A stretch of DNA of 64,000 nucleotides from Pseudogemmobacter hezensis (GTDB lineage Bacteria; Pseudomonadota; Alphaproteobacteria; Rhodobacterales; Rhodobacteraceae): NCBI RefSeq assembly GCF_013155295.1, contig NZ_JABJXT010000001.1, positions 124,001-188,000 of the forward strand, given 5' to 3'. Shown one piece after another: positions 1-64,000 of this stretch. The notes under the pieces were generated by a model. It saw only the letters and a program-made list of their open reading frames with translations, had not been told where the DNA came from and made no database searches. Each line of letters opens with the position of its first letter. Within the stretch, counting starts at the first letter, position 1. The position numbers were made by a program, and so were the translations under genes.

Positions 1-3000
1 AGAGTTCAAAGATCTCATTGCGTTGGGCATTGCCCATCCCCTTCAGCGTATAGTCACCGGGCTGGAAGCTTTCGGTCCAGGCCCCGTTCGACAGCACGAC
101 CTCATGGCGGTCACACATGAAGTGGATATAACTGACACCGATCGAAGCGATCTGATGGATCCCTTTCGAGCCGACCAGGTGCTTTGCTGCGACCAGCACT
201 TCGTGCTCGTCAAAGTAGAGCTGGGTGCGATCATTGGCGACCAGCAGGCGGTGGTTCGGCGAGACCAGCATATCACGCTCGGGCAGGCCATTGCCCAGGC
301 TGTGCGCCCTGACCAGCACCGGCTGCAGATGGTTGTTCAGCCGCAGGTCCTGGCCCGAAAGCGCTTTTTCACCGATCCAGCGGATCTCCTGGATGCCATT
401 GTCGCGGGTGATCACCCGGTCGCCGGCGCGCAGCTCTTCGACAGGAACCTCACCGCGCGGAGTGGCGATCATGGTGCCCGGCGTGAAGCAGGGGATCACA
501 TTCTCGATGTTCTGGAAGTCGAGATGCCCGACCTCATTGCCATCGGTGTCAAGGAAGTGAACCCGGCCGTTTTCAGGGTTGTCGGGGTCATAGACGATGC
601 GCAGCGGGCCTGCATCCGACAGATCCAGCGTGTCGAAATCGTCGCCCTCTTCGCCGCCATCGATAAAGCTGCCGATGCCTGCGCCCTGGGTCTCGACCAC
701 AATGGTGTCACGATCTGCGCCGCCAAAGACGGTGTCGCCGCCGCCACTCAGGTGGATGGTGTCATTGCCCGCGCCGCCAAAGACAACATTGTTGCCCTCG
801 CCGCCGTGGATCAGATCTTCGCCATCACCGCCGAACAGCGTGTCATTGCCGGCGCCGCCGAACAGCGTGTCATTGCCCGCATCGCCATAGAGGACGTCAT
901 CGCCCTCGCCGCCATAGGCCACATCATCGCCGGCACCGCCATAAAGCGTGTCATTGCCGGTGCCGCCATAAAGCTCGTCATTGCCATCGCCGCCATAGAG
1001 GATGTCGTTGCCCTCATCGCCATGCAGCGTGTCATCGCCCTCATCGCCATGCAGATGGTCATCGTCGATACCGCCATACAGCAGGTCATCGCCGGTGCCG
1101 CCATAAAGCGTGTCATTGTCGTCGCGGCCATAGATCGTGTCATTGCCCGCACCACCGAACAGAAGGTCGGTATTGTTGTTCGGCCGCAGGTCACGGTCAT
1201 CGGGGATGTCGAGAACCTCGCCCAGGGTATTGTCCAGGCCGCCGAAGATCAGATCATCGCCGTCGCCGCCGAAGATGGTATCCGCACCCTCATCGCCGAT
1301 CAGCGTGTCATTGCCTGCGCCGCCATAGACCAGATCCGCATCCCATCCGGCGTAGACAAGATCATCGCCCTCGCCGCCATAGATGGTGTCGGCATCATCC
1401 CCGGTCAGGATCGTGTCATTGCCCGCGCCGCCATAGACCAGGTCGCGATCATTGTTCGGATCGGTATCGGCAGGGTAATAGCCGGGGTAATCAATATCCG
1501 GCATCGGGTTTTCATAGTTCGAGGTGTCGATGTAATCGTCACCATCGCCGCCATAGGCGGTATCATTGCCGGTCCCGCCGATGATGGTGTCATCACCTGC
1601 ATCACCGCTGAGCAGATCATCGCCCGGGCCGCCATAGATGCGGTCGTCGCCCTCACCGCCATAGACGGTGTCATTGCCGAGGCCGGAATAGATCGTGTCA
1701 TTGCCCGCGCCGCCATAGATACGATCATCATCGGGGCCATCGCCCGGAATGATCGCATCGCCGCCATCCACGCGGTCGCCATCATGATCGACATAGCTTT
1801 CATCAATCAGATCGCCGCCATCGGTACCGATGATGATGCCGTCATTGCTGCTGCCGCCGCCAGGGGTGACGGTAATATGGATCGTTGCTGTATCGGTGCC
1901 GCCATTGCCGTCCGAGATCTCATAATCGATCTCGGCGGTGCCGGTGAAACCGGGGGCCGGGGTAAAGCGGATACCGCCATCGGGCAGAACCTCGACCGTG
2001 CCATTCGGCGAGGTCGGAGTGCCGACCAGGGTCAGCCTATCGCCATCAACATCGGTGTCATTGGTCAGCGGGTAGACCACGACCGGGGTATCGACGCCCG
2101 TGCTGGCGAAATCATCATTGGCGACCGGATCATCATTGACCGGATGCACGGTCACGGTGACGGTGGTGGTCGAGGTCAGACCATCGGTGTCGGTGATCGT
2201 ATAGGTGATGGTGTCTTCGCCGTTGAAATCGGGGTTCGGGCGATAGGTCAGCACGCCGTCCGGGCCGATGGTGACAGAGCCATTGCCCGCCGTCGCATCG
2301 GTCACCGTCAGCGGCTGGCCATCGGGATCGGTGTCATTGTCCAGCACATGGATATCAACGACGCCATCCTCATCGACCTCGGCGAGGTCGGGGTTGGCGA
2401 CGGGCGGCTGACCGCCGCTGCCGGTGTTATCCACGCTGTCCGAGACCCAGAAATGGCCGATCGTGCCCTCGAAATGGTCGGTCACAACAGGGTTCAGCGG
2501 GTCAGAGGTGGTTTCCTGGCCGCCACCGAGGATCCAGGGCTGGCCGTAATCGGACATGACCAGGGTCACGTCAGGCGAGGTCGGCTCGGAATGGGTGCTG
2601 CCCGAGGTGGTATTGGTGACATTCAGCTGGCCACCCGCACCGCCCGCATCCCAGGAGAAGGCCAGGTCAATGGTGTCGCCAGGCGCGTAAAAGCCGGGGC
2701 CGGTGGTATAGACGGTCTCGCCCGAGGCGCCCTCGCTGGTGACGACAACCGCGCCATCGGGGGTAACCTCGATGCGGAAACTGCCTTCATGGGTGCCCGC
2801 AGTATCGCGCGAGGCCACCGTCTGATTTTCGCTGAGCGGGTTCGAAGAGGGCGTAAAGCTGATGCCAACCGTGCCCGAGGGCAGCTGGAATTCCACATGC
2901 GGGTCGAATTTCACATAGCCTGTCTGACCATCAAGGACCAGATTGCCACCATCAACCGATGCGCCACCCGTCAGACCGCCATTCTGTTCGCCATTCGAGG

Positions 3001-3064
3001 TTGCCTCATCGCGGATCAGATGCGTTGTGGGTTCATCGAAATTGTAAAGTGCAATAACTGGCAT
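1..3064 (-). CDS. RTX calcium-binding protein with C-terminal Hint domain (partial)
   Basis: Reading leftward from an ATG at 3064 (GAGG ribosome-binding site just upstream), the frame stays open to the left edge, so the C-terminus is missing and about 1021 residues are visible. Order of parts: a LamG-like jelly-roll region (about 1-180), two Ig/cadherin-like domains with the motif LDNDTDPDG (about 215 and 310), then about 25 imperfect RTX nonapeptides of the type GGxGxDxLxG (about 440-780), then a Hint domain opening with CFTPGTMIATPRGE (Cys about 859). RTX repeats bind Ca2+ and fold outside the cell after type I secretion; Hint domains belong to the intein/hedgehog autoprocessing fold. In Rhodobacteraceae this RTX plus Hint arrangement is common and its function is mostly unknown. 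No N-terminal signal peptide is seen, which fits C-terminal type I export. Whether the Hint domain is active cannot be judged because its C-terminal part is cut off. Confidence 0.9.
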   Translation of the reverse strand, partial: MPVIALYNFDEPTTHLIRDEATSNGEQNGGLTGGASVDGGNLVLDGQTGYVKFDPHVEFQLPSGTVGISFTPSSNPLSENQTVASRDTAGTHEGSFRIEVTPDGAVVVTSEGASGETVYTTGPGFYAPGDTIDLAFSWDAGGAGGQLNVTNTTSGSTHSEPTSPDVTLVMSDYGQPWILGGGQETTSDPLNPVVTDHFEGTIGHFWVSDSVDNTGSGGQPPVANPDLAEVDEDGVVDIHVLDNDTDPDGQPLTVTDATAGNGSVTIGPDGVLTYRPNPDFNGEDTITYTITDTDGLTSTTTVTVTVHPVNDDPVANDDFASTGVDTPVVVYPLTNDTDVDGDRLTLVGTPTSPNGTVEVLPDGGIRFTPAPGFTGTAEIDYEISDGNGGTDTATIHITVTPGGGSSNDGIIIGTDGGDLIDESYVDHDGDRVDGGDAIIPGDGPDDDRIYGGAGNDTIYSGLGNDTVYGGEGDDRIYGGPGDDLLSGDAGDDTIIGGTGNDTAYGGDGDDYIDTSNYENPMPDIDYPGYYPADTDPNNDRDLVYGGAGNDTILTGDDADTIYGGEGDDLVYAGWDADLVYGGAGNDTLIGDEGADTIFGGDGDDLIFGGLDNTLGEVLDIPDDRDLRPNNNTDLLFGGAGNDTIYGRDDNDTLYGGTGDDLLYGGIDDDHLHGDEGDDTLHGDEGNDILYGGDGNDELYGGTGNDTLYGGAGDDVAYGGEGDDVLYGDAGNDTLFGGAGNDTLFGGDGEDLIHGGEGNNVVFGGAGNDTIHLSGGGDTVFGGADRDTIVVETQGAGIGSFIDGGEEGDDFDTLDLSDAGPLRIVYDPDNPENGRVHFLDTDGNEVGHLDFQNIENVIPCFTPGTMIATPRGEVPVEELRAGDRVITRDNGIQEIRWIGEKALSGQDLRLNNHLQPVLVRAHSLGNGLPERDMLVSPNHRLLVANDRTQLYFDEHEVLVAAKHLVGSKGIHQIASIGVSYIHFMCDRHEVVLSNGAWTESFQPGDYTLKGMGNAQRNEIFEL

Positions 3065-3898
3065 CTCAGATCCTCGCCCTGACGACACCGTTACGCGCCG
3101 CCGCCAAACCACCGGATCACGCCAGGAGTGACGTGACCTCTTAAACTCCTGCAACGGGCACAAACGCGCAAAATAGCGCAAACCCGCCGAATGGAGGTGG
3201 ATGGGAAGAGGGGTATGCCGGCCCAAAAAAGACCAACCCACAAAAGCAGGATTCCGGTTTCCCGGTAAGCAGCACTCTCGATCACCATGCGGTGCCTTAC
3301 GGCACACCACCAACATACGACCGCCCCCACGGCCCATACGTCATGCAGTTGACCCGATATGATCTACCTTCGCTTTACGCTGCCGTGAAGGGGGAATAGG
3401 GCGAATTGCGGCAAGATCGCGGCCCAGACATGGCCAATACATAGGCCAGAGGAGGAATCTGCCCAGGTTTCGACAGATTTGATTGATTTCAATCTGGAAA
3501 CAATTTTCCAGTGAACCCATCGGATTATGATCAAATTTCGATAAAATTTGCCGAAAAATCGCAGGTATTGGCGACCCCGCCAGGCGGCCGCCTCAAATTA
3601 TCTGCGTTTCGGCAACAAATCGCGACAACCCGGGGGCGAATTAACCATGCGTCATAATTTCAGCGAGAATGTGTCAGGGCGCGGGCACAGCGTCATCAAA
3701 GCATCGCCATTCTGACCAAATCGAGCGCTTTTTCCGCATTCAGGCAACATTATCTGGGATTAACGGGCCGAATCACCCGCCTTTTGATTCGCACCAGCGT
3801 CCTGTTTTCGCCACATTCACGACACAGTCCCGCGCAGGCCCCCTTCCGGGCCCGACAGAAAGACGCAAGGCAGCCCCGGGCATGTGCCCCCTGCCCTG
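3065..3898. other. Non-coding stretch between RTX gene and Lrp gene
   Basis: About 830 bases with no gene I can support. The short open frames here (for example on the minus strand at 3091-3330 and the plus strand at 3669-4010) show no recognisable domain and no good ribosome-binding site. Around 3440-3600 the sequence is clearly more AT-rich than the surroundings (runs such as TTTCGATAAAATTTGCCG), so it probably holds the promoter region of the leftward RTX gene. No clear hairpin terminator was found for the Lrp-type gene that ends at 3899. Confidence 0.5.
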
Positions 3899-4363
3899 TC
3901 ATCTTTGCTGCGGGCTGGCCGACTGGATCACACTGCGAATGGCAAAGCTGGAATTGATGCGGGTCACCCCGGGCAGGCGTGACAGGATCTCTTTGTGGAT
4001 CCGCTCATAATCGCCGGGGTTTTCGGCCTCAAGATGCAGCAGGTAATCCTCTTCTCCGGTCATCAGCCAGCATTCGCGGATCTCGGGATGCTTGCGCACC
4101 TCGGCCTCAAAGGCGTTCAGGATCTCTTCGGTCTGGCGCGAGAGGCTGATGCGCACGATCACCACATGCCGGTTATCCGAGGCAGGCCCCGCCACCAGCG
4201 CCGTATAGCCGCGGATCACCCCCGCCTCTTCCAGCATCCGCACCCGGCGCAGGCAGGCCGAGGGCGACAGCCCCACCTCGCCCGCCAGCTCGACATTAGA
4301 CATCCGGCCATCGCGGCGCAGTGCCCGAATCAAAGCGCGGTCGATACGATCAAGATCAGACAT
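3899..4363 (-). CDS. Lrp/AsnC family transcriptional regulator
   Basis: A 154-residue protein of the normal Lrp/AsnC size. Residues 1-60 form the winged helix-turn-helix (opening LDRIDRALIRALRRDGRMS, recognition part LSPSACLRRVRMLEEAGVI). The rest is the RAM/AsnC ligand-binding domain, including the turn region LMTGEEDYLLHLEAENPGDY. These regulators bind DNA as dimers to octamers and sense amino acids. The gene is divergent from dadA across a 200-bp gap that holds an inverted repeat and a tandem repeat. In many proteobacteria a divergent Lrp-type gene controls alanine catabolism, so control of dadA by this protein is a fair inference, not shown. It starts at ATG 4363. Confidence 0.93.
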   Translation of the reverse strand: MSDLDRIDRALIRALRRDGRMSNVELAGEVGLSPSACLRRVRMLEEAGVIRGYTALVAGPASDNRHVVIVRISLSRQTEEILNAFEAEVRKHPEIRECWLMTGEEDYLLHLEAENPGDYERIHKEILSRLPGVTRINSSFAIRSVIQSASPQQR

Positions 4364-4406
4364 TATGCTGCACCACGCGCATGATTATTGGAATATAAAG
4401 CACACA

Positions 4407-4432
4407 TTCGCACGATATTGCGCCAATGCGAA
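4407..4432. promoter_or_regulatory. Inverted repeat, candidate operator between lrp-type gene and dadA
   Basis: Arms TTCGCA (4407-4412) and TGCGAA (4427-4432) are separated by 14 bases. The centre-to-centre distance of about 20 bp is two helical turns, as expected for two half-sites on one face of DNA. It lies 44-70 bp upstream of the Lrp-type start codon. The link to this regulator is inferred from position only. Confidence 0.4.
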
Positions 4433-4464
4433 GGACATTCGATCAATGATCAATCACCATCGCC

Positions 4465-4518
4465 TAAATCCGGCTTAACGTCGGCAGACACTTAAATCCG
4501 GCTTAGCGCCGGCAGACA
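4465..4518. repeat. Tandem pair of 26-bp repeats upstream of dadA
   Basis: Two copies of a 26-bp unit beginning TAAATCCGGCTTA and ending CGGCAGACA occupy 4465-4490 and 4493-4518 (period 28 bp). They differ at two positions only (AACGTC versus AGCGCC in the middle). They lie 46-99 bp before the dadA start codon, in the place of its promoter or 5' leader. They may be duplicated regulator sites or a recent slippage duplication. Confidence 0.8.
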
Positions 4519-4563
4519 GGCCGGGCATGGGCAAAAGATCCGCCCGGCAACAGGGGATGGCAT

Positions 4564-5814
4564 ATGAAGGTCGTGGTTCTGGGCGGTGGGGTCGTGGGCA
4601 TTACCTCGGCCTGGTATCTGGCGAAAGCCGGGCATGAGGTGACGGTGATCGACCGCGAGAACGGCCCGGCGCTGGAAACCTCTTTCGCCAATGCGGGCGA
4701 GGTTTCATTTGGCTATTGCAGCCCCTGGGCCGCGCCGGGCATCCCGCTGAAGGCGATCAAATGGGTGATGATGGAGCATGCGCCGCTGATCCTGCGCCTG
4801 AAGCTCGACACCAAAATGATCTCCTGGCTGTTCAAGATGCTCAGGAACTGCACGGCCTCGCGCTATGCGATCAACAAAAGCCGTATGCTGCGCATCGCCG
4901 ATTACTCACGCGAAAGCTTTGCCCAGATCCGCCAGGAGACGGGGATCCAATATGACCAGCAGATGCTGGGCACGCTGCAGCTGTTCCGCACCGAGGCGCA
5001 GCTGGAGGCCTCGGCCAAGGATGTCAAAGCGCTGAAGGCCGATGGCATTCCCTGCGAAGTGCTCGACGCCGAGGCCTGTATCGCGGTCGAGCCCGCCCTG
5101 GCCCATGCCAAAGACCGCATCGTCGGCGGCCTGCGCACACCGCTGGACGAGACCGGGGATTGCTTCAAATTCACCAATGCGCTGGCGGCGCTTTGCGCGG
5201 AAAGGGGCGTAACCTTCCGCTGGGGCGAGACGATCCGCCATATCGAGACCGAGGGCGGACGGGCCACCGGGGTGGTCACTGACAAAGGCCTGATTGAGGC
5301 CGATGCGGTCGTGGTCAGCCTGGGCAGCTTCTCGCCGCAGATGGTCGCGCCTTTGGGCATTGATCTGCCGGTCTATCCGGTCAAGGGCTATTCGCTGACC
5401 ATCCCGATCACCGATGAGGCCCGCGCGCCGCAATCGACGATCATGGACGAGACCTATAAGATTGCGATCACCCGTCTGGGCGACCGGATCCGGGTGGGGG
5501 GTATGGCGGAAATCTCGGGCTATAACAGCCGTCTGTCGGAAAAGCGCCGTCGCACGCTGGAGCATTCGGTGATGGATCTGTTCCCGGGTGGCGATCCGAA
5601 ACAGGCCACCTTCTGGACCGGGATGCGCCCGATGACGCCCGATGGCACCCCGGTGATCGGGCCGACCAAAATCGACGGGCTGTTCCTGAATACCGGCCAC
5701 GGCACCCTGGGCTGGACGATGAGCTGCGGCTCTGGCCGACTGCTTGCCGATCTGGTTTCAGGCAGAACGCCGGAAATTGACGCCCAGGATCTGGCGATCA
5801 GCCGCTATGCCTGA
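4564..5814 (+). CDS. dadA: D-amino acid dehydrogenase
   Basis: A 416-residue flavoprotein matching the usual length of DadA small subunits. The N-terminal dinucleotide-binding motif [19 protein letters not shown] is followed by the acidic end VIDRE. The C-terminal half has the family stretch [11 protein letters not shown] and the FAD-contact region [17 protein letters not shown]. It oxidises D-amino acids (mainly D-alanine) to 2-oxo acids and passes electrons to the respiratory quinone pool at the inner membrane. It starts at ATG 4564 after a GGGGATG-like ribosome-binding site. No alanine racemase gene (dadX) follows, unlike in Pseudomonas; instead a strong terminator lies 18 bp after the stop. 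Confidence 0.93.
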
Positions 5815-5832
5815 GGGCACATGGCCCATCTG

Positions 5833-5876
5833 AAACAACGCGCCCGCCACAGGTATCTGCGGCGGGCGCGTTGTTT
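5833..5876. terminator. Bidirectional terminator between dadA and the ABC exporter
   Basis: A perfect 16-bp stem (5833-5848 with 5861-5876) with a 12-base loop. It is rich in CGCCCGCC/GGCGGGCG and ends in TTGTTTT rightward and AACAAA leftward. It sits between two convergent genes and can stop transcription from both sides. Confidence 0.85.
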
Positions 5877-5898
5877 TCAGGCTGATCTCAGGCAGGTT

Positions 5899-7791
5899 TC
5901 AGCCCCGGGCAGCCAGGCCTTGATCCCCGGCACCGCCTGTCTGGGCCTCATCAGCGTCACAGGCGGCCTCGGTTTCCTCTTCGGCCCGTTGCTGCGCCCA
6001 CATCGCCGCGTAACGGCCATTTTGCGCCAGCAATTCCTCATGCCGCCCCTGCTCAGAGACCTGGCCGCGATCCATCACCAGGATGCAATCGGCATCGGCA
6101 ATCGTCGACAGCCGATGCGCAATGGTGATCACCGAGCGCCCCTGCCCCATTTCGCGCAGCGATTCCTGGATCGAGCGCTCGGTCTGGGTGTCCAGCGCCG
6201 AGGTCGCCTCATCCAGGATCAGGATTGGCGGGTTCTTCAGGATGGTGCGGGCGATGCCCACCCGCTGCTTTTCGCCGCCCGACAGCTTCAGCCCGCGCTC
6301 GCCGACGATGGTGTCATAGCCCTCGGGCAGGCTTTCGATGAAGTCATGGATCCTGGCGGCACGGGCGGCGGCGAAAATCTCGGCATCGCTGGCCTGATCG
6401 CGGCCATAGCCGATGTTGTAGCGGATCGTGTCGTTGAAAAGCACGGTGTCCTGCGGCACGACGCCGATCGCCTCATGCAGGCTGCTTTGCGTAACGTCAC
6501 GGATATCCTGGCCATCAATGCGGATCGCACCGCCGGTCACATCGTAAAAGCGGAACAAAAGCCGCGCCACGGTGGATTTGCCCGAGCCCGAATGCCCGAC
6601 CAGCGCCAGTGTCTGCCCCGGCCCGACCCGAAAGCTGACGCCTTTCAGGATCTCACGCGAGGGGTCATAGGCGAATTTCACCTGATCAAAGGTGATCTCG
6701 CCGCCCTTCACCGCCAGCGGCTTTGCATCGGGCGCATCCACAACCTCGGCCGGTTGCGACAACAGGCCAAACATCGCGCCCATATCGACCAGCGCCTGAC
6801 GGATCTCACGATAGACCGTGCCGAGGAAGCCCAGCGGCATGGTGATCTGGATCATATAGGCATTGACCATGACGAAATCGCCCACCGTCAGCTGCCCCTG
6901 CTGCACGCCAAGCGCTGCCATCACCATCACCGCCACCAGCCCCGCCGTGATCAAAAGCGTTTGGCCGATGTTCAGAAAGGACAGCGAAAGCCCGGTTTTG
7001 ACTGCCGCCGCCTCATAGAGCCGCATCGCGCCGTCATAGCGCGCCGCCTCGCGCGTTTCGGCGTTGAAATACTTCACCGTCTCATAGTTCAGCAGGCTGT
7101 CGACCGCCTTCTGGTTTGCATCCGTGTCCTGGTCATTCATCTCCTGGCGAATCTTCACACGCCATTCTGTCACAGCAAAGGTGAACCAGACGTAAAGCGT
7201 GATCGTGCCTGCGACGACGGCGGCATAGCTCCAGCCGAAGGTGAAGGCGAAGATCAGCGTGACCAGCGCCAGCTCCAGGATCAGCGGCCCGATGGAAAAC
7301 AGCAGGAAGCGCAAGAGGAACTCGACGCCTTTGACGCCGCGCTCGATGATCCTGGACAGGCCACCCGTGCGGCGCGAAATGTGGTAACGCATTGAAAGGC
7401 GGTGGATATGTCCGAATGTCTCCAGCGCCAGACGCCGCAGCGCCCGCTGCGCCACCCGCACGAATACCGCATCGCGCAATTCCTGGAACACCACCGATCC
7501 AAGCCGTGCAAGACCGTAGGCCACCACCAGACCGACAGCGCCAAAAGCCACCAGCCGCGCCGGATCATGCGCGGTTTCCCCCGCAAGCCCATCGACGGCC
7601 AGCTTGTAAAACCAGGGCGTGATCACCGAGATCACCTTCGAGACCAGCAAAAACGCCATCGCCAGCAGCACGCGCCTGCGCACCCAGGGCTGATCTTTGG
7701 GCCAAAGATGGGGGGTGACGCGGGCAATGGTTTGCCAGCCCGAAGCCGGCGCATCGGGGGATGCGGTTTCAGTCAGAACGGGGTCGGACAT
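5899..7791 (-). CDS. Atm1-type ABC exporter (fused membrane and ATPase domains)
   Basis: A 630-residue half-transporter. Residues about 30-335 are the six-helix type IV exporter membrane domain. About 365-605 is the ATPase with Walker A GHSGSGKST (about 398-406), signature LSGGEKQRV (about 502) and Walker B ILILDEATSALD. The sequence matches the Atm1/HMT1 subfamily, whose bacterial members export glutathione or thiol-metal conjugates and give heavy-metal tolerance, and whose mitochondrial members feed cytosolic Fe-S assembly. It acts as a homodimer in the inner membrane. It is divergent from an ArsR-type regulator across a 112-bp gap with a palindrome, which suggests metal- or redox-responsive control (inference). 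The acidic C-terminal tail (EEETEAACDADEAQTGG) contains one cysteine. Confidence 0.9.
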   Translation of the reverse strand: MSDPVLTETASPDAPASGWQTIARVTPHLWPKDQPWVRRRVLLAMAFLLVSKVISVITPWFYKLAVDGLAGETAHDPARLVAFGAVGLVVAYGLARLGSVVFQELRDAVFVRVAQRALRRLALETFGHIHRLSMRYHISRRTGGLSRIIERGVKGVEFLLRFLLFSIGPLILELALVTLIFAFTFGWSYAAVVAGTITLYVWFTFAVTEWRVKIRQEMNDQDTDANQKAVDSLLNYETVKYFNAETREAARYDGAMRLYEAAAVKTGLSLSFLNIGQTLLITAGLVAVMVMAALGVQQGQLTVGDFVMVNAYMIQITMPLGFLGTVYREIRQALVDMGAMFGLLSQPAEVVDAPDAKPLAVKGGEITFDQVKFAYDPSREILKGVSFRVGPGQTLALVGHSGSGKSTVARLLFRFYDVTGGAIRIDGQDIRDVTQSSLHEAIGVVPQDTVLFNDTIRYNIGYGRDQASDAEIFAAARAARIHDFIESLPEGYDTIVGERGLKLSGGEKQRVGIARTILKNPPILILDEATSALDTQTERSIQESLREMGQGRSVITIAHRLSTIADADCILVMDRGQVSEQGRHEELLAQNGRYAAMWAQQRAEEETEAACDADEAQTGGAGDQGLAARG

Positions 7792-7876
7792 GGTTTGCTC
7801 TCGCTACAGGGCTGCGGCGGTGGCTCGGAGAGTGGCCTTCGGCGATTGCTTTCCGGGTCGGCGGCGGCTAGGGTAA

Positions 7877-7902
7877 TTTCAACTGTTCATGAATAGTTGA
7901 AA
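7877..7902. promoter_or_regulatory. 26-bp palindrome, likely ArsR-family operator
   Basis: TTTCAACT (7877-7884) and AGTTGAAA (7895-7902) flank the self-complementary core TTCATGAA (7886-7893). Only one base pair of the whole 26 bp fails to match. It ends one base before the ArsR-type ATG at 7904 and lies 86 bp upstream of the ABC exporter start. ArsR-family repressors bind palindromes of this kind, often with TTCA..TGAA elements, so autoregulation and control of the exporter are likely. Confidence 0.75.
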
Positions 7903-7903
7903 C

Positions 7904-8455
7904 ATGGATCAGAGTAAAGAGCCACAGCCGCAGGCCCCGAATGCTGCCCGGGGGACGGCGTCGCATGATCTTGCGACGCAGCTTCCCGATGTTGCGCGCC
8001 CCAGCCAGGATCTGGAGAAAAATCCGGGCGATAATCCGGGCCACAATCCGGGCCAGCGCACGAAAGAGGCTGCAGCAGATGCCGCCGCTCAGGCCCGCAC
8101 CAGCGCAATCGCGGCCTTTTCGGCGCTGTCAAACGGCGATCGGCTGGACCTTCTGCGCCTGCTGTTTCGTGCCGGAGAAGAGGGCATGGCCGCCGGAGAG
8201 ATCGCAAGGCAGCTGGGGCTTTCCGCCTCGCGCCTGTCGTTTCACCTCTCGCAGCTTGAGCAGGCCGGGCTGTTGCGCGCCCGAAAAATGGCGCGAAACG
8301 TCTTTTATGCGGTCGAGCCGCAGGGGTTTGGCCGGGCCCTGTCCTGGCTTTTGAACGATTGCTGCGGCGATCATCCCGGCCTGATTTCCTGCTGCCAACC
8401 GCTGGCGGACCGGGGGAAAAGCGGGGCCGCTGCGCTTAACGACCCGGAAGCGTGA
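7904..8455 (+). CDS. ArsR-family winged-helix regulator with cysteine-rich tail
   Basis: 183 residues. The first 65 are low-complexity and hydrophilic, with a small repeat (NPGDNPGHNPGQ). Residues about 68-145 are the ArsR winged helix: FSALSNGDRLDLLRLLFRAG, then the recognition helix LSASRLSFHLSQLEQAGLL and the wing ARKMARNVFYAVEP. The tail holds two cysteine pairs (NDCCGDHP and ISCCQP), a plausible thiol metal or metalloid site, as seen in C-terminal-site ArsR proteins. The ATG at 7904 touches the palindromic operator and has no ribosome-binding site, so the mRNA may be leaderless or translation may begin later. The last 20 bp overlap the convergent LysM gene. Confidence 0.85.
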   Translation: MDQSKEPQPQAPNAARGTASHDLATQLPDVARPSQDLEKNPGDNPGHNPGQRTKEAAADAAAQARTSAIAAFSALSNGDRLDLLRLLFRAGEEGMAAGEIARQLGLSASRLSFHLSQLEQAGLLRARKMARNVFYAVEPQGFGRALSWLLNDCCGDHPGLISCCQPLADRGKSGAAALNDPEA

Positions 8456-9758
8456 AGACCTGGCCCGGATAGATCAGATCAGGGTCGCGGATGCGGTCCC
8501 GATTGGCCTCAAACAGCTGGACATAAAGGACGCCCTCGCCAAACTCATCCCGCGCAATCGCCCAAAGCGTATGGCCGGGCTGAACTGTTATCGTAACCGC
8601 AGCCGGGGCCGCTGGGGCGGTATCCGGGGAACCTGGCGGCAAAGAAGCATCGGGAAGAGCGCCTGGCGTGAGGGGGATAGCCGTCGCCGAATCCGTCGCA
8701 GCCCCCTGAGCCACGCGCAGGTCTGACGCGGGCTTTGCCGCGCTGAGTTGCGCCAGCGCCTCTGGCGTCTCGCGCCGGATCGGGGTCTCGAAACGGGCCG
8801 TGACCGCGCCCGCCCCGTCCAGCTGATCGGCCCGCAGCAGATAGGCGCCCGGGGCAAGCCCGCTCAGCTCTGCCTGCCAGCTTCCTCCGGCCCCGATCTG
8901 CACCGGATCTGCCCCCACCGCCTGATTGTCGAGGTAAAGCCGCACGAATGAGCCCGCCGCCCCCGTGCCACCGATCACCATCACATCGGGCGCGTCATAG
9001 CTGACCGTTGCGACCGCGAAAGATGGCGTCGTGCCCGCCTGCTGGCTGGCGTCTTCAGGCTGTGCGGCGGCGGGTGGCTGCAAAACCGTGACGCCTGCAT
9101 CAGAGATCATCAGCGCGACGGGAGCATCTGGGGCGGCTGGGGCCTCGGCCGTGATCCCGGCCTGCCGGGCGGCGCTGTCCCCGGTATCCGCAGGCGCATC
9201 GGCAACAGCCCCCCCGACCGGACCAATGGCGATCACCCCTGCCGAGGGGATGCGCCGCCCATCTGCGGTTTCCATAACAAGGCTCAGCAAGGCAGGGTTC
9301 GGGTTGGGGGCAAGGCCGGTAACCAGGGCAAACTCACCGTCACGGGTGACGGTGGCTTTGGCGATCAGAGTGCCATCCAGCAATACACCGATCACCGCGC
9401 CCGGCTCGCCCAGGCCGCCAATCGTTGCATCGCCCGTCCCGGTCACCAGCCAGGTGGTAATCTCTGGCGGTGCGATTTCGACGGGAAGGATATCGGCAGG
9501 GGCAGTATCTGAGGGCCCAATATCGGTGGGCCCAATATCCGTGGGCCCAGTATCGGTGGCTACTGTCGCGGCCATGCTCTCTCCGGCGGGCAACAGAGGC
9601 TGACCTGGCGCAGATTGCTCAGCCGGAACTACCGTCGGAACCCCTGCAGGATCCGGGCGCGGCCAGCCATACCAGAGCGCACCGCCGATCACCGCAGCCC
9701 CGGCAAGCCCCAGCACCGCCATTTGCCCCGCACCGCCTGCAGTTTGTAAGGCCTTCAT
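8436..9758 (-). CDS. LysM-domain peptidoglycan-binding membrane protein
   Basis: I chose ATG 9758 (MKALQTAGGAGQM, with GAGG upstream); the frame is open to 9938, but the extra 60 residues look unlike a protein start. That gives 440 residues: a membrane anchor (about 13-31, MAVLGLAGAAVIGGALWYGW), a long Pro/Ala/Thr-rich spacer with Ig-like segments (for example TVSYDAPDVMVIGGTGAAGS), and a C-terminal LysM domain of about 50 residues (PGHTLWAIARDEFGEGVLY to YPGQVFTLP). LysM binds N-acetylglucosamine in the cell wall, so the protein should be a periplasmic, inner-membrane-anchored wall binder. Proteins of this layout are common in Rhodobacteraceae; the exact role is unknown. A 15-bp tandem repeat encodes a DIGPT repeat in the spacer. 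Confidence 0.85.
   Translation of the reverse strand: MKALQTAGGAGQMAVLGLAGAAVIGGALWYGWPRPDPAGVPTVVPAEQSAPGQPLLPAGESMAATVATDTGPTDIGPTDIGPSDTAPADILPVEIAPPEITTWLVTGTGDATIGGLGEPGAVIGVLLDGTLIAKATVTRDGEFALVTGLAPNPNPALLSLVMETADGRRIPSAGVIAIGPVGGAVADAPADTGDSAARQAGITAEAPAAPDAPVALMISDAGVTVLQPPAAAQPEDASQQAGTTPSFAVATVSYDAPDVMVIGGTGAAGSFVRLYLDNQAVGADPVQIGAGGSWQAELSGLAPGAYLLRADQLDGAGAVTARFETPIRRETPEALAQLSAAKPASDLRVAQGAATDSATAIPLTPGALPDASLPPGSPDTAPAAPAAVTITVQPGHTLWAIARDEFGEGVLYVQLFEANRDRIRDPDLIYPGQVFTLPGR
9513..9557. repeat. Three 15-bp tandem repeats inside the LysM gene
   Basis: Three in-frame copies of a unit reading GGGCCCAATATCGGT, at 9513-9527, 9528-9542 and 9543-9557, with one or two base changes. 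They encode a repeated GPTDI-like pentapeptide on the minus strand, in the disordered spacer after the membrane anchor. Copy number probably varies between strains. Confidence 0.85.
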
Positions 9759-10004
9759 CCGCCGTCCATCCTCTGTTCCGTCATGGCCCGTACCAAAGCC
9801 CGGGCCTGCCTCTTTCCGCTGCCAGCCTGCAAAGCCAATCGCCCCGACCATGATCAGACCGGAACCTGACCGGGCTCTGGCCGGGATCTGACCGGGATCT
9901 GGCCCAGGCGGGCTTTGCTGCGTCATTTCCCGTCGCATCGCGGCGGGAATTCGCCTAAACAGAACCTGACATCCCCTTCAAAGCAAATGAAATCAGGACC
10001 TCTT

Positions 10005-10559
10005 ATGCAGCTTCCCTCGATCTGCGTCTTCTGCGGCTCACGCCCTGGCACCAATCCCGCCCATGTCCAGGCCGCCCAGGCCTTTGGACGTGAGATTGCG
10101 GGCAATCAGTGGCGGCTGGTTTACGGCGCGGGCGATGTTGGCCTGATGGGCGAGGTTGCACGCGCGGCCCAGGCCGCCGGGGCGCCCTCGCTGGGGGTGA
10201 TCCCGGTGCATCTGCTGGGCGCTGAAAAGGGCAAGCGCGACCTCACAACCTTTGTCATCACCGAAGACATGCATGAGCGCAAAAAGGTCATGTTCATGAA
10301 TTCCGACGTGATCGTGGTGCTGCCGGGCGGCGCGGGCAGCCTTGATGAGTTTTTCGAGGTGCTGACATGGGCGCAGATCGGGCTGCATAAAAAGCCGATC
10401 TATCTGCTGGATGTCGATGGCTACTGGCAGCCGCTGCTGGCCCTTATGCGCCATATCATCGAGCAGGGCTTTGCTGCCGAAAGCCTGAACGGGCTGTTCC
10501 GCACAGTGCCCGATGTTGCCAGCCTGGCGGCCTCGATCCGCAGCGATCTGAAGGCCTGA
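10005..10559 (+). CDS. LOG-family protein (nucleoside 5'-monophosphate phosphoribohydrolase type)
   Basis: 184 residues from ATG 10005, which follows AGGA at the right distance; an upstream in-frame start at 9915 adds an unlikely leader. It has the TIGR00730 Rossmann fold: SICVFCGSRPG at the start, VYGAGDVGLMGEVA in the middle and the family signature PGGAGSLDEFFEVLTW (usual form PGGxGTxxE, here Ser in place of Thr). Family members cleave N6-modified AMP or other nucleoside monophosphates at the N-glycosidic bond (LONELY GUY activity). It stands alone and is divergent from the LysM gene. Confidence 0.9.
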   Translation: MQLPSICVFCGSRPGTNPAHVQAAQAFGREIAGNQWRLVYGAGDVGLMGEVARAAQAAGAPSLGVIPVHLLGAEKGKRDLTTFVITEDMHERKKVMFMNSDVIVVLPGGAGSLDEFFEVLTWAQIGLHKKPIYLLDVDGYWQPLLALMRHIIEQGFAAESLNGLFRTVPDVASLAASIRSDLKA

Positions 10560-10561
10560 TT

Positions 10562-10659
10562 CTGCAGGCATGAAGCCTGCAGGTCAAAGATCTGCGGGCC
10601 GAGCTATATGCAGGCCTGACCGCCTGTCCCGCCGCAGACCGTTACAGGGATGCGGCGGG
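10562..10659. other. Two hairpins between convergent genes
   Basis: The first hairpin has an 8-bp stem, CTGCAGGC (10562-10569) with GCCTGCAG (10575-10582), loop ATGAA, directly after the LOG gene stop. The second has a 9-bp stem, CCCGCCGCA (10628-10636) with TGCGGCGGG (10651-10659), 13 bp beyond the TraB gene stop. Neither has a strong T-run. They may be terminators for the two convergent genes or RNA 3'-end stabilisers. Confidence 0.45.
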
Positions 10660-10671
10660 GAATGGGCGGGG

Positions 10672-11802
10672 CTATTCGGCCTCGCCTGGCAGGGGGACAC
10701 GGTCGACCTGATATCCGGCATCGCGCAGCATGGTGACAAGGCCCAGATCGCCCGGCAGATGCCCCGATCCGACCACGAACACCGCCCCGCCCTGATCTGC
10801 CAGCGGCGCAATCCGCCCCATCCATATCGCATTGCGCTCGACCAGCAGGTAGCTGTCGGCCAGGGCCACAGTCTCAGCGCCACGCGCCTCGCCCAACACC
10901 TCAATCGCCCAGGCCTCGGACCAGGCCGAAATAAAGCCGATCCTGCCCTGGCGATAGAGCGCATATGCGGTGCCGCGCAGGCCTGGGTGCGCCGATTGGG
11001 GCCCGAGATACAGGCTGTAAAGCAGGGCACCCGCCCGCGCCTCAGCCGCGCGTTTCGGATCGCTCAGCTCTTCGCCAAAGGCCCAGTTGTCCTGCAGCCC
11101 GGTGACCTTTGCCCCGGCCAGCCAGGCAGTATGGGCGATGTAATTGTCCTGGCCGGGGGCAAAGCCCACAAGGTAATCATCGCATGGATCGCGAAGCAGA
11201 ACGTTCAGAAGGCCCGCATCACTCATCACCGGCAAATAGGCAGGATCCCAGCCAAGCGAGGCCAGCCGCATCCTGATATAGTCCAGATATTCGGGCGGAA
11301 AATCGCTGCGTTCATCATAGACGTTATCGGTCTGGTTCCAGATCCAGGCCTGGTCATAAAAGCGGCCCAGATCATCCTGGCTTTTCGGGGCCGGATCAAA
11401 TTCCAGCGTCACCACCCGCGCCTGGGCCAGCACCTCACGCAGCGCGTCGGGCAGATCGACAATCGCGGGCGCAGGCGAGTGATAGCTGCCCCACAGATGC
11501 GAGACCTGCCCCCCGGGCGCGGTGATCTTCCACATCCGCCCCACGCCATTGGGGATCTGCGCGGCCAGGGCCTCAAGGCGGGCCTCTTCGGCCTCTGGCA
11601 GCAGGTCGCGGTTGATCGCAATCTCATCCGGGTGGCAGATCCCGGGGGTAAACCAGGCCTGGGCCTTCACCGCCGACGGGCCAGACAGGCTGGCCAGCAG
11701 CGCCATTGCAAAAGCCAGAACCCCGCCCCGGAAAAAGCCCGGGCCGCGCGTCTTCCCGGCTGTCTCTGCCCCCAATTCAATGCCTTTACCGAGTAACACC
11801 AC
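10672..11802 (-). CDS. TraB/GumN family protein
   Basis: 376 residues from a GTG at 11802. The N-terminus carries a hydrophobic export segment (GGVLAFAMALLASLSGPSAVKA, about 27-48) that ends in a likely cleavage site, so the protein is probably periplasmic. Family motifs are visible: HLWGSYHSP, the acidic strand VVTLEFDP, the helix ERNAIWMGRIAPL and the C-terminal GSGHLPGDLGLVTML. TraB/GumN proteins share the PrgY/TIKI metalloprotease-like fold; the bacterial substrate is not known. It is convergent with the LOG gene and has no obvious operon partner. Confidence 0.85.
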   Translation of the reverse strand: MVLLGKGIELGAETAGKTRGPGFFRGGVLAFAMALLASLSGPSAVKAQAWFTPGICHPDEIAINRDLLPEAEEARLEALAAQIPNGVGRMWKITAPGGQVSHLWGSYHSPAPAIVDLPDALREVLAQARVVTLEFDPAPKSQDDLGRFYDQAWIWNQTDNVYDERSDFPPEYLDYIRMRLASLGWDPAYLPVMSDAGLLNVLLRDPCDDYLVGFAPGQDNYIAHTAWLAGAKVTGLQDNWAFGEELSDPKRAAEARAGALLYSLYLGPQSAHPGLRGTAYALYRQGRIGFISAWSEAWAIEVLGEARGAETVALADSYLLVERNAIWMGRIAPLADQGGAVFVVGSGHLPGDLGLVTMLRDAGYQVDRVPLPGEAE

Positions 11803-11894
11803 AACCAGACCTCATTCTCTTGCGGATCCGGTCCAGGCATTCCCGGGCCAGAGCTTGCGCCCCAAAGGCTGCCCGATCCTGGCATAAATAAAAA

Positions 11895-11920
11895 GCCCTG
11901 CCGAAAATCTTCGGCAGGGC
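11895..11920 (-). terminator. Rho-independent terminator of sodB
   Basis: A perfect 11-bp stem, GCCCTGCCGAA (11895-11905) with TTCGGCAGGGC (11910-11920), and a 4-base loop. Reading leftward it is followed by TTTTTATTTAT. It lies 40 bp beyond the superoxide dismutase stop. Confidence 0.92.
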
Positions 11921-11960
11921 CTCGATAGAGTTAAGCACGCTCAGGCGCTGTCTGACGCGC

Positions 11961-12560
11961 TCAGAGGCGGGCCTCGACGGCTTCCCAGTTGACCAGCTTT
12001 TCAAGGAAGTTCGACAGGTAAGCCGGGCGCTTGTTGCGGAAGTCGATGTAATACGAGTGCTCCCATACATCGACGCCCAGCAGCGCGGTCTGGCCAAAGA
12101 CCAGCGGGTTGACGCCGTTTTCGGTCTTGGTGACCTTAAGGCTGCCATCCTTGTCTTTCACCAGCCAGGCCCAGCCCGAACCGAACTGGCCAGCGCCAGC
12201 AGCGGCGAAATCTTCCTTGAATTTCGCAACCGAGCCGAAGGATTCGACCAGTGCTTTTTCCAGGCGGCCCGGGATGCCGACCTGGTCAGGCCCCATGATT
12301 TCCCAGAACAGATTGTGGTTCCAGTGCTGCGAGGCATTGTTGAAAATGCCATTTTGCGCAACTGCGCCAGCCTGATAGGTGCCGACCACGATCTCTTCGA
12401 GCGATTTCTTTTCCCACTCGGTGCCGGCGATCAGCTTGTTGCCGTTGTCGACATAGGCCTTATGGTGCAGGTCGTGGTGGAACTCGAGCGTTTCCATCGA
12501 CATGCCAAGCGGCTCAAGCGCATTGTATTTATAGGGCAGATCGGGAAGGTGAAACGTCAT
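11961..12560 (-). CDS. sodB: Superoxide dismutase, Fe type
   Basis: 199 residues from ATG 12560 (AGGAG upstream); the open frame upstream is rejected because this start gives the normal MTFHLPDLPY N-terminus. It dismutates superoxide to H2O2 and O2 in the cytoplasm. Metal ligands are His28 (EFHHDLHHKAYV), His82 (WNHNLFW), and the Asp and His of the signature DVWEHSYY. The glutamine of NNASQHWNH corresponds to the active-site Gln that marks Fe-type rather than Mn-type enzymes; use of Mn cannot be excluded. It is a single gene with its own terminator. Confidence 0.96.
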   Translation of the reverse strand: MTFHLPDLPYKYNALEPLGMSMETLEFHHDLHHKAYVDNGNKLIAGTEWEKKSLEEIVVGTYQAGAVAQNGIFNNASQHWNHNLFWEIMGPDQVGIPGRLEKALVESFGSVAKFKEDFAAAGAGQFGSGWAWLVKDKDGSLKVTKTENGVNPLVFGQTALLGVDVWEHSYYIDFRNKRPAYLSNFLEKLVNWEAVEARL

Positions 12561-12818
12561 CGGACTTAACTCCTGTTCGGGTTTCAGGTTACCACTGGAA
12601 TAAGGGCGCATCTGACCCGAAGGTCAAGCCCGCAGCGGGAAAAGAGAACCGCCTTCTCCTGCTCTGGCCCCCGCTTTGGACCCCAGAACTGCCCGCAACT
12701 CTGGCCCCAGCTCTGGCCCCCACTCTGGCCTGAGGCCAGGCTGCTTTCCGCCTGCCCCCCACCCCGCGCGCCCCAGCCCGCGCTGTGCAGGCACCGCCCG
12801 GGGGGGGACGCAGGGCGA

Positions 12819-13367
12819 TCAGATCTCGCTGCCAGGCTGTGCCGAATGGGTCAAAAGCCCCATCACATAACCCGCGACCGAGCGGAAACAGACCAGAGTA
12901 TAGCCGCCATCGACAGGCCAGAAGGCCGCAGCCACCTGGGCAAACCGCGAGCGGCGGATCTCATCGGCGGCCAGAGCACCCGGATCCGCGGGGCTCAGCT
13001 TGCGCAAAACCTGGTCGGCATTGGGCCCCGTCACGCGAAACACCGCCCGCGCGTCAGAGACATCGACCGCCAGGTGATGCTGGCCAGACAGCGCCGCTGC
13101 AATCGCCGCCAGCGCCTTTGCAACATCGCCGTAGGGCAGCACCAGCAGATATTCATCCGGGCTCATCCAGCCACAGCTGTTGTCACCCGCATGGGTGATG
13201 CGCCGCGCATCAGGCAGAGCGCAGCCATTGGCCGCTTTGATCGCCTCGGCCAGACGAGCGGTGCCGGGCTTTGCCCGCAGGGTGATCATCCCCAGCGGGC
13301 CGATTTCTGCGACGCGGGCAAAGCCTTCGCTGACCGCGCCATTCAGGGCTGAAACGGGCTCAGACAT
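12819..13367 (-). CDS. soxG: Sarcosine oxidase gamma subunit
   Basis: 182 residues from ATG 13367, whose ATG overlaps the soxA stop by 8 bp. It is the last gene of the soxB-soxD-soxA-soxG operon. It resembles the aminomethyltransferase-like fold of SoxG (LGMITLRAKPGTARLAEAI; SPDEYLLVLPYGD; VDVSDARAVFRVTGPNA). In heterotetrameric sarcosine oxidase, gamma packs against alpha and helps form the folate-handling part. Upstream in-frame starts lie inside soxA and are rejected. Confidence 0.93.
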   Translation of the reverse strand: MSEPVSALNGAVSEGFARVAEIGPLGMITLRAKPGTARLAEAIKAANGCALPDARRITHAGDNSCGWMSPDEYLLVLPYGDVAKALAAIAAALSGQHHLAVDVSDARAVFRVTGPNADQVLRKLSPADPGALAADEIRRSRFAQVAAAFWPVDGGYTLVCFRSVAGYVMGLLTHSAQPGSEI

Positions 13368-16300
13368 TCTGTTTCTCCCCATCCTTGTCATAGAATACCG
13401 GATCGACCACCTTCGCCGAGACCGAAACACCGCCGGTCATCGAGGTGAACTCGACCACCTCGCCCATCCGCGCAGGCCCATTTTTCAAAAGCCCCATCGC
13501 AATCCCCTTCTTCAGGGTCGGCGAATAATAGGTCGAGGTGATGCGGCCCTGCGCATTTCTGAACCCATATTCATTGGTGCCGGGCGCGATCACATAGGCC
13601 CCGTCAGGGATCACCGTGCCGTCGATGCTTTCAAAGCCGACCAGCTTCCAGCGGTCTTTCGCGGCCAGATAGGTCCGCTGCTGGCCGCGTTTGCCGAGGA
13701 AATCCTCTTTCTTCTTCGAGATCGCCCAGTCGAGGTTCAGATCCTGCGGGATCACCGTCCCGTCGGTCTCATCCCCGATCATGATAAAGCCCTTCTCGGC
13801 GCGAAGAACGTGCAGGCCTTCGGTGCCATAGGGCTGGAGGCCAAACTCCTGGCCCGCCTCATAAAGACGCTCCCAGAAGGCCAGGGCGTGGCTTGCGGGA
13901 ACGGCGATCTCATAGCTCAGCTCGCCCGAGAAAGAGATGCGGTGCACGCGCACCGGGAAGCCGCCCAGCTCGCCGTCTTTGAAGGTCATGAAGGGCAGCG
14001 CCTCTTTCGAGACATCCATCCCGCCAAGTTTCTCAAGCAATTTCCGGCCATTGGGGCCGACGACGGCGATCTGGCCATATTGCTCGGTGACATTGGCGGT
14101 GAATACCTGCCAGTCCCACCATTCGCATTGCAGCCAGTCTTCCATCCAGCCGTGGATCCGGTCCGCGCCCCCCGAGGTGGTATGGCAAAGCCAGGTGTCC
14201 TCATCGATGCGGATGACCACGCCGTCATCCGAGAGGAAGCCCTGCTCGTTGCACATCAGACCATAGCGGCATTTGCCGATGCCGAGGTTCGACATCATAT
14301 TGGTATAGAGCATGTCGAGGAATTTCCCCGCATCCGGCCCTTTGACGATGATCTTGCCCAGCGTCGAGGCATCCAGCAGGCCAAGCCGCTCGCGGGTGTT
14401 GATCACCTCACGGTTGACGGCCTGCTCATGAGTCTCGCCGTGGCGCGGATAGGTATAGGGGCGCTGCCAGAGGCCGACCGGCTCCATATAGGCGCCCTGG
14501 GCGAGGTGCCAGTCATGCATCGGCGTCTTGCGCAGCGGCTGGAAGATGTCGCCCCGCGCCTCACCCGCCAATGCGCCAAGGGTCACGGGCGTATAGGGCG
14601 GGCGGAAGGTGGTGGTGCCAACGCGCGGGATTTCTTCGCCCAAAGCATCAGCAAGCACCGCCAGGCCGTTGATATTCGACAGTTTTCCCTGATCCGTCGC
14701 CATGCCCAGCGTGGTATAGCGCTTGGTATGCTCGACCGAGACATAGCCCTCGCGGGCCGCCAGCTGCACGTCGGAAACCTTCACGTCATTCTGGAAATCG
14801 AGCCACATTTTCGACTTCAGCTCTGGCCCTGCCGAGGCCGGCATGATCCAGACCGGAAGCATGGCCTCTTCTTCCACCGCATCGGCCTGGGCCGCCTGCG
14901 TCAGGCCAGCCTCTTTGCCCAGGGATTGCAGCGTCAGCACCGCCTGGGCTGCCGCATCGGCAAGCCCTGCGGCCGCCGAAAGCGCCCCATTGGCCGCCCC
15001 TGCCGGGTAAACCATAGCCGAGCCGTCATGCGTCAGCGGCGGGCGATCCGCATCGGGGCGGAACAGCGCCCGGGTCTCATCCCAGATCAGCTTGCCGCCG
15101 CAATGGGACCACAGATGCACGACCGGCGACCAGCCGCCCGACATCGCAACCGCATCGCAGGCGATTTCCTCGACCGCGCCGCCCTCTCCGGCCTGAAGGC
15201 CGATGGTGACGCCGGTGACGCGCTTGCAGCCCTTGACCTTGACGATGCCGCGCCCGGTTTCAATGCGGATGCCCATGGCACGGGCGCGGGACGGCAGCTC
15301 TCCGGTCGGGGCCTGGCGGACATCGACCACCGTCACCTCAAGCCCATAGTCCTTCAGCGTGATCGCGGTGCGATAGGCATCGTCATTATTGGTGACGACA
15401 ACTGTGTGATCGCCGGGCGAGACCGCGAAATTCACCGCATAATCGCGGGTCGCCGAGGCCAGCATGACGCCGGGGATGTCGTTTCCGGCGAAAGACAGCG
15501 GGCGCTCCAGCGCACCTGTTGCCGCGATGATCTTTTCCGCGCGGATCCGCCACAGACGCTTGCGGGGCCGCCCGTCGCCGGGGGTATGGTCAGCGATACG
15601 CTCTTCGGCCAGCACATAGCCGTGGTCATAGACGCCCGAGACCATCATGCGGTTGCGCAGGGTGACGTTTTCCATGCCCGCAAGCGTTTGCAGCGTGGCA
15701 CTGATCCAGTCTTCAGCGGGCTTGCCGTCGATGATATCGCCGTCAACCGGGGCACGCCCGCCCCAATGGGCGGTTTGCTCCAGCAAGAGCACATTTGCCC
15801 CCGCAGCGCCTGCGACCAGCGCCGCCTGCAGGCCCGCAATGCCGCCGCCTGCGATCAGGATCTGACAATGGCCATAGGTATATTCGTAACGGTCGGCGTC
15901 CGCCTGTTCGGGCGATTTGCCAAGACCTGCCGAGCGGCGGATAATCGGCTCAAACAGATGTTTCCAGGCCGAGCGCGGGTGGATGAAGGTTTTGTAGTAA
16001 AACCCCGCCGGCAGGAAGCGCGACAGCCTGTTGTTCAGCGCGCCGATGTCGAATTCGAGGCTGGGCCAGTGATTCTGGCTGGCCGAGGTCAGGCCGTCAA
16101 ACAGCTCGGTCGTGGTGACGCGCTGATTGGGCTCGAACCGGGCGCCCTCGCCCAGGCCCACGAGGGCGTTGGGCTCTTCGGGGCCCGAGGCCACGATGCC
16201 ACGCGGGCGGTGATATTTGAACGAGCGCCCGACCAGCAGCTGGTCATTGGCCAGAAGGCCCGAGGCGAGCGTATCGCCTTTGAGACCCTTCATGGTCTTG

Positions 16301-16371
16301 CCGTTGAAGGTAAATTCGATCTGGGCCGATCTGTTGATCAGACGACCGCCTCTTTGCAGCCTCGCGCTCAT
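13360..16371 (-). CDS. soxA: Sarcosine oxidase alpha subunit
   Basis: 1003 residues from ATG 16371, which overlaps the soxD stop as ATGA; an alternative ATG lies 15 bp upstream. Order of parts: an N-terminal ferredoxin-like segment (IEFTFNGKTMKGLKGDTLA), a dinucleotide-binding domain with LIAGGGIAGLQAALVAG (about residue 166), and a C-terminal GcvT-like tetrahydrofolate-binding domain from about 600 (LLDASTLGKIIVKGPDAGKFLDMLY). The tetramer oxidatively demethylates sarcosine to glycine, and the one-carbon unit goes to tetrahydrofolate as 5,10-methylene-THF. The size is normal for SoxA. No glyA is found beside the operon, although it is often part of it. Confidence 0.96.
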   Translation of the reverse strand: MSARLQRGGRLINRSAQIEFTFNGKTMKGLKGDTLASGLLANDQLLVGRSFKYHRPRGIVASGPEEPNALVGLGEGARFEPNQRVTTTELFDGLTSASQNHWPSLEFDIGALNNRLSRFLPAGFYYKTFIHPRSAWKHLFEPIIRRSAGLGKSPEQADADRYEYTYGHCQILIAGGGIAGLQAALVAGAAGANVLLLEQTAHWGGRAPVDGDIIDGKPAEDWISATLQTLAGMENVTLRNRMMVSGVYDHGYVLAEERIADHTPGDGRPRKRLWRIRAEKIIAATGALERPLSFAGNDIPGVMLASATRDYAVNFAVSPGDHTVVVTNNDDAYRTAITLKDYGLEVTVVDVRQAPTGELPSRARAMGIRIETGRGIVKVKGCKRVTGVTIGLQAGEGGAVEEIACDAVAMSGGWSPVVHLWSHCGGKLIWDETRALFRPDADRPPLTHDGSAMVYPAGAANGALSAAAGLADAAAQAVLTLQSLGKEAGLTQAAQADAVEEEAMLPVWIMPASAGPELKSKMWLDFQNDVKVSDVQLAAREGYVSVEHTKRYTTLGMATDQGKLSNINGLAVLADALGEEIPRVGTTTFRPPYTPVTLGALAGEARGDIFQPLRKTPMHDWHLAQGAYMEPVGLWQRPYTYPRHGETHEQAVNREVINTRERLGLLDASTLGKIIVKGPDAGKFLDMLYTNMMSNLGIGKCRYGLMCNEQGFLSDDGVVIRIDEDTWLCHTTSGGADRIHGWMEDWLQCEWWDWQVFTANVTEQYGQIAVVGPNGRKLLEKLGGMDVSKEALPFMTFKDGELGGFPVRVHRISFSGELSYEIAVPASHALAFWERLYEAGQEFGLQPYGTEGLHVLRAEKGFIMIGDETDGTVIPQDLNLDWAISKKKEDFLGKRGQQRTYLAAKDRWKLVGFESIDGTVIPDGAYVIAPGTNEYGFRNAQGRITSTYYSPTLKKGIAMGLLKNGPARMGEVVEFTSMTGGVSVSAKVVDPVFYDKDGEKQNV

Positions 16372-16691
16372 TTCCAGCCCTTCCAATCCGGGCGTTTCGC
16401 CTGGATTTTTGCAATCAGTTCAGCGGGGGGTTCAGTGGTCTGGGCGGGATAGGTGCCGAAAACCTCAAGCGTGGCGGTGCAGCGGGCGGCGAGGAACCAT
16501 TTGCCGCAGCCGTAGGCATGGCGCCAACGCTCAAAATGCACGCCTTTGGGGTTTTTGCGGGCGAACATATAGGCCTCAAACTCCTCATCCGAGGAGCCGG
16601 GGCCGAAGCGTTTCAGATGCGCCTCGCCACCCGGGGCGAGCTCGGTTTCCTCGGCTTTGACGCCGCAGCAGGGACATTCAAGGATCAGCAT
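16368..16691 (-). CDS. soxD: Sarcosine oxidase delta subunit
   Basis: 107 residues from ATG 16691. The start MLILECPCCGVKAEETE and the conserved HAYGCGKWFLAARCTATLEV give the Cys/His zinc-site pattern (Cys6, Cys8-Cys9 region and His/Cys later) typical of SoxD. It is a small structural zinc subunit of the sarcosine oxidase tetramer. It overlaps soxA by 4 bp (ATGA), so the two are translationally coupled. The open frame extends 66 residues upstream into repeat DNA and is not used. Confidence 0.95.
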   Translation of the reverse strand: MLILECPCCGVKAEETELAPGGEAHLKRFGPGSSDEEFEAYMFARKNPKGVHFERWRHAYGCGKWFLAARCTATLEVFGTYPAQTTEPPAELIAKIQAKRPDWKGWK

Positions 16692-16710
16692 GTGGCGGCC
16701 TCCATATGGG

Positions 16711-16803
16711 GAGAAAGCCGGGGGCGCTGCCCGCCGGATTTGACGTCGAGGCGGGGGCTCTGCCCCCGCGCCCCCGGGATATTTTTGGACAGATGAAGGG
16801 GGG
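16711..16803. repeat. Repeat element between soxB and soxD
   Basis: The 118-bp gap inside the sox operon holds a GC-rich hairpin (GCGGGGGC / GCCCCCGC, 16751-16769) and then the motif CCCCCGGGATATTTTTGGAC plus AGATGAAG (16771-16798). The same composite motif (GGGGGCGCTGCCC ... CCCCCGGGATATTT ... GACAGATGAA) recurs at 57116-57176. It looks like a family of short interspersed repeats found after genes. Inside an operon it may lower downstream expression or protect the upstream mRNA end. Confidence 0.7.
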
Positions 16804-16809
16804 CTTGCA

Positions 16810-18057
16810 TCAGTGGGCCACGCCTGCGGCCACGGATTCGTCGATGAAGCGGCCCTCTTTGAAGCGCCACATATCGAATTCAGAGGCAAGCGGGCCGGGT
16901 TCGCCTTTGGCCACGAGTTCCGCCATCGCCCAGCCGGAGCCCGGGATTGCCTTGAAGCCGCCCGTGCCCCAGCCGCAGTTAATGAAGCAATTGCCCAGCG
17001 GCGTTTTTGAGATGATCGGCGAGCGGTCGCCCGTCATATCGACGATACCGCCCCATTGGCGCAGCATTTTCAGCCGTGAGATGATCGGGAAGGTTTCGAC
17101 GAGGGCGCGCAGCGTTTCCTCGATATGCTGGAAGCTGCCGCGTTGGGTGTAGTTGTTGAAGCCATCGGTGCCGCCGCCGATCACCAGCTCGCCCTTGTCG
17201 GACTGGCTGATATAGCCGTGGACTGTGTTGGCCATGACCACGATGTCGATCACCGGCTTGATCGGCTCTGACACCAGCGCCTGCAGCGCCATCGATTCGA
17301 CCGGAAGGCGGAAGCCTGCCATCTCTGCCACCACGCCCGAATGGCCTGCGACGACGATGCCCAGCTTCTTGCAGCCAATCTCACCTTTGGTGGTCGAAAC
17401 GCCGGTCACCACGCCGTTTTGTTGGTGGACGCCGGTGACTTCGCAATTCTGGATGATGTCCATGCCCATGTCCGAGCACGCCCGCGCATAGCCCCAGGCC
17501 ACCGCATCATGGCGCGCGGTGCCGCCGCGCGCCTGCCACTGGCCGCCCAGCACCGGGTAGCGCGGCCCGTGCAGGTTGATGATCGGCACGACTTTCTTCA
17601 CCTGTTCAGGCGTCAGCCATTCGGTGGCGACGCCCTGCAGCTGGTTCGCATGAACGGTACGCTTATAGCCGCGCACCTCATGATGGGTCTGCGCCAGCAT
17701 CAGAAGGCCGCGCGGGCTGAACATAATGTTGTAGTTCAGATCCTGGCTGAGATTCTCGTAAAGCGAGCGGGCTTTTTCAAAGATCGCCGAAGAGCTGTCC
17801 TGCAGATAGTTCGAGCGGATGATCGTCGTATTGCGCCCGGTATTGCCGCCGCCCAGCCAGCCCTTTTCGATGATCGCAACATTTTTGATGCCGTGATTTT
17901 TACCGAGGTAATAGGCCGTCGCCAGGCCATGGCCGCCAGCACCGATGATGATGACGTCATATTGCTTCTTCGGCTCGGGCGCGCGCCATGCCTTGCCCCA
18001 GCCTGAGTGATAACGCAGCGCCTCGCGGGCGATAGCAAAGACTGAATAGCGTCTCAT
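16810..18057 (-). CDS. soxB: Sarcosine oxidase beta subunit
   Basis: 415 residues from ATG 18057, which follows GGGGAG; the N-terminus MRRYSVFAIAREALRYHSGW is typical of SoxB, so the longer frame to 18210 is rejected. The FAD motif is DVIIIGAGGHGLATAYYL (about residue 34). The conserved C-terminal INCGWGTGGFKAIPGSG is visible. This subunit holds the covalent FMN and noncovalent FAD used to oxidise sarcosine. It is the first gene of the operon, with a 330-bp upstream region that should hold the promoter. Confidence 0.96.
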   Translation of the reverse strand: MRRYSVFAIAREALRYHSGWGKAWRAPEPKKQYDVIIIGAGGHGLATAYYLGKNHGIKNVAIIEKGWLGGGNTGRNTTIIRSNYLQDSSSAIFEKARSLYENLSQDLNYNIMFSPRGLLMLAQTHHEVRGYKRTVHANQLQGVATEWLTPEQVKKVVPIINLHGPRYPVLGGQWQARGGTARHDAVAWGYARACSDMGMDIIQNCEVTGVHQQNGVVTGVSTTKGEIGCKKLGIVVAGHSGVVAEMAGFRLPVESMALQALVSEPIKPVIDIVVMANTVHGYISQSDKGELVIGGGTDGFNNYTQRGSFQHIEETLRALVETFPIISRLKMLRQWGGIVDMTGDRSPIISKTPLGNCFINCGWGTGGFKAIPGSGWAMAELVAKGEPGPLASEFDMWRFKEGRFIDESVAAGVAH

Positions 18058-18390
18058 CTGAGTAACTCCCCGCCAGGACCTTGTTTTTGCGACATTCATA
18101 CCGCCGCTGTCAGCCAGACCCTGCCCTGCAGCAGGCGCAGAAGCAGTCACAGAATCCGTCAGTGCTAATTTGACGCAAGGCCCGGATTTCACCCCGCCCC
18201 GAGGCGTCATAATCGGGAAAAATACGACACGACGACATCTGACGCCAGCGCCGAATCCGCGCTTTTCAGGCCAGCTCTGGCGCGATGCGGCGATTGGCCC
18301 GCAGCCACGGGGGGCCTGCGCACTTTTTCCCGCGCCCGGTTTCAGATAGATCAGGGGGGGCCAGCAGCAATCCGGGACGCCGTAAGCGAT
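18058..18390. other. Divergent promoter region between soxB and ccmI
   Basis: 333 bases with no gene. It must contain the promoters of the leftward sox operon and the rightward ccmI group. A less GC-rich patch at 18210-18225 (ATAATCGGGAAAAATACGAC) is the likeliest core. I see no clear long palindrome and no glycine- or folate-type riboswitch structure. Confidence 0.4.
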
Positions 18391-19773
18391 ATGAACACCA
18401 TGACTGATGCGACCGGATTTTGGGCAATCGCGCTTTTGCTGCTGCTGGGGGTTGGGGCGCTTTTGATCGCAAGCCTCGTGCTGGCGCGCCGGAATGCGAC
18501 CGCCCCCGAACCAGAACTTGCGCAGGATATCCGCCTTTACCGCGAGCAGCTGGCCACAATCGAACGCGATCAGGCGCGGGGCATTTTAAGCGATTCTGAC
18601 GCCGAAAGGCTGCGGGTTGAGATCGGCCGTCGCCTGCTTGAATCCGACCGCGCCGGGCAAAAGGCGGCCGCAGGCACGGCGGGCCGGGGGCGTGGCGAAG
18701 TGATCCTGAGCGCTGTGATCATCGCCGCGACATTGCTGGCCGGGGCCGCGATCTACATGAAAATCGGCAGGCCCGGCCAGCCCGACCAGCCCCTTGCCAG
18801 CCGCATCAGCGCCGCCGCGCAGCAGATCGCGCTGCGCCCGTCGCAGGCCGATTATATCCGCATGCTTGCCCCCATCATCCCCGCCGAGCCCGATCCCGAT
18901 ATGGCCGAGCCGCTGGCGCGGCTGCGCGAAAGCGTGGATCCTGCCACATCTGACAGTATCGAGGGGCTTGAACTTCGGGCCCGGATCGAGGCGCAGCTGG
19001 GCAATTTCGCTCCCGCCATCGCCGCCCAAAGCCGCCTGATTGCCCTGCGCGGGCCGGCGGCCAGCGATCAGGACCACAGCGATCTGGTGCTGATGCTGGT
19101 TGATCAGGCCCAGGGCTATGTCTCGCCCGAAGCCGAGGCCGCCCTGCTGCCCGGCCTGGGGCTGAACTCTCGCCAGGATCTCGACCGGGTCGCAGATCTG
19201 CTGCTGTCTGCCGCCCAGGGCTTTGCGCCCCAGGGTGAAGACCGCCGCCAGCTGGAGGCCCTGCCCGATGTCACCCTTGCTACAGGCCCGCTCTATCTCT
19301 TTGCGGGCGAGCTTTATGCCCAGAATGGCCGGGCAGACCGCGCCTTTGCGCTGTGGCGGCTGCTGTTGGAAAACGGCCCGGCCGAGGGCTTCTGGACCTC
19401 GCGGCTTGCCGGGCAGGTGCGCGCCGCCGCCTGGGTGGCCGGGGCCTGGGATTACCAGCCGCCCGAAACAGCCGCCCCCCCCGCCCTGCGCGGGCCGGAT
19501 GCGGATGCGCTGGCGGCAGCTTCGGGCCTGAACGGTGACGAGACGCGCAGCATGGCCGAAGGCATGGTCGCGGGCCTGAAATCGCGCCTGCTGTCAGAGG
19601 GCGGATCGGTGGCCGAATGGACGCAGCTCATTCGCGCGCTCAGCGTGCTGGGCCAGGAAGATGAGGCCCGCGAGGTGGTCACGCTTGCCCAAAAAGCCCA
19701 CCCTGATGCAGCGGCGCAGGCCGAAATCGGGGCCGCCGCCCAGACGATCGGCACAATTGGAACATTGCCATGA
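18391..19773 (+). CDS. ccmI: Cytochrome c maturation protein CcmI
   Basis: 460 residues; ATG 18391, with a second ATG 9 bp later. Two membrane helices, at about 10-32 ([23 protein letters not shown]) and 104-122, flank a cytoplasmic loop with the family pattern [36 protein letters not shown] long TPR-like periplasmic C-terminal domain follows. CcmI holds apocytochrome c for haem ligation by CcmFH. Here it stands away from other ccm genes and its stop overlaps ruvX (ATGA), as is common in Rhodobacteraceae. Confidence 0.9.
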
Positions 19774-20261
19774 TCTTTGATGACATCAGCACATTCGCCA
19801 CCGAACTGCCCGCATTTGGCGCCATTGCCGGGCTGGATCTGGGCACCAAAACCATCGGTGTCGCGCTTTCCGATCTGCGCCGCGCGGTGGCGACGCCGAC
19901 AAAGGTGATCCGGCGCGAGAAATTCACCCTCGATGCCGCGCAGCTGCTGGAGCTGCTGGCGCAGCGAGAGATCAGGGGAATCGTGCTGGGCCTGCCGTTG
20001 AACATGGACGGCAGCGAGGGGCCAAGGGTGCAATCGACCCGCGCCTTCGCCCGCAACCTGGAAAAGCTGACCCCGCTGCCAATCGGCTATTGGGATGAAC
20101 GCCTGTCAACCGTCGCAGCAGAGCGCGCCCTGCTTGAGGCGGATGCATCGAGAAAGCGTCGCAAAGAGGTGATCGACGCGGTCGCGGCAGGCTATATCCT
20201 GCAAGGGGCGCTGGACCGCCTGACGCAGATCGCCCGGCAAGACGCGGGCCGGGACGCATAG
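19770..20261 (+). CDS. ruvX: Putative pre-16S rRNA nuclease / Holliday junction resolvase RuvX (YqgF)
   Basis: 163 residues, normal length. The RNase H-like fold motifs are [15 protein letters not shown] (first catalytic Asp), [17 protein letters not shown] (Gly-rich turn) and [32 protein letters not shown] (final acidic residues). YqgF acts in 16S rRNA 5' maturation and has been proposed as a resolvase. Its ATG overlaps the ccmI stop by 4 bp, so it is translationally coupled to ccmI. Confidence 0.94.
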
Positions 20262-20283
20262 GCAAGATCAGGGGCGGGCAAAC

Positions 20284-20532
20284 GTGAGCGACGAGATCTG
20301 GACACGCAATGAAATCGAAAGCCCCTGCATCAGGGTCTGCGTGATCCATCCGGCGGCGCAGATCTGCGTTGGCTGCTATCGCAGCCTGGCGGAAATTGGC
20401 AGCTGGTCGGCAATGTCATCTGATGAGCGGCGCAAAATCATGGCCGAGCTGCCCGCCCGGGCCTCAACCCTCGTCAAACGCCGGGGCGGTCGCGCGGCCC
20501 GGCTTTCGCCGGACAGCGCGACCGAGGGCTGA
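20284..20532 (+). CDS. DUF1289 family protein
   Basis: 82 residues from GTG 20284, 22 bp after ruvX and probably in the same transcript. The DUF1289 signature is complete: SPCIRVCVIHP...ICVGCYRSLAEIGSWSAMSSDERRKIM, with four conserved cysteines (C-x3-C-x8-C-x2-C) that could bind a metal or an Fe-S cluster. The function is unknown. The basic tail (VKRRGGRAARL) might contact nucleic acid. Confidence 0.9.
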   Translation: MSDEIWTRNEIESPCIRVCVIHPAAQICVGCYRSLAEIGSWSAMSSDERRKIMAELPARASTLVKRRGGRAARLSPDSATEG

Positions 20533-20551
20533 AACGCGGATCTGTAGCGGC

Positions 20552-20743
20552 CTATCTTTGCCAGCCAAACCGCCGCGCCAGCGCATAGGTGCCCTCGACA
20601 CCCGCGCCCAGGATCGCGCCCAGAAACAGCGCGAGCTCGGGGTCGATGGCCAGGGTCTCACCAAGACCCGCATCAATCACCCCAACCGCCACCAGCGCCC
20701 CTGCGATGTAACGCGCAAGGATCCGTGCAAAGACTGCAATCAT
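20552..20743 (-). CDS. Small membrane protein downstream of amidase
   Basis: 63 residues. Two short hydrophobic segments (about 10-25, IAGALVAVGVIDAGLG, and 35-50, PELALFLGAILGAGVEG) and a basic end (RRFGWQR). Its ATG overlaps the amidase stop by 4 bp, so the two are made together. The pairing of an amidase with a tiny membrane protein resembles an endolysin-holin lysis cassette, but I do not recognise a holin family. It could also be a plain membrane partner or prophage leftover. Confidence 0.65.
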   Translation of the reverse strand: MIAVFARILARYIAGALVAVGVIDAGLGETLAIDPELALFLGAILGAGVEGTYALARRFGWQR

Positions 20744-21330
20744 GCCAACCTCCTGACATTGCCTGACAAAATCCCAGAAATCAAAGCCTGGAGCCGAGCG
20801 ATCCAGCTGGTCGCGCCTCCCTGAACCGGGCTGGGGTTTGCTGTGGGAATTGCAGCCAGGATCATCGCGCGGATGCGGTCACCGACAAGGCCCGGCGCAA
20901 CCGGGCGCTCCATCCCCGGCAGCCAGGTCACATCCCATTTGCCGCGCTGCGCGATGCCCAGATTTGGCTGCACCTCGGCATGGGTCAACATCGTGCGGGG
21001 CGTGACCGGGATGCCATATTCCTGGCCAAGATCACGGCAAAGCGTGACCAGGCTTTGCAGCTGCGCCGCTGTGATCGGCGTCTGGCCGGCCCGGAACGGA
21101 CGCTCTTGCGCGCCCCCCATCGCAGCCAGCGCGATGCCGATGCTGCCGCTGTTGCAGTTCAGCGTATGGGCGGCATAGCTGCCTTTCATGAGCGGCGCCT
21201 GATTGGCCGCCACGGCAAAGCGGCCGGGGTGAACCCGCCCTGCCCCGTCGATCACAAAGTGATAATGGTGAAGATCAAGGCCGGTCGGCTGATGCGGGCC
21301 GCCGGTCCAGTGAATGATGATCCGTTGCAA
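20740..21330 (-). CDS. N-acetylmuramoyl-L-alanine amidase (Amidase_2 / PGRP fold)
   Basis: 196 residues with no signal peptide. The start IIIHWTGGPHQPTGLDLHHYHFVID gives the first zinc histidine; AAHTLNCNSGSIGIALAAMGG and LTHAEVQPN...KWDVTWLPG complete the type 2 amidase core (His in LTHAEV and Asp in KWDV). The enzyme cuts the amide bond between muramic acid and the stem peptide. Lack of a signal peptide and the overlapping small membrane gene suggest a phage-type endolysin. No other phage genes flank it. Confidence 0.87.
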   Translation of the reverse strand: MQRIIIHWTGGPHQPTGLDLHHYHFVIDGAGRVHPGRFAVAANQAPLMKGSYAAHTLNCNSGSIGIALAAMGGAQERPFRAGQTPITAAQLQSLVTLCRDLGQEYGIPVTPRTMLTHAEVQPNLGIAQRGKWDVTWLPGMERPVAPGLVGDRIRAMILAAIPTANPSPVQGGATSWIARLQALISGILSGNVRRLA

Positions 21331-21427
21331 TTAGCCCCTCCGTCGCATTTGAGGGGCCAGCTTGCGCTGTTAATCTCTTAACAAGCGTTGTCAGGGGGTG
21401 CGGACCAGCCGCATCCCCCGCAACGAA

Positions 21428-23743
21428 TCAGCGGCCGAATTTGCCCTTCAGCGCATCGGCAAAGGCATTGCCGCCGCCCTGCGACTGCGGCGAGGCATTC
21501 ATCGGCGCGCGGCTTTTGACCGGAGCACGCTCGCGCCCCGGACCACGTTCTTCGCGGGCGGATTTGGCCGAGGCACCGCCGTCTTTCTTCATGGTCAGAC
21601 CGATGCGCTTGCGGGGCACATCCACCTCAACCACGGTCACTTTGACCACATCACCCGCCTTGACCACCTCATGCGGATCCGAGACGAATTTATCGGCAAG
21701 CTGGCTGACATGGACCAGCCCGTCCTGGTGCACGCCGATGTCAACAAAGGCCCCGAAGGCCGCCACATTGGTCACCGTCCCCTCCAGCACCATGCCGGGC
21801 TTGAGGTCGGAAATCTCATCGACACCTTCGGTAAAGGTGGCGGTTCTGAACTCGGGCCGCGGATCGCGCCCGGGCTTCTCCAGCTCGGACAGGATGTCTT
21901 TCACCGTGGGCAGGCCGAACTTCTCATCGACAAACTGCGCCGGATTCAGCGTTTTCAGCACCGCCCCATCCGCCATAAGCGCCCGGATATCGCGCCCACA
22001 AGAGGCGATAATTTTCCGTGCCAGATCATAGGCTTCCGGGTGAACGGAAGAGGCATCAAGCGGCTCTTTCCCATCCGGGATCCGCAGGAAGCCAGCCGCC
22101 TGTTCAAAGGCCTTCGGGCCCAGCCGCGCCACCTTCAGCAACTCACGCCGCGTCGCAAAGGGCCCATTGGCATCCCGATGCGCCACGATGCTTTCCGCCA
22201 AACCCGGCCCAACCCCCGAGACCCGCGCCAGAAGCGCACTGGAGGCCGTGTTCAGATCGACCCCAACCGCATTCACCGCATCCTCAACCACCGCGTCCAG
22301 CTGTTTGGCCAGACGGTGCTGATCGACATCATGCTGATACTGACCGACGCCGATGCTTTTCGGCTCGATCTTGACCAGCTCTGCCAGCGGGTCCTGCAGA
22401 CGCCGCGCGATCGAGACCGCGCCGCGCAATGACACATCCAGCGTAGGAAATTCCCGCGCCGCCAGTTCTGATGCCGAATAGACCGAGGCCCCCGCCTCTG
22501 AGACCACAACCTTCATCGGCTTATTCGCCCCCGCTGGCAGCAAAGCCAGCAGATCCGCCACCATCTTTTCCGTCTCACGTGAGGCCGTACCATTGCCGAT
22601 GGCGATCAGCTTCACACCGTGATTCCCGATCAGCCTGGCAATCGCCACCTGAGCGCCACGCAAATCGTTCTTCGGCTGGAAAGGATAAACCGTATCGGTT
22701 GCCAAAAGCTTACCCGTCTCATCGACAATCGCCACCTTCACCCCGGTGCGAATCCCCGGATCCAGCCCCATCGTGGCCTTGCCGCCCCCCGGTGCCGCCA
22801 GCAGCAGATCCTTGAGATTGCGGGCAAAAACCCGGATTGCCTCGGCCTCGGCGGCATCGCGCAGCTCGGCCATCAGATCAAGCGTCAGCGAGGTTTTCAG
22901 CTTTACCCGCCATGCCCAGGCCGCAGCATCGCGCAGATATTTGTCACCCGCCCCGCTGCCCGAGGCTGCCAGCACCGCCGCGCAGGCGCGCTCGGATGGT
23001 GATTCGCCACGGGGCGATTCGGGATCGATTTCCAGATCTATGGTCAGGAAATCTTCATTCCTGCCGCGTAGCATCGCCAGAACCCGGTGCGAAGGCGCGT
23101 CCCGAAAGGCCTCATTATGATCGAAATAATCCGAAAATTTGGCCCCCGACGCCTCTTTTCCAGGCTGCACCTTTGCCGAAAGCCGCCCCTCTTTGCGCAT
23201 GTGATCGCGCAGGCGTCCCAAAAGGCCCGCATCCTCGGACAGGCCTTCGGCGATGATGTCGCGCGCCCCATCCAGCGCCGCTTTCGCATCTGCGAATCCC
23301 TCGCTCAGAAAGCCCGCGGCCAACTGGGCCGGATCGGCTTTGCGATCCGCCAGAATCGCATCAACCAGCCCCTGCAACCCCGCCTCACGCGCGATCATCG
23401 CTTTTGTACGGCGTTTGGGTTTGTAGGGCAGATAGATATCCTCAAGCTCGGCCTTGGTCACCGCGCCCGCAATGCTGCGCGCCAGATCATCCGTCAGCTT
23501 GCCCTGATTCGTGATCTCGCCGAGAATCGCCGTCCGCCGCGCCTCAAGCTCGCGCAGATATGTCAGCCGCTCATCCAGTTTGCGCAGCTGGGTATCATCC
23601 AGCCCCCCCGTCACCTCTTTGCGGTAACGCGCAACAAAAGGCACCGTCGCACCGCCATCCAGCAGCTCGACCGCAGCCACCACCTGACGCGCCTGAGCGC
23701 CAATCTCAGCAGCGATGATTTCCGGAATACGGGCAACAGACAT
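21428..23743 (-). CDS. tex: Tex family RNA-binding transcription accessory protein
   Basis: 771 residues, the usual Tex length, from ATG 23743 with AAGGAAA upstream. Order: N-terminal helical region (about 1-200), YqgF-like domain ([22 protein letters not shown], about 330), helix-hairpin-helix pair ([24 protein letters not shown]), and a C-terminal S1 RNA-binding domain ([22 protein letters not shown], about 648-715). Tex binds nucleic acid and RNA polymerase and affects toxin or stress gene transcription. The tail after S1 is basic and low-complexity. Confidence 0.94.
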
Positions 23744-23973
23744 GGTGGATTTCCTTGCAGATCAAACAGGCTGGAGGTGCGAAGATATCTTGCGGCAGGC
23801 GCAGGGCAAGCCCGGATCCGCCAGAGCAGCGGGAAACGCCCCCCGGCGCGGCGCGGCGGCTTTCAATCAGATGCCATGCAGCGCATTTGTTCTTTGCGCG
23901 GGAATTTTCCTTTCGCAATCGGTGCATCCTGCCCTTGCAAATGCCGTAAGGCGGCGCTAATCAGCCCACAAGT

Positions 23974-24050
23974 GCCGGCTTAGCTCAGTTGGTTAGAGCA
24001 CCAGATTGTGGATCTGGGGGTCCCCCGTTCGAGCCGGGGAGTCGGTACCA
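23974..24050 (+). tRNA. tRNA-His (anticodon GTG)
   Basis: A full 77-nt cloverleaf including encoded CCA (24048-24050). The anticodon GTG is at 24008-24010 in stem CCAGA/TCTGG, and the T-arm is CCCCG-TTCGAGC-CGGGG. The acceptor is GCCGGCT paired with AGTCGGT, with G1.U72 and one inner G.U wobble. The base before position 1 is T, so there is no encoded G-1, and the discriminator is A73 instead of C73. This is the atypical tRNA-His known from a group of alphaproteobacteria with a matching variant histidyl-tRNA synthetase. Confidence 0.95.
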
Positions 24051-25092
24051 TCTTCCCCATTTATATTGATAATGCGCCACGATCCAAAAATCGGGCTCTT
24101 TGATCATGTCAGGAAACATCTCTGCCTGTGTTGGCGCATCTGCATCGGAGGTGCTGCCATATCACTCTGGTGGTGCCCTGAAATGACGCAGCGCACAGAT
24201 CATCAATAAAACACATTACAACCCCAGAGTCGCATGTCGCACATGCGCCTGCGGTTTCATAACCTGGGCAAGCGCATTCGATAGCCGGCACAGTCTGTCA
24301 GCGCATATTTCATCACGAACCAGGCGACTTTCTGTTTTTTCGTCCTTGCACTCGCGGATTGGATCGGGCAATTAGCCCGCATGTTCCGATGGGTCGGCTG
24401 AAAGCAGACAGAACACGGGATGTGCAGGCTGCAAAATTTCTTCTGAGCGAAACGAGGCACAGAGGAAATAGTACAGCCAAAGTGGGCGACGTGCTGCAAG
24501 GTGCGGCAGCGGACTGTAACTCCGCCGAGGAGACTCATGCCTGGTTCGATTCCAGGGTCGCCCACCACTTCAACTTTGCAAGCGTTTATTTTCGTTTGCA
24601 ATCTTGATCAGCAAATTACGCCCTCAAGAAACCTGTTCCGCTTTTGAACCTCATTGCAGGCCACGCTTGGCTGAGGATGCGATAGTTTTTATACCGTATC
24701 AGGCTTGATCGTCGCGCCTGGCCTTCACGACGGGCGACCAGCGAGCTGTCACTCGACATCATTGCTCCGGTACTTGGGTAACGTATTCGAAGGGCGGGCG
24801 GGGTTCCCGATGTATCCCCCCCCCTAATTGCCCCCCGAATCCCGGATTTCGCCCCCCGGACGCCTAAAGAACGGGCCGGTGAAAACGCAGATCACCGATT
24901 GCCGACAGACTGCGGGCACCGGGGAAGCAGCAGGATTGCTGTACCCGTGATGAGCGGAAAAATGTGAGCCCTTCCTGGGGGCATGGCCTCACTCATGGTG
25001 AGGCAAGAGCCCGCTCGCACCGCCTGTTGCCCCTCCCAAGGCCCTGTTCTCAGGCTGCGGTCGGCGAATCTCGCGGCCTTCTGCAATAGCCA
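24051..25092. other. Accessory remnant region between tRNA-His and dusA
   Basis: Apart from the tRNA at 24484-24567, I find no intact gene in this kilobase. Composition is patchy: AT-rich pieces (24051-24110, 24180-24230, 24570-24620) alternate with C-runs (24826-24860). The open frames present have no domain I recognise; a minus-strand frame at 24257-24601 is just the reverse of the tRNA (it gives the tell-tale GDPGIEPG translation). With the integrase fragment to its right, the region reads as the eroded body of an integrated element. Confidence 0.6.
24484..24567 (+). tRNA. Extra tRNA-Tyr (anticodon GTA), class II
   Basis: An 84-nt cloverleaf with encoded CCA (24565-24567) and A73. All stems pair: acceptor GGGCGAC/GTCGCCC, D-stem GCTG/CGGC (one G.U), anticodon stem GCGGA/TCCGC with loop CTGTAAC, T-stem CCTGG/CCAGG with loop TTCGATT. 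The long variable arm (14 nt, with GAG/CTC) fits bacterial tRNA-Tyr. Unusual core: position 8 is G instead of U, and position 14 is C instead of A. It lies in the remnant region upstream of dusA and may have come with a mobile element. Whether it is functional is open. Confidence 0.8.
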
Positions 25093-25247
25093 GCCCAATT
25101 TCCGCCTCGCGCTTTTTACCTCGGCATCGGCGTCCTTGCGGTTGTCGAAGGTCTGGCTCTCGCGGTAGGTATCAAAGCTTCTACGGATGATCCGGGCACA
25201 GATACCCGGCCTTCGTCTTTTCTCTCTCGTTCGGTAATGCTCGCCAT
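25093..25247 (-). pseudogene. Tyrosine integrase N-terminal fragment, frameshifted
   Basis: Reading leftward from ATG 25247, the first frame gives MASITERERKDEGRVS, the typical N-terminus of phage-type tyrosine integrases. The match then continues in another frame from about 25200 with CARIIRRSF...TYRESQTFDNRKDADAEVKSARRKLG. In intact integrases these pieces are continuous (KDGRVSYRAQIR...SQTFDRRKDAEAWAKRREAEL). So there is one frameshift within the first 20 codons and nothing of the SAM-like or catalytic domain can be found after about 25093. It starts 110 bp upstream of dusA and points away from it. Confidence 0.8.
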
Positions 25248-25357
25248 GTTCCTTGCACCACCTGTCACGTCTGATCGCCAGTCTCGGCGCCTGGTCATCA
25301 GCCATACGCAGTGTCCCGGAGAGCAAAGATCAGACAATAAACCGGAGCACCCCTGCG

Positions 25358-26374
25358 ATGAATGATATCGTAAAATCAAATACTTACAAAAGTCACAGAG
25401 TGTCGGTTGCGCCAATGATGGATTGGACAGACCGCCATTGTCGCTATTTCCATCGCCTGATGTCGCAAAGGGCCATGCTTTATACAGAGATGGTTACGGC
25501 ACCCGCGATCGTGCACGGGCCAAAGCCGCGGCTTCTGGACTTTTCCGCCGCGGAACACCCGGTCGCGTTACAGCTGGGCGGCTCGGACCCTGATGAGCTG
25601 GCGGCGGCGGTCAGGATCGCGCGACCCTGGGGTTATGATGAGATCAATCTGAATTGCGGCTGCCCCTCGGACAGGGTGCAATCGGGGTGCTTTGGTGCGG
25701 TTTTGATGAAAGATCCGGCGCTGGTCGCCGCTTGCGTGACCCGGATGCAGGCCGAGGCGGATGTGCCGGTCACGGTAAAATGCCGCATCGGCGTTGATGA
25801 TCAGAATGAGGAAGAGATCCTCCCCGCCTTTATCGAAACACTGGCAGAGGCGGGAATCACCCATTTCATCATCCATGCCCGCAAGGCCTGGCTGCAGGGG
25901 CTGTCCCCCAAAGAGAACCGCGAGATCCCGCCACTGAATTACCCGCTGGTCCATCGCATGAAAGCACAGTTCCCCGAACTGACGATCTGCCTGAATGGCG
26001 GCGTCGCTGACCTGGCCTCGGCCGAGGCGCTGCTGACGCCGGGCGCGGACAGGGTCGCGCTTGATGGTGTGATGATCGGGCGGGCGGCCTATCACGATCC
26101 GGGCGCCGCGCTGCTGGGGGCCGACCGGCTTTGGGGCGGGGATCCGCAGCCCGCGCAGCAGCCTGATCGTCAGGATATCGTGCATAGGATGCTGCCCTAT
26201 ATCGAGGCCCACCTGGCCGAGGGCGGGCGGCTGCACCAGATCACCCGCCATATGCTGGGCCTGTTTCACGGCCTGCCCGGGGCCAGGGGCTGGCGGCGTG
26301 TGCTGTCAGAGAAGGCCTCACGTGACGGGGCGAATGGCGATACCGTGCTTGAGGCGCTGGCGCAGCTGGGCTGA
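25358..26374 (+). CDS. dusA: tRNA-dihydrouridine synthase DusA
   Basis: 338 residues from ATG 25358 (GGAG 13 bp before); the frame is open from 25253 but that leader is island DNA. FMN-dependent reduction of U20/U20a in the tRNA D-loop. Motifs: VAPMMDWTDRHCR at the start, catalytic Cys102 in NLNCGCPSDRV, HARKAWLQGLSPKENR (DusA-specific), and GVMIGRAAYHDP. The 5' end is odd: only 22 of the first 60 bases are G or C, then composition becomes normal. dusA 5' ends are known attachment sites of integrative elements, and an integrase fragment lies just upstream, so the first codons may have been supplied by an element. Confidence 0.95.
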   Translation: MNDIVKSNTYKSHRVSVAPMMDWTDRHCRYFHRLMSQRAMLYTEMVTAPAIVHGPKPRLLDFSAAEHPVALQLGGSDPDELAAAVRIARPWGYDEINLNCGCPSDRVQSGCFGAVLMKDPALVAACVTRMQAEADVPVTVKCRIGVDDQNEEEILPAFIETLAEAGITHFIIHARKAWLQGLSPKENREIPPLNYPLVHRMKAQFPELTICLNGGVADLASAEALLTPGADRVALDGVMIGRAAYHDPGAALLGADRLWGGDPQPAQQPDRQDIVHRMLPYIEAHLAEGGRLHQITRHMLGLFHGLPGARGWRRVLSEKASRDGANGDTVLEALAQLG

Positions 26375-26653
26375 CCTGGGCCACCTCTCGCGCAGGATTT
26401 GGCGTGACAATCGCGCCCGGCTGGTTCAATGGAGGCCTGTCAGTTGTGACTGCGGTCTTTGCGACAGCAGGGTGGCGGCAGGCGGACGTTAACAGACAGA
26501 CGGCAGCGGGCGGGCAAGAACACCCTGCGACAATCTCAGGGGAAACCCGCGGATGCGCATCGCCCTCACCATCGGCCTCTGTCGGGTCTGCGGCTTTTTC
26601 CCTCTTCGAAACAGGCGGCGGGCAAGACCTAACTCATGCGAAGCGGGGCCGTT

Positions 26654-26869
26654 ATGGGCATCAACAAACAAAGCGATATCGCCGCCAATATCCAGATCGG
26701 GCCAACCGATGCCGGAATGGTGCGGATCTATATCGAGGCCGAGGGCGGGGTAGAACTGCCGCTGGATTTCGACCCCGAAGAGGCCGAAGAAATCGCAGAG
26801 GAGCTGCGGGCCGCAGCTGAGGCAGCGCGCCTGATGGCCAGCGAAGGCAGCAAACCAAAGCGCCGCTGA
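26654..26869 (+). CDS. Small acidic conserved protein (DUF6324-like)
   Basis: 71 residues from ATG 26654 (an in-frame ATG lies 18 bp upstream). The sequence MGINKQSDIAANIQIGPTDAGMVRIYIEAEG, then LDFDPEEAEEIAEELRAAAEAA, matches a small family found in Rhodobacterales, which I recall as DUF6324. A beta-strand part is followed by an acidic helix. Function unknown. It is followed by two perfect hairpins. Confidence 0.75.
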   Translation: MGINKQSDIAANIQIGPTDAGMVRIYIEAEGGVELPLDFDPEEAEEIAEELRAAAEAARLMASEGSKPKRR

Positions 26870-26897
26870 AAGCAAAAACTGCCCTCACGGCCAGGTC

Positions 26898-26945
26898 CCA
26901 AATTCCTTCAAAGGAATTTGGCTATTTTCTTCGAAGAAAATAGCC
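26898..26945. repeat. Two abutting hairpins between convergent genes
   Basis: Hairpin 1: 11-bp perfect stem CCAAATTCCTT / AAGGAATTTGG (26898-26908, 26911-26921) around CA. Hairpin 2: a 26-bp perfect palindrome starting GGCTATTTTCTT and ending AAGAAAATAGCC (26920-26945). They share two bases. They lie between the DUF6324-like gene and the bmt stop (26982), and probably act as a two-way terminator. The form resembles a repeat unit rather than a simple terminator. Confidence 0.8.
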
Positions 26946-26981
26946 GCCGGTTGCCCGGCGGCCTGCGCCTCTGGCAGGGGC

Positions 26982-28007
26982 TCAGCCCCGGCGGCCGCGA
27001 CGCTCGCGTTTTGCCGGGCCTTCGCCATCGGTTCCATCCGAGGCCGAAGAGAATGCACCCAACTTTGCCGCCACATCCTCAAGACCGGGGGCCGGGCCGC
27101 GCGGCGTTTCCTCAAGGGCGCGGCGCATCGCCTGCAGATGCTCTGGCATCGTGCCACAGCAACCGCCGATGATCTTCACACCCGCATCCCGCGCCATCAC
27201 CGCATATTCCGCCATCAGCTCTGGCGTGCCGTCATAGTGGATATGGCCGTCATGGTATTTCGGGATCCCGGCATTCCCTTTTGCAACCACGGGCCGCGTG
27301 GTGCCGGTTGCAATAAAGCCCATCACGGTTCGCATCAGATCTGACGCCCCCACACCGCAATTTGCGCCAAAGGCCAGCGGCGGCGTGGCCAGTTTCTCGA
27401 CCAGTTCCGCCATCGCAGCCGAGGTCACCCCCATCATCGTGCGCCCGGCGGTGTCAAAGCTCATGGTGCCAACCCAGGGCATGCCTGCAAGCTTCGCCGC
27501 TTCGGCTGCGGCGCGATATTCCTCGGGGGCAGAGATGGTCTCGACCCAAAGCACATCGGCGCCACCCGCCTTCAGACCTTCGGCCTGCTCGTGAAACATC
27601 TCGACCGCCAGCGCATGGGTCAGCGTGCCCATCGGCTCGAAAATATCGCCCGTCGGCCCGACCGAGCCGGCAACGATCACCCTGCGCCCGCCATTCACCG
27701 CCGGATCATCGGCGATCTCACGGCCAAGGGCTGCGCCGACGCGGTTCAGCTCATGCACCTGCCCCTGCGCATTGTGCAGCTTCAGCCGCGAGGCATTGCC
27801 GCCAAATGTATTGGTCAGAAAGATATCCGAGCCCGCCAGCACCGCATTGCGGTAAAGGGTGCGGATATTGTCGGGGCGGTCGATATTCCACAGCTCTGGC
27901 GGCTCGCCCGATTCCAGCCCCATATTGAAGAGGTTGGTGCCGGTCGCACCATCCGCCATCAGCCAGTCCCTCTCAGCCAGCAGCTGGCTCAGCGCATCGG
28001 TCGTCAT
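26982..28007 (-). CDS. bmt: Betaine--homocysteine S-methyltransferase
   Basis: 341 residues from ATG 28007 (AAGGG upstream); the 42 extra upstream codons are not protein-like. Pterin-independent methyltransferase fold: MADGATGTNLFNMGL start, then zinc ligands Cys217 (FGANCGVG) and Cys283-Cys284 (GGCCGT). It moves a methyl group from glycine betaine to homocysteine, giving methionine and dimethylglycine. Dimethylglycine is further demethylated to sarcosine, the substrate of the sox operon 10 kb away, so both serve betaine breakdown. The C-terminal tail is charged and repetitive (KRERRGRRG). Confidence 0.93.
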   Translation of the reverse strand: MTTDALSQLLAERDWLMADGATGTNLFNMGLESGEPPELWNIDRPDNIRTLYRNAVLAGSDIFLTNTFGGNASRLKLHNAQGQVHELNRVGAALGREIADDPAVNGGRRVIVAGSVGPTGDIFEPMGTLTHALAVEMFHEQAEGLKAGGADVLWVETISAPEEYRAAAEAAKLAGMPWVGTMSFDTAGRTMMGVTSAAMAELVEKLATPPLAFGANCGVGASDLMRTVMGFIATGTTRPVVAKGNAGIPKYHDGHIHYDGTPELMAEYAVMARDAGVKIIGGCCGTMPEHLQAMRRALEETPRGPAPGLEDVAAKLGAFSSASDGTDGEGPAKRERRGRRG

Positions 28008-28167
28008 CGGGAACCCTTTCTCACTGATTGTGCCGCCCCTTTCGCGGGCCCGGGCAAAGCGCCCGGTCGCGGCAGGCCTGCGGCCGCCATATGTCTCGCC
28101 AGATGTCTCACCAGGACGGCCAGAGCCTGTCACTGCGGGAAATGCCCATGCCGCATAGGCCCGTCAC

Positions 28168-28199
28168 CCCCGGGCGGCCCGCAAAAAGGCCGCCCGGGG
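28168..28199 (-). terminator. GC-rich hairpin after the zeta-subunit gene
   Basis: A perfect 12-bp stem, CCCCGGGCGGCC (28168-28179) with GGCCGCCCGGGG (28188-28199), and an 8-base loop that contains the A-run. It lies 12 bp beyond the stop of the leftward DUF1476 gene. There is no T-run after the stem, so it is a weak terminator candidate or an RNA 3'-end stabiliser. Confidence 0.5.
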
Positions 28200-28210
28200 A
28201 CGGTTCATTC

Positions 28211-28525
28211 TCAGGCTTCGCTCAGCAGCTGGGCCTTGGCGACCGGCATCAGCTCGGTCAGTTTGGCGCGGATCTGATCGGCGCTGACGCGGTCGCCCAG
28301 ATCGGCGGCCAGCTTGCGGACCACATCCTCCGGGCCCGGCTCGTCGAAATCGGCCGCCACCACTTCCAGCGCATAGGCATTGGCCTCTTCGCCGGATTTG
28401 CCCAGCAATTCAGCCGCCCAAAGCCCGGCCAGCTTGTTGCGCCGCGCCTCGGCCCGGAACTGCATCTCGCTGTCATGGGCGAATTTGGCCTCAAATGCGT
28501 TTTCGCGTTCGTCAAAACTGGACAT
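28211..28525 (-). CDS. ATPase inhibitor zeta subunit (DUF1476)
   Basis: 104 residues, exactly the size of the Paracoccus denitrificans zeta protein. The N-terminus MSSFDERENAFEAKFAHDSEMQFRA is the family hallmark and corresponds to the segment that inserts into F1 to block ATP hydrolysis. The rest is a four-helix bundle (NKLAGLWAAELLGKSGEEANAYA; DEPGPEDVVRKLAADL). It is found only in alphaproteobacteria. It is divergent from purC. Inhibitory strength differs between genera, so activity here is inferred. Confidence 0.93.
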   Translation of the reverse strand: MSSFDERENAFEAKFAHDSEMQFRAEARRNKLAGLWAAELLGKSGEEANAYALEVVAADFDEPGPEDVVRKLAADLGDRVSADQIRAKLTELMPVAKAQLLSEA

Positions 28526-28778
28526 AGGAAATCCTTCCGGCCTTTGAGATCAGTTTCACTGTTATCGGTTCGCTTTCCATATGCCCATCCCCCGCCCCTC
28601 CTGCAAGAAGAAAGCCGGGCAAATCTCTCTGGGTTGCGGTGGGATTTCGGCTCTTTTCCAGCGACTTCTTGCCCTGGGGCTGCGGCTCGGATATAGCCGC
28701 AGGGAAACGTCAAAGGGTGGCCCGGCCGCCCCTGTCGTCATTTCTGATTTAAAGAACACTTTCCGTTCAGGGAACACC

Positions 28779-29558
28779 ATGGCACGGCGCAAGAAGGTCT
28801 ATGAGGGCAAGGCAAAGATCCTCTTCGAGGGGCCTGAACCCGGCACTCTGATCCAGTTTTTCAAAGACGATGAGACCAGCAGCGATGCGGGTCAGGTGGC
28901 GGCCAATGTCGCGCCGATTTCTGCCGCATCCGAGGGCAAGGGCGTGTTGAACAACCGCCTGTCGGAATTCTTCATGACCGGGCTGAACAATATCGGCGTG
29001 CCGACCCATTTCATGCGCCGCCTGAACATGCGTGAACAGCTGGTGCGTATGGCCGATATCATCCCGCTTGAGGTGATGGTGCGCAATTTCGCCACCGGCG
29101 GCATTACCGAGCGCCTTGGCATCCCCGAGGGCATGGGCCTGCCCCGGCCGATCGTCGAATACTACTTCAAGGATGAAAAGCTCGGCACCCCGATGGTGTC
29201 TGAGGAACATATCATTGCCTTTGGCTGGGCCAGCCAGCAAGACCTTGATGACATCATCGCCCTGGCGCTGCGCGTGAATGACTTCCTTTCGGGGGTGATG
29301 CTGGGTGTGGGCGTCAGGCTGATGGATTTCCGCATCGAGATCGGCCGCGTCTGGGAAGGCGACTTCATGCGCCTGCTGCTTGCCGATGAGATCACCCCGG
29401 ATTCGATGACGCTTTGGGATCTGCGCCAGCCAGAGCGGGCCGATGGCTCGACGCCCGAGCCTGGCCCCCTGCCCGATGTCTATGCCGAACTGGCCCGCCG
29501 TATCGGCGTGCTGCCCTCAAATGTCACCCACGCAACGAAACCCTCGCTGATCAACTAA
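28779..29558 (+). CDS. purC: Phosphoribosylaminoimidazole-succinocarboxamide synthase
   Basis: 259 residues from ATG 28779 (AGGGA before it). SAICAR synthase of purine synthesis: joins CAIR and aspartate with ATP. Motifs: KKVYEGKAKILFE, the loop KDDETSSDAGQ (usual KDDATAFNA), EVMVRNFATGGI and DFRIEIGR. The bacterial enzyme length is typical. purS lies 111 bp downstream, probably in the same operon. Confidence 0.96.
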   Translation: MARRKKVYEGKAKILFEGPEPGTLIQFFKDDETSSDAGQVAANVAPISAASEGKGVLNNRLSEFFMTGLNNIGVPTHFMRRLNMREQLVRMADIIPLEVMVRNFATGGITERLGIPEGMGLPRPIVEYYFKDEKLGTPMVSEEHIIAFGWASQQDLDDIIALALRVNDFLSGVMLGVGVRLMDFRIEIGRVWEGDFMRLLLADEITPDSMTLWDLRQPERADGSTPEPGPLPDVYAELARRIGVLPSNVTHATKPSLIN

Positions 29559-29669
29559 GCGGCTATGCGGGCAAGATCGGGCCGGAACCACCACTGGCCC
29601 GATTGCCACCCGCCCCTGCAGCCGCTATCTAACAGCGAAATCTGACCCTGACCCGCCCGGAGGCCCCCG

Positions 29670-29909
29670 ATGAAAGCCCGCGTCACAGTTATGCTGAAAA
29701 ACGGCGTCCTTGATCCGCAGGGCGAGGCAATCCGCCACGCGCTCGGCACACTTGGCTTTTCGGGCGTTGACGGCGTCCGTCAGGGCAAGGTGATCGAGCT
29801 TGATCTGGCCGGCACCGACAAAGCCGCAGCCGAGGCAGAGGTCGCATCCATGTGCGAAAAGCTGCTGGCAAATACCGTGATCGAAAGCTACCGCGTCGAA
29901 ATCCTCTGA
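29670..29909 (+). CDS. purS: Phosphoribosylformylglycinamidine synthase subunit PurS
   Basis: 79 residues, normal for PurS. Sequence MKARVTVMLKNGVLDPQGEAIRHALGTLGF, then VRQGKVIEL, matches the family. PurS dimers join PurL and PurQ to form the FGAM synthase complex and are needed for ammonia transfer. purQ, which usually follows purS, is absent here: a terminator and then a leftward P450 gene come next. Confidence 0.95.
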   Translation: MKARVTVMLKNGVLDPQGEAIRHALGTLGFSGVDGVRQGKVIELDLAGTDKAAAEAEVASMCEKLLANTVIESYRVEIL

Positions 29910-29963
29910 GCCGCCCTGAGCTGCAGCGATCCGCTGAACCTCAGTGATGCTTTGAACGGCTAT

Positions 29964-29992
29964 GCCGTCGCCACCCTGGCGGCGGCTTTTTT
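29964..29992 (+). terminator. Rho-independent terminator after purS
   Basis: Stem GCCGTCGCCA (29964-29973) with TGGCGGCGGC (29977-29986), 10 bp with one G.U pair, loop CCC, then TTTTTT. It lies 55 bp beyond purS. Confidence 0.88.
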
Positions 29993-30020
29993 ATCACCAG
30001 CCCCCGCAAGGCAGGCGGGA

Positions 30021-31397
30021 TCAGCGCAGCCTGACCGCCAGCCGGATCCCATCAGCGGCCCGCACCGTCAGATGCGCCACCGGAACCGGATCCGCGCCAT
30101 CCACGCGTGCAAAGCGGAATGCCCGGGCCAGCATGGCCAGAAGCAGCACACCTTCCACCATCGCAAAGCCCGCCCCGGTGCAGACCCTCTCTCCGGCGGA
30201 AAAGGGCATATAGGCCTCGCGGGCCGACTGCCGCCCCTCGGGCGTTTGCCAGCGGGCCGGGCAAAAGCGGTCGGGCTCCTGCCAGAGCCGTTCATGGCGT
30301 TGCTGATGCCAGGGCGACAGCACGATCTGGGCGCCGGGCTTTACGTCACGCCCGCGCAGGGTCTCGGGGCAGCTGTTCTGGCGCACCATCATCGGCACCG
30401 GCGGGTAAAGGCGCAGCGCCTCGCGGAACACGTCGCGGGTATAGCGCAGGCGGCTGACGGCGCTGAAATCCGGATCATCGCCCACGGATGCAGCCTCTGC
30501 CGCCACCCGCTCCTGCACGTCAGGGCAAAGCGCCAGCAGATAAAGCGACCAGCCAAGCGCCGAGGCGCTGGTCTCATGGCCCGCGAGAAAAAAGATCGCC
30601 ACCTGATCGACCATCTCGGCGGGAGTGAAACGCTCGCCCGTCAGCGGGTCACTGGTGGTCATGATCTTGGTCGCCAGATCGTCCGGCGCGGTGCCTGCAG
30701 CAATCTCGGCTGCGCGGGATTCCGTCAGCGCGGTGATCAGATCGCGGATCACCTTTGCCGAGGCCTTTGTCCGCCGCCGGTGCAGGCGCGGGAACCAGCG
30801 CGGCAACGGCACGAAAGCCGCCAGGTTCAGGATCGGCTGCGTGCGCTGATAGGCGCGGAATTCGTGAAAAACCCGGGCAGCGATCTCATGTTCGATCGGG
30901 ATCGAGAAAAGCGTGCGGAAGATCACATCTGCCGCCGCATGCGACATCTCTTCCTCAATCTCGACCTCGCCACCAGCAAGGCCGCGCATCCGCGCCACCG
31001 CCGCCTGCCCTGCCGCGATCATGGCGGGAAAGGTGTCGCGCAGCCGCCCGCCCTCAAATGCGGGGTCGATGATGCGGCGCTGGCGCTTCCAGGTCTCGCC
31101 ATTGGTGACAAAGACCGAGTTGCCCAAAAGCGGCTCCAGCCCGGCGCGGATCCGGTTCGACTTCGGGAAGTCATCGGGCCGCTCTTTCAGCACCAGATCG
31201 ACCAGCTTCGGATCGTTGCACAGGTAAGAGCGGAAGAACGGCGTGCGAAACTCGGCCATCCAGGCCCGGTAAAGCCGCGCCGGCTGGGCCGAGAGGATGT
31301 CGCGCCGAAAGAGCCGCAGATAGCTGAGCAAAGAGACCCTGTCGGCGCGGGCCTCAGGCTTTGGCGGGATCGGGCAGGATTTCAGATCATCACTCAC
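30021..31397 (-). CDS. Cytochrome P450
   Basis: 458 residues from a GTG at 31397 that overlaps the upstream hydrolase stop (GTGA). The haem-binding motif FSAGERVCTG places the thiolate at Cys406. The I-helix oxygen-activation motif is AGHETSA and the K-helix ExxR is EALR. No membrane anchor is seen, so it should be a soluble bacterial P450 that needs an external ferredoxin. It resembles fatty-acid or CYP102/CYP4-like types in layout (QRRIIDPAFEGG; PFSAGERVC), but the substrate cannot be told. It forms a two-gene unit with a membrane alpha/beta-hydrolase-like protein. A [2Fe-2S] ferredoxin gene at 49.3 kb is a possible partner. Confidence 0.93.
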   Translation of the reverse strand: MSDDLKSCPIPPKPEARADRVSLLSYLRLFRRDILSAQPARLYRAWMAEFRTPFFRSYLCNDPKLVDLVLKERPDDFPKSNRIRAGLEPLLGNSVFVTNGETWKRQRRIIDPAFEGGRLRDTFPAMIAAGQAAVARMRGLAGGEVEIEEEMSHAAADVIFRTLFSIPIEHEIAARVFHEFRAYQRTQPILNLAAFVPLPRWFPRLHRRRTKASAKVIRDLITALTESRAAEIAAGTAPDDLATKIMTTSDPLTGERFTPAEMVDQVAIFFLAGHETSASALGWSLYLLALCPDVQERVAAEAASVGDDPDFSAVSRLRYTRDVFREALRLYPPVPMMVRQNSCPETLRGRDVKPGAQIVLSPWHQQRHERLWQEPDRFCPARWQTPEGRQSAREAYMPFSAGERVCTGAGFAMVEGVLLLAMLARAFRFARVDGADPVPVAHLTVRAADGIRLAVRLR

Positions 31398-32629
31398 GCG
31401 ATGGTTCTATAGCGATTGAGCGTCTGTTCAATGCGGCTTTTCGAGGGCTGACGGTTTTTGAACCGCGCACCTAAGGTTTGCGGCCCGGCGGTAATGCGGA
31501 AGTAATCATATTCGCCGGGGGCCCCCGTCAGATTGTCAAAGGCGCAGAGATACTGGAAATGCAGCCGGAACCAGCGCCGCCGCAGCTCGCGCCAGCGCCC
31601 GGGCGTCAGGGTCTGGGTGAAGGCGGCTGACAGCACCAGCGGCCAGCGCTTGCCCTCGGGCGGCGTGACCGAGACCGAAACGGGATCGCAAAGCGCGAAG
31701 GCGCAGCCATCACCGGGGGCGGTCACGTCGATCCAGGTGATCTGATCCTGCGTTGACAGAAAGGCCAGATCGGCCCGCAGCCGCCTGGCATCGGGCAGAA
31801 ATGACACCATCGGCACCACCTGGCCCAGGCTGAGGAACGAGAGTTTCGGCCCCTGGTCCGGGCCGTGTCCCGCCCCCCCCTGGCGCAGCAGATCTGCCAG
31901 GATCGACACCCCCAGATGCGCCCCTGAGGAGTGGCCGACGACCAGAACCTCATCGTAATCCTCACGCAGCGCGGCCTGGATCTGCTTGCCGAAATCGAAC
32001 ATCCGCGCCTCTAATTCGGGCGGATTGGCCCCTTTGAACTGCGCCGAATAGGCGTAATCATGCATCAGATACCAGGCGAATACCTTATTGTCTTTCTTTC
32101 GGAACCAATTCAGCACGCCCCATGTCAGCGCCCCCCAGACCGGCAGGCCAGTGGCCCAATGCAGGTAATGCGCGACCAGCGCAAAGCCCAGCCAGCCAAG
32201 CGCCAGCGCCAGCGCCAGCTGCAGCAGCAGGAATACAATCGGGTAAAGCGCGGCGATCATCGGCCCTTTGCGCAGCCGCATCAGCCGAAACAGCGCCCCC
32301 GATCCGATATAGGCCCAGGAGGTGCGGAACAGCTGCAGATAGGTCGCGGGGATCGTCTCGGACATCGAGCCTTTGACGATATCCGACCAGACCAGCACCT
32401 CTATATCGGCGGTGACATCCGCGCCTTCGATCTGCGCCTGAACCTGCCAGCCATAGGGGCCGCCCGCCTTTTTCGGCTGCAGCGCCAGCGCATAGCCCGA
32501 CAAAGCCGCCTGGGCCGCGCCTTCTTTGCGGTAAAGCTCGCGGTAGCGGCGCGGATGGAACGGATCATAGCCCGGAAGGTAGAATACCTTCCGGCGCGTG
32601 ATGCCGCCGATCTGCGTGCTTTCCGTCAT
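31394..32629 (-). CDS. Membrane-associated protein with lipase-like GxSxG motif
   Basis: 411 residues. I do not know a named family. Two hydrophobic stretches (about 123-153, MIAALYPIVFLLLQLALALALGWLGF, and 158-175) divide it. After them comes VVGHSSGAHLG, an alpha/beta-hydrolase nucleophile elbow with Ser234, and later WIDVTAPGDGCAF (possible Asp). The start TRRKVFYLPGYDPFHPRRYR has the first strand of such folds. So it may be a membrane-bound serine esterase or lipase. It overlaps the P450 gene by 4 bp (GTGA), which suggests both act on the same lipid-like substrate (inference). Confidence 0.7.
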   Translation of the reverse strand: MTESTQIGGITRRKVFYLPGYDPFHPRRYRELYRKEGAAQAALSGYALALQPKKAGGPYGWQVQAQIEGADVTADIEVLVWSDIVKGSMSETIPATYLQLFRTSWAYIGSGALFRLMRLRKGPMIAALYPIVFLLLQLALALALGWLGFALVAHYLHWATGLPVWGALTWGVLNWFRKKDNKVFAWYLMHDYAYSAQFKGANPPELEARMFDFGKQIQAALREDYDEVLVVGHSSGAHLGVSILADLLRQGGAGHGPDQGPKLSFLSLGQVVPMVSFLPDARRLRADLAFLSTQDQITWIDVTAPGDGCAFALCDPVSVSVTPPEGKRWPLVLSAAFTQTLTPGRWRELRRRWFRLHFQYLCAFDNLTGAPGEYDYFRITAGPQTLGARFKNRQPSKSRIEQTLNRYRTIA

Positions 32630-32692
32630 AGCCCCCCCGTGCCCCCCGCTTATACGCCCTGGATCATGTAAAAATCAGGCGGAATTAAGGGG

Positions 32693-33475
32693 TCAGCCGG
32701 GCAAAGGCAGGCCGAGCGTCTCGAATATGTTCAAAAGCCACCAGCTGAAATCGGTGAAAGCGCCGGTCAGCATCATGACGCCCACGATCAGCAAAAGCGC
32801 CCCCATCGACCGCTCGATCCATTTCATATGGCGCTTGAGGCGGTTCATGACGCCCATCGCCCGCTCGATGAACAGGGCAGAGATCAGGAAAGGCAGGCCC
32901 AGCCCCACCGCATAGACGCCCAGCAAAAACGTCCCCCGCGAGACCGAGCCCTCTTGCGCCGCCAGCGACAGGATGGTGCCCAGCTGCGGGCCGATGCAGG
33001 GCGTCCAGCCGGCGGCAAAGGCCAGCCCCAGCACGAAAGCCCCAAGCGCCGAGCCGCCACGATCCCCCGCATCCAGCCGCGCCTCACGGTCCAAAAGCGG
33101 AATGCGCAGGATGCCGGTGAAATGCAGGCCAAAGACGATGATCACGATCCCGGCGACCTGGGCGAAACGCTCCTGGTTTTGCAGGAAAAACGCGCCGAAG
33201 GCCGACATGGTAAAGCCCAGCAGCAGGAAGATCACCGACAGGCCCATGACGAAAAACAGCGCGGGCAGAATGATCCGCCGCCTGGCCTGGCCGCCCGCCG
33301 CGCCGCCATCGCGCATCTCACCCATCGAGATCCCGCCCATATAGGCCAGATAGGGTGGCACAACCGGCAGCACGCAGGGCGACAGGAATGACAGCACCCC
33401 CGCGACCAGCGCGACGAAAGCGGCAGGCCCAAGACCTGCATCGAAGAGATCAATTCCGAACATGGGCAAAGTCAT
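32693..33475 (-). CDS. ccdA: Cytochrome c biogenesis / thiol-disulfide transporter CcdA
   Basis: 260 residues from ATG 33475 (AGGGCGG upstream); a further ATG lies 12 bp downstream. Six predicted membrane helices, with the two redox cysteines in SPCVLPVVPPYL (Cys34) and TPCIGPQLG (Cys160), the standard CcdA pattern. It carries electrons from cytoplasmic thioredoxin across the inner membrane to periplasmic thiol proteins that prepare apocytochrome c. It is divergent from a TusA-like gene. Confidence 0.95.
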   Translation of the reverse strand: MTLPMFGIDLFDAGLGPAAFVALVAGVLSFLSPCVLPVVPPYLAYMGGISMGEMRDGGAAGGQARRRIILPALFFVMGLSVIFLLLGFTMSAFGAFFLQNQERFAQVAGIVIIVFGLHFTGILRIPLLDREARLDAGDRGGSALGAFVLGLAFAAGWTPCIGPQLGTILSLAAQEGSVSRGTFLLGVYAVGLGLPFLISALFIERAMGVMNRLKRHMKWIERSMGALLLIVGVMMLTGAFTDFSWWLLNIFETLGLPLPG

Positions 33476-33565
33476 AGCCGCCCTGCTCGCCCGCGTCATC
33501 CGCGCTTTGCTCACTTTGACGGCATTCCCCTGTCACATTCCGCCGCAGCCCGCTATCACGGGCCT

Positions 33566-33829
33566 ATGGAGAACCCCGATCAGCATACGACCGACCAGGA
33601 TCTGGATTGCGAGGGGCTTTTATGCCCCCTGCCCGTGCTAAGGGCGCGAAAGCGGCTGCTGGCCATGGCCCCGGGCGAGGTGCTGCGCGTCCGCACGAGC
33701 GACCGCATGGCGATCATCGACCTGCCGCATTTTTGCGCAGAGGCCGGGCATGGCTATCTGGGCGCAAGCGAGGACGGCGCGGTCACCACCCATCTGATCC
33801 GGCGCGGCGACCAAAAGCCCGCTTTCTGA
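33566..33829 (+). CDS. TusA-family sulfurtransferase
   Basis: 87 residues. The CPxP motif (DCEGLLCPLPVLRARKRL) puts the active cysteine at Cys20, and the rest matches the two-layer TusA/SirA fold (GEVLRVRTSDRMAIIDLPHFC). Such proteins carry persulfide sulfur for tRNA thiolation, molybdenum cofactor or sulfur oxidation. It is divergent from ccdA, 90 bp apart. Additional cysteine at position 57. Exact pathway unclear. Confidence 0.9.
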   Translation: MENPDQHTTDQDLDCEGLLCPLPVLRARKRLLAMAPGEVLRVRTSDRMAIIDLPHFCAEAGHGYLGASEDGAVTTHLIRRGDQKPAF

Positions 33830-33979
33830 CTGGACCGGGCGCAGGATCAGGGCTGAGGCCAGCCTCAGGCAGCGCCCCGGGGCGAACAGCATAAAGACAC
33901 GCCGCTTTAACCATTCTTAACGATGTGCCAGACTGCGCCAATAAGACCATATTCCAGACCGTATTTAAGAGGTTACATC

Positions 33980-34135
33980 ATGCGTTTCACCGCAATCGCC
34001 GCCATCGCCGCCCTTGCCTTGGCCAGTTTCTCCACCAGCGTTTCCGCCCATGGCGGCGGGTGCCGGAAAAGCTCGCCCCCCGGTCAGTGCTGCCATGCCG
34101 ACAACAGCAAAGGCGGCCGGGTTCATTGCCACTGA
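33980..34135 (+). CDS. Small secreted Cys/His-rich protein
   Basis: 51 residues from ATG 33980 after AAGAGG. A signal peptide (MRFTAIAAIAALALASFSTS, cleavage likely after VSA) leaves a mature peptide of about 27 residues with four His and four Cys (HGGGCRKSSPPGQCCHADNS, ending VHCH). The density of Cys and His suggests metal or thiol chemistry in the periplasm. I do not recognise a named family. Confidence 0.7.
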   Translation: MRFTAIAAIAALALASFSTSVSAHGGGCRKSSPPGQCCHADNSKGGRVHCH

Positions 34136-34169
34136 GCGGCCTCACCAAACCGATGCCAGATGACACTGC

Positions 34170-34190
34170 GAGGCCCCGCTTTGGGGCCTC
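34170..34190 (+). terminator. Terminator after the small secreted protein
   Basis: Perfect 8-bp stem GAGGCCCC (34170-34177) with GGGGCCTC (34183-34190), loop GCTTT, followed by TGTTCTTT. It lies 35 bp after the stop of the 51-residue protein. Confidence 0.8.
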
Positions 34191-34304
34191 TGTTCTTTGG
34201 GAAACCACCCCAAAGCGGCAGGTGACAAGCCCGCCCCCCGCAAGCTATCAACCGCTGTGAATGGCATCACAGCCGCCCGATCCTGATAGCCCTGGGGAAG
34301 ACCG

Positions 34305-34787
34305 ATGATGAAACGCCTTGCTGCCCTGCTTTTCCTTTTGCCCACGGCCGCCGCGGCGAATTGCATCCCACCCTGGCAGGTGCATTTCGCCTGCGACATC
34401 CCCGCGACCAATGCCCGGGCCGAGTTTTGCCGCATAGCCGATACCGCAAAGCATCCGGGCAAAAAGGAAGCCTATTACACCTATGTCGTCGGCGATCAGC
34501 CGGCCGAGCTTTACTTTGAGGCCAGCTCTGTCTGGTTCTCGGTCAAAGACACCAATATCGACCACCCGACCGATCTGACCATGGCCATGGGCTATCCGAA
34601 CGGCAAATGGGTCTATGCTTTCGTGGTGACCGAGGACAAACGCCTGAATGGCCGCATCCGCGATGCCGAGGTGCGGGTCTATAAATCCACCGATGACTTC
34701 ACCAGCGATCAAAAGGATGTCGAGCAGCTGCGCCTTTACTGCGAGCCGTCCTCGATCATCGCCAATCAGGATATGATCGCCCCCTGA
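34305..34787 (+). CDS. Secreted protein of unknown function
   Basis: 160 residues from the first of two adjacent ATGs, with GGGGAAG upstream. A signal peptide (MMKRLAALLFLLPTAAAA) is followed by a mature part with four cysteines (NCIPPW, FACDIP, EFCRIA, LYCEPS) that could form two disulfides. The middle has beta-rich repeats around aromatic residues (YYTYVVGDQPAELYFEASSVWFSV). No catalytic motif seen. It stands alone between two terminators. Confidence 0.75.
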   Translation: MMKRLAALLFLLPTAAAANCIPPWQVHFACDIPATNARAEFCRIADTAKHPGKKEAYYTYVVGDQPAELYFEASSVWFSVKDTNIDHPTDLTMAMGYPNGKWVYAFVVTEDKRLNGRIRDAEVRVYKSTDDFTSDQKDVEQLRLYCEPSSIIANQDMIAP

Positions 34788-34932
34788 GGCAATCCGGCTG
34801 CCGCCCTGGCGGATCCGTTACCCTGGCGTCATGTGACCGTTACACCCCGCTGGCATGAGGAGCGAAATCTTCCCCTGCCCGGGTCTTCCCCTGCCGGGGC
34901 GCAATCGCGGATCCTATGAAAGAGCGGATGCC

Positions 34933-35841
34933 ATGAACGAACAGACGCCGATGGACTGGCTCGAAGCCGAGCTTTCCGACAATTTCGACGAGGATTATGA
35001 GCTTGAGCTGGAAGATGCCGAGCTGTCGCTTGAAATCGCCCGGATCTACAAAAAGCGCCATGGCCCCTCGATGGAGCGGCGCGACTATCTGCGCAACCTG
35101 ATCCGGCTGCAGGCCGAGCTGATTCGGCTGCAATCCTGGGTGCAGTATCACAAAGAGCGCGTCGTGGTGATCTTTGAGGGCCGCGATTCCGCCGGAAAAG
35201 GTGGCGCGATCAAGCGGATCACCCAGCGGCTGAACCCGCGCGTGGCGCGAACGGTTGCGCTGCCCGCGCCCTCGGACCGTGAAAAGACCCAGTGGTATTT
35301 CCAGCGCTATGTGCCGCATCTGCCGGCAGGCGGCGAGATCGTGCTTTTCGACCGCTCCTGGTACAACCGCGCCGGGGTTGAACGCGTGATGGGATTCGCC
35401 ACCGAGGATCAGGTCGAGCAGTTCTTCCAGGACGTGCCGGAGTTTGAGCGGATGCTGGTGCGCTCGGGCATCAAAGTGGTGAAATACTGGTTCTCGATCA
35501 CCGATGAGGAACAGCAGATGCGCTTTCTGATGCGCATCCATGATCCGATGAAACAGTGGAAACTGTCGCCAATGGATCTGCAAAGCCGCGTGCGGTGGGA
35601 GCAGTATACCAAGGCCAAGGAAGAGATGTTCGCCCGCACGAATATCCCCGAGGCGCCCTGGTATATCGTTGAAGGCACAGACAAAAAACGTGCAAGGCTG
35701 AACTGTATCGACCATCTTCTGGCGCAATTCCCCTATGAGGATGTGCCCCATGAAGAGATCCAGCTGCCCGAGCGTGTCTTCAACCCCGATTACGAGCGCG
35801 CCGTGCTGCCGCCCGAGCTTTACGTGCCGCTGAAATACTGA
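34933..35841 (+). CDS. ppk2: Polyphosphate kinase 2
   Basis: 302 residues from ATG 34933; a longer start at 34855 is possible, but the extra 26 residues are not typical. PPK2 family core: Walker A EGRDSAGKGG, Walker B-like FDRSWYNRAGVERVMGF, and lid region IHDPMKQWKLSPMD. It uses polyphosphate to phosphorylate nucleoside diphosphates or makes polyphosphate from GTP. The acidic N-terminus (NFDEDYELELEDAELSLE) is as in class I PPK2. Followed by a strong terminator. Confidence 0.95.
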   Translation: MNEQTPMDWLEAELSDNFDEDYELELEDAELSLEIARIYKKRHGPSMERRDYLRNLIRLQAELIRLQSWVQYHKERVVVIFEGRDSAGKGGAIKRITQRLNPRVARTVALPAPSDREKTQWYFQRYVPHLPAGGEIVLFDRSWYNRAGVERVMGFATEDQVEQFFQDVPEFERMLVRSGIKVVKYWFSITDEEQQMRFLMRIHDPMKQWKLSPMDLQSRVRWEQYTKAKEEMFARTNIPEAPWYIVEGTDKKRARLNCIDHLLAQFPYEDVPHEEIQLPERVFNPDYERAVLPPELYVPLKY

Positions 35842-35864
35842 CAGCGCCCCCCCCCCAAAACCCT

Positions 35865-35912
35865 GTCTGTAACGCCCAGCCCACATGGCGGCCGGGCGTT
35901 ACAGACGTTTTG
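35865..35912 (+). terminator. Terminator after ppk2
   Basis: Perfect 13-bp stem GTCTGTAACGCCC (35865-35877) with GGGCGTTACAGAC (35894-35906), 16-base loop, then GTTTT. The left side also shows AAAAC, so it could work leftward as well. Confidence 0.82.
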
Positions 35913-35934
35913 GGATTGCAGGCGCTTTTAGCTT

Positions 35935-35985
35935 ATGGGCGTTTTAAACAGACGGGCGCTTCAAACATATGGGCGTTTTGGCGCG
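35935..35985. repeat. Three 17-bp imperfect tandem repeats
   Basis: Units ATGGGCGTTTTAAACAG (35935-35951), ACGGGCGCTTCAAACAT (35952-35968) and ATGGGCGTTTTGGCGCG (35969-35985). They lie in the 349-bp gap between ppk2 and the leftward rpmG, just after the ppk2 terminator. The GGGCGTT core also appears in the terminator stem. No function known. Confidence 0.7.
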
Positions 35986-36057
35986 CTGCGATCTGCCGCC
36001 AGCCAGGATGCAGCAATGCCCTTAACGGGGCATGAACATCCAACAGCGACAAACAGA

Positions 36058-36089
36058 AAAAGAGCGCCGCAGCTCTGCGACACTCTTTT
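36058..36089 (-). terminator. Terminator after rpmG
   Basis: Arms AAAAGAGCGCCGCAG (36058-36072) and CTGCGACACTCTTTT (36075-36089) pair with two mismatches or wobbles and a very short loop. It has A-run and T-run on both ends. It lies about 100 bp beyond the leftward rpmG stop. Confidence 0.7.
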
Positions 36090-36190
36090 ATATCAGGCAA
36101 CAGCGTTTTATTTTACTGCCCGGCATTTGTCAGGCATTCGCTGTATCTTCCACATTTCTCGGCAGCGCCGGGAAGACGTGGAGCAGGATC

Positions 36191-36358
36191 TTACTTGATC
36201 TTGCCTTCTTTGTATTCAACATGCTCCCGCTTGACGGGGTCATATTTCTTAACAACCATCTTCTCGGTCATGGTGCGGGCATTCTTTTTGGTCACGTAGA
36301 AGTGCCCGGTGCCCGCCGTCGAGTTCAGACGGATCTTGATCGTCGTCGGCTTCGCCAT
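36191..36358 (-). CDS. rpmG: 50S ribosomal protein L33
   Basis: 55 residues from ATG 36358 with AGGAGAG upstream. The sequence [25 protein letters not shown], ending YKEGKIK, is the cysteine-free (zinc-independent) type of L33. It is a small component of the large ribosomal subunit near the E site. Monocistronic, with promoter-like elements upstream. Confidence 0.96.
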
Positions 36359-36416
36359 AGTCGTCTCTCCTGCATCGGGAAAAGAGCGCTTTCCCCGCAA
36401 AATCTCTGAACCCGCC

Positions 36417-36443
36417 TTTTAAGTGCATCAGAGGCAGAGTCAA
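36417..36443 (-). promoter_or_regulatory. Putative sigma-70 promoter of rpmG
   Basis: On the minus strand, TTGACT (36443-36438) is followed 15 bases later by TTAAAA (36422-36417), about 60 bp before the rpmG start codon. The -35 match is strong, while the -10 match and spacing are only fair. Confidence 0.45.
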
Positions 36444-36558
36444 CCGCCAAAGACACGCAGTTCGGGGGATTTGTGCAACTGCGCTGCTGCGCTGATGCCA
36501 TAAGCGCGTGCAAAGCTGCGCGGCCGCCTGTCCAGCGCGTTCTGCCCGGCGCGGTGCC

Positions 36559-37275
36559 TCAGCACGGGCCGGGAGGCGCAGGCCGGGCCGCCAGGGCCGT
36601 CTCATGCCATTGCAGCCAGTCGCGTCCGGCCAGCGTCACCGCCTCGCGCACGGCGCGGCCGATCGCCTCTCCGACGGCTGTATGCAGCCCGGCGTAGCGC
36701 CCCTCGCCCGGCCAGGCGGCCAGCGCCAGGCAATCGGTGCCGGTGCCAGTGGCCCGCCCGGTCGCCAGCTCAAGCCCCAGATCCATGATCGCGGCGGTGC
36801 GGGCCTCGGCGGCGATGGTCAGCGCCTCGATCTGGGCGACCTCGGTCAGGCGGGCATCGGTTGCGACCAGGATATTGACGGTGCCATAGCCCGTGCCATC
36901 CGCCGCATGCCAGGGCAGCCGCGCCCCCACGGCCTCGGCGTTCGAGAGGCCCAGCGTCACCAGCGCCGCAGCACGGGCCTCTGGCGCATCCGCCCCGCCC
37001 TCCCTCTCAGCCACCACAGCGCTGGCCTGCCGGCGGCTGGAGACATCGCGTGAGGTCATCATCCCCACCTGCGCCTTTGCGGGGGCCTGGGCCATCTGGG
37101 CGTCGAACCAATCGGCAACCGGGAAATCCAGGGACAGATCGCTGTTTCTGACCTCGCGCCACAAAACGGTGTCGCCCGTGACAAAGCCGCCGCCCCAGGG
37201 CGCATGCGACAGGATCCGCATCTGTCCGGGCAGGCGCGCAATCAGCCAGGGGCGGGCCAGCTGATCGCGGATCAC
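36559..37275 (-). CDS. cbiZ: Adenosylcobinamide amidohydrolase CbiZ
   Basis: 238 residues from a GTG at 37275 that overlaps the btuD stop (GTGA). CbiZ motifs: LSHAPWGGGF start, VGMMTSRDVSSRR, GYGTVNILVATD and GTGTDCLALA. It cleaves the aminopropanol side chain from adenosylcobinamide, or from pseudocobalamin-type corrinoids, to adenosylcobyric acid, letting the cell rebuild the corrinoid with its own lower base. As last gene of a B12 uptake operon it points to salvage and remodelling of imported corrinoids. Confidence 0.92.
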   Translation of the reverse strand: MIRDQLARPWLIARLPGQMRILSHAPWGGGFVTGDTVLWREVRNSDLSLDFPVADWFDAQMAQAPAKAQVGMMTSRDVSSRRQASAVVAEREGGADAPEARAAALVTLGLSNAEAVGARLPWHAADGTGYGTVNILVATDARLTEVAQIEALTIAAEARTAAIMDLGLELATGRATGTGTDCLALAAWPGEGRYAGLHTAVGEAIGRAVREAVTLAGRDWLQWHETALAARPAPPGPC

Positions 37276-38039
37276 CGGATCACCCGCAGCGGCTGAAAGA
37301 TCAGGCCATCCGTGCCATCGGCGATATGCGCCTCAATGCCAAAGACCCGGGCCAGGAGGCCAGGCTCCAGCACCTGCGCGGGCGGCCCGTCGGCCACCAG
37401 CCGCCCCTGGTGCAGCATCACAAGGCGCGTGCAATGGCGGGCCGCCAGCCCCAGATCATGCACCGAGGCCAGGACCGAGCGCCCCTCGGCCGCCAGATCG
37501 GCGAAAACCGTCATCATGCGGATCTGCGCCTCTGGGTCGAGGCCCGCGCCAGGCTCATCCGCGATCAGCAGCGGCGTGTCCTGCGCCAAAGCGCGGGCAA
37601 TCAGCACCCGCGCCTGCTCGCCCCCGGAAAGCTCTGTGGCGCGGCGGGCGGCGAAATCCGTCAGCCCCATTCGCGCCAATGCGTTTGAAACCGCCGCATC
37701 AGCGGCCCCGCTCCGCCCCCAGGGCGTCCGTCCCAATGCGACCAGATCCGCCACGCTCAGCGCCCAGGCGATTTCGCGCCCCTGCGGCAGGAAGGCCGCC
37801 GCCCGCGCCCGCACGCCCGGCGTCATCTGCGCCAGGTTCGAGCCCCCCTGATGCGGCAAAAGCCCCAGGGCCGCCCGCATCAGGCTGGTCTTGCCCGCGC
37901 CATTGGGGCCGATCAGCCCGACAAACTCGCCCGGGCCTATGGTCAGGCTGACGCCATCCACCACGCGGCGGCTGCCGCGCAGCACTGTCAGATCCTGCAA
38001 CTGCAGCAGGGGGTTGCCGCTGATTGCGCCCATGCTCAT
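37272..38039 (-). CDS. btuD: Cobalamin ABC transporter ATP-binding protein
   Basis: 255 residues. Walker A GLIGPNGAGKTSLMRA, signature ELSGGEQARVLIARALAQ and Walker B TPLLIADEPGAGLD mark a FecE/BtuD-type ATPase. It overlaps both btuC and cbiZ by 4 bp. The B12 assignment comes from the riboswitch, btuB and cbiZ in the same operon; by sequence alone it could also be a siderophore system. Confidence 0.92.
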   Translation of the reverse strand: MSMGAISGNPLLQLQDLTVLRGSRRVVDGVSLTIGPGEFVGLIGPNGAGKTSLMRAALGLLPHQGGSNLAQMTPGVRARAAAFLPQGREIAWALSVADLVALGRTPWGRSGAADAAVSNALARMGLTDFAARRATELSGGEQARVLIARALAQDTPLLIADEPGAGLDPEAQIRMMTVFADLAAEGRSVLASVHDLGLAARHCTRLVMLHQGRLVADGPPAQVLEPGLLARVFGIEAHIADGTDGLIFQPLRVIR

Positions 38040-39067
38040 GCCTCTGCCCTCCGCATCGTCCAGATCAGATGCAGGAAGAAGGGTGCGCCGATCAGCGCCG
38101 TCAGCACCCCCAGTTTCAGGTCGCGGTCAGGCGCGATCAGCCGCACCGCCACATCGGCGGCCAGCAAAACCGCCGCCCCCCCAAGCGCAGAAAGCGGCAA
38201 AAGGCGCGAGGGCCGCGCCCCCACCAGCGGGCGCAGGATATGCGGCACCACCAGCCCGACAAAGCCAATCGCCCCCGCCACCGCGACCGAGGCCCCCACC
38301 GCAGCCGCCGTGCCCAGGATCAGCACCAGCCGCATCCGGCCCGGGCGCAGGCCCATGCTTGCCGCCGCATCCTCGCCCAGGCTCAGCGCATCAAGGCCGC
38401 GCCCCAGCGTCATCAGCGCCACCATCCCCGCAAGGATCAGCGGCGCGGCCAGCCAGACATGGGTGAAAGAGCGATCCGCCAGCGAGCCCATCATCCAATA
38501 GACGATCTCAGCCGCCGCAAAAGGATTGGGCGAAAGGTTCAGCACCAGCGAAGTCGCCGCCCCCGCCAGCGCCGAAATCGCCACGCCAGCCAGGATCAGC
38601 GCCAGTGCGCCGCCGCCCGGACCCGCAAGGATCAGGATCAGCGCCGCCGAAAGCCCCGCCCCCGCCAGCGCCGCCAGCGGCAAAGCCAGCGCGAAGGCCG
38701 CAGCCAGCCCGGTTTGCAGCGCCAGCACCGCCCCCAAAGCCGCTGATCCGGAAACCCCGATCAGCCCCGGTTCGGCCAGCGGATTGCGCAAAAACCCCTG
38801 CATCGCCGCCCCCGAAAGCCCCAGCGCCGCGCCGATCAGCAGGCCCAGAATGGCGCGGGGCAGCCGGATCTCCTGCATGACCAGCACGACCGGCCCGCCC
38901 TTTCCCGCAAAAAGCGCCGAAAGGCTTTCGCCAAGGCCCAGCGCCGCCGGACCAACCAGCAGCGAGGCGCAAAACAAAAGCACGACCGCCAGCACCAGCA
39001 GCACCGTCAAAAGGCGGATCGAAAGGCCCCGGCCCGATGCAAAGGCAGATACAGAGCGGGCCGTCAT
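38036..39067 (-). CDS. btuC: Cobalamin ABC transporter permease
   Basis: 343 residues, FecCD/BtuC family with about ten hydrophobic helices. Family marks: EIRLPRAILGLLIGAALGLSGAAMQGFLRNPLAEPGLIGVSGSAALGA near the N-terminus and GAIGFVGLVVPHILRPLVGARPSRLLPLSALGGA near the C-terminus. It forms the inner-membrane channel for cobalamin. It overlaps btuF and btuD by 4 bp each. Confidence 0.94.
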   Translation of the reverse strand: MTARSVSAFASGRGLSIRLLTVLLVLAVVLLFCASLLVGPAALGLGESLSALFAGKGGPVVLVMQEIRLPRAILGLLIGAALGLSGAAMQGFLRNPLAEPGLIGVSGSAALGAVLALQTGLAAAFALALPLAALAGAGLSAALILILAGPGGGALALILAGVAISALAGAATSLVLNLSPNPFAAAEIVYWMMGSLADRSFTHVWLAAPLILAGMVALMTLGRGLDALSLGEDAAASMGLRPGRMRLVLILGTAAAVGASVAVAGAIGFVGLVVPHILRPLVGARPSRLLPLSALGGAAVLLAADVAVRLIAPDRDLKLGVLTALIGAPFFLHLIWTMRRAEA

Positions 39068-40017
39068 GGCAGGCTCTGCATCGGGGCAGCCGGGCCTGCG
39101 ATGGCCCGCTGATGCGCGGCCCGCATCTCAGCCACCGCCCGCAGAACATGCGGCGTGCCGCAGATCCAGTCGGCATCGCTGGTGGCCAGAAGCGCGGCCT
39201 GACCATCCTGGGCGCCCAGTTGCGCCAGCGCCGGATGGCGCAGCAATGCCTCTGAGCGCGAGGCCCCGGGATAGGGTTTTGAGGTCACCACCAGATCGGG
39301 GCCCGCCATCACCAGCAGCTCCATCGCCAGGTTACCCCCGCCCGCGCGGCCCAGCTCGGTTGCGATATTGATGAAGCCCGTTCGCGCCAGAATGTCATCC
39401 GAAAGCGTGCCTTTCCCGATCGTGTAACCATTGGGATAATAAAGCGCCGCCCGCAACCGGCTTGCCTGGCTGTCAGATGGGGGGGCAAGCGCCGCAAGAT
39501 CGGCCTCGAACCGGGCCACCAGCGCCTCGCCCGCCTCAAAACGGCCCAAAGCGGCTGCGACCTGACGGATCTGGTCGCTGACACCCTGGAGCGAGGTGAC
39601 GGGCGCAATCTCGACCACCCGCACCCCCAGCCTGCGCAGAAGATCAACCGTGGCGCGTGAGGTGAAAGTGCCCGCCAGCACCAGATCAGGGTTCATCATG
39701 AACACCTGCTCAGCCGAGCCGCGATTGGCGGGGTAAGCGGCAGCCTCGGCAGCCATTGACGATGACATCGGATCAGAGGCCAGCGTGCTGACCGAAATCA
39801 GCTGGCCCGGCTTTGCCCCTGCCCCCGGCGCGGCCAGCATCATCGCCAGCTGATCGGTGCAAAGATTGATGGAAACCACCCGGGACGGCATCTGCGCCCC
39901 GGATGGCCTGGTCGGCAAAGGATCAGCCGCCGCCCCCTGCGCCACAGCCACGGCCAAAGCCACGGCAGTGATGCCAAGGCCCCAGCGGGCAAAACGCCAG
40001 GGCGCAGCGGGCCGCAT
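39064..40017 (-). CDS. btuF: Cobalamin ABC transporter substrate-binding protein
   Basis: 317 residues with a signal peptide (about 1-31, ending AAADP) and the class III binding-protein fold: RVVSINLCTDQLAMMLA, MMNPDLVLAGTFTSRATVDLL and a long connecting helix around 150-175. It should capture vitamin B12 in the periplasm and pass it to BtuCD. Start ATG 40017 shares one base with the btuB stop. Confidence 0.92.
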   Translation of the reverse strand: MRPAAPWRFARWGLGITAVALAVAVAQGAAADPLPTRPSGAQMPSRVVSINLCTDQLAMMLAAPGAGAKPGQLISVSTLASDPMSSSMAAEAAAYPANRGSAEQVFMMNPDLVLAGTFTSRATVDLLRRLGVRVVEIAPVTSLQGVSDQIRQVAAALGRFEAGEALVARFEADLAALAPPSDSQASRLRAALYYPNGYTIGKGTLSDDILARTGFINIATELGRAGGGNLAMELLVMAGPDLVVTSKPYPGASRSEALLRHPALAQLGAQDGQAALLATSDADWICGTPHVLRAVAEMRAAHQRAIAGPAAPMQSLP

Positions 40018-41924
40018 CAGAACCGCGACACGAGGCCGAGATAGGCCGCACGCCCCGAGGTGCCATAGCCCGGCACGCTTTGGTAATCCTTGTCGAAGAG
40101 GTTCTCGACGCGCAGCGACAGCGACAGCGCATCACTGACCGCATAGCTGACCCCGGCATTGACCAGCGTATAATCGGCCAGCGCGACACCAAACTCAGCC
40201 GGGCGGCCCGCCAGGTGCTGCAGGCCCAGATGCGCGGTCAGCTGATCGGTGACTTCGGCATGCGCCTGAATTGACAGCGCATGGCGCGGCACCCGCAAAA
40301 GCCGCGCGCCTGTGGGGCCTTCGGTGTCGAGATAAGTATAGGCCAGATCAAGGCCGATCCGATCAGTGATGCGGAAATTACCCGCAATTTCAACACCCTG
40401 ACGTTTCGACTTCCCCTCCACATTTTCATAGACATTGCTGGTGCCCGGCGCACAGGTCCAGGTGACAAAGTCATAGGGGCAGGACTGCCAGGTGATCGCA
40501 TCCTTAATCTGCAGCGCAAACAGCGTGACCGAGAGGCTGCTATCCGCGCCAAACGCATAATCCGCGCCGATCTCAAAGCTGCGGCTTTCCTCGGGGGTCA
40601 GGCCGGTATTGGGGCGCACGGTCTGGGTCGGATCGCCATAAAGCTCGTAATGCGAGGGCGAGCGGAAACCGCTGGCGAGCGCGCCGCGCAGCGTCAGCCC
40701 GGGCGCCGCCTGCCATGCCACCGCGATCCGGCCACTGGGCTGATCGCCAAACTCTGAATGGTGGTCCTGGCGCAGGCTGAGCGAGAGATCCAGCCCCTCG
40801 GCCGCCTGCCACAGCCCTTGCACGAAGACACCGCTCTGGCGGGTGGTGCGGCCTGCGGGAAGGGCTGCATTGGTGACATCCTCTTCCTGCCACGAACCGC
40901 CATAGACCAGGGCGAAATCGGCGCTCAGATCGGTCGTGCCCTGATAGCTGAGGCCCTGGCGTACCCCCAGATAATCCAAGACCGCACCACCCTGATCCAC
41001 CCGGCGCGACAGGCGGTAACGCGTGGCCTCAAAAAGATGAGTGGTGGTATCGCCCTCATATTCGGCGAAGAGACGCAGGCCCAGCTCGCGCTTTTCCTGG
41101 GTGTAATCGCTGCGATCAGGGCGCGGCGCCCAGCCGTCGAAATCATTGCGGCTGCGCTGCGCGATCACCGCACCGCCAAGGCTAAGCTGATCGCTGACCC
41201 GGTAGCGGGTGTTGAACGACAGGCGCAGCGTGTTGATGCCGTCATCCTCCAGCCCGGGGCTGCGCGGCAGAGTGTCATAGGCCGAAAAACCGTCGCTTTT
41301 CAGATGCGAGAGGGCAAAGCCCGCCTCGACCCGCTGATCCCGATAGGCCAGCGCATAAGACAGGGCAGCGGTGCCATGGCTGCCCCCCTCCATGGCGATG
41401 CGCTGGCTGAGACCGTCGCGCTCTGGCATCAGGCTGGTGATATTGATCACGCCCCCCACCGCCGAGCCGCCCCAAAGCGCCGATTGCGAGCCGCGCAGCA
41501 CCTCGACCCGGCCGATGTCGGCGGTGGAAAGCGCGCCAAAGTCGAATTCCGAGGCGATCCCGGTCGCATCATCAACCCGGATCCCGTCAATATAGACCGC
41601 CACATAGCGCGGATCGGCCCCGCGGATGCGGATGCTGGCAACGGTGCCCATCGGCCCGCTTTGCACCAGGCTGACCCCTGGCAGGCGCGACAGATAGGTG
41701 GCCAGCTGCTGATCGCCCGCCGCCTCAAGATCGGCGCGCTCAACCACGGTGACCGAGACGCCGCTGCGCGAAATCCCGGTCGCGGTGCGGGTTGCACTTA
41801 AGGTGATGGTGCCCAGATTGCGGGCCTCATCGCCCGCCTCTGCGGTTTGCGCGACTGCGCCGTTCAGCAACAGCCCGGCCAAAAGACCGGCCAGCAGCGC
41901 CAGATGGGAAACTTTCGTAAACAT
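40017..41924 (-). CDS. btuB: TonB-dependent outer-membrane cobalamin receptor
   Basis: 635 residues: signal peptide (1-25, ending AVAQ), plug domain (about 38-150, SGVSVTVVERADLEAAGDQQLATYLSRLPGVSLVQSG and VEVLRGSQSALWGGSAVGGVINI), then a 22-strand barrel ending in the aromatic SRF. It imports cobalamin across the outer membrane with TonB energy. The TonB-box region is probably near GTITLSATR. First gene of the operon, about 155 bp downstream of the cobalamin riboswitch. Confidence 0.94.
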   Translation of the reverse strand: MFTKVSHLALLAGLLAGLLLNGAVAQTAEAGDEARNLGTITLSATRTATGISRSGVSVTVVERADLEAAGDQQLATYLSRLPGVSLVQSGPMGTVASIRIRGADPRYVAVYIDGIRVDDATGIASEFDFGALSTADIGRVEVLRGSQSALWGGSAVGGVINITSLMPERDGLSQRIAMEGGSHGTAALSYALAYRDQRVEAGFALSHLKSDGFSAYDTLPRSPGLEDDGINTLRLSFNTRYRVSDQLSLGGAVIAQRSRNDFDGWAPRPDRSDYTQEKRELGLRLFAEYEGDTTTHLFEATRYRLSRRVDQGGAVLDYLGVRQGLSYQGTTDLSADFALVYGGSWQEEDVTNAALPAGRTTRQSGVFVQGLWQAAEGLDLSLSLRQDHHSEFGDQPSGRIAVAWQAAPGLTLRGALASGFRSPSHYELYGDPTQTVRPNTGLTPEESRSFEIGADYAFGADSSLSVTLFALQIKDAITWQSCPYDFVTWTCAPGTSNVYENVEGKSKRQGVEIAGNFRITDRIGLDLAYTYLDTEGPTGARLLRVPRHALSIQAHAEVTDQLTAHLGLQHLAGRPAEFGVALADYTLVNAGVSYAVSDALSLSLRVENLFDKDYQSVPGYGTSGRAAYLGLVSRF

Positions 41925-42080
41925 GATCTTCGTCGTCCCTCGGTAATCCTTGGGCGGCAGATCCCTGCCCGCCCGATGCGTTACGGCCCAGGCGCGGCTG
42001 CATCCTGGGCCCTGTGAACGTCACCGCTGGCGGCAGATCCGCCCTCCGTCCACGCGCCCCGCGGGAAGGAAAGGGTGAGC

Positions 42081-42245
42081 GTCACAGGCAGGTCTCCTGG
42101 CTTGCGGGTCGGGGCTAAGCGGTCTGCCTTCCCAGGGCGGATTTCGCCCCAGTGGCCCATGTGACCGCCGCTCGCCGCTTACAGTTGCGGGGGCAGCTCT
42201 GGCATTGGCCCAGGTGGGGGCCGCACCAAATTCCCTATTCTCTGC
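42081..42245 (-). ncRNA. Cobalamin riboswitch
   Basis: On the minus strand the leader shows the conserved pieces in order: GGGAA...GGTGCGG (about 42235-42221), CCCCCGCAACTGTAAGCGG (about 42194-42176), the GCCACTG segment (42156-42150), GGGAAGGC, and the B12 box AGCCAGGAGACCTGCC (42102-42087). This is the adenosylcobalamin aptamer. It precedes btuB and should shut off the btuBFCD-cbiZ operon when cobalamin is plentiful. A separate expression platform is not evident by eye in the 155 bp before btuB. Confidence 0.95.
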
Positions 42246-42525
42246 CCGGATTGCGCCGTGCAGAACCTGTGCCATATCTGCATGAAACCCGCCCCCTGCC
42301 CTGTCAAGAACCGAAGGGGCACGGCTTTTCATCCGGCTATGACCGGGACCGCTTTGTAACAGGAGCGCCACAGGAGCGTCACAGCCCCCCTCCCCCCACA
42401 ACTGGCCCACAACTGCCCCGCAATTGTTCAGCGCAAGTTCTGATCTGGCCTGCAGGGGCTGAGGCATCTGGACCTTTCAGCCCGCGCGGGCCCAGATAAC
42501 ACTTATAAAAACCAACAGGGAATCG

Positions 42526-43986
42526 GTGACTGAAATGACGATGATCGGCGATCTTGGCGCAAAGGATGCGACTGAACTGGCCGGGCTGGTGGCAAAGCGA
42601 GAGGTCTCTGCCGACGAGCTGCTGGACGCCGCCCTTGCCGCGACCGGGGCGCGAAATCCGGCAATCAATGCGGTGGTGCTGGTCCAGGAAGAGGCCGCCC
42701 GCGCTGAAATCCGCGCAGGCCTGCCCACGGGCCCCTTTCGCGGCGTGCCCTTTCTGATCAAGGACCTGGGGCTTGAGGCAAAGGGCCTGCCGTCGCTGAA
42801 CGGCTCGCGCCTCTCAGGCCCGGTCAGCTACGGCGCCGACAGCAATATGATGGCCCGGATGCGGGCGACCGGCGTCGTCACCTTTGGCCGCACCACCAGC
42901 CCCGAGGGCGGCGTCGGCATCGCAACCGAGGCCGCCGTCTATGGCGGCCCGACGCGCAACCCCTGGAACACCGATCACACGCCCGGCGGATCCTCGGGCG
43001 GTGCGGGCGCGGCGGTTGCCGCCGGGATCGTCGCCTTCGCGCATGGGTCCGACGGGGGCGGCTCGGTCCGGGTGCCGGCGGCAAGCTGCGGGCTTTTTGG
43101 GTTCAAGCCCACCCGCGCCAGGCTGCCTGATGGCCCCTGGTCCGGCGAAGGCTGGGCGGGCATGGCAATCGACGGTTTTCTGACCCGCTCGGTGCGCGAC
43201 ACCGCCGTCATGCTGGACGCCTGCGAGGGCGCGGACAAAGGCGCGCTCTACTACGCGCCGCGGCTGGAAAAGGGCTATGCCCAGGCGATCTCGCGCCCGC
43301 CGCGCCGTCTGCGGGTTGCGCTTTGCGACACCACTTTCACCGGCAAGCCGATCGACCCCGAGGTGACTGCCGCGGTGCAGGAAACCGGGCGGCTGCTGGA
43401 AAGCCTGGGCCATCACGTCACGCCCGCCCGGCCCGAGGCCAGTATCGCCACCATGATGCAGGCCTGGACCGATATCGTCGCCGTCGGCACCGCGCTGACC
43501 ATCCGCCAAAAGCTGAAAACCCGCCCGCTGACCGCCGATCTGGTCGAGGGCGTGGGGCGCGGGGCCTTGCAGCATGCGCTGTCGCTTGATCCGCTGCGCT
43601 ATCTCGAAGCGGTTGAGGATATTCACGATTTCGGCCGCGAGATGGCGTATTTCTTCGCGCCCGATACAGGTGACGGCTATGACATCCTGCTTTCGGCCAC
43701 CCTGGCCGAGCCGCCCGCGAAAATCGGCCGCTTTAACCATGAGACCGAGGACTACCTCGATTACCGCATGGGGCCGGGGCGCTGCTTTGACTATTCGCCC
43801 TTTGCGGCGGTGTTCAATGCCAGCGGCCAGCCTGCGGCCTCGCTGCCGCTGGGGTGGTCGGCCTCGGGCCTGCCTCTGGGCGTGCATCTCGCCGCGCCTT
43901 TCGGAGCCGATGAAGAGCTGATCGCCCTTTGCGCCGAGATCGAGGCCGCGCAAAACTGGGATCGCCGCGCCCCGATGGCACGTTAA
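42526..43986 (+). CDS. Amidase signature family hydrolase
   Basis: 486 residues; GTG 42526 lies just after AGGG, with ATG 42535 and 42541 as alternatives. The Ser-cisSer-Lys triad is visible as Lys79 (PFLIKDLG), Ser156/157 (GGSSGGAGAA) and Ser180 (DGGGSVRVPA). The C-terminal GWSASGLPLGVHLAAPFGADEELI is typical of AS amidases. It hydrolyses amides, but the substrate is unknown; GatA is ruled out because no gatB or gatC lies nearby. Single gene with a free-standing promoter region. Confidence 0.9.
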   Translation: MTEMTMIGDLGAKDATELAGLVAKREVSADELLDAALAATGARNPAINAVVLVQEEAARAEIRAGLPTGPFRGVPFLIKDLGLEAKGLPSLNGSRLSGPVSYGADSNMMARMRATGVVTFGRTTSPEGGVGIATEAAVYGGPTRNPWNTDHTPGGSSGGAGAAVAAGIVAFAHGSDGGGSVRVPAASCGLFGFKPTRARLPDGPWSGEGWAGMAIDGFLTRSVRDTAVMLDACEGADKGALYYAPRLEKGYAQAISRPPRRLRVALCDTTFTGKPIDPEVTAAVQETGRLLESLGHHVTPARPEASIATMMQAWTDIVAVGTALTIRQKLKTRPLTADLVEGVGRGALQHALSLDPLRYLEAVEDIHDFGREMAYFFAPDTGDGYDILLSATLAEPPAKIGRFNHETEDYLDYRMGPGRCFDYSPFAAVFNASGQPAASLPLGWSASGLPLGVHLAAPFGADEELIALCAEIEAAQNWDRRAPMAR

Positions 43987-44333
43987 TCGCAGCCGTCGCT
44001 GTCAACAGCGCTGGCGCGGCAAGGGGCAACCCCGTCGCGTCAGTGCAGATCGTGCAGGGCAAAATGGGCACATTTTAATCACAATATTGTGGATATGGCC
44101 CTTAGTTTACGGAAATCCTGGGACATGGTGATTTAAACCTTGCCCCGGCCCGCAGCCACGCGGCACAAAGGCGGCTTATGTATAAAAGTCTCCGACGAAC
44201 CCTCTCATTCCTATGATGGTTGTGCGGTTCGGGATCTGTCAGGGCCTATGGGCCCCAGCGGCCACTTGCCCGACAGCCCGGCCAGCCCCATCTGAGAGTG
44301 TCGTAAACGGTGCAGGTGTAAACGGTCATAAAA
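43987..44333. other. Non-coding stretch before the NUDIX gene
   Basis: 347 bases without a supported gene. The part from 44060 to 44210 is relatively AT-rich (CATTTTAATCACAATATTGTGG; TTGTGGATATGG; TATGTATAAAAGTC) and probably carries the promoter of the rightward NUDIX gene. The short palindrome CACAATATTGTG lies at 44081-44092 and could be an operator. Confidence 0.5.
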
Positions 44334-44828
44334 ATGAACAAACAGGTCAGGTTCGGGCAGCAGGAACGTCGGTTGGAACCAAAATCGCAGCTTGCCGCAT
44401 TGTGCTGGAGTGATGGGAAAGATGGCAGGCGGGTTCTGCTGATCACCAGCCGGGATACCGGCCGCTGGGTTTTGCCCAAGGGCTGGCCGATGAAAGATCG
44501 CAGCTTTGCCGAAGCCGCCCGGATCGAGGCCTGGGAAGAGGCAGGCGTCACTGGCACGATCAGTGAAACTGCGCTTGGGCAATATGCCTATGACAAGGTG
44601 ATCTGCCGCGAAGCCGACCTTGCGCAGGCATGCGAGGTTGAGGTTTTTGCGCTGAAGGTGGCCAGCCTGGCGCGCAAATACCCGGAACATCGGCAGCGCC
44701 GCCGCAAGTGGTTCAGCCCGGAAAAAGCCGCCCGCAAAGTGGACGAGCCAGAACTGCGTCAGCTGATCCTGGATTTTGGGGCGGCCGCACCTGCGGCAGA
44801 TGCCAGCATGCCCGAAGGCCATATCTGA
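44334..44828 (+). CDS. NUDIX hydrolase
   Basis: 164 residues. The NUDIX box is GWPMKDRSFAEAARIEAWEEAG, with the normally conserved Arg before the first Glu replaced by Ile, but both metal-binding Glu pairs kept. PKGWPMKD is like the diadenosine- or diphosphoinositol-polyphosphate hydrolases (DIPP type). It cleaves nucleoside diphosphate-X bonds; the substrate is not known. Start ATG 44334. Confidence 0.88.
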   Translation: MNKQVRFGQQERRLEPKSQLAALCWSDGKDGRRVLLITSRDTGRWVLPKGWPMKDRSFAEAARIEAWEEAGVTGTISETALGQYAYDKVICREADLAQACEVEVFALKVASLARKYPEHRQRRRKWFSPEKAARKVDEPELRQLILDFGAAAPAADASMPEGHI

Positions 44829-45021
44829 CATCCTGAGCTGCGCCCATTGGCCAGGTTCGGGGCTGCGGCTAGGGCTTGCAACAGCTATGCGGCAAACAGC
44901 GCGGGAACTGGGTATTGGGTATTGGACAGTGAGCACTGGGCACTGGCCATAGCTTGACCATGACGGGCGAAAGTTTAGCTTATGACAAAGCTTAGACGCG
45001 CCGACAGAAGGTTTTAAGACA

Positions 45022-45561
45022 ATGATCCGCTATGCGCTGCGTTGCGACGCTGACCACGGCTTTGAAAGCTGGTTCGCAGATGCGGCGGCCTTTGACACTC
45101 TGGCCCAGGCCGGGCAGCTTTCCTGCCCGCTTTGTGGCAGCGCGAAAATCTCCAAGGCGCTGATGGTGCCCTCGGTCCGCCCCGCGCGCAATGCACCCCC
45201 TGGGCGACAGGGCACGGCGGATGACGTGTCGCGCCCGGCTGCGGCTGAGGCCGCCGGCGGGCATAGCAGCGAAAAGCCCAGGGGTGCCAGCGGGCAAGCG
45301 ACAGGACAGGCGGCGGCGCATCAGATCTCGGAACGCCTGGGCGAGCTGGAACAGGCAATCGCCGCCCTGCGCCGCGAGGTCGAGCAAAACTCGGACTATG
45401 TCGGCAAAGATTTCGCCACTGAGGCGCGGCGGATCCATGCAGGCGAAGCCGCAGAGCGGCCGATCTACGGCGAGGCCAAAGCAGATGAAGCGCGTCAGCT
45501 GATCGAGGAAGGGGTGCAGATCATGCCTCTTCCCTTCATCCCACGCCGCAAAACGAACTGA
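45022..45561 (+). CDS. DUF1178 family protein
   Basis: 179 residues. The N-terminal zinc-ribbon-like part MIRYALRCDADHGFESWFADAAAFD, then LSCPLCGSAKISKALMVPSV, is the DUF1178 hallmark with CxxC. A Pro/Ala-rich middle follows. The C-terminus has the family end YGKDFATEARRIHAGEA-like segment (here VGKDFATEARRIHAGEAAER) and IYGEAKADEARQLIEEGV. Function unknown; alphaproteobacterial and betaproteobacterial family. Confidence 0.92.
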   Translation: MIRYALRCDADHGFESWFADAAAFDTLAQAGQLSCPLCGSAKISKALMVPSVRPARNAPPGRQGTADDVSRPAAAEAAGGHSSEKPRGASGQATGQAAAHQISERLGELEQAIAALRREVEQNSDYVGKDFATEARRIHAGEAAERPIYGEAKADEARQLIEEGVQIMPLPFIPRRKTN

Positions 45562-45726
45562 GAACCGCCCCACTCTGTCAGCCGGGCCTCGAAACAGAGC
45601 GCCCCGCCGCCCCTTACGACACGCGGCCCCACTCGACAGAGATCCCCACACGACGGACAGCCCCCACACGAAGGGCAGAATAGCTGAGCGCCCGGGCGCC
45701 CCCCGATCAATCAGGATCAACCAGGA

Positions 45727-46224
45727 TCAATAAATGTAGCGGATCTGCTCGGTCCAGAAGCGTTCCATACGACGCAGGGCGGTATTGATCTCATCCATGC
45801 CACTGACATCGATCACCGCGCGTTTTTCCAGACCATCGGCATGCCGGTGGAACAGATCCCCCACCTGATCGCGCAGGATCCGGCCCTTCTCCGTCAGCCG
45901 CACCCTGACCGATCTGCGGTCAATCTCAGAGCGCTGGTGATGCATATAGCCCAGATCCACCAGTTTTTTCAGATTATAGCTGACGTTCGAGCCCTGATAG
46001 TAACCACGGCTTTTCAGCTCGCCCGCAGTAACCTCATTTTCACCGATATTGAACAACAACAGCGCCTGAACCGGATTGACCTCAAGCACGCGCAGACGCT
46101 CGAACTCATCCTTGATGACATCCAGCAGCAATCTGTGCAGGCGTTCTACCAGGCCCAGATTGTCGAGATAGCAGGAGAGGAACGCTTTCTGCGATCCATC
46201 GAGAACCGATTGATGGAGGGACAT
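45727..46224 (-). CDS. ldtR: MarR-family regulator, LdtR type
   Basis: 165 residues from ATG 46224; an upstream in-frame ATG at 46278 is less likely. The winged helix has LEVNPVQALLLFNIGENEVTAGELKSRGYYQGSNVSYNLKKLVDLGY, which matches LdtR, a MarR protein of alphaproteobacteria (known from Liberibacter and Sinorhizobium) that controls L,D-transpeptidase and stress tolerance. RSEIDRRSVRVRLTEKG is the wing. No L,D-transpeptidase gene lies nearby, so the target would be elsewhere. Confidence 0.82.
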   Translation of the reverse strand: MSLHQSVLDGSQKAFLSCYLDNLGLVERLHRLLLDVIKDEFERLRVLEVNPVQALLLFNIGENEVTAGELKSRGYYQGSNVSYNLKKLVDLGYMHHQRSEIDRRSVRVRLTEKGRILRDQVGDLFHRHADGLEKRAVIDVSGMDEINTALRRMERFWTEQIRYIY

Positions 46225-46400
46225 GCTTACTTTGACTCCGCACTGAACAGACAGGCACAGAATCGCAACAAAGCACAAACATTCCGTAAACTCGCAGCGA
46301 TTTTGCCGCTATTTTTCCAAATCAGTCCCGCCCGGTCAAAACCAGTTCAACCGCATGTTTTACAACAAAAAAAGCCCGGATCTGCCTTCATCGCCGGATC

Positions 46401-46686
46401 TTAGCCCTGGCCTTGCAGCCGCATGCGGGCAAATTCCGCGATCCGGGGCAAGAGCGGCTGGCTCCAGCCTGGCGCCTCTGCAATGCCCAGAACCCAGGTC
46501 AGAAGATCATGGTCATTTTCCGACAGCAGGCGGTCATAAAGGTCCAGCTCAGCGGCGCTCAGCGCCTCAAGGCCAGTATCGGCAAAGGGGCCCAGCACCA
46601 GATCCATCTCTTTGATGCCGCGCCGCCAGCTGCGCATCCGCATCCGCTTCAGCCGCGCCTCATGGCTTTCGCCGGGGATCGCCCCC

Positions 46687-46700
<14 letters not shown>
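46401..46700 (-). CDS. sdhE: Succinate dehydrogenase flavin assembly factor SdhE
   Basis: 99 residues, the normal size. The motif MRSWRRGIKEMDLVLGPFAD holds the conserved RGxxE needed to help covalent FAD attachment to SdhA. LYDRLLSENDHDLLTWVLGI is the second family block. It overlaps the upstream HTH gene by 14 bp, so translation is probably coupled. Confidence 0.93.
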
Positions 46701-48506
<1,806 letters not shown>

Positions 48507-48555
48507 GACCCCGTATCAAAGTCTGGTGTAACGATCTGCTGGCAGTATTTTGCCT

Positions 48556-48590
48556 CCCAAAGCCGGGCCTTTTCATCCCCCGGCTTTGGG
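48556..48590 (+). terminator. Hairpin after aspC
   Basis: Perfect 12-bp stem CCCAAAGCCGGG (48556-48567) with CCCGGCTTTGGG (48579-48590), 11-base loop CCTTTTCATCC. Only a weak T-rich tail follows, so termination may be partial. Confidence 0.6.
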
Positions 48591-48664
48591 GTCAGATATT
48601 TCGATCCGAACCCGTCCCGTTTGATACAGCCATAAAGATACCGACATAAAAGAGAGCAGCATCA

Positions 48665-49069
48665 ATGTCCGACCGCCTGCCCCCCTATTACTTCCGCATC
48701 CGCGAGAATGGCGCTGCGGTCTGCCGGGTCGATACCGAGAACCGCCAGCGCCGGATCGAGCTGGAAGAAATCGCCGTCGTCAATGTGAAGAACGGCAATA
48801 TCCGCCCGCATGGCGACTATGAGCTGACCGAGGACGACCTCGGGGCGATCAACACCTGGCTGACCGAGCGCCGCGCCTTGCTGGAAAGCCGCGAGACCGA
48901 TGACATCCTGCGGGCGGTCGATCACCTGAACCTGACCGCACAATGGGCGCAATCAAAGGCCAGCGCGGATCAGCTTGAGGCGGTGACCGACACGCTTTTG
49001 CTGGCGATGCATGACCTGCGCAGCGTGCTGGTGCGCAAAAAAGCCGAACGGCTGGGCAACCAGGACTGA
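48665..49069 (+). CDS. Conserved protein of unknown function
   Basis: 134 residues from ATG 48665 (AGAGAG upstream). The N-terminal half is beta-rich (YYFRIRENGAAVCRVDTENRQRRIELEEIAVVNVKNGNIRP) and the C-terminal half is helical (LTEDDLGAINTWLTERRALLE; LEAVTDTLLLAMHDLRSVLVRKKAERL). No membrane or export signal. It looks like a small cytoplasmic protein conserved in related Rhodobacteraceae, with no named domain known to me. Confidence 0.8.
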   Translation: MSDRLPPYYFRIRENGAAVCRVDTENRQRRIELEEIAVVNVKNGNIRPHGDYELTEDDLGAINTWLTERRALLESRETDDILRAVDHLNLTAQWAQSKASADQLEAVTDTLLLAMHDLRSVLVRKKAERLGNQD

Positions 49070-49090
49070 GCCAGGGCGCAACCAGGCCCG

Positions 49091-49187
49091 GGCCATGACT
49101 GGCCATGACTGGCCGGGGACTGAGCCGGGAACAGGACCATGGCTGAACCAGAGACGGCCCCATGACTGAGCCATGACTGGGCCGGGC
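49091..49187. repeat. Short degenerate tandem repeats
   Basis: The unit GGCCATGACT occurs twice in tandem (49091-49110), then related pieces GGACTGAGCCGGGAACAGGA, CCATGGCTGAACCAGAGACG and CATGACTGAGCCATGACTGG fill the region up to 49187. The core TGACTG(A/G)GCC recurs about every 10-30 bp. It lies between the unknown gene and the leftward ferredoxin gene. No function known. Confidence 0.6.
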
Positions 49188-49280
49188 CATCAACAGGGCG
49201 CGACCAGAACTGCGCCGCGCCCTGGCCTGAACAGCACCGCCCGCTGGTGGTGGCGCGGGGCTTTCGCCCCGGGGCCTGCC

Positions 49281-50006
<726 letters not shown>

Positions 50007-50621
50007 ATGAAGGCGCATCCCCCCGCACATACGGCCCCTGGCCATGAAGCGCCCGCTTTCCGGCGCGACCAGGCCTTACTGCGCGCGGGCTGGCTGGCGG
50101 CCGGTCTCGCGCTGATGGGTTGCCTCGCGCTGATGGGTTGCACGGGGGGCGGCGTGCCACTGGCCCCGGTCCAGGCCGATCTCTCGGCAGAGCTGATCGA
50201 CCTGAAGGGAAAGCCCGGCCCGCCGAAATCGCCGAAAGGCGCCTGCTGGCAATCCGATATCCGCCCCGCCGTGATTGAGACCGTGACCGAGCAGGTGCTG
50301 GTCTCGCCCGAGGTCCGCGATGAGGCGGGCAATATCACCAGCCCCGCCACCGTCAGCACCGAGGCCCGCCAGCGCATCATCGAAGAGCGTGGCCTTGTCT
50401 GGTTCCAAAGCCCCTGCCCCGAAGAAATGACCCCCGAATTCATCGCCACATTGCAAAGGGCGCTGAAGGCGCGCGGGCTATATCTGCAGCCGCTGACCGG
50501 GGTGATGGATGGCCCGACCCGCGCAGCCCTGCGCCGCTGGCAAAGCAGTCGCGGCCTGAACAGCGACCATCTCTCGCTGGCCGGGGCCCGTGATCTGGGC
50601 CTTGTCATCGGCAAATTCTGA
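50007..50621 (+). CDS. Peptidoglycan-binding lipoprotein
   Basis: 204 residues. After a charged N-terminal part (1-26) comes a signal with two consecutive lipoboxes, LALMGC-LALMGC, encoded by a perfect 18-bp duplication; lipidation could occur on either cysteine (39 or 45). The middle part (ELIDLKGKPGPPKSPKGACWQSDIRPAVIETVTEQVLV) is known in Rhodobacteraceae wall proteins. The C-terminal PG_binding_1 domain (about 143-190, PEFIATLQRALKARGLYLQPLTGVMDGPTRAALRRWQ) binds peptidoglycan. Likely an outer-membrane lipoprotein that tethers the wall. Confidence 0.85.
   Translation: MKAHPPAHTAPGHEAPAFRRDQALLRAGWLAAGLALMGCLALMGCTGGGVPLAPVQADLSAELIDLKGKPGPPKSPKGACWQSDIRPAVIETVTEQVLVSPEVRDEAGNITSPATVSTEARQRIIEERGLVWFQSPCPEEMTPEFIATLQRALKARGLYLQPLTGVMDGPTRAALRRWQSSRGLNSDHLSLAGARDLGLVIGKF
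50106..50141 (+). repeat. Perfect 18-bp tandem duplication in the lipobox
   Basis: The unit CTCGCGCTGATGGGTTGC is present at 50106-50123 and again at 50124-50141 without any change. It encodes LALMGC twice, so the signal peptide carries two lipoboxes in a row. Confidence 0.95.
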
Positions 50622-50729
50622 CCCCCCAAGGCTGAGCGTGCGATACTGCCCCCAGGCGGACCATGCCGGAACCAGGGCCAGAACAGCACCCGGGCATCGG
50701 CACGAAAAGCCGAACAGAACAAAGAGAAA

Positions 50730-50753
50730 GGCGGCAGGGATTGCCCCGCCGCC
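50730..50753 (-). terminator. Rho-independent terminator of degP
   Basis: Reading leftward, a 10-bp stem GGCGGCGGGG / CCCTGCCGCC (one G.U) with loop CAAT is followed by TTTCTCTTTG. It lies 37 bp beyond the degP stop. Confidence 0.88.
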
Positions 50754-50789
50754 CTTCAGTGCCGCCACCTTTCAGGGTGAAAGCCGCGT

Positions 50790-52280
50790 TCAGTTCACCA
50801 GCAGCGCCACAAAACGCTGATCGCCGCCACGGCTGAAGCGCAGCAGAACCGATTTGCGGCCTGCCTTTTTGGCATCCTCGATCCGGTCTTTCAGATCCTG
50901 CGCCCGGGTGATCTTTTGCTGGCTGACCTCGGTGATCACATCGCCTTCGCGCAGGCCCTTGGTCCAGGCCTCGGACGACTGATCGACGCCCGTGACCAGC
51001 AGCCCCTCAGTGGTGGGCGGCAGGCCATGCTCGTCGCGCAGCGCATCGGTAACAGGCTGCAGCGCAAGGCCCAGGACCTCCAGCTGGCCTGCCTCTTCCT
51101 GCTGCTCTTCGGGCGCGCCCGGATCAACGGCAGGATCGGCCTCTTCGCGCCGCCCCAGCGTGACATTCAGCGTTTCCGAGCGGCCTTCGCGCAGCACCAC
51201 CACAGGCACCGCCTCGCCCACGGGCGCATCAGCCACCCGCCGCGTCAGATCGCCCGCGCTTTTCACGTCCTGGCCGTTGAACAGCTGGATCACATCGCCC
51301 GACAGCATGCCCGCATCCTTCGCCGGACCGTCAGGCACATCGGTGACCAGCGCCCCGCTGGCCGCCGCCATCCCCATCGCCTCGGCGATATCGGGGGTGA
51401 CGTCCTGGATGCGCACACCCAGCCAGCCGCGCCGCGTCTCGCCATATTGCTTCAGCTGATCGACGACCTTGGTGACCACATTCGAGGCCATCGAGAAACC
51501 GATCCCGATAGAGCCGCCGGTCGGCGAGAGAATCGCGGTATTCACCCCGATCACCTGGCCATCCATATTGAACAAAGGCCCGCCCGAGTTGCCCCGGTTG
51601 ATCGCGGCATCGGTCTGCAGGTAGTCGTCATAGGTGCCCGAAAGCTCGCGGTTGCGCGCCGAGACGATGCCCGCGGAAACCGAGAAGCCCTGGCCCAGCG
51701 GGTTGCCCATCGCCACGACCCAGTCGCCCACACGGGCCAGATCGGAATTGCCAAAGCTGACGAAGGGCAGCGGCTTGTCGGTCTCAACCTTCAGAAGCGC
51801 GATATCGGTCTGCGGATCGGTGCCAACCAGTTTCGCAGGCAGCTTTTCACCGCCGAAAAACTCGATGGTGATCTCATCGGCGCCTTTGATCACGTGATCA
51901 TTGGTGACGATATAGCCATCCTCCGAGATCACAAAGCCAGAGCCAAGCGCCTCAGACCTTTGCGGGCCGGAATTGCCCTCACCGCCGAAGTCGCGGAAGA
52001 AATCCTCAAGCGGGCTGCCCTTGGGCGCCATCGGACCGCCGCCCGAGGGGCGCGAGACCATCGAGGATGTGGTGATATTGACCACCGAGGGGCTGATCTT
52101 ATCGGCCAGCTCGGCAAAGCTTTCCGGGGCGCTAAAAGCCATCACCGGGACGGGCGCGGTAAAGCTGAGCCCGGTCGAAAGCGCAAGCGCAAGCAGCGTG
52201 CCCCCGGTCAGGCGGCGGCGCAGCCCCGTGCGGGCAGGTGCCAGGGCAGGCAGGGTCATTTCAGTTCTGGAGCGGGACAA
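50790..52280 (-). CDS. degP: Do-family periplasmic serine protease DegP/HtrA
   Basis: 496 residues if translation starts at TTG 52280, which lies 7 bases after AGGAG; the ATG at 52259 has no ribosome-binding site. Signal peptide (GGTLLALALSTGLSFTAPVPVMAFS), then trypsin-like domain with triad His129 (TNDHVIKG), Asp159 (TDIALLKV) and Ser232 (GNSGGPLF), then two PDZ domains (about 270-360 and 395-490). It degrades or refolds damaged envelope proteins. It follows hflK-hflC on the same strand, a usual alphaproteobacterial order. Confidence 0.95.
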   Translation of the reverse strand: MSRSRTEMTLPALAPARTGLRRRLTGGTLLALALSTGLSFTAPVPVMAFSAPESFAELADKISPSVVNITTSSMVSRPSGGGPMAPKGSPLEDFFRDFGGEGNSGPQRSEALGSGFVISEDGYIVTNDHVIKGADEITIEFFGGEKLPAKLVGTDPQTDIALLKVETDKPLPFVSFGNSDLARVGDWVVAMGNPLGQGFSVSAGIVSARNRELSGTYDDYLQTDAAINRGNSGGPLFNMDGQVIGVNTAILSPTGGSIGIGFSMASNVVTKVVDQLKQYGETRRGWLGVRIQDVTPDIAEAMGMAAASGALVTDVPDGPAKDAGMLSGDVIQLFNGQDVKSAGDLTRRVADAPVGEAVPVVVLREGRSETLNVTLGRREEADPAVDPGAPEEQQEEAGQLEVLGLALQPVTDALRDEHGLPPTTEGLLVTGVDQSSEAWTKGLREGDVITEVSQQKITRAQDLKDRIEDAKKAGRKSVLLRFSRGGDQRFVALLVN

Positions 52281-52483
52281 ATCTGGTCTCCTTTGGACAT
52301 GCAACCGGATCGGCCGGGAGTGGAGTCGCCATGGCCGCATCCTTCCGGTTCAGGACATAACAAACTCTGAGCCAAAGCCCAGCGCAATGCAAACCCCGTC
52401 GCGCTTTGTCAAAGCGGCGTGAACGGGCCGGATCAGTGGGACAGGACAACGGGGCGGCCTGTGAACAAACGGAAAGGCGCATG

Positions 52484-52516
52484 AAAAAAGGGCCAGCCCC
52501 GGGGCCGGCCCTTTTT
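52484..52516 (-). terminator. Terminator between hflC and degP
   Basis: A palindromic hairpin of about 32 bp, AAAAAGGGCCAGCCCC (52485-52500) against GGGGCCGGCCCTTTTT (52501-52516), with one mismatch. A-run and T-run on both sides make it bidirectional. It means degP probably has its own promoter as well. Confidence 0.85.
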
Positions 52517-52560
52517 GTTTTCCACCATCGGCCCTGGGGAAAGCCCAGGGACCAGGCCGC

Positions 52561-53499
52561 TTACTCAACCACCGCCGGAGCAGGCTGCTGCGCGGGCTGC
52601 GCTGCGGGCGCGGCAGGCGCCGGTGCAGCCGGTTCGGCCTCGCCCGGCGAGCGCAGATAGGTGAAGAAGTCGCTGTCAGGCTTCATCACCACCGAAGAGT
52701 TCTGCCCTTTCAGCGATTGCTCATATGCAGAAAGCGAGCGGATAAAGGCGAAGAACTCGGGGTCCTGGCCATAGGCCTCGGCCAGGATCGCGTTGCGTTC
52801 GGCATCGGCCTCACCACGGATCACCTCGGCGCTGCGGCGCGCGAAAGAGGTTTCCTCGACCACGGTCCGGTCTGCGGCAGCGCGCACACGCTGCGCAGCC
52901 TCGCCACCGCGGGCGATTTCATCCGCCGCCTCACGGTCACGCTCCGAGCGCATGCGATCAAACGTAGCCTTGAGGTTGGCATCAGGCAGGTCGGTGCGGG
53001 TCAGACGCACGTCGATCACCTCAACGCCCAGCGACTGCGCCTCGCGCCTTGCGATGGTCAGGATCTCGCCCATCAGCGCATTGCGGTCCTGGCTGAGAAC
53101 GCGGTCCTGGGTCGTATTGCCCAGCACCTCTGGGATCGCCTGCTGCAGGATGTTGTTCAAAAGCACCTGGGCGCGGTCTTCGGCCCCTGCCCCAACCGCC
53201 TGGCGGAAGGCCTGCAGATTGGTGATCCGCCAGCGGGCAAAGGCATCCACAACCAGACGACGGTCGGACAGCAGCGTCACCTCGATCGGCGCGGTTTTCA
53301 GCCCGAGGATACGGTCTTCATAATAGACCACCTCCTGGATGAAGGGCATCTTAAAGCCCAGACCCGCCTCTTCCTTGACCTGTTTGACCTGGCCAAACTG
53401 CAGCACCAGCGCTTTCTTACGCTCATCCACGATAAAGACCGAGGACAGCGCGGTCACCAGCAGCGCGACAAGAACCGGAACAATGACAATCGCACGCAT
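52561..53499 (-). CDS. hflC: HflC, membrane protease regulator (SPFH/prohibitin)
   Basis: 312 residues. One N-terminal membrane helix (IVIVPVLVALLVTALSSVFIV, about 4-24), then the SPFH/band 7 domain (DERKKALVLQFGQVKQVKEEAGLGFKMPF; RRLVVDAFARWRITN) and a long helix rich in Glu/Arg (ERDREAADEIARGGEAAQRVRAAADRTVVEE). With HflK it forms the large periplasmic-side cage that controls the FtsH protease. Start ATG 53499 shares one base with the hflK stop. C-terminal Pro/Ala-rich tail. Confidence 0.96.
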   Translation of the reverse strand: MRAIVIVPVLVALLVTALSSVFIVDERKKALVLQFGQVKQVKEEAGLGFKMPFIQEVVYYEDRILGLKTAPIEVTLLSDRRLVVDAFARWRITNLQAFRQAVGAGAEDRAQVLLNNILQQAIPEVLGNTTQDRVLSQDRNALMGEILTIARREAQSLGVEVIDVRLTRTDLPDANLKATFDRMRSERDREAADEIARGGEAAQRVRAAADRTVVEETSFARRSAEVIRGEADAERNAILAEAYGQDPEFFAFIRSLSAYEQSLKGQNSSVVMKPDSDFFTYLRSPGEAEPAAPAPAAPAAQPAQQPAPAVVE

Positions 53500-54710
53500 C
53501 AGTTTGCCCCCCCTGCAGCTGCCGCAGATCCGGCAGGTGTCGCGGCAGATCCGCGTGTCAGTTCATTCAGCGGCAGGAATGGCAGCACGCCCTGGCCGCC
53601 CTCGCCCCCGCTGACACCATCAAGGATCACCTTGTTCATGCCTGCATAGACCCGCTCCATCGTTTCCAGATAGAGGCGGCGACGGGTGATTTCCGGCGCT
53701 TTGACATATTCGGCATAGACCGAGTTGAAGCGTGCAGCCTCCCCCTCGGCCGAGTTCACGGCATTGGCGCGGTAAGCCTCGGCCTCTTCGGTCAGGCGGG
53801 CGGCTTCACCGCGGGCCCCTGCCGTGGCACGGTTTGCGTAGCCATCAGCCTCGTTTTCCAGCCGCGAGCGTTCAGCCTGGGCCGATTGCACGGCGCGGAA
53901 CGCATCAGCGACATCAGCCGGAGGCTGGGCACGACGCAGGTTCACACGGATGACCTGGATCCCGGCATTATAGCTGTCCAGCGTCGATTGCACCGCGATC
54001 CGCAGATCAGAGGAAATCGCCCCCCGGTCACGGTTGAGGATCGGCGACAGTTCCGAACGCGCAATAATATCGCGCATCGCCGATTCAGCGACCGCGCGGA
54101 TGGTTTCCTCCGGATCCGCCAGGCTGAAGAGATAGGCCTGCGGATCGGTGATGTTCCAGACCACCTGGAAACCGATATCAACGACGTTCTGGTCGCGGGT
54201 CAGCATCAGCTCGCCCGAGTTGCCGTCAGCGGCACCTATATCGGTGGTGCGCTCGCCCGTCACCTGGACCTTTTCATAGGTCACGACCGGCCAGGGGGCA
54301 AAGTTCAGACCCGGATTGCCGATGCCCGAGGCCTCGCCCAGGAACAGCTCGACCGAGCGCTCTTCGGGGCGGACCGTATAGAACGACATGAAGGACCAGG
54401 CCGCCACCGCCGCCAGAGCGCCGAAAAACAGCCCCTGTTTGGTGAAGATCGGGCCAAGGCCGCCATTTTGCGGCCCGCGCGGGGCACCGCCACCATTGTT
54501 GCCACGGCCACGCCCGCCCATCAGAACGCGCAGTTGCTCCTGGCCTTTGCGCAGCAGCTCATCGACCTCGGAAACAGGCTGATTGCCCTCGCCCGGACGC
54601 CGTCCGCCATTGACGCCATTCGGATTGCGGCGCCCGTCGTCGTCAGAACCACCACGGTTACCGCCGCGCCCATCGTCGCCGCCGCCTCCGCCCCAGGGAC
54701 CTCCTGCCAT
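53499..54710 (-). CDS. hflK: HflK, membrane protease regulator (SPFH/prohibitin)
   Basis: 403 residues. A Gly/Asn/Arg-rich cytoplasmic N-terminus (GGPWGGGGGDDGRGGNRGG) is typical of HflK. A membrane helix (GLFFGALAAVAAWSFMSFYTV, about 92-112) is followed by the SPFH domain (RPEERSVELFLGEASGIGNPGLNFAPWPV; VDIGFQVVWNITDPQAYLF). It partners HflC in the FtsH-HflKC complex. Start ATG 54710. Confidence 0.96.
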   Translation of the reverse strand: MAGGPWGGGGGDDGRGGNRGGSDDDGRRNPNGVNGGRRPGEGNQPVSEVDELLRKGQEQLRVLMGGRGRGNNGGGAPRGPQNGGLGPIFTKQGLFFGALAAVAAWSFMSFYTVRPEERSVELFLGEASGIGNPGLNFAPWPVVTYEKVQVTGERTTDIGAADGNSGELMLTRDQNVVDIGFQVVWNITDPQAYLFSLADPEETIRAVAESAMRDIIARSELSPILNRDRGAISSDLRIAVQSTLDSYNAGIQVIRVNLRRAQPPADVADAFRAVQSAQAERSRLENEADGYANRATAGARGEAARLTEEAEAYRANAVNSAEGEAARFNSVYAEYVKAPEITRRRLYLETMERVYAGMNKVILDGVSGGEGGQGVLPFLPLNELTRGSAATPAGSAAAAGGAN

Positions 54711-54810
54711 TATATGTCCTTTTCCTTCAATATTTTCAAAGTCTCAGTTGTGCATTCCGGCCGGATTTTCAAGCGGAACCCCGCCAGTTGCCCGCCCGGT
54801 CGCGGAAAAT

Positions 54811-56238
54811 TCAGAATTTTCTGACCGGATTGCGCATGGTGACCAGCTCTTCGGCCATGGTCGGATGCACGGCGCAGGTGCGATCAAAGTCTTCTTTGGT
54901 CGCGCCCATTTTGACAGCAATCGCTGCCAGCTGGATCATTTCGCCCGCCTCGGGGGCAACGATATGGCAGCCCAGCACCCTGCGGGTGTCCGAGCAGACG
55001 ATCAGCTTCATCAGCACACGGCCGTCACCGCCCGCGAAAGCGCTGCGCATCGGGCGGAAGCTGGCGGCATAGACCTCGATCGGGCCCTGCTCACGGGCGG
55101 CCTCTTCGGTCAGGCCGACTGCGCCCAGCTCAGGCTGGGTGAAAACCGCAGCCGGGATCAGATCATGATCAACCGGGGTCGGCTGGCCATGGAACACCGT
55201 CTGGACAAAGGCCATCCCTTCGCGGATGGCAACCGGGGTCAGGTTCACCCGATTGGTCACATCGCCGATGGCATAGACCGAGGGCACCGCCGTCTGGCTG
55301 TAGTCGTCCACCAGGATCTCGCCGCGCCGACCAATGCCAACGCCCAGCTCTTCAAGGCCCAGACCCTCAGTATTCGGCCTGCGCCCGGTGGCGAAGAGAA
55401 CCTGATCGACATCGCACAGCTCACCCGTGGTCGATTGCACGGTGAAAGGCCCGGCACCAATGGTGGCCCGGCCAAGGCCCAGCTGCATTTCAGCGGCAGG
55501 AACATCCATCCCATCCGCGAAAGAGCCCTTCGGCCCAATGGCCGCAATATCGGTGCCAAGGCGCAGATTGATACCACGGGCACGGATCGCTTCGGCAATC
55601 AGGCCACGCGCCTCTTCGTCAAAGCCACGCAGGATCTGCGCCCCGCGATAGAATTGCGTGACCCGCACACCGAGGCCTTGCAGAATACAGGCCATCTCGC
55701 AGGCGATAAAGCCACCGCCCACGATCAAAATCCGCTCTGGCAGCCGCTCAAAGTTGAATACATCGTCAGAGACCAGCCCATGGCCAGCCCCCGGCAGATC
55801 GGGCCGCTCTGGCCGGCCGCCGGTTGCGATCAGAATATGTTTGGCGCTGAAGCGGCGGCCATCGGCCAGCGCCACCTCATGCGGGCCGATCAGGCGCGCC
55901 CGCGCATCATGGATCTCGACGCCAGAGCTGTCGAGCAAACGGCGATAGACGCCTTCCAGCCTGTCCAGCTCGCCGTTCAGCCGGGTGCGAAAGGCCTGCC
56001 AGTCGAAATGCCCCTCGGGGATGTCCCAGCCATAGGCCCGCGCCTGGGCGGGAAGCTCCCGGAAGGATGAGGCGAAAACCATCAGTTTTTTAGGCACGCA
56101 GCCGCGAATGACGCAGGTGCCGCCCATGCGGCTTTCCTCGGCCAGCGCGACGCGCGCCCCGGTGGCCGCCGCCATTCTCGCCGCGCGAACCCCGCCAGAG
56201 CCGCCGCCTATTACATAGAGGTCATAGTCAAAAGCCAT
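54811..56238 (-). CDS. gor: Glutathione-disulfide reductase
   Basis: 475 residues. FAD motif YVIGGGSGGVRAARMAA, redox pair Cys42/Cys47 in GGTCVIRGCVPKK, NADP motif ILIVGGGFIACEMACILQGLG, and the C-terminal active His in CAVHPTMAEELVTM. It reduces GSSG with NADPH. It overlaps the rpiA stop by one base, so the two are cotranscribed; rpiA feeds the pentose phosphate route that yields NADPH, a sensible pairing. Confidence 0.96.
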   Translation of the reverse strand: MAFDYDLYVIGGGSGGVRAARMAAATGARVALAEESRMGGTCVIRGCVPKKLMVFASSFRELPAQARAYGWDIPEGHFDWQAFRTRLNGELDRLEGVYRRLLDSSGVEIHDARARLIGPHEVALADGRRFSAKHILIATGGRPERPDLPGAGHGLVSDDVFNFERLPERILIVGGGFIACEMACILQGLGVRVTQFYRGAQILRGFDEEARGLIAEAIRARGINLRLGTDIAAIGPKGSFADGMDVPAAEMQLGLGRATIGAGPFTVQSTTGELCDVDQVLFATGRRPNTEGLGLEELGVGIGRRGEILVDDYSQTAVPSVYAIGDVTNRVNLTPVAIREGMAFVQTVFHGQPTPVDHDLIPAAVFTQPELGAVGLTEEAAREQGPIEVYAASFRPMRSAFAGGDGRVLMKLIVCSDTRRVLGCHIVAPEAGEMIQLAAIAVKMGATKEDFDRTCAVHPTMAEELVTMRNPVRKF

Positions 56239-57023
56239 CAGTCGAGATCCGCGAAAATATTGTCGGTGGGGGCGAAATGGATCTGTTCATCAATTACCTT
56301 GCCCGTGTTGATGTCGCGGACCGAGACCCGGCCATCCGGGGCCCCGATCACCACGATATCGCAGATATCAATGAACAGCCCGTTTTCAACCACGCCGGGG
56401 ATCTGGTTCAGAACCAGCGCCAGCTGACGCGGATTGCCGATCCGGCCCAGATGCAGATCAACGATATAATTCGACTCGTCAGTGACCAGCGGGCTTTCGC
56501 CGCTCATCCGCAGCGTGGCCTCGCGGGTCATCACATCCATCGCCACCAGCGTCTCTTCGATCAGCGCCTTGGTGGTCTGCCAGCCAAAAGGGATCACCTC
56601 AACCGGAAGCGGAAAGGCCCCCAGGCGCGAGACCTCTTTCGCGGCATCCGCGATCACGATCATCTGATCCGATGCGGTTGCAACGATCTTTTCCTGCAGC
56701 AATGCCGCCCCACCGCCCTTGATCAGGTTCAGGTCGGGGTCAAACTCATCCGCCCCGTCAATGGTCAGATCCAGCCAGCGCACCTCATCCAGGCTGCGCA
56801 CGGTCAGCCCCAGACTAGTGGCCAGCTGCGCAGTGCGGCTGGAGGTTGCGACCGAGGTAACGCGCAGCCCCTCTTCGCGGACGCGTTCTGCCAGGCAGCG
56901 CACCATCCAGGCCGCAGTAGAGCCGGTGCCAAGCCCCAGCTTCATCCCGTCTTCCACAAAATCCACCGCACGTTTCGCGGCGACAAACTTGGCTTTGTCG
57001 ATAGGGTTCAGATCGGCGGGCAT
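56238..57023 (-). CDS. rpiA: Ribose-5-phosphate isomerase A
   Basis: 261 residues. RpiA motifs: GLGTGSTAAWMVRCLAERV, DLTIDGADEFDPDLNLIKGGGAALLQEKIVA, ADAAKEVSRLGAFPLPVEVIPFG. It interconverts ribose 5-phosphate and ribulose 5-phosphate. First gene of rpiA-gor. The C-terminal extension (VSVRDINTGKVIDEQIHFAPTDNIFADLD) is seen in alphaproteobacterial members. Confidence 0.96.
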   Translation of the reverse strand: MPADLNPIDKAKFVAAKRAVDFVEDGMKLGLGTGSTAAWMVRCLAERVREEGLRVTSVATSSRTAQLATSLGLTVRSLDEVRWLDLTIDGADEFDPDLNLIKGGGAALLQEKIVATASDQMIVIADAAKEVSRLGAFPLPVEVIPFGWQTTKALIEETLVAMDVMTREATLRMSGESPLVTDESNYIVDLHLGRIGNPRQLALVLNQIPGVVENGLFIDICDIVVIGAPDGRVSVRDINTGKVIDEQIHFAPTDNIFADLD

Positions 57024-57115
57024 GAGGGTCTCCGGGCTTGAGAGGCGGCGCGCGGCCTTCCTGCGGGCTTACCCCAATCAGGGCGGAAGGGCAAAAGGCT
57101 TTTGGCGCGGAAAAA

Positions 57116-57212
57116 GGGGGCGCTGCCCCCTCGCGCGTTCCGCGCTCACCCCCGGGATATTTAAAGACAGATGAAAAGAGCCGCAGATTTCATCTGTCTC
57201 TTAAATATCCCC
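57116..57212. repeat. Interspersed repeat copy with long inverted repeat
   Basis: GGGGGCGCTGCCCCC (57116-57130) and CCCCCGGGATATTT...GACAGATGAA (57149-57175) match the element between soxB and soxD. Here the right part is followed by its mirror: 57154-57176 (GGGATATTTAAAGACAGATG and on) pairs with 57188-57212, with one extra base. The structure sits between sdaA (stop 57248) and the rpiA start (57023), both leftward, and may work as the sdaA terminator. Confidence 0.8.
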
Positions 57213-57247
57213 GCCGGAGGCTTCCGAACTCTGTCAAAGGTGCAGGG

Positions 57248-58627
57248 TCAGCAATTGGGCACATTGACAGCCAGACCGCCCAGCGAGGTTTCCTTGTATT
57301 TCTCATGCATGTCATGGCCGGTCTGGCGCATGGTCTCGATACAGGCATCAAGGCTGACCAGATGCTTGCCATCGCCGCGCAAAGACAGCGAGGCCGCAGA
57401 AACCGCTTTGATCGCGCCCAGCCCGTTGCGCTCGATGCAGGGCACCTGGACCAGACCTTTGACCGGATCACAGGTCATGCCCAGGTGATGCTCCAGCGCG
57501 ATCTCGGCGGCGTTTTCTACCTGTTCCGGCGTGCCGCCCATCACCGCGCAAAGCCCCGCCGCCGCCATCGCCGCCGCTGAGCCGACCTCGGCCTGGCAGC
57601 CGCATTCCGCGCCCGAGATCGAGGCGTTATGCTTGCAAAGCCCGCCAATCGCCGCCGCCGTCAGCAGGAAATCCCCTACTTTCGAGGCCGAGGCCCCGGG
57701 CACATGATCCAGCCAGTAGCGGATCACCGCAGGCACCACCCCCGCCGCCCCATTGGTGGGGGCGGTGACCACCTGGCCGCCAGCGGCGTTTTCCTCATTC
57801 ACCGCCATGGCATAAAGCGACATCCAGTCATTGATCGTATGCGGGGCCACGAGGTTCAGACCACGCTCTGCCTGCAAAGCCTCATAGATACCACGCGCGC
57901 GCCTGCGCACATTCAGCCCGCCGGGCAGGATCCCCTGGCCCTCAATGCCGCGATCAATGCAGGCATTCATCACCTCCCATATCCGCGCCATCCCCTGATC
58001 AAGATCGGCCGGGGCGCGATAACGCAGCTCATTCTGACGCTTCATCTGCGCCACAGACAGCCCTGATTTCGCGGACATTTCCAGCATCTCGGCTGCCGAT
58101 TCAAAGGGCCATGGCACATCCGCCTTCGCCTTTGCCTTCGCCCCTGCCAGATCGGCAATCTCAGCCGAGGTCAGCACGAACCCGCCCCCGATCGAGTAAT
58201 AGGCCTCTTCGAAGATCACATCGCCCTGGGCATCGGTTGCCTTCAGCACCATGCCATTGGCATGACCGGGCAAAGAGGGGCCGAAATCGAACACCAGATC
58301 CTTTTGCGGATCAAAGGCCAGCGTGGGCAGGCCAGGCGGCGTCACCGTCTTTGTTGCGCGGATCAAAGCCAGCGCGGCCTCGGCCTTCTCATGGTCATAG
58401 CTTTCGGGCTCAAACCCTGCGAGGCCCAGCACCGTTGCCCGATCCGTCGCATGCCCGACGCCGGTGAAAGCCAGCGAGCCATGCAGCACCGCTTTCACCC
58501 CCTTTGGCTGAAAGGGCGAATTGCGCAGCCGTTCCAGAAACATCGCGCCCGCGACCATCGGGCCCATCGTATGGCTGGAAGAGGGGCCGATTCCCACTTT
58601 GAACATATCAAAAACTGAAAGGAACAT
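57248..58627 (-). CDS. sdaA: L-serine ammonia-lyase (Fe-S dependent)
   Basis: 459 residues from ATG 58627 (AGGATGAG upstream); the longer frame to 58741 is promoter DNA. Single-chain type: beta domain [21 protein letters not shown], then alpha domain with [30 protein letters not shown] and the cluster cysteines in [18 protein letters not shown]. It deaminates L-serine to pyruvate and ammonia with a [4Fe-4S] cluster. It can use serine produced from glycine and C1 units of sarcosine breakdown. Confidence 0.95.
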
Positions 58628-58925
58628 TCGCTCATCCTGCGCCTGGCTACCGGGCAAGAATGCCCATACATTCCCAAAGAGGTAAGTGTGAAAACGACCG
58701 ATGCAAGACGGCAAACGGCACCCGGCCCGGCAGCGCCCCATGCGCGATTTTCGCTAAAAACGCCCCGGCGAGGGTGTCGTGCGCGTGTCGTGCGGGCCTG
58801 ACGCGGATCTGGTGCAGGCCCCACCCGTTCCGGCGGATTTGCTGCATCGGGGTTTTTCCTGTTTCCCCCGCCCGCCAGTGCCGCTATAGCTCACCCGCAT
58901 TTTTCTTTCAAAAGGCAGGCTGCAA

Positions 58926-60218
58926 ATGGCCAATGTGGTTGTCGTAGGCGCTCAATGGGGCGACGAGGGTAAAGGTAAGATTGTCGACTGGCTCTCTGAG
59001 CGTGCCGATATCGTTGCCCGCTTCCAGGGCGGCCATAATGCCGGCCATACGCTGGTGATCGACGGCAATGTCTATAAGCTTTCGCTTCTGCCCTCGGGCA
59101 TCGTGCGCGGCGGCAAGCTGTCGGTGATCGGCAATGGCGTCGTGCTTGACCCATGGGCGCTGCTGGCCGAGATCGAAAAGCTGGCGGGCCAGGGCGTTAT
59201 CATCAACCCCGACAACCTGATCATCGCCGAGAACACGCCGCTGATCCTGTCGATCCATGGCGAGCTGGACCGCGCCCGTGAGGCGCAGAATTCGGTCGGC
59301 AAGATCGGCACCACCGGGCGCGGCATCGGCCCCGCCTATGAGGATAAGGTCGGCCGCCGCTCGATCCGCGTGGCGGACCTTGCCGATGAGGAAACGCTCG
59401 ACACCCGGATCGACCGGCTTTTGACCCATCACAACGCTCTGCGTGCAGGCCTTGGCCTTGATCCGGTCGATGTTCCGGCGCTGAAGGCGCAGCTGCAAGA
59501 GGTTGCGGCAAAGATCCTTCCTTACGCGAAACCCGTGTGGAAACACCTGACCGAGGCGCGCCGCGCTGGCAAACGCATCCTGTTTGAGGGCGCGCAGGGC
59601 TCGCTGCTGGATGTCGATTTCGGCACCTACCCCTATGTCACCTCGTCGAACACGCTGGCGGGCATGGCTGCGACCGGCGTGGGCCTCGGGCCGACCTCGA
59701 TCGATTTCGTGCTGGGCATCGTGAAGGCCTATACCACCCGCGTCGGCGAAGGCCCCTTCCCGACCGAGCTGTTCGACGAGGACGGCCAGCGTCTGGGCGA
59801 GCGCGGCCATGAATTCGGCACCGTCACCGGCCGCAAGCGCCGCTGCGGCTGGTTCGATGCGACGCTGGTGCGCCAGACCTGTGCGACCTCGGGCGTCTCG
59901 GGTATCGCGCTGACCAAACTCGACGTGCTGGACGGCTTTAAGACGCTGAAAATCTGCGTCGGCTATGATCTTGACGGTGTGCGTTACGACTATCTGCCGA
60001 CCGCTGCGAAGCTGCAGGCCCGCGTCACGCCGATCTATGAAGAGATGGAAGGCTGGAGCGAATCGACGCAGGGTGCCCGGTCCTGGAACGATCTGCCTGG
60101 TGCTGCGGTCAAATATGTCCGCCGCATTGAAGAGCTGATCCAATGCCCGGTCGCCCTTTTGTCGACCAGCCCCGAGCGTGACGATACCATCCTCGTCACC
60201 GATCCCTTCGCGGATTAA
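58926..60218 (+). CDS. purA: Adenylosuccinate synthetase
   Basis: 430 residues. GTP-binding start [22 protein letters not shown], then [57 protein letters not shown] and [11 protein letters not shown]. It joins IMP and aspartate with GTP in AMP synthesis. About 300 bp of DNA separate it from divergent sdaA; AAAGGCAGG serves as ribosome-binding site. Confidence 0.97.
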
Positions 60219-60224
60219 GGGCCG

Positions 60225-60491
60225 ATGGCGCTTAGCTACCAGGGCCGCAAGAAGCTGGCACTTCTGATCCTGCTGATCGGGCTGCCGCTTTACTGCTTTG
60301 TCACGCTGGTCCTGATCGGGCTGGCGAATGACACCTGGTGGCCAGAGGCCGGGCAGCGCATGCCCCTGCTGCTGGAGGCGGTGATCTTCATCGGCCTCGG
60401 GCTTGCCTGGGCGCTGCCCTTGCGAAAGGTGTTTCTGGGTCTGGGCCAGCCCGACCCGGATGCACCGCGCGACATATCGCAGGACCGCTGA
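60225..60491 (+). CDS. DUF2842 membrane protein
   Basis: 88 residues, two membrane helices (about 10-31, LALLILLIGLPLYCFVTLVLIG, and 46-66, PLLLEAVIFIGLGLAWALPL) with the family pattern NDTWWPEAGQ between them and PLRKVFLGLGQPDPD at the end. Function unknown; alphaproteobacterial. It lies 6 bp after purA, so it is cotranscribed. Confidence 0.92.
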   Translation: MALSYQGRKKLALLILLIGLPLYCFVTLVLIGLANDTWWPEAGQRMPLLLEAVIFIGLGLAWALPLRKVFLGLGQPDPDAPRDISQDR

Positions 60492-60492
60492 G

Positions 60493-60789
60493 ATGCTGAA
60501 AGTGATCGCCCAGGACTTCATGCGCCCCGACGCGCTGGAGATCATCCGCCCGCTTTACGCCGAGCTGGTTCGGTTAAGCCAGGCCGAGCCGCTTTGCATC
60601 AGCTATGATCTCTTCGTGGATCAGAAAGATCCCGGCCATTTCATCTTTATCGAGACCTGGCCGGATCGCGCGGCCCTCGACATCCATTGCCAGACCGAGC
60701 ATTTCCGCCGCCTCGTGCCGCAGATCAATGCCTGGCAGCGGGCAGATCCGACATTCCTGCTGATGGATGCCTTCGGCCAGCCGCTCTGA
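60493..60789 (+). CDS. Antibiotic biosynthesis monooxygenase-like (ABM) protein
   Basis: 98 residues from ATG 60493, one base after the DUF2842 stop. The dimeric alpha/beta-barrel ABM pattern is clear: LKVIAQDFMRPDALEIIRPLYAELVRLSQAEPLCISYDLF, then HFIFIETWPDRAALDIHCQTEHFRRL. Relatives include YgiN quinol monooxygenase. Third gene after purA and DUF2842. Substrate unknown. Confidence 0.88.
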   Translation: MLKVIAQDFMRPDALEIIRPLYAELVRLSQAEPLCISYDLFVDQKDPGHFIFIETWPDRAALDIHCQTEHFRRLVPQINAWQRADPTFLLMDAFGQPL

Positions 60790-60965
60790 GCGGGGCCACG
60801 ACGCGGCCCATACACAGACGGACGCCCCGGCTTCTGCCGTCCCTTCTCTTTGCGATAAAAGCCCTGGCTCTGGCCCTGCAGTCTCTGGCCCCACCCGGCC
60901 TGCCCCCACCCCGTCTGGCCCCAGGGGCACAGTGCCCGCTGCGGAATTTCCTTGCGCCAAAGCAA

Positions 60966-60993
60966 AAGGGGCTGGCGCGACGGCCAGCCCCTT
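60966..60993 (-). terminator. Terminator of the large acidic protein gene
   Basis: Perfect 11-bp stem AAGGGGCTGGC (60966-60976) with GCCAGCCCCTT (60983-60993), 6-base loop. Leftward it runs into TTTTGC. It lies 22 bp beyond the stop at 61015. Confidence 0.85.
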
Positions 60994-61014
60994 CGTCTTT
61001 CAGATCTGTCGCGC

Positions 61015-64000
61015 TCAGTTCAGGATACGCCTCGCCTCTGCCAGCATCGCCGAGTCTTCGGAAACCGCGAATTGCCCACGACGCACTTTGACCAGCCGCC
61101 CGACCCGCAACAGCGTGCCAAAGGCGCGCAGCCCATCCTCGCGGCCAAATTTCGGTGCCGATCCAGCCGCGCCGACCCGGTGCATCAGGTAAGGGCGGGT
61201 AAACTGTTCGCGGCTTTCGGCACATGTTGACCAGACAGCTGCCGCCTCCATCAGATCGGTCAGCGTATTGGCACCCAGGATATTGGTGAATTCTTCGAAT
61301 TCGCCGGTCGCGGAAAAGATGTTGCTGGCAGCGGCGGCTTCATCCTCGGCCATTTCATCATCTGCGGCATCCTCATCGGCACCGGAAAGATCTGACATCG
61401 CGCCGGGGACCAGGTCGTCCGCCTCATCGGCATCATCGCCAAACTCAGGTTCGGGCTGAAGCGATGGCCGGGTCGCCTCGCGCGACGAGGGCCCGTCGAG
61501 GATCGCCCGCAGCGCGCCCGCCGCATCTTCTGCCAGGACGGGCGCGGCCTTGCGACCAGCCTCGTCACTGTTCAGCTGGCCTGCCGTCAAAGCCGCAACT
61601 GCAGCCGCACCATGAACCAGCTGCGGGCGCGGGCCGGTCTCGCGGGTTTCGCTGCGGCGGGCCTGATCGATACGTTGCTCTGACACCAGGACCAGCGGCG
61701 CGGGCCGCGAGACGGCCGGCTCTGCCTGCGCGACCGCGTCAGCCTCGCCTATATCAGGATCTTCGCTGCCACTGACGCGGGCCAGGGCATCCGTGCTGCG
61801 GCTGGCAGGCCGCACCGGGCGTGACGGGCGAACCGGGCGAACCGAATTGCCCGCCTGATTCACAGCCTGATTGGCGGCCTGGCTGACGGCCTGACTGGAG
61901 GTCAGACTGGCGGCAGGGGACGACGCCGGTGTAGCAGACGCGGTGTTCAGCGCAGGCGACTGGGTTACAGTCTGCGCCAGATCATCCCGATAGGCCCCCT
62001 CGCGGCGGACCGGATCCGCAGGCGTCACACCGGCACGACGATCAGCAATCGCCGCCGCAACCGCCGCCTTCAGATGCTGAATCGAGGCAATGCGTCGCTT
62101 GTTTTCCGGACCGGCCATTTCATCATCGGCCTGTTTCATCAGCCGCGCCAGATCCTCATCGGCCCCCGCCCCTGCCCGCGCCGGTTGCGAAGTCACAGTG
62201 TTGCGCGAGACGGGATCAGAGGCCAGCGATGGCTGGGACGCATCAGAATCGTCCTGCGCCACATCATCCTGCACCACACCGCGCGCCACATCGCGCGCCT
62301 GCGCCGTCCCATCCGCGCGCGGCCGCGAAGGCCTTACCGGGGTGGGGGTGGGGGTCGCAGCCGCTGTGGTTTGCGGCGCGGCAGCACCGCCCCCGTCCTC
62401 GGCACGCGCTGCACCGTCAACACGACGGATGCGGATCACCCGGGCCCGGGCCCTTTGCAAACGCGCCGCAGCAGCGGGCTCCAGCCCGCCAGGGGTGTGA
62501 TCCTCAATCGCATGTCCGGGTGCCACTGAGGCCGCCGGGGCGGGATCTGCGCCAGTGCCACCATCGGGCGCAAAGGTGGCATCCGAAGCGGTTACGGCGG
62601 CAGCTTCTGCGGCTGTCTCCGCAACAGTCTCTGCGACAGTCTGTGTGAATGTCTCTGGCCCAACGACGGATGCAGCAGCAGCCAGCGGATCGGGCACAGC
62701 CCGTTGATCGCCGGCGTCACCGCCAGGAATTGCGGCGTCCCAATCGGCCTCAGAAGTGTCGCGCGGCGCGACCTCGGCATGCTCATCAGGCGCCGACAAA
62801 TCCTGGCCAAAATGCGAAGTTGAATCCGGGCCAGGAACAGGGCCAGACTCCGGGTTGGACAAGTCCGGGTCAGCCGTCACGGCATCGGTATTGGAGGACC
62901 TCTCGGTGACGCTCACCGCGCCGAAATCCGCCATCGACCCGCCAAGCAGCTCGGATACTGCAACGCTCTGCGGCTCATCCACGCTTTGATCGAGCGCGTC
63001 AGCCGCGACCTCTGCCGCAGGAGCTGCAACAGTGTTTTCAGCCAGCAACTCATCTTCGATGGCCGCAAGCTCGGCCCGAAGATCGAGGTCGAGATCTGCA
63101 ATGTCCGGGGTTTCGACAGCCGCCACAGCCGCAGCCGGGGCATCTTCACTCAGCCGTGCAGTCAGCCCGGCCAGTTCGCGTTCCCAGCTGTCCTCAGCCT
63201 CTTCGAATTCCGGCTCATCAGCAAAAGGATCGCTGCTGTAGGCCGCTGCCGCAGAGCTGTCTGCGCCATCTGAAACCTCAGTGACCTGCCCCATATCATC
63301 GGCATAAAGCGCTTCTGCATCCGTCGCTTCTGTATCAGTCTCTGGGCGGGCCTCTGCCCCGTGGTCATGCGCCGGATTTTTCGCGCTCAGCGCTGCAACC
63401 CGGGCTGCAATGGCATCAGCGGCATTCTCTGCCATCCGCCCGACCGCTGCACTGACCTCGCAGCCCTCATCCGGACCATCCTGATCAGCCGCCCCCTGCG
63501 CCGCCTGGACAACCTCTGTATCCCTCGCCACATCTGCCGCAGCCGCCACTTCCGTGGCGGTTTCGGCAGAGGGTTTCACTGAGCCCAGCTCGGCTGCCAG
63601 CACCCGCAGTTCAGCAAGCGTCGCCTGCGAGGCCGCTTCGGGCCTTTGCAGTTCGGGGCCAGAGCCATCTTCAGGATCTGCATCGGCATCGGGCGCGGAG
63701 AAATCATCCATCGCCTGATCCGGCGTGGCCACAGCTGAGCTGACATCCACCTCCGCGACCACCTCCGCGACAGCTTCCTGCGCCAGGGCGTCGGAAGCCG
63801 TGCTTGCGAAATCAGCCGCTTCCGCCTCGGCATGTTCGGCCGGTAGATCTGCGGGCAAATCAGCGAAAGCCGCACGCATGTGATCGCCAGCGGTTGCACG
63901 GGCATCGCCCGAAGAGGGCTGCACATATGCGGTGCCCTCAGCATCGGCCCCGGACAGAAACGCGGTATCGGCTGCCTCATTCAGATCTTCCAGGCCTTCT
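61015..64000 (-). CDS. Large acidic disordered protein with conserved C-terminus (partial)
   Basis: The leftward frame is open to the right edge, so the N-terminus is missing; at least 995 residues are visible. Most of it is low-complexity and very rich in Ala, Asp, Glu, Pro, Ser and Thr, with acidic blocks and basic Pro-Arg clusters (RPVRPSRPVRPASR; RARARVIRIRRVDG). Only the last ~95 residues look folded: EFEEFTNILGANTLTDLMEA, VWSTCAESREQFTRPYLMHRV, LRAFGTLLRVGRLVKVRRGQF. No membrane segment or catalytic motif appears. I do not recognise a named family. A scaffold or regulatory adaptor is possible, but that is a guess. Confidence 0.8.
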   Translation of the reverse strand, partial: EGLEDLNEAADTAFLSGADAEGTAYVQPSSGDARATAGDHMRAAFADLPADLPAEHAEAEAADFASTASDALAQEAVAEVVAEVDVSSAVATPDQAMDDFSAPDADADPEDGSGPELQRPEAASQATLAELRVLAAELGSVKPSAETATEVAAAADVARDTEVVQAAQGAADQDGPDEGCEVSAAVGRMAENAADAIAARVAALSAKNPAHDHGAEARPETDTEATDAEALYADDMGQVTEVSDGADSSAAAAYSSDPFADEPEFEEAEDSWERELAGLTARLSEDAPAAAVAAVETPDIADLDLDLRAELAAIEDELLAENTVAAPAAEVAADALDQSVDEPQSVAVSELLGGSMADFGAVSVTERSSNTDAVTADPDLSNPESGPVPGPDSTSHFGQDLSAPDEHAEVAPRDTSEADWDAAIPGGDAGDQRAVPDPLAAAASVVGPETFTQTVAETVAETAAEAAAVTASDATFAPDGGTGADPAPAASVAPGHAIEDHTPGGLEPAAAARLQRARARVIRIRRVDGAARAEDGGGAAAPQTTAAATPTPTPVRPSRPRADGTAQARDVARGVVQDDVAQDDSDASQPSLASDPVSRNTVTSQPARAGAGADEDLARLMKQADDEMAGPENKRRIASIQHLKAAVAAAIADRRAGVTPADPVRREGAYRDDLAQTVTQSPALNTASATPASSPAASLTSSQAVSQAANQAVNQAGNSVRPVRPSRPVRPASRSTDALARVSGSEDPDIGEADAVAQAEPAVSRPAPLVLVSEQRIDQARRSETRETGPRPQLVHGAAAVAALTAGQLNSDEAGRKAAPVLAEDAAGALRAILDGPSSREATRPSLQPEPEFGDDADEADDLVPGAMSDLSGADEDAADDEMAEDEAAAASNIFSATGEFEEFTNILGANTLTDLMEAAAVWSTCAESREQFTRPYLMHRVGAAGSAPKFGREDGLRAFGTLLRVGRLVKVRRGQFAVSEDSAMLAEARRILN

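Follow-up and report, generated by a model that had tools for sequence, protein, structure and literature searches.

What history could leave Pseudogemmobacter hezensis with an intact dusA gene that has an AT-rich start, stands beside a broken integrase gene and lies behind tRNA-His? We addressed this question for a 64,000-nucleotide stretch of the genome (hereafter the window, to which all coordinates refer) by comparing it with genomes of the same genus and family. In the reading that we favor, to which we assign a probability of roughly 0.86, the locus holds the scar of a dusA-specific element, which would have given dusA a new start and then decayed, combined with a separate or concurrent relocation of dusA together with tRNA-Tyr. 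The features on which the argument draws are the following:

20537–20554: junction between the ruvX-DUF1289 block and the amidase-tex-tRNA-His block
23974–24050, plus strand: tRNA-His (gtg), called by ARAGORN; the segment that appears relocated starts at its 3' end
24063–24451: DNA between tRNA-His and tRNA-Tyr, with no homologue found in the collections searched
24484–24567, plus strand: tRNA-Tyr (gta), the only copy detected in the genome (ARAGORN, own-genome search)
24568–25030: DNA between tRNA-Tyr and the integrase remnant
25247–25031, minus strand: integrase remnant, ~72 N-terminal codons of a dusA-associated tyrosine integrase, with two frame changes
25358–26374, plus strand: dusA, intact, the only full-length copy detected (NCBIfam, Pfam, own-genome search)
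25358–25412, plus strand: putatively element-supplied start of dusA, about 17–22 codons, crossover approximate (GC content and sequence signature)
25400–25428, plus strand: att core in dusA (attR), with one mismatch to the core pattern
26375–26647: DNA separating dusA from DUF6324; the segment that appears relocated ends here

Among the genes named in this work, RuvX, RlmB, DusA, betaine-homocysteine methyltransferase (bmt) and fructose-6-phosphate aldolase (fsaB) are backed by NCBIfam, DUF6324 and Amidase_2 are backed by Pfam, and PurC has an NCBIfam match below the cut-off; the names Tex, DUF1289, purS, corrinoid protein and TSUP are those that we take to be correct. Rfam returned tRNA-His, tRNA-Tyr (as a below-threshold tRNA-Sec match) and one further match far below threshold.

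The integrase remnant is divergent from dusA. It starts with an ATG at 25247, separated by 110 bp from the dusA start at 25358, and continues on the minus strand through the frame segments MASITERERKDEG (25247–25209), ARIIRRSFDTYRESQTFDNRKDADA (25197–25123) and KKREAEIGLAIAEGREIRRPQPENRALGG (25117–25031). With these three segments strung in order as the query, an X at each break and a cut-off of E ≤ 1e-3, matches were obtained in 25 of 295 family genomes, the window's own among them, leaving 24 of 294 others. All 24 of these matches begin at query residue 1–6, and dusA is directly adjacent and divergent in 21 of the 24 loci fetched for them; the best match reaches 51% identity over query residues 1–64 (E=1.7e-11 in a search of one genome). 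The first-pass annotation had recognized a frameshifted, truncated tyrosine-integrase N-terminus near dusA at 25093–25247 and had named a lack of tyrosine-recombinase hits as the outcome that would undo it. The hits are of the right family and at the right place, which bears out the call and its starting point, and only its end has to be corrected, since the remnant runs on to 25031.

What is left amounts to about 72 of the 356–370 residues of such an integrase. Pfam gave no match for two of the pieces, and the homology therefore came from the family-genome searches. The RHRH/Y catalytic residues were looked for and the catalytic domain is absent or unrecognisable in the remnant, so that its membership in the dusA-associated integrase (DAI) family rests on the N-terminus, which has both homology to dusA-adjacent integrases and a position directly upstream of dusA. 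We accordingly class the remnant as a broken relic of the DAI family and not as an active member. A C-terminal piece of the same pseudogene may lie at 25005–24879, where weak collinear matches to the integrase C-terminal half were found, with an HMM score that was equalled in 1 of 100 shuffles and frameshift-aware alignments that were equally good in 11/120 and 15/120 shuffles. Searched against plasmids the remnant had no match, and against phages it gave weak ones, to nine records at E=0.5, all of Pseudomonas phages including H66. Within the genus, the integrase is intact in G001 and open as far as readable in G004; remnants occur in G002, G007, G008 and G012, no integrase was detected beside dusA in G003, G005, G006, G009 and G011, and the contig of G010 ends at dusA, with too little upstream DNA for a call.

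dusA itself is well preserved (NF008774 DusA, E=1.3e-147; PF01207, E=1.5e-79), and the other match of the own-genome search is just 32% identical. Downstream of the att core the gene is strongly constrained, with a pN/pS of 0.05–0.09 in a crude count over 100 codons against three congeners. Its first part has a different composition, with a GC content of 0.37 in bases 1–60, 0.53 in bases 61–120 and 0.60 in bases 121–180, and the AT-rich part ends near the conserved core VAPMMDW. The 22 G/C among the first 60 bases, as originally counted, were recovered in our recount; the AT-rich stretch had been put at ~150 bp, and the GC profile narrows the anomalous part to about 60 bp. Expressed as a GC drop, meaning the GC content of the 51 bases ahead of the core relative to the dusA body, the window value is -0.30. 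Across the family, the median drop was -0.28 in loci with an integrase (n=45, of which 21 had been chosen by integrase similarity) versus -0.035 in loci without one (n=67; Mann-Whitney p=4.9e-13), and in a second, non-overlapping sample of 116 loci it was -0.28 (n=30) versus -0.03 (n=86; one-sided p=3.6e-9), these p-values being optimistic because related genomes are not independent and because the second sample was drawn by rank of DusA similarity. Moreover, the dusA start of the window has the 13-mer GTAAAATCAAATA in common with that of G256, the genome with the closest integrase. The dusA 5' end is thus very probably element-supplied, as in a dusA-specific genomic island.

The first-pass annotation had warned that element-free relatives with the same AT-rich start would speak against an element. 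Such a start is not the rule among them: where no integrase was detected, an AT shift as strong as that of the window was seen in 3 of 67 and 4 of 86 loci. These loci, together with the blindness of Pfam to the remnant pieces, are what could be said for a reading in which the AT-rich start belongs to the host, the resemblance of the pieces to an integrase is fortuitous and no element was ever present. We give that reading almost no credence, as 21 of 24 genome matches of the remnant directly adjoin dusA and as the three AT-shifted loci of the first sample look like scars in their own right, L101 and L104 having starts that resemble the element-type start of G001 and L126 having an integrase-like N-terminus upstream.

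How much of dusA an element would have replaced can be estimated from its att sites. The att core in dusA is the sole match in the genome at up to three mismatches. The search for a paired site, which the first-pass annotation had recommended, found no second core in the genome at up to three mismatches, a weak test given that the attL of the G188 element described below would, by visual count, show six differences; dusA-specific islands have paired 21 bp att repeats, of which this genome holds one core. The G188 element (L216, 2771–16770) is a dusA-specific element of the same integrase lineage (43% identity to the remnant over 72 aa) that has kept both att ends, with the core common to attR and attL. 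Its attR core lies in dusA, and ~14 kb away the orphan native start MATLSVNEHARLSCAPMMD is followed by element DNA. This geometry suggests that DNA upstream of the core is element DNA and DNA downstream of it is native, and it sets the element-derived part of the window dusA at about 17–22 codons. The G188 element resembles the window in its integrase lineage and in the replacement of the dusA start, but differs in its length of ~14 kb, its two att ends and its cargo of resolvase, VWA, PP2C and kinase genes. The VWA, PP2C and protein kinase genes stand in a row there and possibly form a defence or stress module.

Farrugia et al. 2015 (PMC4482086) described integrases associated with dusA and the genomic islands specific to it. 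Their systems agree with the window in having an integrase beside the dusA 5' end, an element-supplied dusA 5' end and a conserved target in the dusA start, whereas the window differs in its remaining integrase, reduced to about 72 codons, in the lack of paired att sites and in the move of dusA; the same paper lists Pseudomonas phage H66 among the phages with DAI homologues. With IMEVchUSA3 in Vibrio cholerae (PMC8409611), dusA is still expressed, at a reduced level; IMEVchUSA3 is active, mobilisable and experimentally studied, in contrast to the decayed scar of the window, which is known from sequence alone. A working promoter supplied by the element has been published for another dusA element, and the element in the window may likewise have supplied one; a promoter scan returned a single minus-strand site, a yield close to that of shuffled sequence. 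The scar adds a new, well-supported case to a known class and illustrates what remains once a dusA-specific element has gone: a dusA that is chimeric yet constrained, next to a short stub of the integrase. The GC contrast between dusA start and body could serve to count past integrations where the element is gone.

The position of dusA is a separate matter. The tRNA-His region was fetched in five congeners, four of which (G001, G005, G007 and G012) match the order of the window on both flanks. They have 78–95 bp between tRNA-His and DUF6324, versus about 2.59 kb in the window, measured from the end of the tRNA-His homology (24051–24062) to the DUF6324 gene (about 26648). The divergent tex/tRNA-His arrangement of the window recurs in 5 of 12 congeners. 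In 12/12 congeners, tRNA-Tyr is the divergent neighbour immediately upstream of rlmB, and it is followed by the aldolase gene in G001, G007 and G012; in this genome rlmB is found 266 kb away on the same contig, without tRNA-Tyr, and the aldolase gene is on another contig. On the 3' side of dusA, 6 of 12 congeners have a convergent DUF1289, with ruvX behind it, no farther than about 4.3 kb away, and DUF1289 is downstream of dusA in 53/118 and 49/116 family loci, while in the window the DUF1289-ruvX pair sits 4.8 kb upstream of dusA, beyond the junction at 20537–20554. The interval gives the impression that dusA and tRNA-Tyr were brought to the tRNA-His locus; on this view an ordinary DAI scar has been caught up in an unusual move that affected two core genes. 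The earlier description of the stretch from tRNA-His to dusA as empty of intact genes is wrong, since the stretch holds tRNA-Tyr. The idea that it is the element's body finds no support either, for the same reason and because the 11 congeners whose sequence extends upstream of dusA all lack tRNA-His there (the twelfth, G010, ends at dusA).

Searches with the interval revealed little else. A query running from tRNA-His to dusA found no second tRNA-Tyr copy in the own genome, 24051–25357 and 26360–26660 gave nothing but tRNA-Tyr matches among plasmids, 24568–25357 had no homologue among phages, and the featureless stretches had none among the fetched loci. A tRNA-Tyr element was tried as the source of the insert and rejected, the own genome being without a second tRNA-Tyr piece.

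The relocation rests on one draft assembly, of 4.6 Mb in 64 contigs. Fragmentation of this degree is what an assembly chimera, with loci wrongly joined, has in its favor, and we give it very little credence: neither 24051–25420 nor 26372–26650 has another match in the genome on which assembly could go astray (the next best are at E=0.12 and 0.32), and tRNA-Tyr is absent from the 20 kb around the own rlmB and the 18 kb around the aldolase gene.

Alternatively, the whole ~2.6 kb could be a second integrative element, inserted at the tRNA-His 3' end with tRNA-Tyr and dusA as cargo, the native copies having been lost. The insert does begin just behind tRNA-His, the usual tRNA-Tyr site beside rlmB is empty in this genome, and the fifth congener, G004 (L086), has different DNA at the same position, 10 kb or more in length and encoding a relaxase and a T4SS coupling protein, so that the 3' side of tRNA-His may be an integration site in the genus. 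Yet the duplicated tRNA 3' end expected at the far edge of a tRNA-His integrative element was looked for across the window at up to three mismatches and not found, and tRNA-Tyr lies between tRNA-His and the integrase remnant. The DusA tree also matches the tex tree, with G000 sister to the group of G004, G001, G007 and G012 in both, which makes cargo from outside the lineage unlikely; a foreign dusA was rejected on the same grounds, and dusA most likely moved within the lineage and was not imported. We consider a second element at tRNA-His an unlikely alternative. Of 23 direct repeats in the window, none of the 20 listed brackets the segment.

We also considered whether the window order might be ancestral, as hinted by Jhaorihella (L152), in which DUF6324, tRNA-His and dusA stand together, and by G331 (L316), in which dusA adjoins the corrinoid-protein gene, bmt and purC and no tRNA-His lies within 3 kb. 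This possibility was set aside because the order is absent from all 11 testable congeners and because these are the sole such cases among 118 and 116 loci, the view mostly extending just 1.5–6 kb to each side. The dusA of G331 is found near the same locus as in the window. Separately, the distance between dusA and ruvX is about 32 kb in G001 and nearly 1 Mb in G007 and G012, with DusA 93–96% identical; it varies among near species, and this neighbourhood thus rearranges often.

For the favored reading, a scar plus a relocation, we propose the following history. A dusA-specific element would have entered and supplied a new dusA start, with DusA function presumably kept through the integration. 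It would then have decayed, its integrase gene shrinking to a pseudogene with about 72 N-terminal codons and the remaining element and second att being lost or becoming unrecognisable. Entry, a new start, decay and an intact dusA had already been proposed in the first-pass annotation, and the integrase matches and the GC contrast sustain that proposal. The scarred dusA and tRNA-Tyr would have been brought behind tRNA-His by a chromosomal rearrangement, either separately or while the element was still present; this order of events is one that we infer. A single inversion between the own rlmB and the window, traced by hand, did not restore the ancestral order, and two inversions would probably suffice to derive the dusA part from the common order. 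What the sequence comparison itself shows is the identity and position of the integrase, the element-type dusA start, the intactness of dusA and the changed neighbourhoods.

Did the element itself drive the move? Among 231 distinct dusA loci, 180 of which had 3 kb of downstream DNA, DUF1289 was kept within 3 kb in 15 of 51 loci with an integrase versus 43 of 129 without (p=0.72), and at 3.9 kb in 14 of 26 versus 26 of 62 (p=0.35). The presence of a DAI is therefore not associated with DUF1289 loss, and nothing ties the relocation to the element; element-driven relocation was rejected as a general rule, a DAI not predicting dusA displacement.

With tRNA-His, tRNA-Tyr and dusA, three anchors are stacked within 2.6 kb, and other dusA genes of the family also have tRNA genes nearby. 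The sample that first drew attention to this pattern has 4 of 115 loci with a tRNA ending no more than about 560 bp upstream of dusA, and the second sample has 3 of 116, with about 0.8 expected per sample if one tRNA per 80 kb is assumed (second sample: p=0.049 on any strand, p=0.008 on the same strand); one tRNA lies within 560 bp downstream of dusA in the second sample. All seven upstream tRNAs (Trp, His, Met, Asn, Ser, Arg and Glu at L133, L152, L157, L169, L223, L265 and L335) are on the same strand as dusA, with their 3' end facing it. It is conceivable that islands at tRNA 3' ends and at the dusA 5' end act as rearrangement joints whose decay welds the anchors together, moving single-copy tRNA genes and tRNA-modifying genes to new places. 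We hold this to be quite improbable: an HMM found the integrase remnant in 0 of the 7 tRNA-dusA loci, so that co-transcription or gene-order drift explains the pattern as well, and the failure of DAIs to predict dusA displacement weakens it further.

The listings of our literature search showed no report of a dusA or tRNA-Tyr relocation of this kind. The single-copy tRNA-Tyr stands out as a clear candidate for a core tRNA gene whose chromosomal position differs between related species. As a further observation on this tRNA, G007 (L085, 5458–5541 and 9019–9082) carries a ~3.6 kb element flanked by tRNA-Tyr and by a repeat of the tRNA's 3' half; the two versions of this half are not quite identical, with a couple of bases changed, as though a new one had come with the element.
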